34,417 nt of DNA from Bacteroidaceae bacterium (GTDB taxonomy: Bacteria; Bacteroidota; Bacteroidia; Bacteroidales; Bacteroidaceae). Numbering within the stretch: the first letter of the stretch is position 1; each line of letters begins with the position of its first letter. Under the pieces are notes generated by a model. That model saw only the letters and a program-made list of their open reading frames with translations. It did no database searches and was not told the DNA's origin. This document shows, piece by piece, positions 1-34,417 of this stretch. The DNA is taken from positions 1 to 34,417 of the forward strand of contig JAFUVM010000054.1 in assembly GCA_017483665.1 (NCBI GenBank), read 5' to 3'. Position numbers and translations under genes: made by a program.

Positions 1-38
1 TCCCTGATTTGTTGCGCTTCTTTCGGATAAACATGATG

Positions 39-70
39 CAAAGTTAGCGCGGGTCACTCACATTTGCAAC
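39..70 (-). promoter_or_regulatory. Promoter for a gene to the left of the window
   Basis: On the minus strand there is a TAACTTTG -7 element (39-46). A GTTG sequence at 67-70 sits 20 bp upstream, in the position of the Bacteroidetes -33 TTTG element. It points out of the left edge, so the gene it serves is not in this window. Confidence 0.5.
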
Positions 71-144
71 TTTTATACTTGCAACTGCATGATTTTTAGG
101 ATAGTTTAATTTTTGAGGCAGAGATGCGCGGAAAACAGGAAACG

Positions 145-186
145 ACAAAAAAGAAAGCAACCCCGACGAGTTGCTTTCTTTTTGTA
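145..186. terminator. Bidirectional rho-independent terminator
   Basis: Two perfect arms (AAAGAAAGCAAC at 150-161 and its complement at 170-181) enclose an 8-nt loop. Because the stem is A/T-rich at its base, the hairpin is followed by a T run on both strands. It lies about 25 bp past the stop codon of the minus-strand surface-protein gene and most likely ends that transcript. Confidence 0.8.
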
Positions 187-209
187 TATTATCCCACTTG
201 GCTTTCTTC

Positions 210-3200
210 TCACTTCACCATCACCTTCTTCCCGCCTACGATGTAGAGTCCGGGAGTGCTGGGCCCAGCAGACAGCTTGCGGCCGCAGAGGTCATAAACA
301 GCTCCCTCGCCTTTGGAGAGGGCTGGGGTGAGGCTTTCAATTTCTTCGATGCCGTCGGGATCGGGATTCTTGGAGAACACCATCAGCATCGGCTGGCCCA
401 AGTCCAGATCCTGCACCCAAACTTGCTCCGAACGTCCGGCTTGCAAAGCTCTGGCTGTAGTGCCGTTGGCAAGCTGCTCTTCTGTGGCATGTGTGCCTTG
501 AGTGTAGCCGAAGGAATTCATGTAGAAACAATTGTCTATTTCGAAGCTGTCGCCTTGTATGGGACGGATAAAGGTGCCTGAACTTCCTGATGCACTCGGG
601 AAGGTGCCAATGTTCAAGCAGTTCCGAAGGGTGGCATGATTGCCATATCCTCCATTGACGTGCGACATCATGCTGCCGGAATGTATGCCTGTCCCAAATT
701 CTCCCGAGAAGATGCAGTCCTCTATCACAATCTCGCAATCCGTGACAGCAGGGTCGTCGCAGTAGCTGGCGATGCCGCCGATGGTTCCCTGATTGTTACT
801 GAAACCTTGTACATAAAGATACGCGGAAACCCAACACTGGCTGACAGTCAGATTGCCCTGAATGTTTCCTACCACGCCTCCTGCTGCGCAATACTGTTGT
901 TTCAGACTTCCTGCGACGTGCAGTTTTTTAATGGTTGCATCCTTTACACATGCGAAAGGAGCAACAGCCCCAATGTCAAAAGTATAATAGCTATTAAGGT
1001 TGACGGTGAGAGTGTGCCCTTGTCCGTCGAAAGTTCCTTGATAGGGATGCTCCACTGTTCCCACCATCGTCTGGTCATCGCCCAGGTCAATGTCGGCTGT
1101 CATTCGGGCATTGACTACAGTCTCTGTCCCTACGAGTTTGGCAAAGAGCTTCCAGTCATTTGCAGAGGCAATCTGGTAGTACCCCTCTTCGTCCTGCGCA
1201 AGGGCTCCCAGAACGCCACGGACAGACAGGCCGTGACAGCGACCGGCACTATAAATCTTTACACCTCCGTTGGTAGGCCACATATACAGTCTGCCGCCTC
1301 CGCCATTGGGATCCAAGAGCTTGTTTGACCAATAGAATCCGCGCTCTCCATAGCCGAAATGGTTGCCCTCGTCACGATAGCCGCTGAAGGGGAAGAAGAT
1401 ATAGCTGTCGTTTTCCTTGGATGTGAATTTCATGCCTCTTACGCCATTCACCGTTGTCTCCTGCCATGTGGTATTGTCTAACAGTTCTTGGATTTCTTCT
1501 ATAGTGGGCATTCTCCATGTACCTCCCCAGTTGACGGCAGCGGCATCGTCCTCGGGTTCGAGAACCGTCTTGCCGTCCACAGTGCCATAGTTGCTGTCTA
1601 TGCAGTACTTGGTCTGGGTGGTTTGCGTCCCGTTACAATACTTATAAGTTGTCCATCCATAGACTCCATCCTTTGGCTCTGTCTCGCCCCAGGCAAAGAA
1701 GTCGCCCATACCCTCGGGAACGGTGGCTCCGATATTGCACGTTGCCCACAGTGTCCCAGTGGGCAGACCCAAATCCACATAGTCGTGACCATTGGCATCA
1801 AAAGTATAATGGATGGGGTCAGGCTCTTTGACCGTAAGGTTGAGGATGTAGATTTCCTTGACGCCGCCATACTCTGTCAGCACCTCGTCGGTATAGGTAC
1901 CGGCCTCGGTGTAGGTGTTGCCGCGCCATTCGTAGGACTCGCCCTCGTTGATGGTTGCATTCGTCTCGTATGTCTGAGGCTCGAGGATGGTTATTCCTAA
2001 CACAATCACAGAGTCACAACCGGCAGCATTGGTCGTTGTATAGTAATAGGTGGTCTCTCCATCCTTCTCAACGGTAAAGTCATACATGTCGGTTGCATAA
2101 TGGTCGCCCACATATAAGTCCATGTTAAGACTGCTCGTTGTGGAATAATGAATCGTCAGTTCCAGCGTGTAGATGTCTGTCACCTCGCCCTGAGCGTTCT
2201 TTTCTTCGTAGGTATAAGTGCCGCTGGTGGTGTATCTCTGTCCGTGCCAGTCAAAATAGTCACAGCTAGTCTCGTATTCGGTGGAATGGGCAACGTGGGT
2301 TAGGAATACTACAGGTACCGGATGGTTCAAGTCCGTGTTCTGTCCCCAAATCTGTTCTTCACGCCCGTCTTGCAAGGCCACAGCCAATGTACCGTCTGTG
2401 AGCTCTTCTTCAGTCGCCTGAATGCCTTGTGGATAACCGTATGGGTAGAAGTAATAACAATTATAGAGATTGCGAGGACCGAACCAGTCTTGATCACTCC
2501 TGAAGAATGTTCCACTCCAATAGACATCAGCATCAGCGTATCTCAGGAAAAGACCATTGTTGATGTTCACTGTAGCGGTATTGTCGGGATGTGAAATAAA
2601 ACCTCCGTTATATGCATTACTTCCTGATATAGTACCATCAACCAGGCAGTCATTAATGTTCATTGTACCATCTTGTATCACAGCGCAAATTCCTCCCATC
2701 GTGTCATCCCCTTTGAGCTTTGCTGATGACCAGCATTCGCTGATAGTTGTCGTACCTCCTGTGCTATATGAGACAATACCCGCAGCGTTTTTGCCGGTTT
2801 GTGTATCGATAGTGCCGGTAATATGAATTTTCTGGATTGTTGCACCATTAATATAACGGAACGGAGCCAGCCCACTAATATTCTGGCTGTATGCAACAGT
2901 CAATGTATGTCCATTTCCGTCAAACATGCCAGCATAAGGAACATCTTGTGTTCCAACAGTCGTCTGGTCATCGCCCAGGTCAATGTCTGCCGTCATCTTG
3001 GCATTGGCTGACGGCTCGATTATGGTCAGATTGGCGAAAGCTCTCCAGTCGTCTGCAGAGGCAATGAGGTAGTTGCCTTCCTCGTCTTTGTCGAGGCCAG
3101 GGTCGAAATCGCCGATAGGCAGGATATTGAAGAAGTCTTTCCACACGTAAGCCTGCATATATGCCGCAATGCTTTCAGCGGGCACATGGAGTGTGCCGTT

Positions 3201-4355
3201 CTCCTTAGTGCCAGAATAGAACACACTGCCTCCTTCGCAAGTGGGTGGCACGACGTTCAGGCTGAAGACTTCGTCAACGGAGTAGCAATCAGAGAAGAGA
3301 TAGTCGTGTAAGGCTTCTACATTGGAGCCAATATAGAGCTTCTTCAGTGTGCGGTTGTCGCTGAAAGCGCCATCGATATAGCGGTCTGTCCAAAGCGTGT
3401 CGATGGGTGCCGAGCGCAGGGAGTTGTTGAACTGGTTGGAACAGCTCATCTTCAATGGCGTCGGGCCATAGGCGATGTCTATGCGCTTCAGGTTATCACA
3501 ATCATCCAATATGCTGACACCGAGGCTGTCAACCGAAGCTGGGATAGTGAAGCTGCTGAACATATCGCAGTCCAAGAATGCCCTGGCACCAATAAGCTTC
3601 AGTGCGCTGGGGAGGTCGAAAGTCACCAATGACTTGCAATGGCCAAATGCTTCCTCATCGATGACTTCAACGCCGTCTGGCAGATTGATGTCGGTCAGTG
3701 ACTCACAATTCCAGAATGCCTCCTTGCCGACACTCTTTACATTCGGGCTGACGTTTACGGTTTGTAGCTGAGTGCAGCCATAGAACATAGCGTATGGCAC
3801 TTCGGTGAACACATCGCCCATTGTGACGGTCTTGAGGTACTCACTGTCGCGGACAAGAGACCATGAACCTTCATACACGGCCTCAACCCAGCCTCGGCTT
3901 ACGAAGCTGTGGTAATTGCGGCCGATATACATTTCCTCCACTTGGACATCACGCCCGAAGACAGGGAAGCAGCCCCTGGGCCAAGCATCCTCAACATGGC
4001 AGCGCAAAGGTGTGTCGCCGTCCTCGATAATGATTTTCGTCAGGTGCGCAGAGCAATTCTCAAACGGCTGGCGACCGATGCTGTCGATGGTGGCGGGAAT
4101 GGTGAGCGATGTCATGTCGTTGCTGTTTATGAAAGCATTTCCGCCGATGACGGTCACGTCGTAGCCATTGGGAGCCTTGGCGGGTACGACCACGTCGCCC
4201 ACATATGTGCCGCCCTTGCTGTCAGTGTCGAGATAGGTGAGGGTGGCAGTCTGTGTGTCATGGTCGTAAGCATAATAGAACATGCCGTCGTTTGTCTGTG
4301 CCGCTGCGGTCATGACCGTCAGCGAGAACACTAAAAGGAGTAACTGTTTCTTCAT
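210..4355 (-). CDS. BspA-like LRR / beta-helix / FISUMP surface protein, type IX secretion cargo
   Basis: A 1381-aa exported protein. It has a signal peptide (MKKQLLLLVFSLTVMTAAAQ) and BspA-type LRR_5 repeats at about residues 60-415 (motifs such as 'AFWNCESLTDINLP'). A GLUG-like beta-helix segment follows (about 425-680), then a cysteine-poor linker region. A Fibrobacter-succinogenes-major-paralogous (FISUMP/DUF1566-type) domain lies at about 850-1045, with 'YVDLGLPTGTLWATCNIGA' and 'WRMPT'. A second copy of the GLUG segment runs about 1055-1340. The C-terminus 'VYDLCGRKL...GLYIVGGKKVMVK' resembles the short sorting domains of Bacteroidales type IX cargo. Adhesion or host/food-particle binding is inferred from the BspA family only. 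A dispersed repeat has added 'SLTPALSKGEG' just before the sorting domain. It is a single-gene transcript between promoter 4395-4402 and terminator 145-186. Confidence 0.85.
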   Translation of the reverse strand: MKKQLLLLVFSLTVMTAAAQTNDGMFYYAYDHDTQTATLTYLDTDSKGGTYVGDVVVPAKAPNGYDVTVIGGNAFINSNDMTSLTIPATIDSIGRQPFENCSAHLTKIIIEDGDTPLRCHVEDAWPRGCFPVFGRDVQVEEMYIGRNYHSFVSRGWVEAVYEGSWSLVRDSEYLKTVTMGDVFTEVPYAMFYGCTQLQTVNVSPNVKSVGKEAFWNCESLTDINLPDGVEVIDEEAFGHCKSLVTFDLPSALKLIGARAFLDCDMFSSFTIPASVDSLGVSILDDCDNLKRIDIAYGPTPLKMSCSNQFNNSLRSAPIDTLWTDRYIDGAFSDNRTLKKLYIGSNVEALHDYLFSDCYSVDEVFSLNVVPPTCEGGSVFYSGTKENGTLHVPAESIAAYMQAYVWKDFFNILPIGDFDPGLDKDEEGNYLIASADDWRAFANLTIIEPSANAKMTADIDLGDDQTTVGTQDVPYAGMFDGNGHTLTVAYSQNISGLAPFRYINGATIQKIHITGTIDTQTGKNAAGIVSYSTGGTTTISECWSSAKLKGDDTMGGICAVIQDGTMNINDCLVDGTISGSNAYNGGFISHPDNTATVNINNGLFLRYADADVYWSGTFFRSDQDWFGPRNLYNCYYFYPYGYPQGIQATEEELTDGTLAVALQDGREEQIWGQNTDLNHPVPVVFLTHVAHSTEYETSCDYFDWHGQRYTTSGTYTYEEKNAQGEVTDIYTLELTIHYSTTSSLNMDLYVGDHYATDMYDFTVEKDGETTYYYTTTNAAGCDSVIVLGITILEPQTYETNATINEGESYEWRGNTYTEAGTYTDEVLTEYGGVKEIYILNLTVKEPDPIHYTFDANGHDYVDLGLPTGTLWATCNIGATVPEGMGDFFAWGETEPKDGVYGWTTYKYCNGTQTTQTKYCIDSNYGTVDGKTVLEPEDDAAAVNWGGTWRMPTIEEIQELLDNTTWQETTVNGVRGMKFTSKENDSYIFFPFSGYRDEGNHFGYGERGFYWSNKLLDPNGGGGRLYMWPTNGGVKIYSAGRCHGLSVRGVLGALAQDEEGYYQIASANDWKLFAKLVGTETVVNARMTADIDLGDDQTMVGTVEHPYQGTFDGQGHTLTVNLNSYYTFDIGAVAPFACVKDATIKKLHVAGSLKQQYCAAGGVVGNIQGNLTVSQCWVSAYLYVQGFSNNQGTIGGIASYCDDPAVTDCEIVIEDCIFSGEFGTGIHSGSMMSHVNGGYGNHATLRNCLNIGTFPSASGSSGTFIRPIQGDSFEIDNCFYMNSFGYTQGTHATEEQLANGTTARALQAGRSEQVWVQDLDLGQPMLMVFSKNPDPDGIEEIESLTPALSKGEGAVYDLCGRKLSAGPSTPGLYIVGGKKVMVK
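302..333. repeat. Dispersed palindromic repeat, copy A (inside CDS)
   Basis: CTCCCTCGCCTTTGGAGAGG followed by GCTGGGGTGAGG. Read on the minus strand it encodes 'LTPALSKGEG' in frame near the C-terminus of the BspA-like protein. It is related to copies at 8411, 8493, 14664, 15360, 17511 and 17609. Confidence 0.7.
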
Positions 4356-4394
4356 GTTGTTTTGTTGATAATGTTATTGTTTGTCCTGTCGGTG

Positions 4395-4402
4395 CAAAGG
4401 TA
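4395..4402 (-). promoter_or_regulatory. -7 promoter element of the BspA-like gene
   Basis: TACCTTTG on the minus strand, a TAnnTTTG match, about 40 bp before the ATG at 4355. I see no clear TTTG at the -33 spacing. Confidence 0.6.
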
Positions 4403-4433
4403 CTAAGAAAGTGAAGAAGGAAGCCTTATTGGA

Positions 4434-4473
4434 ATACAAAAATGACTCCCAATTTCCGAATCTGGGAGTCACT
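4434..4473 (-). terminator. Rho-independent terminator of the arginine operon
   Basis: Nine-bp perfect stem TGACTCCCA (4443-4451) / TGGGAGTCA (4463-4471). On the minus strand it is followed by TTTTTGT. It lies 31 bp past the stop of the AraC-type regulator and so closes the argR-to-regulator transcript. Confidence 0.8.
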
Positions 4474-4503
4474 ACACGATTTGAGAGTCTTTTCAGGCCT
4501 GCT

Positions 4504-6186
4504 TTACCGATTTCGCCACTCCGTCGGTGTCAATCCTGTGACAGACTTGAAAGCACGGAAGAATGACGATTCGCCAGAGAAGCCCGACTCAATGGCAACG
4601 GCAGACATCTTCTTGTCGGGCTGGGCCGACAGAAGCTGCTGGGCATAGCCGACACGGTAGGCGGCAATGAAATCGGAGAAGGTGCAGTCGCGATACTGCT
4701 TGATGGTGGCAGAGACGTAACGGCTGTTGGTATCAAGAGCGGCAGCCACATCGGCAAGCTTCAGGTTCTTGTTGAGGAAGAACTGCTGCTCGTCCATCAG
4801 CTGACAGATGCGCTGCCAAAGCTGCTCATCGACTTTCTCGTTTGCCGAACTTGGTTCTTCTGCCTCCGGCTGCTTACTTCGGCGATGCCGCCATAACAGG
4901 GTAGCAACAACTACTGCAAGGACAAGGACAAGTGCCGCAAGCCACCACAGCCAGGATGCTGTAGCTGCATTATGAAAATCCTGATTGCTGGTTAGTGGGA
5001 CAAGCCATACTTGGTTGCTGGGCGAAAAGTTGTCGTTATCGATGCCGTTGGCACCTCCGGCAATGAGAAGGTTGCCTGCCGGAGTGAGCCGCAGATGGTT
5101 AAGTCCCAAATGTGGCAAGGGGTCTGTGTAGTAGAGCGTGAGGGGACAGGGCGACTTGTCGTACTCTATGGAAAGGATGCACAGGTGCATCCCCATGTCG
5201 AGTCCTGCCATATAAGCTCGTTTGGCTTGTTGGTCTGTCACGATTGGGGTACGATAGAAGATGGCTCCCCACCCTGTTTCCATAGGTATGGGAACCTCCG
5301 TGGGCAGGAGCGAAAATACAGTGTCGCGCACCTGGGCAATGGCTGCCTGACCTGTGTTCCTGTCAGCTACAGGAACAAGATAGACCATGTCCTTCTTTTG
5401 CAGGTCGCCGATGAAGCAGTCCTCGGAACGGGGCGATACGGCATCTGTCGGGAAAGGCTTCCACTGCTCAAACAGCGGCACGCAGAAGGCATCGCCCAGC
5501 AGACGGTCAACCAATATGCTGGTAATGACTTCGCCGTGTATGTCGATGTCTCCGAAGATGAGCACATCGCCATTGGAGACAGGAAGCATGTAGGGACGGG
5601 CACGCCCGATGGCAACTGGCTTGACTTCGGAGAGCTGGCTTTTCCCTTCGTATAGTTCAATGCCATCATCGTTATACCAGTTACCGGCGATGACGACCTT
5701 CCCGCCGTCAGTCTCGACGGCAGAGGGCATGACACGTTTCCTGTCCAGACAGCCGAAGCCTTTTGAAGAGTGGTCTGCCGGATTGTACATCTCCACCTCA
5801 AAGGTCTGCCCGATGCCCAAGTTCTTCTCGTGGCTGCCAAACAACAGTATCTTGCCCGACCTGAGCAATATGCTGCCCCCGGCATCGTGGGAATAGACGA
5901 TAGGCACCACATGCCACTGGCCGTCGGCAAAATACTCTGCGGTGGGAGTGAGGACAAAGCCAGAGGTGTGTCCGCCGATGACCGTAGGCTGACCATTAAC
6001 AATAAAGAAGCTGTGTCCGCTGCGGGGGATGTTCAGGTCGGGCAAACGCTCAGCCTCGATCTTGACCATAAGACAACCCGCCAGACTTTCGGAGGACAGA
6101 TGCCGTTTGTCCGTCTGCGCTTTTATAGGCAATCCCAAAAGCAGAAAAAACAGAAGCAGTGGCAATCTATTCATAACTTTTTCCAT
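4504..6186 (-). CDS. Membrane-spanning sensor/AraC-family transcription regulator with periplasmic kelch-like domain
   Basis: 560 aa with an unusual one-component layout. There is a signal sequence or N-terminal membrane helix (about 5-24). A large predicted periplasmic region (25-405) carries repeated kelch/galactose-oxidase-like signatures ('NGQPTVIGG', 'SGKILLFGSHEKN', 'NGDVLIFGD', 'AGNLLIAGGANG'). A single transmembrane helix (about 412-432, WLWWLAALVLVLAVVVATLL, then RHRR as stop-transfer) leads to a short linker and a C-terminal AraC/XylS helix-turn-helix (456-560, ending 'SFFRAFKSVTGLTPTEWRNR'). There is no histidine kinase or receiver domain, unlike Bacteroides hybrid two-component regulators. 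The ATG at 6186 shares its A with the argC stop (TAATG), implying translational coupling. Met5 at 6174 is an alternative start. The ligand is unknown. The operon position suggests, but does not prove, a link to arginine or amino-acid status. Confidence 0.8.
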   Translation of the reverse strand: MEKVMNRLPLLLFFLLLGLPIKAQTDKRHLSSESLAGCLMVKIEAERLPDLNIPRSGHSFFIVNGQPTVIGGHTSGFVLTPTAEYFADGQWHVVPIVYSHDAGGSILLRSGKILLFGSHEKNLGIGQTFEVEMYNPADHSSKGFGCLDRKRVMPSAVETDGGKVVIAGNWYNDDGIELYEGKSQLSEVKPVAIGRARPYMLPVSNGDVLIFGDIDIHGEVITSILVDRLLGDAFCVPLFEQWKPFPTDAVSPRSEDCFIGDLQKKDMVYLVPVADRNTGQAAIAQVRDTVFSLLPTEVPIPMETGWGAIFYRTPIVTDQQAKRAYMAGLDMGMHLCILSIEYDKSPCPLTLYYTDPLPHLGLNHLRLTPAGNLLIAGGANGIDNDNFSPSNQVWLVPLTSNQDFHNAATASWLWWLAALVLVLAVVVATLLWRHRRSKQPEAEEPSSANEKVDEQLWQRICQLMDEQQFFLNKNLKLADVAAALDTNSRYVSATIKQYRDCTFSDFIAAYRVGYAQQLLSAQPDKKMSAVAIESGFSGESSFFRAFKSVTGLTPTEWRNR

Positions 6187-7184
6187 TAAAAAGCAGAGGC
6201 TTTAAGGTTGAGGCCGGCCTTCTCATCGAGGCCGAACATGAGGTTCATGTTCTGCACGGCCTGACCGACGGCACCTTTCAGGAGGTTGTCGATGCAGGAG
6301 ATCATCAGGAGCTGGTCCTCGTACTTCTCCACGTAGACAAGGGCCTTGTTGGTGTTGACGACTTGCTTCATGTCGGGACTCTTCGTGACGAAGTGCGTGA
6401 AGGCAGCGTCCCTGTAATAGTCGGCATAGATGCGCTGCACCTCTTCGAGGGAGAGATCGCACTTGGCGTAGGCTGTGACGAAGATACCGCGGGTGAAGCA
6501 ACCGCGTTGCGGGATGAAGAGCACACGGCCCTCGTAGCCCGGGCAGAGCTCCTGCACCGTCTGGTTTATCTCCAGCAGGTGCTGATGCGTGAAGGTCTTG
6601 TAGACGGAGATGTTGTCGTTGCGCCAGGAGAAATGCGTTGTGGCACCAGGCTTCTGACCGGCTCCCGTGCTGCCTGTGATGCCGTTCACGTGGATGTCGC
6701 CGCTGATGATGCCAGCCTTCAGGGCGGGCAGCATGGCAAGCTGGATGCAAGTGGCGAAGCAACCGGGGTTGGCAAGATGCTGACAGCCGCGAATCGTCTC
6801 CCTGTGCGTCTCGGGCAGGCCATAGACGAACGAAGAGCGAAGAGGGAAGAGTGAAGGATCTTCTTCGGTTGAAGGTTTCACTCTGAAGTCCTGCGCCAGG
6901 TCGATAATCTTGACGTTCGCAGGTATCTCGTGCTCCCTGAGGAACTGTTCGCTCTTGCCGTGTCCGAAGCAGAAGAAGACGACGTCCACCTGGTCGAAGG
7001 AACAGTTGAGGGAAAACCTCAACTCACAGTCGCCGACAAGGCCCTCGTGTACGTCGCTGACGAGGTTGCCGGCGTTGCTCTCGCTGTGGGCAAAGACAAT
7101 CTTCGCCTCGGGATGGTTCAGCAGGAGGCGAATCAGTTCGCCGCCAGTATAGCCTGCTGCTCCAAGTATGCCAACGTTTACCAT
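6186..7184 (-). CDS. argC: N-acetyl(acyl)-gamma-glutamyl-phosphate reductase
   Basis: 332 aa. It reduces N-acyl-glutamyl-5-phosphate to the semialdehyde with NADPH, in the third step of arginine/ornithine synthesis. The Rossmann motif 'GILGAAGYTGGELIRLL' is at 5-21. The catalytic Cys142 lies in 'NPGCFAT'. Length is close to the family norm. In Bacteroidetes the acyl group may be succinyl rather than acetyl, as known for the B. fragilis pathway; the sequence alone does not decide this. Residues 103-119 ('KPSTEEDPSLFPLRSSF'), just before 'VYGLPE', look like an in-frame expansion of the TTCACTCTTC-type simple repeat seen between genes here. It lies 36 bp after argG and overlaps the next start codon by one base. 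No argD follows. Confidence 0.95.
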   Translation of the reverse strand: MVNVGILGAAGYTGGELIRLLLNHPEAKIVFAHSESNAGNLVSDVHEGLVGDCELRFSLNCSFDQVDVVFFCFGHGKSEQFLREHEIPANVKIIDLAQDFRVKPSTEEDPSLFPLRSSFVYGLPETHRETIRGCQHLANPGCFATCIQLAMLPALKAGIISGDIHVNGITGSTGAGQKPGATTHFSWRNDNISVYKTFTHQHLLEINQTVQELCPGYEGRVLFIPQRGCFTRGIFVTAYAKCDLSLEEVQRIYADYYRDAAFTHFVTKSPDMKQVVNTNKALVYVEKYEDQLLMISCIDNLLKGAVGQAVQNMNLMFGLDEKAGLNLKASAF

Positions 7185-7220
7185 AGTTTAGGGTAAAAGT
7201 GAATAGTGAAACGAGAGCAT

Positions 7221-8459
7221 TTACCTTTCATCCGGATGTGCGAGATAGTAGGCGCGGAGGGCCGTGGAGGTCACTTTGATGAAGCCCTTGGCATCTTCCG
7301 AAGTCCAGGCCTTGGCGGTCTCGCCGTACTCGCCGAGTTTGTTCTTGACGAGGTCGTTGGGGCTGTCGACGCCGACGGTCTGGAAGCAATAGGGACGCAG
7401 TTCGAGCGTCACCTCGCCCGTCACGTTGCGCTGACTGCTGAGGAGCATGGCCTCGATGTCGGGCATGACGGGTTCCAGATACTGGCTCTCGTGCAGGAAC
7501 ATGCCGTACCAGTTCGCCACTTGCTCCTTCCAGTACTGCTGCCACTTGGAGAGCGTGAACTTCTCCAGATAGCGGTGAGCACCGATGATGAGCATGGGAG
7601 CTGCGGCTTCGAAGCCCACGCGACCCTTGATGCCGATGATGGTGTCGCCCACGTGGCAGTCGCGACCGATGGCGTAGCGTGCACCGATTTCCTCCACCTT
7701 CTGTATAGCTTTGATCTTATCCTCGAACTTCTCGCCGTTGACGCTGCATATCTCTCCCTTCTCGAAGCCGATGCGGAGCTGTTCCGGACCTTCCTCCGTG
7801 GGGTGCTTCAGGTAGGCACTCTCGGGCAGGCCCTGCTTCGAGTCGAGAATCTCGCCGCCGCAGATGCTGGTGCCCCACAGACCGACGTTGTAGCTGTACT
7901 TGAGCTTTGTGAAGTCGGCGAAGTAGCCGTTCTTGTTCAGGTAGTCCACTTCCTCCTGACGGGACAGGTTGCCGTCGCGGGTCAGCGTGATGATTTCCAC
8001 GCCGGGACACATCACAAGGAACGTCATGTCGAAGCGGATCTGGTCGTTGCCCGCACCGGTGGAGCCGTGGGCGATGGCCGTAGCGCCAATCTCCTTGGCG
8101 TAGCGTGCTATGGCGAGGGCTTGGAAAATACGCTCGCTGCTGACCGAAATGGGGTAGCAGTTATTGCGGAGAACGTTGCCGAAGACCATGTACTTCAGGG
8201 ATTTCTCGTAGTATTCCTGTGTCACGTCGAGGGTGACGTACTGCTTTGCGCCAAGCCTGTAGGCATTCTCCTCGTTGGCTCTGAGCTGTTCGGGACTGAA
8301 GCCGCCCGTGTTGGCGCAGGCAGCATATACTTCGTAACCTTTTTCCTTAGCCAAATACATCACGGTGTAGCTGGTATCGAGTCCGCCGCTGAAGGCGACA
8401 ACAACCTTGCGGACCCCCTCCTTCTCCCCCATAGGGGAGTGCTTTTCATTCTGGTTCAT
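7221..8459 (-). CDS. argG: Argininosuccinate synthase
   Basis: 412 aa, cytoplasmic. It joins citrulline and aspartate with ATP to make argininosuccinate. The PP-loop 'AFSGGLDTS' lies at 22-30, and 'GSTGAGNDQIRFD' matches the citrulline/aspartate site of the family. The first 16 residues (MNQNEKHSPMGEKEGV) precede the point at which homologues normally begin ('RKVVVAFSGG'). Their DNA (8411-8442) is a piece of the dispersed palindromic repeat, so the N-terminal extension looks repeat-derived. No closer in-frame ATG sits before the PP-loop except Met10. It is the third gene of the argR-GNAT-argG-argC transcript. Confidence 0.95.
   Translation of the reverse strand: MNQNEKHSPMGEKEGVRKVVVAFSGGLDTSYTVMYLAKEKGYEVYAACANTGGFSPEQLRANEENAYRLGAKQYVTLDVTQEYYEKSLKYMVFGNVLRNNCYPISVSSERIFQALAIARYAKEIGATAIAHGSTGAGNDQIRFDMTFLVMCPGVEIITLTRDGNLSRQEEVDYLNKNGYFADFTKLKYSYNVGLWGTSICGGEILDSKQGLPESAYLKHPTEEGPEQLRIGFEKGEICSVNGEKFEDKIKAIQKVEEIGARYAIGRDCHVGDTIIGIKGRVGFEAAAPMLIIGAHRYLEKFTLSKWQQYWKEQVANWYGMFLHESQYLEPVMPDIEAMLLSSQRNVTGEVTLELRPYCFQTVGVDSPNDLVKNKLGEYGETAKAWTSEDAKGFIKVTSTALRAYYLAHPDER
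8411..8442. repeat. Dispersed palindromic repeat, copy B (inside argG start)
   Basis: CCCCCTCCTTCTCCCCCATA followed by GGGGAG. It forms the codons for 'SPMGEKEGV' at the N-terminus of ArgG. It appears to be a partial copy of the family. Confidence 0.6.
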
Positions 8460-8492
8460 ATCTATTCTTACTTAAAATCTAATTACTAATTA

Positions 8493-8530
8493 ACTCCCTC
8501 CTCTTTGGGGGAGGGTTGGGGAGAGGGGCT
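8493..8530. repeat. Dispersed palindromic repeat, copy C
   Basis: CTCCCTCCTCTTTGGGGGAG then GGTTGGGGAGAGGGG. It fills most of the spacer between the GNAT stop codon and argG and abuts the stop. In this position it could act as an RNA hairpin between two operon genes. Confidence 0.7.
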
Positions 8531-9150
8531 TATTCTATCCCTCTCAATACTAAGGTTCGCATCACGTCCTTGATGACCTCCAGCGATGTGGGCTCGCCCT
8601 TGTGCTTCTCGGGGTCCCACAGCATGCCCGTGCAGACGCAGAACTTGCGGTTCTTGGCCTCGAGGATGTCGTGGTTGATGCAGCCCTGACAGCCGTGCCA
8701 GAAGGCATCGTCGTCGGTGAGCTGGTTGAAGCTGACGGGCACGTAGCCCAGGGCGGTGTTCATCTTCATGACGGCGTCGCCGCTGGTCAGACTGAAAATC
8801 TTGGCGTGCGGCCATCGCAGGCGTGCCAACGTGAAGGTGTAGTCCTTGATGCGTTTGGCTATTCCCAGGCCTTGGTAGTCGGGATGCACGATGAGGCCGG
8901 AGGTGGTGACGTAGTGCTTGTTGCCCCAAGTCTCGATGTAGCTGAAGCCCACGAACTTGTCGCCGTGCAGAGCCAGGACGGCCTTGCCCTCGCGCATTTT
9001 CGTCGCTACGTATTCATGTGTACGTTCTGCGATGCCTGTGCCCCTTTTGCGGGCTGCTTCGCGAATGGTGTCAATGATGGTGTCGACATATTTTTCATGC
9101 TCGGCATCTGCCACTAAGACGCAAATGTCTTCACTCTTTACTTCTTCCAT
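8530..9150 (-). CDS. GNAT-family acetyl/acyltransferase, candidate N-acylglutamate synthase
   Basis: 206 aa, read from the ATG at 9150 (MEEVKSEDICVLVADAEHEK). Upstream codons have no support and run into the argR spacer. The GNAT acyl-CoA-binding motif A is 'GLIVHPDYQGLGIAKRI' (86-102) with the Q-x-x-G-x-G/A signature at 93-98. The C-terminal part has four cysteines arranged C154-x2-C157 and C171-x-C173, which suggests a metal site or disulphides. It lies between argR and argG. From memory, the same position in Bacteroides is held by a GNAT proposed to catalyse the first step of arginine synthesis, making N-acetyl- or N-succinyl-glutamate. That role is inferred here from position and fold, since no classical argA/argJ is in view. 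Confidence 0.8.
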   Translation of the reverse strand: MEEVKSEDICVLVADAEHEKYVDTIIDTIREAARKRGTGIAERTHEYVATKMREGKAVLALHGDKFVGFSYIETWGNKHYVTTSGLIVHPDYQGLGIAKRIKDYTFTLARLRWPHAKIFSLTSGDAVMKMNTALGYVPVSFNQLTDDDAFWHGCQGCINHDILEAKNRKFCVCTGMLWDPEKHKGEPTSLEVIKDVMRTLVLRGIE

Positions 9151-9200
9151 TTCCGTGTGTTTTCCTCTCTTGGTAAATACTGTATGCTTGTGGTTGGTTC

Positions 9201-9224
9201 TTATATTATATATATATAATGTGT
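9201..9224 (-). promoter_or_regulatory. AT-rich leader motif ACATTATATATAT, copy 1
   Basis: On the minus strand ACACATTATATATATATAAT lies about 50 bp before the GNAT start codon. Near-identical, same-orientation motifs precede secA (17643), the second BspA-like gene (26969) and the dockerin gene (30505). Function unknown. Confidence 0.4.
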
Positions 9225-9233
9225 AGCAAACCG

Positions 9234-9713
9234 CTATCTCAGCTTGGGCAGCGTGTCGCGTATGATTTTGCCGGCATCGTCCCTGTTCACGCCTTCTGCC
9301 ATGACGATGATGACGGTGTCGTCGCCCGCCACGGTGCCCAGGAAGAAGGGGTGCTTCAGGTTGTCCACATCGTAGGCTACCATGCCAGCGTGTCCTGGCG
9401 GAGTGTGTACCACTATCAGGTTGCCGGAGAAGCTGAGCCGCCAGCGCGTCAGGTTGATTTCCTCCTGGGTGGGTATCGGTACGAACTGTCCTTCGCGGGG
9501 CAGAGCGTAGACGTTGTGTCCGTTGCGTACGCGTACCTTGCTGATGCGCAGTTGCTTGAGGTCGCGGCTGAGCGTGGTCTGCGTGCTGACGATACCTTCC
9601 CTTTCGAGTGCTGCAAGCAGTTCTTCCTGACTTTCCAGACTGTTCATGCTGACGATGCGGCGTATAGCCTGTAGTCTTGTTTTCTTGTCTTGCCGTTCTG
9701 TTTTCTGTTCCAT
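9234..9713 (-). CDS. argR: Arginine repressor ArgR
   Basis: 159 aa from the ATG at 9713 (MEQKTERQDKKTRLQAIRRIV), the usual ArgR/AhrC length. The winged helix-turn-helix covers about 5-75, with the typical 'TTLSRDLKQLRISKVR'. The C-terminal hexamerisation and arginine-binding domain carries 'GTVAGDDTVIIVM', which matches the family's G-T-(I/V)-A-G-D-D-T signature. The reading frame is open for 78 more codons upstream, but those run through the promoter and were discarded. As first gene of the operon it probably represses its own promoter (9746-9780), where a palindrome lies upstream of the -7 element. Confidence 0.95.
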   Translation of the reverse strand: MEQKTERQDKKTRLQAIRRIVSMNSLESQEELLAALEREGIVSTQTTLSRDLKQLRISKVRVRNGHNVYALPREGQFVPIPTQEEINLTRWRLSFSGNLIVVHTPPGHAGMVAYDVDNLKHPFFLGTVAGDDTVIIVMAEGVNRDDAGKIIRDTLPKLR

Positions 9714-9745
9714 ACTCTTTTCTCTTATCTTCGTGTTTATGGCTG

Positions 9746-9780
9746 CAAAGGTACAACTTTTTATGCAAATACGCGCAACT
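9746..9780 (-). promoter_or_regulatory. Promoter of the argR operon
   Basis: Minus-strand TACCTTTG (9746-9753) is a perfect TAnnTTTG -7 box, 33 bp before the argR ATG. A TTG-containing -33 region is about 22 bp upstream. The leader is AT-rich with no Shine-Dalgarno. Confidence 0.75.
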
Positions 9781-9785
9781 TTTTG

Positions 9786-9798
9786 CGCATAATATGCG
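9786..9798. promoter_or_regulatory. Candidate ArgR operator
   Basis: Perfect palindrome CGCATA-A-TATGCG immediately upstream of the argR -33 region, flanked by A/T tracts. ARG boxes in other phyla are AT-rich palindromes of about 18 bp with a related shape. The ArgR assignment is inference from position. Confidence 0.4.
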
Positions 9799-9952
9799 TT
9801 TATTTTATAAAATTTTGCATAGAGAAGCCTCCCGGAGTGCATATAAGAGGGTATTTCGGGCTTTTGCGTGAGGAAACGCGGCGTGCGCTTGTTCCGGAAG
9901 AGCACGCTGTGTGTGGCGGAAGGGCCTTGTCCGGACGGTGCAGACAAAGCCG

Positions 9953-11260
9953 TCAGTCTTCCATTATGCGCAGCTGTACAAGTTCAATCTTGGTGGTTGT
10001 CTTCTTCGTGACCTTGAACTCCCAGTGCCCGAAGCGCACCGGTTCGTTCAGTTTCGGGAAGTTCTGGAACTCGTGCAGGATGAGTCCGCCCACGGTCAGA
10101 TACTCGTCGCTCTCGGGCAGGTCCAGGTCGAGCAGTTCGTTGGCCTGCGCTATCTCCAGTCGGCCGGAGAGCTGGTATTCGCCGGGAGCCGTTTGGCGTG
10201 CCACGTAGTTCTTGCTGTCGTGTTCGTCCTCTATCTCACCGAAGATTTCCTCCACAAGGTCCTCCATGGTGACGATGCCGCTTGTGCCGCCAAATTCGTC
10301 GACGATGACCGCGAGCGAACGCTTTTGGCTGATGAAGATGCCGAGCAGCTTCTGTGCGTTCATCGTCTCGGGCACGATGGGCACCTCGCGCATGTGTTTG
10401 GTCCAGTCCTCGCCCTCTTTCAAGCGGAACATCTCAGCGCTGTGGATGTAGCCCACGATGTTGTCGATGTCCTCCTTGTAGACGATGATTTTACTGTGCC
10501 CGCTCTCCACGAACTGGATGCGGAGGTCGTGCAGGGACGTGTCGGTGGAGACGGCTGTTATCTCCGTGCGTGGCACGATGCAGTCGCGCACCTTGATGGA
10601 GCTGAAGTCGAGCGCGTTCTGGAAGATCTTCACTTCGTCCTCGATGTCCTCCTCGTCCGTGGCCTTGTCGATGTTGCTTTGTATGAGGTAGTCCAGGTCT
10701 TCGCGTGTGAAGGTCTTCTCCGTCGGGTCCTTCGTCACCTTCTCGCCCACCATCCACAGCATCAGTTTGCCCAGCGAGCTGGTCAGTTTGCTGATGGGCC
10801 AGAGCACTATATAAAATATGTAGGCAGGCAGGGCGAAGATGCGCATCATGCGGTTGGGATTGATGCGGAAGAGCGTCTTCGGGAGGAACTCGCCCGTGAC
10901 GAGTACGATGATTGTGGCAAGGATGGTCTGAATGAACAGGCAGAGCGCCTCGTTCGGGCAGTCGCCGTAGGGCTGGTGGATGCCCAGGGGAATGAGGATG
11001 AGGGCACTGACTATCTTCGCCATGAGAATGCCGTAGACGACCAGGGCGATGTTGTTGCCCACCAGAAGCGTGGAGATGAAGCTGTTGGGGTGGCGGTAGA
11101 AAGTGTCGATGAGGCGCGACGAGAATCCCTGTTCCTTCCTGTCCATCTCGAAGCGCAACTTGCTGCTCGAGACGAAGGCAATCTCCATGCCCGAGAAGAA
11201 GCCTGACAGCAGGAGGATGGCCGCAACGGATATGATGGTAGAGGTGTCTATGTCTTGCAT
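9953..11260 (-). CDS. CNNM/CBS-domain membrane protein (HlyC/CorC family, GldE-like)
   Basis: 435 aa. The N-terminal CNNM transmembrane domain (about 1-185) has three to four helices. Two CBS domains follow (about 205-330, with 'MVPRT'-like 'CIVPRTEITAVS' and 'VIVDEFGGTSGIVTMEDLVEEIFGEIEDE'). The C-terminal CorC/HlyC transporter-associated domain runs from about 345 to 430. Family members are linked to divalent cation (Mg/Co) efflux and, in gliding Bacteroidetes, to GldE. No gliding genes are in view, so a cation or envelope role is more likely. It is the last gene of the coaX-OMP-lptC block, 14 bp after lptC. In other Bacteroidales a PpiD-type isomerase often follows; here a protein of that kind is at 21830 instead. 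Confidence 0.88.
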   Translation of the reverse strand: MQDIDTSTIISVAAILLLSGFFSGMEIAFVSSSKLRFEMDRKEQGFSSRLIDTFYRHPNSFISTLLVGNNIALVVYGILMAKIVSALILIPLGIHQPYGDCPNEALCLFIQTILATIIVLVTGEFLPKTLFRINPNRMMRIFALPAYIFYIVLWPISKLTSSLGKLMLWMVGEKVTKDPTEKTFTREDLDYLIQSNIDKATDEEDIEDEVKIFQNALDFSSIKVRDCIVPRTEITAVSTDTSLHDLRIQFVESGHSKIIVYKEDIDNIVGYIHSAEMFRLKEGEDWTKHMREVPIVPETMNAQKLLGIFISQKRSLAVIVDEFGGTSGIVTMEDLVEEIFGEIEDEHDSKNYVARQTAPGEYQLSGRLEIAQANELLDLDLPESDEYLTVGGLILHEFQNFPKLNEPVRFGHWEFKVTKKTTTKIELVQLRIMED

Positions 11261-11274
11261 TGATGGTTCGTTGG

Positions 11275-11967
11275 TTAAGGCTTTTCTATGCGTTGCTCAG
11301 CCTGATGCGAGCCGCTTCTCTGCTGAGGTTTCTGGCTGTCTCCGCGCTGTGGAGTGCTCTGCACGGAGTCGGTCGGGGCAGGCTGTTCGCCCTCGTTTTC
11401 TGTGTCGGAGACGGGGAACGTGCCTACGGAATTGATGACGGAGTACTGCGTCATCTGCTCGTTGCTGCGGAACTCTGTGCCTTCCAGCTCGCGCTCGGGG
11501 GTGGTGATGTGCATGTACACATGGTTCCACATCTCGTGTTTGTTCAGGTCCCAGAAGAGCTCTTCGGTATGGAAGACGTCGCCGTTCACGTTGCGCACCA
11601 CGACCCTGCCACGCAGTTCCCACAGGCTCTGCCGGTGCAGGTATGCGGTGTCGGACTGCACGAAGAGGTCGGTGTGGAACTTCTCGTCGAAGCGTTCCAT
11701 GAGCAGGCCCTTCATGAATTTCCAGGTGGAGGGTTCGCCTTCGAGCCCATTGTAGATGTCCCATTCCTCGACCACCAGGTGATAGCGCATCACGCCGCTG
11801 TCGCTGATGAGGGTGTTCACGCCCGTGGCATGCATGAAGGGAAGGGAGTCACCCTCGCTGACGGCTTCCGCCAGGTGCTCCTCCTCGCCCGAACATCCGA
11901 AGGAAAGCAGGATGAGGGACAGGCACAGAAGGTTGAAAACAGAGAGTTGAGCAGTTGTCTTTTTCAC
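11275..11967 (-). CDS. lptC: LPS export protein LptC (lipoprotein form)
   Basis: 230 aa. A lipoprotein signal (hydrophobic stretch then lipobox 'LSFGC', Cys25) implies membrane attachment through lipid rather than the helix used in E. coli. Residues about 55-180 carry the LptC/OstA-like beta strands ('VMRYHLVVEEWDIYNG', 'ELRGRVVVRNVNGDVFHTEELFWD'). In the Lpt bridge this protein accepts LPS from LptB2FG and passes it to LptA. The C-terminal 45 residues are low-complexity and Q/S/P-rich. It lies in an operon with an outer-membrane protein 24 bp upstream and the CNNM/CBS gene 14 bp downstream. Confidence 0.8.
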   Translation of the reverse strand: MKKTTAQLSVFNLLCLSLILLSFGCSGEEEHLAEAVSEGDSLPFMHATGVNTLISDSGVMRYHLVVEEWDIYNGLEGEPSTWKFMKGLLMERFDEKFHTDLFVQSDTAYLHRQSLWELRGRVVVRNVNGDVFHTEELFWDLNKHEMWNHVYMHITTPERELEGTEFRSNEQMTQYSVINSVGTFPVSDTENEGEQPAPTDSVQSTPQRGDSQKPQQRSGSHQAEQRIEKP

Positions 11968-11991
11968 TATTCGCTTTTCCTTTTACCCTCC

Positions 11992-13326
11992 TTACTGTAT
12001 CTTGTACTTCATGAACCAACGTTCGTTGAAGGTGAAGCCGAAGTTGAGGAGCAGGTAGTTCTCTGTGATCATGCCGGGTGCGCTGGCCGAGCGTCGCATC
12101 CATTGCAGTCCGAAGTTGGCTACGGAGCGGTTGTTCCATCGGTTCGTGATGGGCAGGCCAACGCCGATGCACATGCTCAGTTCGTTGGGACCGTCGTTTC
12201 CGTTCACCTTGAGATAGGGTGTCGTGAAGTTGATGCCTGCGCGGTACTGTATGCGCTGCCAGTATTTTCCGAAGGGATTGGGCATCCATTGTGCGCCAGC
12301 GGCAATCTTCGTCTTGTTCTTGAAGTAGCCCTTCATGGGCACAAAGCTTGTGGCCGTCTCGATGGGCATGCGGCAGTTGCTCCACAGCTCGTGCTGAAAG
12401 TCGGCAGCCACAAGCAGAGTGTTCTTGTGCTGCCATGCGGCGCCTCCGGCGAAGGAGAAGGGGAGGTCGAAGGGCTTGGAGGCCGTGTAGAGCGTGGAGT
12501 CGCCGTTCGATGTGTAGATGACGAGTGTTGCGTCCTGTGCTATCTTGTGCCCGATGCCTGCCGTCACGCCTACAGTCAGCCAGTCTTGCCGTGTCAGTCG
12601 GATGGGATATTGTGCTCCGAAGTCGAGCTTGAACGTTTTCATCGCGGAGTGGATGTTCTTGAATGTAGCGCTATAGGTGCTGCTCGAGATGCCGTCCTCC
12701 TTGAAGATCTGAGTGATGTCGTGGTCGTATTTGCCCCAGAGGAAACCGACGTTTGCTCCGATAGACAGGTTGCGGTATACTTTCCATCCCAATCCGACGT
12801 AGGCAAGGTCCAGTCCGCCGTCGCCGTCGTAGAGGTTGCCGTTGGTGACGGTCCTCTCGGAGTTGCCGACTACGCCGATGGTCTGGTCGTTGGAATAGAA
12901 GCTGTATCCGATGTTGGTGTACGGCATGAATCCGAGAGAGAGGCCCAGCCCTCTGGCGAGGCGCATGCCCAGGTGGACGTAGTCGAGCGTGGCATTCTTG
13001 ACGCCGGCCCTTGTCCCGCCCTGTTTCATCTGGCCGAACGATGCCTTCATGCCTATGTCCATGATGAAGCTCAGCGAGTCGATGGCGGAATAGGAGGCGG
13101 GGTTGATGGTGTTGATGCGGTTGCCGATGCGTACGCCGAGGCCTACACCGCCCATCGATTTGTTGAAGCCTTGCGGCTGGTCGGTGAGCAGTCCCAGACC
13201 GAAGCGGGAGTAGGGGGAGTTGCATCCGTTGGTCTGTGCCGATGCCACGGAGCTTTTGCCGCAGAACAGGCATTGGGCAAGGAGCAGGGCGAGGAGCGCA
13301 AGGATATGTCTTGATGCAGTCTTCAT
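11992..13326 (-). CDS. Outer-membrane beta-barrel protein of the coaX-lptC block
   Basis: 444 aa with a signal peptide ending near residue 30 (SSVASAQ). It then has a conserved Bacteroidales start 'SPYSRFGLGLL...GFNKSMGGVGLGVR', alternating aromatic/hydrophobic strands and an aromatic barrel-type end 'FTFNERWFMKYKIQ'. The pattern resembles FadL/PorV-like barrels, but I cannot assign a substrate. The start overlaps the coaX stop by 4 nt (ATGA), which implies translational coupling. Association with lptC suggests an envelope role. Confidence 0.75.
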   Translation of the reverse strand: MKTASRHILALLALLLAQCLFCGKSSVASAQTNGCNSPYSRFGLGLLTDQPQGFNKSMGGVGLGVRIGNRINTINPASYSAIDSLSFIMDIGMKASFGQMKQGGTRAGVKNATLDYVHLGMRLARGLGLSLGFMPYTNIGYSFYSNDQTIGVVGNSERTVTNGNLYDGDGGLDLAYVGLGWKVYRNLSIGANVGFLWGKYDHDITQIFKEDGISSSTYSATFKNIHSAMKTFKLDFGAQYPIRLTRQDWLTVGVTAGIGHKIAQDATLVIYTSNGDSTLYTASKPFDLPFSFAGGAAWQHKNTLLVAADFQHELWSNCRMPIETATSFVPMKGYFKNKTKIAAGAQWMPNPFGKYWQRIQYRAGINFTTPYLKVNGNDGPNELSMCIGVGLPITNRWNNRSVANFGLQWMRRSASAPGMITENYLLLNFGFTFNERWFMKYKIQ

Positions 13327-14069
13327 TCTTTGTTCGTCGTTCTTAGTTCTTTATTATAGTCCAGTATCTTGTTCAGTCCTCGGGGCACGATGTATTTGTC
13401 CGAGAAGATGATGTTCTTGATGTTTGTGTCGAAGCTGATGTGGTTGCCTCCGGTCAGGAAGACCAGCAGGTTGGGGAACTTTGCCCTCATGGACTTGATG
13501 TAGCCCTCTATCTCGTACTTCATGCCTCGCAGTACGCCGCTTCGGATGGCGGTCTCGGTGTCGTAGCCCATGCCGGGCACCACGCCTTCTGCCTCCACGA
13601 GGGGCAGGCGAGCCGTGAACTCATGCAAGGCCCTGAGGCGCATCTGCATGCCGGGTGCGATGTTGCCGCCCCAGTAGTTGCCCCGTGCATCGATGACCTC
13701 GTAGGTGATACAGGTGCCGGCGTCGATGATGAGCAGGTCTTTGCCTGGCTTGAGCGAGCTGGCTCCGATGACGGCAGCCAGGCGGTCGCTGCCCAGCGTC
13801 TGCGGCGTGCGGTAGCGGTTTGTGATGGGGACGGGTGTGTCCGGCGTGAAGCGGAGGATGGGAATCTGCAGCCCGGCGAGTGCTTCTTCCTCGCAGGGTT
13901 TCAGGTCGCGCACCGTTCCCAGGATGCCGCAGCTGAAGTCGTGTTCAGCCACGAACGCTTCCAGTCCGGACAGTTTGCCGCCCTCCGCACGCAACTCGCT
14001 GACGGGTTCGTCGCCCCGGAATGCAACCATCTTGGCGACGGTGTTCCCTATGTCAATTATTAATTTCAC
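13323..14069 (-). CDS. coaX: Type III pantothenate kinase
   Basis: 248 aa, starting at a GTG (14069), giving (V/M)KLIIDIGNT. It phosphorylates pantothenate in the first committed step of CoA synthesis. The ASKHA-fold phosphate loop 'DIGNT' is at 6-10, 'TLGSDR' (91-96) holds the conserved catalytic Asp, and 'DAGTCITYEVID' is at 116-127. The frame stays open upstream through the 22-bp repeats to 14333, but those codons are repeat-derived. The -7 promoter box lies only 5 nt before the GTG, so the mRNA is probably leaderless. The next in-frame Met would remove the phosphate loop. It is the first gene of the envelope block and overlaps the OMP gene by 4 nt. Confidence 0.92.
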   Translation of the reverse strand: MKLIIDIGNTVAKMVAFRGDEPVSELRAEGGKLSGLEAFVAEHDFSCGILGTVRDLKPCEEEALAGLQIPILRFTPDTPVPITNRYRTPQTLGSDRLAAVIGASSLKPGKDLLIIDAGTCITYEVIDARGNYWGGNIAPGMQMRLRALHEFTARLPLVEAEGVVPGMGYDTETAIRSGVLRGMKYEIEGYIKSMRAKFPNLLVFLTGGNHISFDTNIKNIIFSDKYIVPRGLNKILDYNKELRTTNKE

Positions 14070-14074
14070 GGGTG

Positions 14075-14082
14075 CAAAGATA
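14075..14082 (-). promoter_or_regulatory. -7 promoter element of coaX
   Basis: Minus-strand TATCTTTG, a perfect TAnnTTTG box, followed by CACCC and then the GTG start. Upstream is T-rich without a clean TTTG at -33. Confidence 0.65.
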
Positions 14083-14170
14083 CAAACAAAAAATGAAATA
14101 ATAAAAAGAATGAAAGAATGAAAAGTTAATAAGGCGTTAAAATAGTCTTTATAACGTCCGCAGGCCCGTA

Positions 14171-14390
14171 AAGAAGCGCGTGGCGCTTCGTGAATAAGAG
14201 CCTTGCTCTTCCGAAATAAGCGCGAGGCGCTTCCGGAATAAGCACGAGGCGCTTCCGGAATAAGCGCGAGGCGCTTCCGAAATAAGCACGAGGCGCTTCC
14301 TGAATAAGCACGTGTCGTTTCCGAAGTAGCCACGTGTCGTTGGTGATTTAGCCACGTGTCGTTCCCAAAACAGTCACGTGTCGTTGGTTT
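14171..14390. repeat. Ten tandem 22-bp repeats
   Basis: Ten units of exactly 22 bp, starting at 14171 and stepping by 22. Units 1-6 carry an inverted repeat of the type AAGCGC-GAG-GCGCTT. Unit 2 has AAGAGC-CTT-GCTCTT, with both arms changed together. Units 7-10 replace it with CACGTG followed by TCGTT. There are no unique spacers, so it is not CRISPR. It separates the divergent coaX and DUF4105 promoters. All three minus-strand frames happen to be open across it. Confidence 0.9.
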
Positions 14391-14490
14391 CCGGACCTTT
14401 TCTCGTTGCGATACGATGCCGCTGACTCAAAAATGAGACAATAAGGAGTTATTTTTCGTGCTTCGTGCTTCGCGTTTCACTTATTTTTAG

Positions 14491-14498
14491 TATCTTTG
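14491..14498 (+). promoter_or_regulatory. -7 promoter element of the DUF4105 gene
   Basis: TATCTTTG, a perfect TAnnTTTG box, only 6 nt before the ATG at 14505. This predicts a leaderless or near-leaderless transcript. Confidence 0.6.
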
Positions 14499-14504
14499 CG
14501 CCCG

Positions 14505-15860
14505 ATGTTTAAGAAAGTAGCCATATTCCTGTGCTTCGTGCTCCCCGCTTTGGCACATGGCAGCGACCCGGCAGACAGCCTGCGGGTGTCGTTGCTCACT
14601 TGCTCGCCAGGGCAGGAAGTGTATGCCCTCTACGGACACACCGCCATCCGCGTGGAGACCCAGACCCCCCCTGGCTCCCCCTTGCAGGGGGAGAACCAAA
14701 ATGCTACAACTATTAGCTCCTCTCCCTACAAGGGAGAGGTTGGGAGAGGGTCTGAGGACATCGTCTTCAACTATGGCATCTTCAGCTTCGCGAAGCCCCA
14801 TTTCGTGTGGCGCTTCGTGCTCGGACAATGCGACTATATGGTGCAGTCGTTCCCCTGGAACCTCTTCGTCAGAGAATATCAGGAACGCGGCTCGAGCATC
14901 ACGGCCCAGGAGCTGAACCTGACGCCCCAGGAGGCGCAGCGGCTTGTGGCCCGACTCCGCGAGAACTGTCTGCCCGAGAACTGCGAGTATCGCTACAACT
15001 TCCTCTACAATAACTGTACGACCAAGGTGCGCGATATGGTGGAGCAAGCCGTCAGCGGCTACATCCAGTACCCTGACTCGCTGCCCCGTCAGACCTCCCG
15101 TCAGGTGCTGCACCAGTACACGGCGGAGCACCCTTGGGCGCAGGAGGGCAACGACCTCTTGCTTGGCGCTGAGGTGGACACCCTGCTCTCGGACCATGCG
15201 GCGATGTTCATCCCCGAAAGCATGATGCAGGCCTACGACGGCGCCTTCATCTGCACCCCGAAGGGCGACCAGCGCCCGCTTGTCAGGAACAAGACGGTTC
15301 TGTTGGAAAGTCGCCCCGTGGCTGTTTCCAGCAAAAAGGGTGCAGAAGGCGGTTCTTCATCTCTCGTCTCACTCTTTGAGAGGGTGGGCGAGAGGTTTAC
15401 TCCCATCGAAGTGATGCTGGCCTTCGCAGCCGTCTGCCTCTTCGTGATGCTTCTCGAGGCCTGGACACGGCGCCTTTTCTGGCTGTGGGACGTGCTGCTT
15501 CTGCTTCTGCAGGGCGCGGCAGGAACGCTGCTCGCCTTTATGCTCCTCTTCTCGGAGCACCCCGCAGTCGGCTCCAACTGGCAGGTCTGGCTCCTGAACC
15601 CCGTCGCCCTGATTGGCATCCCGCTCGTCATAAGGGCCGCTGTCAAGCACGAAACGACGCTCTGGTACGCCTTCCAGTTCGTCATGCTGGCTTCGTTCCT
15701 GCTCTTCTCGCCCTGGATTCCGCAAGAGTTCGCCAAGATAACCGTTCCTTTGGCCCTGTGCCTGCTCACCCGTCCCGCCAGCTACTATCTGCTGAGGAAC
15801 AAGCGTCAGAAGCCGGTGGGCAGGGGAAATGTCAGGAACAGGAACAGAAATAAAAGATAA
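14505..15860 (+). CDS. DUF4105-domain membrane protein
   Basis: 451 aa from the ATG at 14505 (MFKKVAIFLCFVLPALAHG, a clear signal peptide). A TTG nine bases earlier is in frame but poor. The DUF4105 domain spans about 22-215: 'SLLTCSPGQEVYALYGHTAIRV', 'FNYGIFSF', 'YRYNFLYNNCTTKVRDMV'. The 'NNCTT' cysteine region resembles the proposed active-site segment of this NlpC/papain-like-associated family; its activity is unknown. From about residue 300 there are four or five transmembrane helices. Residues 52-84 are an insertion made of two dispersed repeats, and about 278-300 holds a further diverged copy in the linker. The phosphatase-fold gene follows after 9 bp. Confidence 0.8.
   Translation: MFKKVAIFLCFVLPALAHGSDPADSLRVSLLTCSPGQEVYALYGHTAIRVETQTPPGSPLQGENQNATTISSSPYKGEVGRGSEDIVFNYGIFSFAKPHFVWRFVLGQCDYMVQSFPWNLFVREYQERGSSITAQELNLTPQEAQRLVARLRENCLPENCEYRYNFLYNNCTTKVRDMVEQAVSGYIQYPDSLPRQTSRQVLHQYTAEHPWAQEGNDLLLGAEVDTLLSDHAAMFIPESMMQAYDGAFICTPKGDQRPLVRNKTVLLESRPVAVSSKKGAEGGSSSLVSLFERVGERFTPIEVMLAFAAVCLFVMLLEAWTRRLFWLWDVLLLLLQGAAGTLLAFMLLFSEHPAVGSNWQVWLLNPVALIGIPLVIRAAVKHETTLWYAFQFVMLASFLLFSPWIPQEFAKITVPLALCLLTRPASYYLLRNKRQKPVGRGNVRNRNRNKR
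14664..14757. repeat. Dispersed palindromic repeat, copy D (double, inside CDS)
   Basis: Two hairpin units back to back: GGCTCCCCCTTGCAGGGGGA (14673-14692) and TCCTCTCCCTACAAGGGAGA (14718-14737), the latter with the GGTTGGGAGAGGG tail. They add about 33 codons in frame between 'GHTAIRVE' and 'DIVFNYG' of the DUF4105 protein. Confidence 0.75.
15360..15395. repeat. Dispersed palindromic repeat, copy E (diverged, inside CDS)
   Basis: TCTCACTCTTTGAGAGGGTG then GGCGAGAGG. It lies in the linker between the DUF4105 domain and the transmembrane helices, in frame. It is weaker than the other copies. Confidence 0.45.
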
Positions 15861-15869
15861 AGGAAAAGC

Positions 15870-17510
15870 ATGAGAAACCGCAATATAAAGCATATCGCAT
15901 CCGACAAAGAGCAGGGGGTGAAGGCCCACCGCTTGCCTCTTATCTCCATTCTCCTGCTCCTTGCCCCATACTCCCTGCTTCCGGCTCAGGCTCAGGAAGC
16001 TTCCGGAGTGCCCTCGCTCGTGGTCAACATCGTCATCGACCAGCTTCGCAACGACTACCTCGATGCCTTCACGCCCCTCTATGGACAGGGAGGCTTCCTC
16101 CGTCTCAAGGAGAAGAGCCGCTTCTACACCCAGGCTGAATACCCCTTCAGCACGCCCGACCGCGCCTCCGCTATGGCTTGCCTGATGACAGGCACCAGCC
16201 CCTACGTCAACGGCATCGTGGGCAGCCATTGGCTCGACCGCCAGTCGTTGCTCCCCGTCTTCTGCGTCGACGACGAGACCTACCCGGGCTTCAACACCAG
16301 CGAGAAGTCCTCGCCCAAGCATCTGGCCGTGTCCACCATCAGCGACGAGCTGAAGATATCCTCCGAAGGCAAGAGCATCGTGCTCTCCATCGCCCCGACA
16401 CGCGAGGCCGCTGTCCTCGGAGCAGGACATGCCGCGAACGGCGCCTTCTGGCTCGACGACTGGACGGGCAAGTGGGCCTCGACCTGCTACTACGACAATT
16501 ATCCCGACTGGGCAACCGACTACGAAATCCGTCTGTCGCTCGACAACCGCATCTCGGACATCGTCTGGACACCCCTCAACGACCAGGTGGCCGACTTCAA
16601 CTACTTCGTCTCGGACGGCGTGAAGGGCAAAGCCTTCAGCCATAAGTTCAAGGGCGACCGCAAGTTCCGCGAATTCAAGGCAACAGCCTGCGTCAACGAC
16701 GAAGTCAACCTCTTTGCCAAACAAGCCATCGAGAAGGTCGGACTCGGCACAGATGCCGTGACCGACATGCTGACCCTGACCTACTACGCCGGGGCTTACG
16801 ACCACCAGTCGGCCATGCAGTACGGCATGGAGATGCAGGACACCTACGCCCGCCTCGACCGTCAGCTGGAGGAACTCTTCGACTTCGTGGACCAGAAGGT
16901 AGGCATGGACAAGACGCTCTTCGTGGTGACGAGCACAGGCTACTTCGACTCCGAGGAGCTGATGGACCTGAGCAAGTACCGCATCCCCACAGGCATCTTC
17001 TCCATCACGAAGGCACAGCTGCTGCTCAACATGTACCTCATAGCGTGCTACGGACAGGGCAACTATGTGGAGACAGCCATCGACAACCAGCTCTACCTCA
17101 ACCTCAAGCTCATCGAGAACCGCAGTCTCAACCTGGCGGAAGTGCTCGACCGTTGCAGCGCCTTCCTCATTCAGCTGAGCGGCGTGAAGGATGTCTACAC
17201 CAGCCAGCGTCTCTCCCTTGGCGCCTGGACTCCCGGCATCAGCAAGCTTCGCAACGCCTATAACCCGAAATGCTCGGGCGACATACTCATACAGGTCTCT
17301 CCCGGCTGGCTCCTCAAGAACGAAGACACACACGACCAGTCGCTCAGCCGCGAGTCGTACCTGAGCTTCCCGCTCTTCTTCCTGGGTTCCGGCATCGAGC
17401 CCGAGAAGGTGCGTGTGCCCGTCACCATCGACCGCGTGGCACCCACCGTGGCACAGGCCTTGCGCATCCGTGCGCCGAATGCCTGCCCGCAGGCTCCGCT
17501 TAACTATTAG
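15870..17510 (+). CDS. Alkaline-phosphatase-fold protein with lost metal ligands (probable pseudoenzyme)
   Basis: 546 aa, exported (hydrophobic segment about 22-38 then 'PAQAQ'), with an unusually long positively charged N-region. It follows the PafA/nucleotide-pyrophosphatase superfamily pattern: 'VVNIVIDQLRNDYL' (metal-ligand Asp57), 'FSTPDRASAMACLMTGTSPYVNGIVG' (candidate nucleophile Thr95, Asn114), and a closing 'IDRVAPTVAQALRIRAPNAC'. The central motifs are degenerate. The usual D-x-x-G-H is replaced around 'AGAYDHQSAM' (308-316), and the 'T-A-D-H-G' metal motif reads 'VTSTGYFD' (353-360), so two-metal catalysis looks impossible. It sits 9 bp after DUF4105 and 150 bp before secA. My recollection is that similar degenerate proteins occur in other Bacteroidales, which would imply a conserved non-catalytic envelope role. 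Confidence 0.75.
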   Translation: MRNRNIKHIASDKEQGVKAHRLPLISILLLLAPYSLLPAQAQEASGVPSLVVNIVIDQLRNDYLDAFTPLYGQGGFLRLKEKSRFYTQAEYPFSTPDRASAMACLMTGTSPYVNGIVGSHWLDRQSLLPVFCVDDETYPGFNTSEKSSPKHLAVSTISDELKISSEGKSIVLSIAPTREAAVLGAGHAANGAFWLDDWTGKWASTCYYDNYPDWATDYEIRLSLDNRISDIVWTPLNDQVADFNYFVSDGVKGKAFSHKFKGDRKFREFKATACVNDEVNLFAKQAIEKVGLGTDAVTDMLTLTYYAGAYDHQSAMQYGMEMQDTYARLDRQLEELFDFVDQKVGMDKTLFVVTSTGYFDSEELMDLSKYRIPTGIFSITKAQLLLNMYLIACYGQGNYVETAIDNQLYLNLKLIENRSLNLAEVLDRCSAFLIQLSGVKDVYTSQRLSLGAWTPGISKLRNAYNPKCSGDILIQVSPGWLLKNEDTHDQSLSRESYLSFPLFFLGSGIEPEKVRVPVTIDRVAPTVAQALRIRAPNACPQAPLNY

Positions 17511-17549
17511 CCTCCCCGTCCCCTCCAAAGGAGGGGCGAACGGAGGGGA
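17511..17549. repeat. Dispersed palindromic repeat, copy F
   Basis: CCCCTCCAAAGGAGGGG core (17520-17536) with a GCGAACGGAGGGG tail, directly after the phosphatase-fold stop codon. The perfect 8-bp arms could act as a terminator-like hairpin, but no T run follows. Confidence 0.7.
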
Positions 17550-17608
17550 ACATGATAACAAAGACATTAAATGAGAGAAACAAACAGATAAAACAATAAC
17601 CGCATCCC

Positions 17609-17640
17609 TTCACCCCTCCTTTGGAGAGGCTGGGGAAGCT
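17609..17640. repeat. Dispersed palindromic repeat, copy G
   Basis: TTCACCCCTCCTTTGGAGAG then GCTGGGGAAGCT, about 20 bp before secA. It has the same orientation and tail as copy A. Confidence 0.65.
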
Positions 17641-17642
17641 TT

Positions 17643-17660
17643 ACACATTATATATATTAT
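17643..17660 (+). promoter_or_regulatory. AT-rich leader motif, copy 2
   Basis: ACACATTATATATATTAT ends directly at the secA ATG. It matches the motifs before the GNAT gene and the two surface-protein genes. It may keep the start codon unstructured in the absence of a Shine-Dalgarno. Confidence 0.4.
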
Positions 17661-20600
17661 ATGGACATTTCCAAGTTCCTGGTAAAGATATTCGGCGACA
17701 AGAAGAGTCGCGACTTGAAGGCTTACCGCCCTCTGGTGGATGCCGTACTGAAGGTTTATCCCGAGATACAGAAGCTCTCGAACGATGAGCTCCGCGCCCG
17801 TTCGTGGGCCATCAGGGAGCGCATACAAGGCTCCGTGACAGAACTTCGCGGGCAGATTCAGACACTAAAGGACAAGATACCCGAAACCGACATTCAGGAC
17901 CGTGCTCCCATCTTCGCACAAATCGACAAGCTGGAGAAGGACGTCCTCGAGGCTTTCGAGAAGGCCCTCGATGCAGAGCGTGCCGAGGTGTTCGCCATCG
18001 TGAAGCGAACGGCAGAACTGTTCGCCACAAACGAGACCGTGGTGGTCACGGCCAACGACTTCGACCGCAACCTCGCCGCCAAGCACGACTTCGTGGAAAT
18101 CGACGGCGACAAAGCCGTCTACCACAATCATTGGGTGGCCGGCGGCAACGACCTGAAGTGGGACATGGTGCACTTCGACGTGCAGCTCTTTGGCGGAACC
18201 GTCCTGCATCAAGGCAAGATTGCCGAGATGTTCACGGGCGAAGGCAAGACGCTTACCGCCACGCTCCCTGTCTTCCTGAACGCCCTGACGGGCAACGGCG
18301 TACACGTCGTCACGGTCAACGACTATCTGGCAAAGCGCGACTCGGAGTGGATGGGCCCCATCTACATGTTCCACGGCCTGAGCGTCGACTGCATCGACAA
18401 GCATCAGCCCAACAGCGAGGCACGCCGCAACGCCTACCTTGCCGACATCACCTTCGGTACGAACAACGAGTTTGGCTTCGACTACCTGCGCGACAACATG
18501 GCTCAGGACCCGAAGGACCTCGTGCAGCGCTCCCATAACTATGCCATCGTGGACGAGGTCGACTCCGTCCTCATCGATGATGCCCGTACGCCGCTCATCA
18601 TCTCCGGTCCCGTCCCCAAGGGCGATGACCAGCAGTTCGAGCAGTACCAGCCCCTGGTGGAGCGTCTGGTGGGCGTGCAGCGTCAGCTTGCCACGCAGTA
18701 TCTGGCTGATGCGAAGAAGCAAATCACGGAAGGCACGGAGGCAGGCGACAAGCAGAAGACGGCCGACGGCTTCCTTGCTCTCTTCCGCAGTCACAAGGCT
18801 CTGCCCAAGAACAAGCCCCTCATCAAGTTCCTTTCCGAACCGGGCATCAAGGCCGGCATGCTCTCTACGGAAGAGATTTACATGGAGAACAACAACCGCC
18901 GCATGCCCGAGGCTACCAACCCGCTCTACTTCGTTGTCGACGAGAAGCTGAACAGCGTGGAGCTGACCGACAAGGGCAACGAATGGCTGGCCTCGCAGGT
19001 CAATGACCCCGAGCTCTTCATCCTGCCCGACATCGCCACCATCATGTCGCAGATTGACACCTCCGGCAAGACGGACGAAGAGAAGCTCGAGGAGAAGGAC
19101 CGTGTCTATAATGACTATGCCACGAAGAGCGAACGCGTGCACACCATACAGCAGTTGCTGAAGGCTTACACCATGTTCAACCTCAACGACGAGTACGTCA
19201 TCCAGGACGGCGAAGTGAAGATTGTCGACGAACAGACCGGCCGTATCATGGAAGGCCGCCGTTGGAGCGACGGACTGCACCAGGCTGTCGAGGCCAAGGA
19301 ACATGTGAAGGTGCAGGCTGCCACGCAGACCTACGCCACCATCACCCTGCAGAACTACTTCCGCATGTACCACAAGTTGTCGGGCATGACGGGTACTGCC
19401 GTCACCGAGGCCGGTGAGTTCTGGGACATCTACAAGCTCGATGTCGTGGAGGTGCCGACCAATCGTCCCGTCATCCGCACGGACATGAACGACCGCGTCT
19501 ATCGCACTCAGCGCGAGAAGTACAAAGCTGTCATCGAGGAAGTGGATAAGATGCGCACCAGTGGCCGTCCCGTCCTGGTCGGTACCACCAGCGTGGAAAT
19601 CTCCGAGATGCTCTCCAAGATGCTTCAGATGCGCAAGATTCCCCATCAGGTGCTCAATGCCAAGCTCCACCAGAAGGAGGCGGACATCGTTGCCCTGGCC
19701 GGACAGAGCGCCATGGGCACAGCCTTTGTGGCGACCGACGGACGTGCTTTCAGCGAGCGTGGCGCAGCAAATGCCTATCAGACTCTGCTGGAGGCTGAGG
19801 CAGCGAAGAAGGAAAAGCGCGAGCCTCGCGATGTCACCGGATTGGTTGTGTCCGAGGAACGTCTGCTTGGAACCGTCACCATTGCCACCAACATGGCCGG
19901 TCGTGGTACGGACATCAAGCTCTCGCCGGATGTGAAGGCGGCAGGCGGTCTGGCCATCGTCGGCACAGAGCGCCACGAGAGCCGCCGCGTGGACCGTCAG
20001 CTGCGCGGACGTTCCGGTCGTCAGGGCGACCCGGGCAGCAGCGTCTTCTTCGTCAGCATCGAGGACAAGCTGATGCGTCTCTTTGCCAGCGAACGTATTG
20101 CCAAGGTGATGGACACGCTTGGCTTCAAGGACGGCGAGATGATAGAGCACAGCATGATAACGCGCAGCATCGAGAACGCGCAGAAGAAGGTCGAGGAGAA
20201 TCACTTCGGTGTCCGCAAGAACCTGCTGGAGTACGACGACGTGATGAACAAGCAGCGCACCGTCATCTACGAGAAGCGTCGCCACGCCCTCATTGGCGAA
20301 CGCCTCGGCATGGACATCAGCAATATGATATGGGACCGCGTCTGCCACATCCTGGAGAACAACGACTATGAAGGCTGTCGCATGCGTTTCCTCGAAATCA
20401 TGGCAATGGAAGTTCCCTTCACAGCTGAGCAGATGGAGAACATGAAGCTCGACGACCTGGCAGAGCTCGCCTATCAGAAGGTGCTGGAGCGCTTCCATCA
20501 GAAGACGGAAATCATGATGAACAACGCGGGCAAGGTGGTGACGCATATCTACGAGAGTCCGCAGGGCAGCATGTACGAGAACCTCATGGTGCCCGTCATC

Positions 20601-21128
20601 GCAGGCAATCGCCAGTACAACATCCCCTGCAACCTCAAGGAGGCTTACGAGTCGCAGTCGCGCTCCGTGGTGACCGCCTTCCACAAGGCCATCATCCTGC
20701 ACATCATCGACGATGCCTGGAAGGAGAACCTCCGCTTGCTCGACGAACTGAAGCACAGCGTCCACAATGCCAGCTACGAACAGAAGGACCCCCTGCTCAT
20801 CTTCAAGTTGGAGAGCGCAAAGCTCTTCGACGACATGATAAACCAAATCAACGACCGTACCGTGGGCGTCATCATGCGTGCCATGGTGCCTGAACTGCAG
20901 ATTCAGGAAGCTCCCCAGCAGCAGGAAGCTCCTCGCCGCGAACGTCCCCGACTGCAGGAGTCGCGCGGAGAGCTGACCGATGCCGGACAGCAGCAGGCGG
21001 CAGCTCGCGACACACGCGACCGTCAGCCCGTGCAGCCCATCCGCCGCGAGAACCTGCCCGGCCGCAACGATCCCTGCCCCTGCGGCAGCGGCAAGAAGTT
21101 CAAGCAGTGCCACGGAAGGAACCTGTGA
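17661..21128 (+). CDS. secA: Preprotein translocase ATPase SecA
   Basis: 1155 aa, the long Bacteroidetes form (E. coli SecA is about 900). It drives Sec-dependent export by ATP hydrolysis at SecYEG. Walker A 'FTGEGKT' is near residues 190-196. The DEAD-like Walker B is '[22 protein letters not shown]', near 296-317. The pre-protein crosslinking and second nucleotide-binding regions follow: '[29 protein letters not shown]' and '[13 protein letters not shown]...[27 protein letters not shown]'. A Q/R-rich linker (about 1085-1125) leads to the zinc-binding tail C1139-x-C1141-x8-C1150-H1151, which in other bacteria contacts SecB or the ribosome. The N-terminal domain carries an extra coiled-coil-like insertion (about 50-100). 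Confidence 0.97.
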
Positions 21129-21132
21129 GTTA

Positions 21133-21177
21133 GTTCATAGTTTAGAGTCCATAGTCCATAGTCCATAGTTTAGAGTT
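21133..21177. repeat. CATAGT simple repeat after secA
   Basis: A 13-bp direct repeat CATAGTTTAGAGT (21136-21148 and 21164-21176) flanks tandem CCATAGT units. Low-complexity spacer; no function seen. Confidence 0.7.
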
Positions 21178-21227
21178 GACTTTCGTCGAGCTAAAGCTTC
21201 ATAGTTAATCCAAGCGTGGTAGCAAAT

Positions 21228-21263
21228 TATTCACTCTTCACTCTTCACTTTTCATTTTTCACT
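21228..21263. repeat. CACTCTT simple repeat
   Basis: Degenerate tandem CACTCTT / CACTTTT units just before the next gene. The same word class appears upstream of argC (about 7195-7215) and inside argC (6830-6860). Confidence 0.6.
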
Positions 21264-21268
21264 TAAAT

Positions 21269-21709
21269 ATGGAAGCAAGCAAACAGACAATCCAACAGAT
21301 TGAGCGCACGCTGCGCAAGGTTATCGCCAAGTTTCCCGCAGATGCAGAGCCTGTCATGACGGACATTCACCTCCTGGTGAGCAACTACACGGGCGAGATT
21401 CGCACCTACAACGACGATGACGAGGAGCTCGACCGCTGTGTCGTAGAGCAGTGGATAAAGAGTTCGGACGAGGACTTCTACGAGGACATCGTGCCCATCC
21501 TGCGCCGGTGTATCGAGGACATGCGTCCCAGCATCATGCAGATGAGCATCATGCAGCCCTTCAGCTTCGTCCTCATCGACGAAGACCACGAGACGCTGCA
21601 GGACCTGGTCATCATCGACAGCGAGGAGACTGTCATGCTCGACAGCACCCTGCTCGAAGGACTCGAAGCAGACCTTGATGCCTTCCTCAAGCAGCTCTTG
21701 GAGGACTGA
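21269..21709 (+). CDS. Conserved small acidic protein downstream of secA, function unknown
   Basis: 146 aa, cytoplasmic (no signal or membrane segment), strongly acidic. An N-terminal helix (MEASKQTIQQIERTLRKVIAKF) is followed by beta-rich stretches ('EPVMTDIHLLVSNYTGEIRTYND', 'PFSFVLIDEDHETLQDLVIIDSEETVMLDSTLLEGLEADLDAFLKQLLED'). I do not recognise a named domain. The coding pattern is convincing: GC-rich third positions like its neighbours and a full-length frame. It begins 140 bp after secA with only simple repeats between, so it may be read through from secA. Confidence 0.75.
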   Translation: MEASKQTIQQIERTLRKVIAKFPADAEPVMTDIHLLVSNYTGEIRTYNDDDEELDRCVVEQWIKSSDEDFYEDIVPILRRCIEDMRPSIMQMSIMQPFSFVLIDEDHETLQDLVIIDSEETVMLDSTLLEGLEADLDAFLKQLLED

Positions 21710-21778
21710 AAAAGGCGAATTATGAATCAATAAGAACTTTTTCTTCGAAGAAATGAGCTTTATATGAAAATAAATGCG

Positions 21779-21786
21779 TACCTTTG
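21779..21786 (+). promoter_or_regulatory. -7 promoter element of the PpiD-like gene
   Basis: TACCTTTG, a TAnnTTTG match, 43 bp before the ATG at 21830. The -33 region is T-rich but not an exact TTTG at standard spacing. Confidence 0.65.
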
Positions 21787-21829
21787 TGCGTTTTAAGCGA
21801 CAAAATTAAAATAAATACATATAAAACAA

Positions 21830-23983
21830 ATGGCAACATTACAAAAAATTCGTAACAAAGGCAAGTTCCTCATTGGCGTTGTGGGCCTTGCATTGTTCGC
21901 CTTTATTGCCGAAGAGTTCGTGCGCTCTCTCACCTACACACAGACTGAGAGCCGCCAGCGCGTCGGTGAAATCTATGGCGAGAAAATCAACGTCCAGGAG
22001 TTTAACTCAATGGTCGAGGAGTATACCGACGTGATTAAGTTCACACAGGGTCTCTCATCCCTCACCGACGACCAGCTCTCTATGATGCGCGACCAGGTTT
22101 GGCAGTCACTCGTCAACGAGAAGCTCATCCAGCACGAGTGCAAGAAGCTCGGCATCACCGTAACCGATGCAGAGATGCAGGACATCATCAGCAAGGGCCG
22201 CAACCCCATGCTGGCACAGACTCCCTTCCGCACACAGCAGGGAACATTCGACGTGAACGCTCTCAAGCAGTTCCTCAGCCAGTACAACGAGGTCATGACA
22301 AACCCCGAACTCGGCAGCGAGATAAAGGAACAGTACAACCAGATGAACAACTACTGGAAGTTCATCGAGAAGACCATCCGTCAGCAGACACTGGCCCAGA
22401 AATACCAGAACCTGCTTGGCAGCCTGCTGGTCAGCAATCCCGTCGCTGCACAAGCTAACTTCGACGGACGCACCAACGAGAGCGAAATCCTCATGGCAGC
22501 CCTTCCTTTCTCTTCCGTGGCTGACGATAAGGTCACCGTGGAAGACAGCGAGCTCAAGGCTAAGTACGAAGAGCTGAAGGAACTGTTCCGCTCCGAGCAG
22601 GAGACGCGCGACGTTAAGTACATCGACATCAAGGTGACTGCAAGCGAGGCTGACAAGGCCAACCTGCAGAAGGAGATGGAAGGCTACGCTCAGGCTCTGG
22701 CTGAGGGTGCAGACCCCGCCAAGACTGTCCGCGAGGCAGCAAGCCAGATTCCTTACAGCGCACTGCCCGTCAGCGCCAAGTCCCTGCCTCACGACATTGC
22801 CGAGCAGCTCGACTCCATCAGCGTAGGTTCACAGGTAGGTCCCTTCGTACATGAGCACGACAACACCATCAACGTGGTTCGTCTCCTCGGTAAGGTCAGC
22901 CTGCCCGACTCTGTCGAGGTTCGCCAGATTGCAGCTCCCGGTGCCGACATGGCAGCAGCTGAGCTGACTGCAGACAGCATCATGGGCGCCCTCGCAGCAG
23001 GTGCCAACTTCGACACCATCGCAAAGCGTTACGACCAGCCCGCCACCAAGACGTGGATCGTCAGCAACCAGTACGAAGGTCAGGCAATGGACGAGAACAA
23101 CCGTAAGTTCATCAACACCATCACCAATGCAGCTGTCGGCACCAATAACAAGATTGTCCTCGACGGACAGGGTGTTATCATCGCACAGGTTACCGACCGC
23201 CGCAACATCATCACCAAGTACGACGTGGCTGTCATCAAGCGTGCCATCGACTTCAGCAAGGAGACCTACGGCAAGGCTTACAACGACTTCAGCAGCTTCC
23301 TGGCAGGCAATGCCAAGGTCGAGGACATCGAAGCCAATGCAGCACAGGCCGGCTACAACGTGCAGACACGCAACAATATGACCAGCACCGAGCACAACGT
23401 GGTCAACGTCCGCAGCACACGCGATGCCTTGCGTTGGATCTTCAACGAGGACACCAAGGTGGGCGACGTATCTCCCCTCTATGAGTGCGGCGAAAACGAC
23501 CACCTGCTTGTTCTCATGCTCACTGGCGTCCACAAGAAGGGCTACCTGCCTTGGGACGACGAGCAGATCCGCACTTTCCTGACCAGCGAGGTACAGAAGG
23601 ACAAGAAGGCTGCTCTCCTCCAGGAGAAGATGGCTGCTGCCAAGAGCATCGCCGACATCGCAAAGATTGAAGGCGCTGTCACCGACACCATCAAGCACAT
23701 CAACTTCACCAACAACGCCTTCATCTCGAAGGTCGGTGCCAGCGAGCCCGCGCTGAGCGGCTCTGTCAGCAAGGCTGCCAAGGGCGACTTCAAGTCCGGC
23801 ATCAAGGGCAAGTCTGCCGTCTATGCTTATCAGGTGCTCGACCAGAAGAAGAACGACGTGAAGTACGACCAGAAGCAGGAGGAACGCACCCTCCAGCAGA
23901 GCATCAGCCGCGCCCTCTCCGGCGCAACCAACGAGCTCTACCAGAAGGCCGACATCAAGGACAACCGCTACATCTTCTTCTAA
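21830..23983 (+). CDS. PpiD/SurA-type membrane-anchored peptidyl-prolyl isomerase/chaperone
   Basis: 717 aa. An N-terminal membrane anchor (about 13-31, FLIGVVGLALFAFIAEEFV) places the rest in the periplasm, as in PpiD. A SurA_N-like domain follows ('RVGEIYGEKINVQEFNSMVEEY...LVNEKLIQHECKKLGITVTDAEMQDII', about 43-125). The middle contains parvulin-like segments (about 330-440 with 'EVRQIAAPGADMAAAELTADSIMGAL'), though the isomerase signature is weak, so chaperone function may dominate. A C-terminal SurA/PpiD-like tail ends 'YQKADIKDNRYIFF'. It assists folding of exported and outer-membrane proteins. In other Bacteroidales it follows the CNNM/CBS gene; here it has its own promoter and follows the secA neighbourhood. 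Codon use is strongly biased, suggesting high expression. Confidence 0.85.
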   Translation: MATLQKIRNKGKFLIGVVGLALFAFIAEEFVRSLTYTQTESRQRVGEIYGEKINVQEFNSMVEEYTDVIKFTQGLSSLTDDQLSMMRDQVWQSLVNEKLIQHECKKLGITVTDAEMQDIISKGRNPMLAQTPFRTQQGTFDVNALKQFLSQYNEVMTNPELGSEIKEQYNQMNNYWKFIEKTIRQQTLAQKYQNLLGSLLVSNPVAAQANFDGRTNESEILMAALPFSSVADDKVTVEDSELKAKYEELKELFRSEQETRDVKYIDIKVTASEADKANLQKEMEGYAQALAEGADPAKTVREAASQIPYSALPVSAKSLPHDIAEQLDSISVGSQVGPFVHEHDNTINVVRLLGKVSLPDSVEVRQIAAPGADMAAAELTADSIMGALAAGANFDTIAKRYDQPATKTWIVSNQYEGQAMDENNRKFINTITNAAVGTNNKIVLDGQGVIIAQVTDRRNIITKYDVAVIKRAIDFSKETYGKAYNDFSSFLAGNAKVEDIEANAAQAGYNVQTRNNMTSTEHNVVNVRSTRDALRWIFNEDTKVGDVSPLYECGENDHLLVLMLTGVHKKGYLPWDDEQIRTFLTSEVQKDKKAALLQEKMAAAKSIADIAKIEGAVTDTIKHINFTNNAFISKVGASEPALSGSVSKAAKGDFKSGIKGKSAVYAYQVLDQKKNDVKYDQKQEERTLQQSISRALSGATNELYQKADIKDNRYIFF

Positions 23984-24032
23984 CGCAGCCCGTTAGTCTT
24001 TAAGGAAATAAACGTTTATCCATAATTTGAAG

Positions 24033-24199
24033 GAAGAGGGTGTGTCATAACAAACGAACACACTCTCTTTATAATTTAACCACGAATTGCACGAATTACA
24101 CGAACTGGTTAGCTGCTGGTTGTTAGCTGATTATAAATTCGTGTAATTCGTGTAATTCGTGGTTGAAAGCAAATGGTTGAATTTTGACACGCCCTCTTC
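24033..24199. repeat. Nested inverted-repeat element
   Basis: The outer arms GAAGAGGGTGTGTCA (24033-24047) and TGACACGCCCTCTTC (24185-24199) match at 14 of 15. The inner 27-bp arms at 24078-24104 and 24138-24164 match at 26 of 27 (the odd one a G-U) and are built from CACGAATT units. The 33-nt inner loop contains GTTAGCTG twice. It could end the PpiD-like transcript or be a small non-coding mobile element. No T run and no clear target duplication was seen. Confidence 0.8.
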
Positions 24200-24311
24200 T
24201 GTCGATTATCTTGCCAGAGGCCCTACACGACTGATGCTGCTGCGTCAGCCGTTTCTTTCTGTCTGTTCCTTTGGTTTTTTTCGTTCTGTGGTAAAAAAAC
24301 TTTCTCAATCC

Positions 24312-24343
24312 TTTGACGATTTGAGATTTTTATCTTAACTTTG
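24312..24343 (+). promoter_or_regulatory. Promoter of the toxin-antitoxin pair
   Basis: TTTG (24312-24315), 20 bp, then TAACTTTG (24336-24343), an ideal Bacteroidetes housekeeping promoter. Transcription would start near 24350, leaving a leader of about 105 nt. Confidence 0.8.
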
Positions 24344-24354
24344 TCCCGACTTCC

Positions 24355-24386
24355 ATGCCGATATAGCCCTTCATGGGCATCGGCAT
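24355..24386 (+). promoter_or_regulatory. Leader hairpin of the toxin-antitoxin mRNA
   Basis: ATGCCGAT (24355-24362) pairs with ATCGGCAT (24379-24386), with inner GCCC/GGGC (24366-24369 / 24375-24378) and a 3-nt bulge. As DNA it is also a palindrome just after the start site, so it could be the operator for autoregulation. Confidence 0.6.
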
Positions 24387-24455
24387 TCGGCAGCGACAAA
24401 AGCCGTAGGTTTAATGGCAAATAACTAGACCATAGGCGTAAAACATTTAATTACT

Positions 24456-24692
24456 ATGCAGATTGGCACTTTGAATCAGTCGCAAATGATGATTCTTGAA
24501 TCATTTGCCGGAGCGCAAGACGAGCAGGAACTGAACGACCTGATGGACATGTTGCGTAATTTCTATGCTCAGCGACTTGAGCGTGAGTTGCATCGGTTAT
24601 GGGACGATGGAACCTTAGACGAAGAAAAACTGGAGCAACTGCGAGGTGAGCATTTGCGAGTCCCAAGCCGGCATCATTCTGAAGTCGTATGA
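24456..24692 (+). CDS. Putative antitoxin of a PIN toxin pair
   Basis: 78 aa, helical and charged (MQIGTLNQSQMMILESFAGAQDEQELNDLMDML...). It overlaps the PIN gene by 4 nt (ATGA), the classic antitoxin-first arrangement. The N-terminal half could be a short DNA-binding or dimerisation segment, and the C-terminal half (LERELHRLWDDGTLDEEKLEQLRGEHLR) resembles partner-binding tails of PIN antitoxins. I recognise no named domain; the role is inferred from position and size. Confidence 0.7.
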   Translation: MQIGTLNQSQMMILESFAGAQDEQELNDLMDMLRNFYAQRLERELHRLWDDGTLDEEKLEQLRGEHLRVPSRHHSEVV

Positions 24693-25111
24693 TGCATCCT
24701 CGTGTGGTGCTCGACACCAATTGTCTTCTACAGATACTTGGAGCCAAGAGCAAGTACCATTTTCTGTTTGACTTGTTTCTGGCAAACGAATATACACTTT
24801 GCCTATCAACGGAAATTATTTTCGAGTATGAAGAAATTCTCCGCAGAAAGGCTTCTCCTATAGTTGCGGAATTGTTCCTGAAGGTTATTGCGCGTTCCAG
24901 GAATGTTCTTCGCAGGGACCCATATTTTTATCTGAATCTTGTTACGAAAGATGCAGACGACAATAAGTTTGTCGATTGTGCCTTTGTCTGTCAAGCAGAC
25001 TATATTGTAACAGAAGACAGTCATTTCCAAGAAGTAGCAGAATCACCTTTCCCGCAATTCCGTGTGTTAGGATTAGATGACTTTGCCAGAAGAATGAAGG
25101 CATTGGACTGA
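24689..25111 (+). CDS. PIN-domain ribonuclease toxin (COG1569-like)
   Basis: 140 aa single PIN domain. The acidic metal-binding residues expected for the fold are present: Asp9 in 'VVLDTNCLLQ', Glu in 'STEIIFEYEEIL', Asp in 'DADDNKFVDCA', and Asp in 'YIVTEDSHF'. The order matches the 'putative toxin component, PIN family' group. It probably cleaves RNA when the antitoxin is lost. Base composition is clearly lower in GC than secA or the arginine genes, suggesting acquisition. A remnant of a second PIN gene lies 500 bp downstream on the other strand. Confidence 0.85.
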   Translation: MMHPRVVLDTNCLLQILGAKSKYHFLFDLFLANEYTLCLSTEIIFEYEEILRRKASPIVAELFLKVIARSRNVLRRDPYFYLNLVTKDADDNKFVDCAFVCQADYIVTEDSHFQEVAESPFPQFRVLGLDDFARRMKALD

Positions 25112-25224
25112 TTATCTTCCCCTGTTTCTTCCCCTGTTTCTCACTTTTTATGCCCTCGCTGAAAAAAACATGATTATCCGCATTCTTAGCACTAAACCTG
25201 AATCACATATACACAAAGTTTTTG
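25112..25224. other. Gene-free spacer after the PIN toxin
   Basis: Contains two direct copies of TTCCCCTGTTTCT close to the PIN stop codon (about 25117-25141). No coding signal was seen. Confidence 0.4.
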
Positions 25225-25347
25225 CCGAATAATCTGCTAATCTGCCACATGGTTTGCAACCGGTTGAAAATCTATGTGGTATGACATGGCAGATGCCGTG
25301 ACAGATGTAGCAGATGTTAGTTGACGAGTAGACAAGTTGATACAGGA

Positions 25348-25372
25348 ATCGTTCCCAACGCATGGGAACGAT
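25348..25372. repeat. Perfect hairpin
   Basis: ATCGTTCCCA (25348-25357) and TGGGAACGAT (25363-25372) around a 5-nt loop. It lies immediately before the 21-bp repeats. There is no T run, so it is probably not a terminator. Confidence 0.7.
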
Positions 25373-25392
25373 GGGTACAGCACGTGAGAACA

Positions 25393-25455
25393 GTGAGGTC
25401 GACACAGTCAACCGTGAGGTCGACACAGTCAACCGTGAGGTCGACGGAATCAACC
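25393..25455. repeat. 21-bp tandem repeat, three units
   Basis: GTGAGGTCGACACAGTCAAC(C) at 25393 and 25414, a variant at 25435, then a partial GTGAG. Each unit contains the palindrome GTCGAC. 21 bp is two helical turns. Confidence 0.85.
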
Positions 25456-25621
25456 GTGAGTACGGCCCGCATTATGCTACTCACAAATCTGCCATATCAT
25501 CTGTCATGCCATATCGAGAAGGAAATCAGTCGGTTGCAAACCTTGTGGCAGATTAGCAGATTTTTTCGGGAAATCCCTTGGTGTTTTATATCTGGACTCA
25601 ATCGCTCCAGAGAGTAGGATG

Positions 25622-25750
25622 CTAAGAATAATCGAATTGGAGCAAGAAATCCTCTGAAGTAAGGAAAGGTATTTGGCAAAATTCGTAAAAGTCTTTTTTG
25701 TTGTTTGTCACAATCACATCGCAGCCTGCAGCCAAGGCGCATTGGTATTT
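25622..25750 (-). pseudogene. C-terminal remnant of a PIN-domain gene
   Basis: The minus strand reads 'YQCALAAGCDVIVTNNKKDF' followed by 'YEFCQIPFLTSEDFLLQFDYS' and a stop at 25622. This is the end of a PIN-domain toxin (the C(A/D)YIVTNNxxDF motif, then 'IPxLTxEDFL'). No N-terminal half is present: upstream the sequence runs straight into the duplicated 138-bp module at 25771. It is a truncated toxin gene, unrelated in strand to the intact PIN toxin. Confidence 0.75.
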
Positions 25751-25770
25751 CCCCGCTTTTACACAACTTT

Positions 25771-25908
25771 TTCTGCATTTTTCTTTGCTATTTCTTTGCT
25801 CGTATTAAATAAAACGCTATCTTTGCAGTAGAATTCCCGTGGTGTGGCCGTAGCGACGGTCTCGATCCTGCGCCGGGCAGAAGGGCAGCAGGCCCTGATG
25901 CGGATGGG
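25771..25908 (+). repeat. 138-bp duplicated promoter-leader module, copy 1
   Basis: It matches 26506-26643 over 138 bp without gaps, with nine substitutions. It contains a perfect promoter: TTTG (25795-25798), 19 bp, TATCTTTG (25818-25825). The transcribed part holds hairpins CCGT-AGCG-ACGG (25848-25859) and CCTGC..GCAGG (25867-25892), the latter with inner GCC/GGC. It drives the two small membrane-protein genes through a leader of about 135 nt. Confidence 0.9.
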
Positions 25909-25964
25909 GGTAAGCGTGATATAATATCGAGATGAAAACCCGGTGAGACAAAAACTGATAAATT

Positions 25965-26228
25965 ATGAAAAAAGAATTTGGGAAATGGTTTCTTGATTTA
26001 GCCAAGTACATACTGACAGCCGTTTTCCTCACCACCTATCTGACTGGCTTAGAAGAAAAGGCATTAGTTTGGTTTTCTGCCATAGCCTTTGTCTCTACAC
26101 TTCTTGCCGGTTACTTCCTCTTAAGGTCTGCAGACGAAGAAAACACAGCATCAACATCTGTTACAAGTGAGAAATCCGGTGAAACAAAAGAACAGAACAG
26201 AAAACATAATAAAAAAAACAAGAAATAG
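25965..26228 (+). CDS. Small membrane protein (DUF6722-like)
   Basis: 87 aa (MKKEFGKWFLDLAKYILTAV...). Two transmembrane helices at about 14-30 and 36-54 are joined by a short loop, with a polar, lysine-rich C-tail (EQNRKHNKKNKK). The N-terminal 'MKKEFGKW..DLAKYI' is typical of a small Bacteroidetes family that I recall as DUF6722; its function is unknown. A 35-aa single-helix protein starts 1 bp after its stop. The promoter and leader come from module copy 1. Confidence 0.75.
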   Translation: MKKEFGKWFLDLAKYILTAVFLTTYLTGLEEKALVWFSAIAFVSTLLAGYFLLRSADEENTASTSVTSEKSGETKEQNRKHNKKNKK

Positions 26229-26229
26229 T

Positions 26230-26337
26230 ATGGAAAGATATATATGGCTTTTTATGCTTGCCTTTGCGATAGTATTCGTCCTGACAGCATTGCATTTCGA
26301 TGACAAAAAGAAAAAACTTGCATCGTCGGATAAATGA
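26230..26337 (+). CDS. 35-aa single-helix membrane peptide
   Basis: MERYIWLFMLAFAIVFVLTA, then LHFDDKKKKLASSDK. One transmembrane helix (about 5-21) with a charged C-terminus. It begins 1 bp after the preceding stop codon, so the two are translated together, and a strong terminator lies 58 bp later. Too short for family assignment. The two proteins may form a small membrane complex (inference). Confidence 0.65.
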   Translation: MERYIWLFMLAFAIVFVLTALHFDDKKKKLASSDK

Positions 26338-26394
26338 TATCCATGAGGTAAGAATAATAGGTTTTATATAAATAATCAAGTTAGTATTCACAAA

Positions 26395-26446
26395 ATGTGC
26401 ATTGTGCCGCGATTATCATTGCGGCATGATGCACTTTCTTTTTATT
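26395..26446 (+). terminator. Rho-independent terminator of the small membrane-protein pair
   Basis: GTGCAT (26397-26402) and GTGCCGC (26404-26410) pair with GCGGCAT (26421-26427) and ATGCAC (26429-26434), with one internal mismatch. The T-rich TTTCTTTTTATTT follows. Confidence 0.88.
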
Positions 26447-26505
26447 TGTGTCGCATCGAACATAAAATGCGAAATTGATAGTCATTTCCTCTTATTAATA
26501 TTCTT

Positions 26506-26643
26506 TTCTGCATTTTCCTGTGCTATTTCTTTGCTCGTATTAGATAAAACGCTATCTTTGCAGTAGGATTCCCATGGTATGGCCGTAGCGACGGTCTCGA
26601 ACCCGCGCCGGGCAGAAGGGCAGCAGGCTCTGATGCGGATGGG
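26506..26643 (+). repeat. 138-bp duplicated promoter-leader module, copy 2
   Basis: About 93% identical to 25771-25908 and ungapped. The promoter is kept exactly: TTTG (26530-26533), 19 bp, TATCTTTG (26553-26560). The hairpins CCGT-AGCG-ACGG and the CC.GC/GC.GG stem are kept. It points toward the second BspA-like operon, whose first start codon is 440 nt past the predicted transcription start. Confidence 0.9.
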
Positions 26644-26914
26644 TTGGGTAGGTGGGATTCAAAACATAATAAAGGCGTTTACTTTGACGCTTTGTTCTTG
26701 ACATACCGAAACCTGAGAAATTTCAAATTACAGTCATAGGACATTGCAACGGTAGATGCCCATGGGTATGTATATATACATGCTCCTCTTCGTCATTGTA
26801 GGGGTATGTTGTACATATCGGCGTGGGGTCTAAGGGTTGCTCGTTCTTGACTGTAGGGCAATCTCAGGGCCTCGGTATGTGGAACGGGCAACAGCCAGTC
26901 TCCACGTTTTTTAT
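26567..26914 (+). ncRNA. Long structured leader or stand-alone small RNA
   Basis: About 350 nt without an open frame, from the copy-2 promoter to a terminator-like hairpin. Visible pairings include ATGTATATATACAT, TATGT-TGT-ACATA, GGTTGC with GCAATC across GTTCTTGACTG, and the final stem. GTTCTTGAC occurs twice, 150 bp apart. It could be an attenuating 5' leader of the surface-protein operon or an independent RNA. No known riboswitch signature was recognised. Confidence 0.45.
26879..26914 (+). terminator. Terminator-like hairpin inside the operon leader
   Basis: GTGGA (26879-26883) pairs with TCCAC (26901-26905), with inner GGC/GCC around AACA, then six T's (26907-26912). It lies about 95 bp before the surface-protein start, so it is either the end of a small RNA or an attenuator. 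Confidence 0.6.
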
Positions 26915-26968
26915 ATCCGTGCATAGCTTTCGCTGGTTTGTGTAGCAGGGTACTCGCCTCACGCGCGT

Positions 26969-26984
26969 ACATTATATTATATGT
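26969..26984 (+). promoter_or_regulatory. AT-rich leader motif, copy 3
   Basis: ACATTATATTATATGT, 23 bp before the ATG of the second BspA-like gene. Same word and orientation as copies 1, 2 and 4. Confidence 0.4.
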
Positions 26985-27007
26985 TCAACCTAAATACACA
27001 AACCAAA

Positions 27008-30000
27008 ATGAAAAAACTTACTTCTTTAGTTCTTGTCTTCCTGACAAGCTTGTTCTCGCTCACATCGTGGGCGGCAGAGCGCGTGGCACCGACCTTCCCA
27101 GAGCCACAGACGTTGGAAAGCGGGAAGACGTATTATCTGTATAATGTGGGGAGTGGTCAGTTTTTATACAGGGACAACTCTATGGTACGAGCTTCAAAAA
27201 CGTCAGGAACAGGTATCATTATTACAGAAACAGGTGACGGCACTTATACCATGCAATTTTGCGATAACAACAGCTATATTTGGACAAGTTCTAGTGACCT
27301 GAATACACAAAGTGGAGTTGACTCTGATGTTTACTTTAGGTTTAATAAAGTAGATGGTGGCTATACCATTCAGAGGAATAAAAATTATAATGAAACACAT
27401 TTTGTCGCTAACAATAGCAGTTACTCTGTCTATGCAAACCAAACAGACGGTAACATTGTATGGCAGTTGTTAGATGCAGCTGAAGGATCTTATTTTATAG
27501 CCAAGAAAGCCCTCTACGATGCCTTGGAGAGTGCCGAGGTCAACTATGCCTGGGCTATTGCCGATTTTGAAGCTATCTATGAGAATGAGGCCAGCACTAT
27601 CGTAGAACTCAACGCTGCTACAACAGCCCTTCAGAACTCGTTCGGCATGTCCACTGGCTATCAGGCTCCCTGGTGGAACGAACGTCCCATCTTATTCTCT
27701 ACGTCCGACGGCAGCTTCGGACAAAATGATTATTATACTTGGGCCTTGCCAAACAATAGCTATACCAGCGGAACATATTTTGAAAGATATTTAGGTAATT
27801 CCGGACAAACAAGTTCCATTAGTGCTACAGTCTTGATAGAAGAGCCATCTACGCTGATATATTCTCTTTCCGATAATCCCCCATCATTGGACGTCTATGT
27901 GGATGGAGAATTAGTACGTCGGTTAGGAGATGAACAATGTAATCATGAACCATACACGGATAATAATGCATATACCCGATTCTTTGAAGAATTGGAGCCT
28001 GGCTTGCATACCATAACATGGACTCTCAGTGCTCTTGCATGGAAAGGATATGCCAGTGTGTATTTACGAAATGTCGGCGTAATGTCTAAGCAGCAGATAA
28101 TTGTAAACCTCTTAGAGCCAGGTAGCTTAGGTACTGAGGTGCTGTACAACACAGATCACATCAAGAATGTACGCCGTCTGAAGGTGAAGGGAGCCATGAA
28201 TAGTGACGACTGGGCAAAGATAAAGATGATGTCAACGCTGCTTGAGCTTGATTTGAGTGAAGCACAGTTTGCGGAAATACCAACTCAACAATTTCGCTTA
28301 TATGGTAAGGATACCACAATGGTATTCCTGCACAAGGTCGTTTTGCCTGAAGGCTTGACAAAAATAAATAGCGAGGCTTTCTATAATTCTTTCGTAGAAG
28401 AGGTCAATTTCCCATCGACTCTACAAAATATAGGATACCGAGCTTTCTGCATGAGCCATATACTTGAAGCCATTTTGCCTGATAACCTAACAGAAATGGG
28501 AGAAGATGTATTTGAAGATGCCTACTGGCTAAAGAAGGCTCACTTTGGTAAGAACCTAATTACAATCCCAAGAGATGCATTCTATTACTGTTACTACCTG
28601 AGTGATGTTATCCTGCCGGAAAAACTGAGAACTGTGGATACCTACGCTTTCAAAGAGTGTCATAGCCTTCAAACTAGTCTGCCTGAAGGTTTGGAGACTG
28701 TGGGTTCACGAGCTTTTGAAGGTTGTTGGAATTTCAATCCTCGTTTGCCAGAGGGATTGACGACCATTCGCAATGCAGCATTTAATACATGTAACGCCCT
28801 TGATTCACTTTTCGTTCCTTCCAGTGTAACAACTATCGAGGAATATGCCTTCTGCAATTGCCAGAATCTTAAGTATGCTGAGCTGAGCGTATCGCAGTAT
28901 ACGACTCCATATGCAATTTTTGATAATACGCCTCAACTTGAGGTGTTAAAGCTGAACTCAGCAACTGTGGTTGATCCAATCATAAGTGGCAGTACCTATC
29001 CTCATAGGAACATCTCTCAGTTAACATTGAAGGTTCCCCATTACCTTGTGAATAGCTACAAACTGCACAGCTACTGGTACAACGCCAAGGCCATAGAACC
29101 TTTCGACTACAGCAGCATTGACTACATTCCAATTCACGGACAACTGACACTGAATCATGAGCGTTTTGGCGGACAGCCAAGTGTTGATGTTCATAACAAA
29201 AATTCTTATTTGAAAGTCAATGGCGATGCTGCACAAGCATTTGAAGATTTCAGAGTTTGGCGTGACTTTAACGACGAATGGGGATACGGAATGATGTTAA
29301 GTAACTGTCAAAACCTAAGTATAAACGGTGATGCCTATGTGATGTACAAGACACAAGCCAATCGCTGGAATTTCATCTCTTTGCCTTTCGACCTTGACAT
29401 TTCGCGCATTGCTCACAACCAGGAAGGCGTACAGTTTGCCATCCGTTATTACGATGGTGAGGGAAGGGCTGCCAATGGCATGTCCGGCAACTGGAAGAAT
29501 GTGGACCGCACAGGCATTATTCCCGCCGGCACAGGTTTCATCCTGCAATCAAACAAGGATTGCTGGACATCCCTTTATGCCGTCAACAACGAAACAAAGC
29601 AGAACATAGTTTCATGCAGGGAGTTCAATAAGACGCTTGCCGTGAATGCCAGCGAGACAGCAAGCAACAAGGGCTGGAACCTGGTGGGCAATCCCTATCA
29701 ATGCTTCTACAACAATCATGCGCTGAACTTCACGGCTCCCATCACTATCTGGAACCCCGATAGAAAAACCTACACAGCCTACTCGCTGACAGATGACGAC
29801 TATGCCATCCGTCCCAATGAGGCCTTCTTCGTGCAGTGCCCCAACGAGGAGTATAACACCATCGGCTTCCCCTTGCAGGGCCGTCAGCTGACAAGCGTCA
29901 TCGAAAGCCAGAACGCAGTGAAGGAATGGGCTCCGCAGGCAAAGACACGCCAGGTGGTGAACCTCACTGTTGCCAGTGGCGAGATGGAGGACATGACCCG

Positions 30001-30505
30001 CGTGGTGCTGAACGAGGAGGCAAGTCTGGCGTATGAGACAGCGTGCGATGCCAGCAAGTTCATGAGCATGGACGGCAGTGTGCCGCAGATATACACCTTG
30101 GACGCAGAGGGTACACAGTATGCCATCAACGAGCGTCCCTTCGCAGAAGGCACAGTTGCCCTTGGCTTCTATACGGGTCAGGACGGCGACTACACCATCT
30201 CCACCAGTCGCTGCGATGCCGAGAAGGTGTTCATCACGGACAACCTGACGGGCACGACGACCGACATCACCGACGGCGCATACACCTTCTCTGCCAAGGC
30301 AGGCACAGACAACACGCGCTTCACCCTGAGCTTCGTTTCCAACGACCCGACTGCTGTCAGGGAAGTAGAAAAGGATGCCATCATGGGCAAGGCTGATATC
30401 TACAGCGTGGACGGCAAATTCCTTGGCAACGATGCCAGTCGCCTTGAAGCTGGCATCTATGTTGTTCGCCAGGGAAAGAAGGCAAGCAAGGTCATTGTGC
30501 GCTAA
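27008..30505 (+). CDS. BspA-like LRR surface protein, type IX secretion cargo
   Basis: 1165 aa from the ATG at 27008 (MKKLTSLVLVFLTSLFSLTSWA signal peptide). An ATG 27 bp earlier is in frame but adds a non-signal stretch. The N-terminal part (about 30-375) contains an adhesin-like beta domain with 'YYLYNVGSGQFLYRDNS'. BspA-type LRR_5 repeats run from about 385 to 640 ('AFKECHSLQTSLPEGLETVGSRAFEGC'). A beta-rich C-terminal half follows ('NRWNFISLPFDLDIS', 'KGWNLVGNPYQC'), then the sorting tail 'ADIYSVDGKFLGN...LEAGIYVVRQGKKASKVIVR'. DNA for the N-terminal and LRR part is visibly AT-rich (one counted 60-bp line near 27361 is 30% GC). The end is GC-rich (60% near 30181), so the gene looks mosaic. 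First gene of a four-gene operon. Surface binding is inferred. Confidence 0.85.
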   Translation: MKKLTSLVLVFLTSLFSLTSWAAERVAPTFPEPQTLESGKTYYLYNVGSGQFLYRDNSMVRASKTSGTGIIITETGDGTYTMQFCDNNSYIWTSSSDLNTQSGVDSDVYFRFNKVDGGYTIQRNKNYNETHFVANNSSYSVYANQTDGNIVWQLLDAAEGSYFIAKKALYDALESAEVNYAWAIADFEAIYENEASTIVELNAATTALQNSFGMSTGYQAPWWNERPILFSTSDGSFGQNDYYTWALPNNSYTSGTYFERYLGNSGQTSSISATVLIEEPSTLIYSLSDNPPSLDVYVDGELVRRLGDEQCNHEPYTDNNAYTRFFEELEPGLHTITWTLSALAWKGYASVYLRNVGVMSKQQIIVNLLEPGSLGTEVLYNTDHIKNVRRLKVKGAMNSDDWAKIKMMSTLLELDLSEAQFAEIPTQQFRLYGKDTTMVFLHKVVLPEGLTKINSEAFYNSFVEEVNFPSTLQNIGYRAFCMSHILEAILPDNLTEMGEDVFEDAYWLKKAHFGKNLITIPRDAFYYCYYLSDVILPEKLRTVDTYAFKECHSLQTSLPEGLETVGSRAFEGCWNFNPRLPEGLTTIRNAAFNTCNALDSLFVPSSVTTIEEYAFCNCQNLKYAELSVSQYTTPYAIFDNTPQLEVLKLNSATVVDPIISGSTYPHRNISQLTLKVPHYLVNSYKLHSYWYNAKAIEPFDYSSIDYIPIHGQLTLNHERFGGQPSVDVHNKNSYLKVNGDAAQAFEDFRVWRDFNDEWGYGMMLSNCQNLSINGDAYVMYKTQANRWNFISLPFDLDISRIAHNQEGVQFAIRYYDGEGRAANGMSGNWKNVDRTGIIPAGTGFILQSNKDCWTSLYAVNNETKQNIVSCREFNKTLAVNASETASNKGWNLVGNPYQCFYNNHALNFTAPITIWNPDRKTYTAYSLTDDDYAIRPNEAFFVQCPNEEYNTIGFPLQGRQLTSVIESQNAVKEWAPQAKTRQVVNLTVASGEMEDMTRVVLNEEASLAYETACDASKFMSMDGSVPQIYTLDAEGTQYAINERPFAEGTVALGFYTGQDGDYTISTSRCDAEKVFITDNLTGTTTDITDGAYTFSAKAGTDNTRFTLSFVSNDPTAVREVEKDAIMGKADIYSVDGKFLGNDASRLEAGIYVVRQGKKASKVIVR

Positions 30506-30529
30506 CATATACATATTATATAATGTATG
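30505..30529 (+). promoter_or_regulatory. AT-rich leader motif, copy 4
   Basis: ACATATACATATTATATAAT runs from the preceding stop codon to the dockerin-gene start, filling the 21-bp gap. Confidence 0.35.
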
Positions 30530-32056
30530 CGTATGAAACGGATAAGATTTCTAACAATAGCAGTGGCGTGCCTTGCGGGGTACGTCACTGCCCAAGCTCA
30601 GGACGACTTCAACCCGCCGTCGCCCGTTGAGCCGGGAGCACCCACTATCTACTCGAGGATAGTGCTCCTGCGCAACATCGACGAGGCCGGCAGCGTCTCG
30701 GGTGCAGGACGGTATGCTGTGGGCAGCACTGTGAATGTCTATGCCTACGTCAACACCGGCTATACTTTCCTCCGTTGGACGGATACCCGGGGCAACGAGT
30801 TGAGTGCGTTGACATCCTTCAGCTTCGTGAATACGGAGAACACAGACACGCTCATTGCCAACTATGCCTTTACGCCGGGTAGTCCCAGCGAGCCAAATGA
30901 ACCCAGCACAACGCTCTACTATCGTCTTGGCCTTCGTGCTACGCAGGGGTGTTCGGTCAGCGGTGCTGGCCGATACCTGGCTGGCAAGAGTGTCTACGTG
31001 AGTGCGTACGTCGAGAGCGGGTACAGTTTCCTTGGTTGGACGAACCTTAAAGGTGAGACGGTTTCCAACAGCACGTCGTTCAACTATACCGTGCCTGTTG
31101 ACGGCGACACGCTGACAGCCAACTGCGTGTTCAATCCAAGCTCTCCTGCGGAACCCAACGACCCGATACTGAAGCACAACGTCACGGCCACCTGCTCCGA
31201 CGGCGGCTACTACAGTGGTAACACCGGGCGTTTCCTAGAGGGCAGTACGTACACCCTGACTGCCTATGCCAACACGGGCTATGAGTTTGCAGGATGGTAC
31301 CTGAACGGCGAGTTGTACACCAACCTGCGTTCGTTCAGCTATACCGTTGGCAAGGAGAACCTGAACTTCTATGCCAAGTTCATCTTCAATCCCAGCTCAC
31401 CCGGAGAACCGAACATGCCTGCCCTCTCGCTCTACTCGTACTATCTGCCTACGGTGGTCGGCAAGCCGGGCGATACGGTCAGGTATGCCATCAACCTTGT
31501 CAACACAGATGTGGTGAAGGACCTGAACATCCGCCTCACCTTCCCGGCAGGCGTAGTTGTGGAGCCAACCGACTACACGCTGAGCGAGAAGGCCACCGGT
31601 TACGACATAACCATCTGCGAGGCTACGGACACTATCTCCATCATCGAGGAAGGAGCCAAGCTGTGGGACTTCACCATGATAGGCGGCACCATCGAGCCTG
31701 CCACACAGGCTCTGCTGACGTTCAACGTCTATCTGCCCGACACCATCGACACAGGCCATCGCCATCAGGTGAAGATAAACCAGATATCCATGACGATGGC
31801 CGACGGAACGGCAGTCACAGCCCGTACCCGCAACGGACTCCTCGGGGTATTCAAGCTCGGTGATGCCAACGGCGACGACAAGGTGAACATCATGGATGTG
31901 GTGGGTGCAGTAAGCCTGATGAATGGCTCGGAGGACGAAGGCCTCATTCCAGAGGTTACCAACACCAACGGCGACGATAACATTAACATCATGGATGTTG
32001 TTGGTATTATTGAAATAATGAACAATAACGATACAGAAAATGAAGAAAATGAGTAA
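30527..32056 (+). CDS. Secreted InlB-repeat / cohesin-like / dockerin protein
   Basis: 509 aa with a signal peptide ending near 'VTAQAQ' (25). Three divergent InlB B-repeats (about 45-117, 130-204, 216-289) each contain 'AYxNTGYxFxxW'. They are bounded by proline linkers of the type 'FNPSSPxEPNxP', present four times. Residues 298-440 form a cohesin-like/beta-sandwich domain ('VVGKPGDTVRYAINLVNTDVVKDLNIRLTFPAGV'). The end is a type I dockerin with two calcium loops: D446-x-N448-x-D450...D457 and N479-x-N481-x-D483...D490, both continuing 'NIMDVVG'. No classic type IX tail follows. ATG 30527 or 30533 may be the start. The gene overlaps the next by up to 17 nt, so they are co-translated. Confidence 0.82.
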   Translation: MRMKRIRFLTIAVACLAGYVTAQAQDDFNPPSPVEPGAPTIYSRIVLLRNIDEAGSVSGAGRYAVGSTVNVYAYVNTGYTFLRWTDTRGNELSALTSFSFVNTENTDTLIANYAFTPGSPSEPNEPSTTLYYRLGLRATQGCSVSGAGRYLAGKSVYVSAYVESGYSFLGWTNLKGETVSNSTSFNYTVPVDGDTLTANCVFNPSSPAEPNDPILKHNVTATCSDGGYYSGNTGRFLEGSTYTLTAYANTGYEFAGWYLNGELYTNLRSFSYTVGKENLNFYAKFIFNPSSPGEPNMPALSLYSYYLPTVVGKPGDTVRYAINLVNTDVVKDLNIRLTFPAGVVVEPTDYTLSEKATGYDITICEATDTISIIEEGAKLWDFTMIGGTIEPATQALLTFNVYLPDTIDTGHRHQVKINQISMTMADGTAVTARTRNGLLGVFKLGDANGDDKVNIMDVVGAVSLMNGSEDEGLIPEVTNTNGDDNINIMDVVGIIEIMNNNDTENEENE

Positions 32057-33305
32057 AATTAAAAGCTTTATTCTTCTGCTTGTAATGTTTACCTTAACTG
32101 GAAGCTTACTGGCAGAAGATGTAGTACAGGTGAAGCCCTTTACTACGACACCTGGCATCAGTATTGATGACGAAGAAACCTTCTCGATGGAGCTGGTCAA
32201 TACCAATGCCTACACTGCGCTGGAATTCCATCTCTTCCTTCCAGAAGGAATAACTTTGGATATGGACTATCCGTTCGACATGAATTCAGACCGTTTCCCC
32301 GGTAAGTTCAAAAAAGGTGTTTTCATTCCAAACCACGATTATGACATCACCAATCCGACTCCAGGCCAATACTATGTGAAGATTTACAATACATCATTAG
32401 AGACTATAGAAGGTACGGAAGGCGAAATCCTTTCTTTCTACTACGAGACATCTGCCGAGATGAAGCCCGGTCTTTATCCAATCAGGGTGACGGGCACAGT
32501 GCTTGCCATCGATAGCCACAATGGTGTAGAACCCGCTCCGTCTGTTTCTTTTGTAAAGATAACAGATTCAGAAGGAAATGTTCCCGCCAATGCCCTTCTG
32601 GACTTGGGTAACGATGAGATTCCGTCGTTTGTCCGGACTGAACTTCCAGAGAAGAATGTCATCATCAACGGCGTGTGCGAGAATCTTGTCTTGACAGATG
32701 GCGAAGATTTCGAAGTGGCAACTGCTTTTACGGCTACACAAGCAAACTTCACTACAAATGTCAGTGGCTACAAGACTCTGGTACTTCCCTTTGAAGCCGA
32801 CGTGCCAGATGGATTTTCCGCTTCAAAAGCAATATCCGTAACAGGCACAAGCATTAATCTTGAGAGCGCATCAACTATCGATGCTAATAGTCCCGTCGTG
32901 ATACATGGCGAAGGTTCACTCGTGCTTACGCAGGAAAATGCTGTGTTGGCAGCTACCGACGATGCGAACCTCACCAGTGGTGTACTCTCTGGCACCTTCA
33001 AGAGCATTCCTGCTCCCGTAGGCTCTTACGTCCTGCAAAAGCAAAACGGTCTGATAGGTTTCTATCTCGTTGCAGACGTACAGCCTACGGTCGGTGCTTT
33101 CCGTGCCCTTCTGTATGTCCCCGACTCGGGGGTTAAGGTATATACAATCGCAGATGATGCAACAGGCATAAGCTTCAGTTCTGCCCTTGAAGAAGGAAAC
33201 GAATATTATAATATGTCCGGTCAGCGCGTTGGTAAAGCGCAAAAGGGCATTAACATCGTGAAACGAAGCTCTGCGAATGCCATCGGAAAGAAAATCCTTT
33301 ATTAA
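32040..33305 (+). CDS. Secreted protein with N-terminal cohesin-like domain and type IX-type tail
   Basis: 421 aa. Signal peptide (MKKMSKIKSFILLLVMFTLTGSLLA); Met4 (32049) is an equally likely start. Residues about 30-180 are a cohesin-like domain ('PGISIDDEETFSMELVNTNAYTALEFHLFLPEGITL', 'GEILSFYYETSAEMKPGLYPIRVTGTVLA'), of the kind found in many Bacteroidales surface proteins. A beta-rich middle ('YKTLVLPFEADVPDGFSA') follows. The C-terminus 'YYNMSGQRVGKAQKGINIVKRSS...KKILY' is sorting-domain-like. Base composition is lower in GC than the dockerin gene upstream. It overlaps the dockerin gene. The obvious hypothesis is that this domain binds the neighbouring dockerin, but that is inference. 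Confidence 0.78.
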   Translation: MKKMSKIKSFILLLVMFTLTGSLLAEDVVQVKPFTTTPGISIDDEETFSMELVNTNAYTALEFHLFLPEGITLDMDYPFDMNSDRFPGKFKKGVFIPNHDYDITNPTPGQYYVKIYNTSLETIEGTEGEILSFYYETSAEMKPGLYPIRVTGTVLAIDSHNGVEPAPSVSFVKITDSEGNVPANALLDLGNDEIPSFVRTELPEKNVIINGVCENLVLTDGEDFEVATAFTATQANFTTNVSGYKTLVLPFEADVPDGFSASKAISVTGTSINLESASTIDANSPVVIHGEGSLVLTQENAVLAATDDANLTSGVLSGTFKSIPAPVGSYVLQKQNGLIGFYLVADVQPTVGAFRALLYVPDSGVKVYTIADDATGISFSSALEEGNEYYNMSGQRVGKAQKGINIVKRSSANAIGKKILY

Positions 33306-33316
33306 CACCAGAAGAA

Positions 33317-33466
33317 ATGAAAAAGTATATTAAGCCATGTATAGAACTTCTCTGGGCTGAGGGCTCAGAGATAATAGCGGTTTCCATCATTGACGGTGGA
33401 CAAGCTGATGACTCGGAAGTTCTGACCAAAGAGAACGATGATTGGGAACTTTGGGAAGAAGAGTGA
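33317..33466 (+). CDS. 49-aa acidic peptide of the surface-protein operon
   Basis: Starts 11 bp after the preceding stop: MKKYIKPCIELLWAEGSEII, then a glycine-containing centre (SIIDGGQADDSE) and a strongly acidic, tryptophan-containing end (NDDWELWEEE). Short Bacteroidales proteins with the same plan (M-K-K-Y-I-K-P, hydrophobic/acidic core, D/E/W tail) are familiar to me, but I know of no established function. They resemble leader/core-type precursors, which is only an impression. Its position within the operon, before the terminator, supports it being real. Confidence 0.65.
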   Translation: MKKYIKPCIELLWAEGSEIIAVSIIDGGQADDSEVLTKENDDWELWEEE

Positions 33467-33510
33467 AGGAGTGTCTGATGAGCTACGCTTAATGGACTTG
33501 AACTTACACG

Positions 33511-33543
33511 TGAGGGGGGATGTTTATCTGACATCCCCCTCAT
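33511..33543 (+). terminator. Terminator hairpin of the surface-protein operon
   Basis: TGAGGGGGGATGT (33511-33523) pairs with ACATCCCCCTCA (33531-33542) with a single bulged G. The loop is 7 nt. No long T run follows, so termination may be only partly intrinsic. It could also stop the convergent minus-strand transcript. Confidence 0.75.
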
Positions 33544-33570
33544 TATGCTAAATGTAAAGGAACAATTGTC

Positions 33571-33650
33571 CTCTATCTTCTTCTATCTTCCTCTATCTTC
33601 CTCTTACTTCTTCTATCTTCTTCTATCTTCCTCTACCTCCTTCTCACTTC
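33571..33650. repeat. 10-bp tandem repeat, eight units
   Basis: Eight consecutive 10-bp units of the type TTCTATCTTC/CTCTATCTTC, ending inside the last codons of the minus-strand gene. On the mRNA sense it is a purine-rich (GAAGATAGAA)n tract directly after the stop codon. Confidence 0.85.
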
Positions 33651-34219
33651 ATCACGACCTTCTTGCCGCCGCGGATGTAGATGCCGCGGCGGTCTATCTT
33701 GTAGACTTGCTTGCCCTCCAGGTCGTAGATGACGGGGCTCTGGTTCTTGTTGTCGGCAGCGATGTCGGTCAGGGCATCGTCGTTGTCGCGGTCCAGGGGC
33801 CTGATGAAGTCCTTTGCCTCGACTTCGGTGCCGTCAGCCTTGGAGAAGATGATCTTGTTGATGGTGATGCCCCGGATGTCGCCGTCGAGGGTGAAGGAGA
33901 AGAGCTCGCCTTGGATGCCTTTCAGGGCTTTGTTGTCTGTGTTGTAGGCCAGGATGCGGTAGTGCCCGTCGGGCTTCCCAATCATCATGGTGTGTTTCTC
34001 AGCCAGTTTGCTGCGTGTCAGGTTGTCGTTCGTCAGCTCCACGTCGCCGTCCAGGGTGATGTCCATCTGGAAGGCTGTGAAGTCGATGTCGTTGTCGGAC
34101 AACTCTATGTCGAAGTACCACTTTGTGTTGCCCTCGATGCTAACCGTTGCTACAATCTCGTAGGCGTGTGCCAGGAAGGCGCAGGCCAGCAATGAACAGG
34201 TGGTGAGGAGTCTTTTCAT
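33644..34219 (-). CDS. Small secreted cohesin-like-domain protein with type IX-type tail
   Basis: 191 aa. Signal peptide (MKRLLTTCSLLACAFLAHA). A single cohesin-like domain spans about 20-135: 'WYFDIELSDNDIDFTAFQMDITLDGDVEL', 'GHYRILAYNTDNKALKGIQGELFSFTLDG', 'ITINKIIFSKADGTEVEAKDF'. The tail 'VIYDLEGKQVYKIDRRGIYIRGGKKVVMK' closely parallels the end of the first BspA-like protein. It is effectively a stand-alone copy of a module usually appended to large surface proteins. It is convergent with the dockerin operon and monocistronic from promoter 34266-34273. Confidence 0.82.
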   Translation of the reverse strand: MKRLLTTCSLLACAFLAHAYEIVATVSIEGNTKWYFDIELSDNDIDFTAFQMDITLDGDVELTNDNLTRSKLAEKHTMMIGKPDGHYRILAYNTDNKALKGIQGELFSFTLDGDIRGITINKIIFSKADGTEVEAKDFIRPLDRDNDDALTDIAADNKNQSPVIYDLEGKQVYKIDRRGIYIRGGKKVVMK

Positions 34220-34265
34220 AGTCGAATGGGTTTTAAGAGTTGCGCTTTTTAGGGTTTTACATCTG

Positions 34266-34273
34266 CAAAGTTA
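34266..34273 (-). promoter_or_regulatory. -7 promoter element of the small cohesin-like gene
   Basis: Minus-strand TAACTTTG, a TAnnTTTG match, 46 bp before the ATG. A TTTG lies 16 bp upstream (34290-34293), somewhat closer than the usual 19-21. From here to the right edge (34274-34417) I see AT-rich sequence with no gene. Confidence 0.6.
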
Positions 34274-34417
34274 CACAAAAAGCTTGTAACAAAGAAGCGA
34301 TTTTGGAAGATTAACGCATTTCAGCCTAAAATAAAGGCAATCAAGGGAAAAACGAGGAAGTTCAATTTTGGACTAAATGCAAATTTGGGAGGATTGAAGA
34401 AGTAGTTAGGTTGCCAA

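Follow-up and report, generated by a model that had tools for sequence, protein, structure and literature searches.

A widespread structured leader RNA of Bacteroidota precedes a BspA-type surface-protein gene and carries competing pairings

Regulatory RNA classes described so far in Bacteroidota of the gut and rumen are, to our knowledge, few. On a 34,417-nt contig of a Bacteroidaceae bacterium (JAFUVM010000054.1; this whole stretch is the window below), about 350 nt with no reading frame lie between a promoter and a surface-protein gene. The original prediction, made from the letters alone, took them for either a stand-alone RNA or a long attenuator. Which of the two is it, and does it occur elsewhere? 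The stretch 26566-26914 proves to be a copy of a structured leader RNA, laid out as follows.

26504-26643, + strand: promoter and 5' module, with a 94% copy at 25769-25908
26553-26560, + strand: promoter -7 box TATCTTTG of the TAnnTTTG type, from sequence reading; the transcript would start near 26566
26669-26912, + strand: conserved leader core up to the U-run, from aligned related loci and a covariance model
26907-26912, + strand: U-run TTTTTT; at least 5 consecutive T stand here in 118/136 elements
27008-30505, + strand: downstream gene for a BspA-type leucine-rich-repeat protein (Pfam LRR_5, E 1.3e-43), with a signal-peptide-like start by eye

The sequence features first noticed here hold up. 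A -7 box is readable in the promoter copy said to precede the leader, and TAnnTTTG is given as the promoter -7 consensus in PMC9723704. Across the six frames of 26567-27007 the longest stop-free stretches reach only 44 to 63 codons, with no coding potential seen, and no ORF of at least 80 aa is listed between 26228 and 26981. The repeated segment is GTTCTTGAC, found at 26694 and at 26843, with a third occurrence at 7341, for a chance expectation of 0.27 in the window. The RNA has a predicted folding energy of -139.2 kcal/mol, against -107.2 +- 5.3 for dinucleotide shuffles (z -6.0, 0/100 as good), and the predicted rod-like fold is very stable in three elements (z -5.8 to -7.4). The stem before the six T's is GTGGA/TCCAC, and 95 nt separate the U-run from the ATG at 27008, with a further ATG in the same frame at 26981. 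The 140-nt direct repeat stands apart: its copy at 25769-25908 lacks the RNA core and precedes an 87-aa DUF6722 protein, as if the promoter module had been duplicated alone. A strong terminator-like stem at 26397-26434 (17 pairs, then a T-rich tail) follows the small-protein genes and separates them from the second leader.

No covariance model of Rfam 15 matches the window at gathering score, in agreement with the earlier failure to recognize a riboswitch, 6S, tmRNA or RNase P signature; at E up to 5, the region 25700-27020 gives one chance-level human lncRNA match, outside the element. Across 58 further loci searched at gathering score, no family lies over any element, the four matches being two tRNAs, a DUF805 RNA beside the element of locus L245 and a distant DUF805b in L118. 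In E-value mode, three elements returned chance-level matches or none. No title or abstract opening returned by searches of the open-access full-text literature describes the leader RNA, although it could correspond to an unnamed one of the thousands of candidates in PMC8040213. Bacteroidales-1 (RF01693), Bacteroides-1 (RF01694) and Flavo-1 (RF01705), listed in PMC2864571, are likewise structured RNA motifs of Bacteroidetes, but have no gathering-score match in the window or the 58 other loci. The kind of RNA is known and the variant looks new: this leader is widespread in Bacteroidota and has no match among the Rfam 15 families.

BLASTN against the window genome and 60 relatives gave core matches for many members of the genus, and for a single genome (G054) from a different family. 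We did not use the count of 33/61 genomes at E<=0.1, many of these matches being short and confined to query positions 425-458 near the gene start. The alignment of related loci spans the entire RNA, with a common architecture and diverged sequence, so that conservation extends beyond the promoter module. An exact pattern with 21 fixed bases, run on a genome collection, returned at least 119 stretches. A profile built from the window and G-genome loci only matched 119/119 of the listed stretches with a lowest score of 66 bits, which became 84.7 after one more round that included them. Among the matches listed with titles, 78/80 name Bacteroidales taxa, counting two Candidatus genera that we take to belong there; pattern matches come from Prevotella, Segatella, Phocaeicola, Paraprevotella, Parabacteroides and other Bacteroidales records. 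Named isolates with the element include Segatella copri iAQ1173 (L083), Parabacteroides distasonis NM39_I3 (L140) and Xylanibacter caecicola PCHR (L146, L153). The two remaining titles, of the short contigs L086 and L139, read Firmicutes and Eubacteriales, and we take these labels for binning errors. Titled contigs and G loci in some cases come from the same assembly, and identical element ends were counted once in the context analysis below. Plasmids gave no match to the element, phages one (an unannotated metagenomic record, 29% of the query) and viral contigs one (L195).

Two covariance models extended the search: R1, built from the long form seen in the window, and R2, built from a shorter form of about 165 nt that R1 also recovered; R2 also matches the window, at E 5e-5. 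R1 matches 57/295 sampled genomes of the order and 3/296 of a phylum sample, and R2 matches 109/295 and 34/296, the window genome being included in each count. Of the 34, 27 are labelled as the same class, 5 as the same phylum and 2 as Bacteroidaceae, and 32 lie outside the order. With at most 7 or 8 candidates scored per genome, copy numbers in these samples are lower bounds, and the E-values of both models are rough. When 150 candidates were scored in the window genome, R1 gave nine matches at E<=1.3e-9 and a weak one (C118); R2 matches C118 at 8.6e-11 and adds C108 at 5.4e-5, which suggests about ten copies, highly diverged from one another. L258 (G000:C92) and L257 (C122) represent a further sequence subtype, with two copies close together on C92, one of which has P7 (see below) as UGUCUAUCCUG/CAGGAUAGACA.

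Comparison of the long-form elements defined the following pairings. Percentages are paired cells, and two-sided pairs are those changed on both sides somewhere among 48 of the 136 core-spanning elements, namely the window copy and a set selected mainly because their variable arm is short.

26602-26610, + strand: P1 5' strand CCCGCGCCG, pairs with 26819-26827
26674-26682, + strand: P2 5' strand GGCGUUUAC, pairs with 26752-26760 GUAGAUGCC; 93.6% paired, 4/9 pairs two-sided
26674-26682 with 26687-26692, + strand: local hairpin, alternative to P2, from RNAalifold
26689-26702, + strand: P3 5' strand, holding the first GTTCTTGAC (26694-26702), pairs with 26733-26747; 7-pair part 81% paired, 6/7 pairs two-sided, 2-pair end 100%
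26701-26708 / 26873-26880, + strand: PK2 ACAUACCG/CGGUAUGU; 96.6% paired, 8/8 pairs two-sided
26708-26724, + strand: P4 hairpin with the PK1 5' strand in its loop; 85.3% paired
26712-26717 / 26863-26868, + strand: PK1 CCUGAG/CUCAGG; 99.3% paired, 5/6 pairs two-sided
26729-26735 / 26849-26855, + strand: PK3 UACAGUC/GACUGUA; weak, 48.9% paired in the alignment register, some two-sided change in 7/7 pairs
26746-26750 / 26836-26840, + strand: Palt GCAAC/GUUGC, predicted by RNAalifold; 100% paired, nearly invariant, 1/5 pairs with two-sided change, in one sequence
26765-26819, + strand: P5, variable-length arm closed by GGUAUGU/ACAUAUC; 86-90% paired
26819-26827, + strand: CGGCGUGGG, P1 3' strand, whose GUGGG part also pairs with 26759-26764 and the 3' CCAC
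26836-26846 / 26882-26892, + strand: P7 GUUGCUCGUUC/GAACGGGCAAC; 98.1% paired, 4/11 pairs two-sided
26746-26750 (Palt) and 26858-26863 (P6), + strand: alternative partners of the P7 5' strand; P6 96.8% paired, 1/6 two-sided
26843-26851, + strand: second GTTCTTGAC, competes with the first for 26733-26742
26879-26883 / 26901-26905, + strand: terminator-like stem GUGGA/UCCAC; 89.1% paired, 3/5 pairs two-sided

Mutual information over 142 elements placed nine of the ten strongest column pairs in PK1 or PK2, at up to 48 standard deviations. In the 48 elements, 86.4% of the cells of a 54-pair pseudoknotted model are paired, whereas shuffles reach 75.7 +- 0.4% and slid versions 37-46%. Cells changed on both sides number 353, against 137.5 +- 10.6 in shuffles; 36/54 pairs show such change somewhere. 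A strand matching P1 (score >=7) stands within 130 nt upstream in 82/135 elements, against 3.3% of shuffles; P1 falls below that score in the other 53 over the same distance. A consensus scan for terminators did not list the GUGGA/UCCAC stem, whose loop is longer than the scan permits; by sequence, the leader has what an intrinsic terminator or attenuator calls for, a stem and then a U-run upstream of a gene. At the level of sequence comparison, these data establish a fold with P2, P3, P5, P7, PK1, PK2 and the terminator-like stem with its U-run. Two candidates fared less well. A local hairpin with a kissing loop at 26674-26693 was replaced by P2, whose strands are complementary over nine positions, and returns below within an alternative fold. 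The closing helix P0 (A-run/U-run) scored 21.4 against 20.1 +- 0.37 with swapped partners, and was kept as weak and tentative.

In the short form, a local hairpin (P1', CACGCC-loop-GGCGUGGG) replaces P1 and P5, and a 3' CCCACGC pairs with the same GGCGUGGG beside the U-run (P8). Among 16 of 20 fetched short elements, PK2 is 97% paired, PK1 93%, P1' 98%, P8 88.5% and P7 72%, while P2 with the end of P3 reaches 72%, the rest of P3 62% and PK3 40%. The local terminator stem is not kept, and the U-run comes after P8. In L295 (GCGTCC/GGACGC/GCGTCC) and L247 (CACGGA/TCCGTG/CACGGA) all three competing strands change together, by eye, which gives the best hint that P1' and P8 are true alternatives. 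Outside the order, runs of at least 6 pairs occur for PK1 in 16/18 and for PK2 in 14/18 scored R2 loci (19 loci, of which L289 was not scorable by the rule; L293 from the window genome, in the same batch, was also not scored). With their own rather than swapped partners, 38 of 40 R2 loci score 7.25 against 5.07 +- 0.21 for PK1 and 7.26 against 4.57 +- 0.11 for PK2. Chance is unlikely to account for the R2 matches outside the order, since PK1 and PK2 recur there and are not among the pairs of model R2.

The RNA stands in a fixed relation to the gene that follows. Of 148 distinct elements, 123 are followed by a co-directional ORF and 9 by one in the opposite direction, with no ORF called after 16 (binomial p 1e-26); the upstream ORF is co-directional in 74, opposite in 56 and not called in 18 (p 0.14). 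The start of the co-directional ORF lies within 150 nt of the element end in 105/123 cases, at a median of 70 nt. A further R2 set has the next ORF co-directional in 37/40, and a TAnnTTTG box lies 40-200 nt upstream of the core in 123/135 long-form elements, against 9.3% of shuffles. This position, with the compensatory base changes, the recurrence of the same RNA before many genes and the lack of an Rfam match, upholds the structured-leader branch of the original prediction, and its uncertain impression of similar leaders before other Prevotella-type surface genes was sound to the extent that the same RNA is found ahead of many other genes.

What those genes encode is diverse. We scanned 105 of 114 usable downstream ORFs, leaving out very long or doubtful ones (L100, L177, L171, L188, L066, L117, L069, L130, L058). 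Pfam matches include LRR_5 (6), NusG (5), OMP_b-brl_2 (4), PEGA, LytTR and Por_Secre_tail (3 each) and many families once, including AbiH; PADLOC gave single PLD/SNF2-helicase and DISARM-like matches, possibly to the same protein. By a crude, home-made signal-peptide rule applied to ORFs of at least 100 aa, with ORFs and signal peptides called mechanically, 59/103 first downstream ORFs are predicted to be secreted or lipidated, against 19/68 upstream ORFs (p 1.7e-4). This bias may be partly regional, because second downstream ORFs look secreted even more often (62/91). By eye, the other copies in the window genome precede secreted proteins, a LytTR regulator and a tubulin-like gene cluster, and SusC-like receptors are among the downstream genes of the R2 set; we saw no shared metabolic theme among downstream genes. 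Small HTH-like proteins (by eye, 68-81 aa, similar N-termini) lie directly downstream in L140, L113, L189, L080, L155 and L095, and similar small proteins of about 95 aa directly follow the R2 matches L279 and L284 outside the order.

Part of the leaders carry a second hairpin with a YYGGGARUC loop between the U-run and the start codon. The motif has a likelihood gain of 245 (best of 14 starts), against 45 for letter-shuffled sequence (best of 8), and pairing the flanking stem with its own partner gives a score of 13.1, compared with 11.1 +- 0.3 when partners are swapped. The strict pattern occurs in 66/157 loci, with the window copy not among them, and is possibly a regulatory motif of its own. 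The hairpin lies 25-75 nt after the core in L076 (7370-7400), L166, L170, L092 and other loci. At L245, an Rfam DUF805 RNA (positions 1971-2039, - strand) sits directly 3' of a short-form element, a case of tandem regulatory RNAs. DUF805 and DUF805b (RF03081, RF02914) are likewise of Rfam type cis-regulatory; their models span 68 and 35 positions, and they form a separate neighbouring element that leaves the core unmatched. The second hairpin in part of the loci and the DUF805 RNA of L245 point to a composite leader on the mRNA.

Several strands of the fold can pair in more than one way. GUUGC (26836-26840) can pair with the upstream GCAAC, with GCAAU in P6 or with GCAAC in P7; GGCGUGGG with the P1 5' strand, with GCCCAUG or with the 3' CCAC; and GTCATAGGAC with either GTTCTTGAC. 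RNAalifold, which cannot draw pseudoknots, predicts a rod in which PK1, PK2, GCAAC/GUUGC and GCCC/GGGC are formed and the local hairpin replaces P2/P3. We call this rod state B, and state A the fold with P1, P2, P3 and P7. Covariation calls for P2, P3 and P7 as well, and these are incompatible with parts of the rod. The predicted ground state is not A, since GUUGC pairs upstream in 125/131 single-sequence minimum-energy folds (P6 in 4, P7 in 2). For state B, pairs specific to it are mostly invariant or changed on one side only: 15 are two-sided, against 14.0 +- 1.0 in shuffles (142/500 as high). Its two-sided cells and covariation score exceed all 500 shuffles, partly through PK3. The competing complementarity is conserved for the key strands.

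Position and covariation together describe a conserved structured RNA in an mRNA 5' leader, as expected of a riboswitch. That key strands have several conserved alternative partners suggests a riboswitch-like transcription attenuator, and selection for two folds in a single leader that carries a U-run is what an attenuator would lead one to expect; counting against it, 18/136 elements lack 5 consecutive T. We infer switching, termination and a signal from the pairings, the position and the U-run. The mRNA for the BspA-type surface protein would begin with the leader, read from the leader's own promoter. In state A, P1, P2, P3 and P7 would form, with the loops of P3 and P7 joined by PK1-PK3. 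In state B the same strands would re-pair into the rod, where the local hairpin takes the place of P2/P3, and GCAAC/GUUGC together with GCCCA/UGGGC that of P7/P1. The two states would occupy the terminator-forming strands differently, and a cellular signal or binding protein that stabilizes one of them would decide whether polymerase stops near 26914 or reads through. We consider it probable, on balance, that the element is a cis-acting leader of the BspA-type mRNA with its own promoter, a member of a phylum-wide family and a bistable, riboswitch-like or protein-responsive attenuator.

Other readings have to be weighed against this one. A stand-alone small RNA of 350 nt, acting in trans or on a protein, with the downstream gene read otherwise or by read-through, would account for the promoter box and U-run, the self-contained fold and the several copies per genome. 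We think it unlikely: the next gene is co-directional in 123/132 called cases while upstream orientation is near random, and 66/157 loci have the second conserved hairpin between U-run and start codon. A cis leader is favoured over a stand-alone RNA because of that hairpin and of the co-directional gene at a median of 70 nt. Less probable still is a static role, in which the rod protects the 5' end of the mRNA or positions the ribosome with no switching; the stability of the predicted rod fits it, as does the hairpin that some loci conserve close to the start codon, but a static element needs neither conserved alternative partners nor a conserved U-run. Mobile inverted-repeat DNA of the MITE type, or a recombination site, would explain the many copies and the near-palindromic character (12/53 R2 matches in 40 loci are weaker matches on the opposite strand). 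We hold it to be very improbable given the near-fixed orientation to promoter box and gene, the divergence of the copies in the window genome (the best BLASTN alignment with the core of a paralogue reaches 84% over 32 bases) and the many G-U pairs, for instance 22/48 at one P7 pair.

The leader might instead be the target of a specialized NusG paralogue of the UpxY type or another antitermination protein. In UpxY and LoaP antitermination systems a leader RNA acts on the transcription of surface operons, which resembles the present RNA in its placement at surface operons and candidate role in transcription, and 5/105 downstream proteins match the UpxY antiterminator model. Presence of that model does not discriminate, with matches at E<=1e-10 in 278/295 genomes of the order. 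Among 18 genomes with eight R2 matches (the number scored), nine (G048, G055, G077, G178, G187, G210, G221, G252, G310) have a single match, at E 7e-16 to 8e-19, which we take for the housekeeping NusG; the other nine have stronger matches. The window genome, 78% complete, also has one match (E 6.9e-16), and no cognate UpxY was found in it. A dedicated UpxY effector is unlikely where the RNA is abundant beside only one weak NusG-like match, as in the window genome and these nine, and we rate this reading as improbable, slightly ahead of the static role; NusG or NusA may nonetheless have a general part in it.

Riboswitches with loop-loop contacts and terminator platforms, such as the cobalamin class, are likewise large pseudoknotted RNAs between promoter and gene, with competing helices and a U-run before the start codon, whereas the leader described here has no Rfam riboswitch match and precedes diverse targets rather than one metabolic pathway. 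The targets being diverse and rich in envelope proteins, a global physiological or envelope signal seems likelier to us than a pathway metabolite.

The covariation model supplies precise mutations, which break and restore PK1, PK2 and P7. More tentatively, and with somewhat less than even confidence, we propose that these RNAs make up a phylum-wide class of bistable leaders of 165-350 nt, up to about ten per genome, that share one signal and act as a global switch of the surface and secreted proteome. If so, read-through into BspA adhesins, lipoproteins, SusC-like receptors, proteases, regulators and some defence-like genes would be set at once. Occurring many times in a genome ahead of adhesins, lipoproteins and regulators, such a class would open common control of surface genes to direct test.
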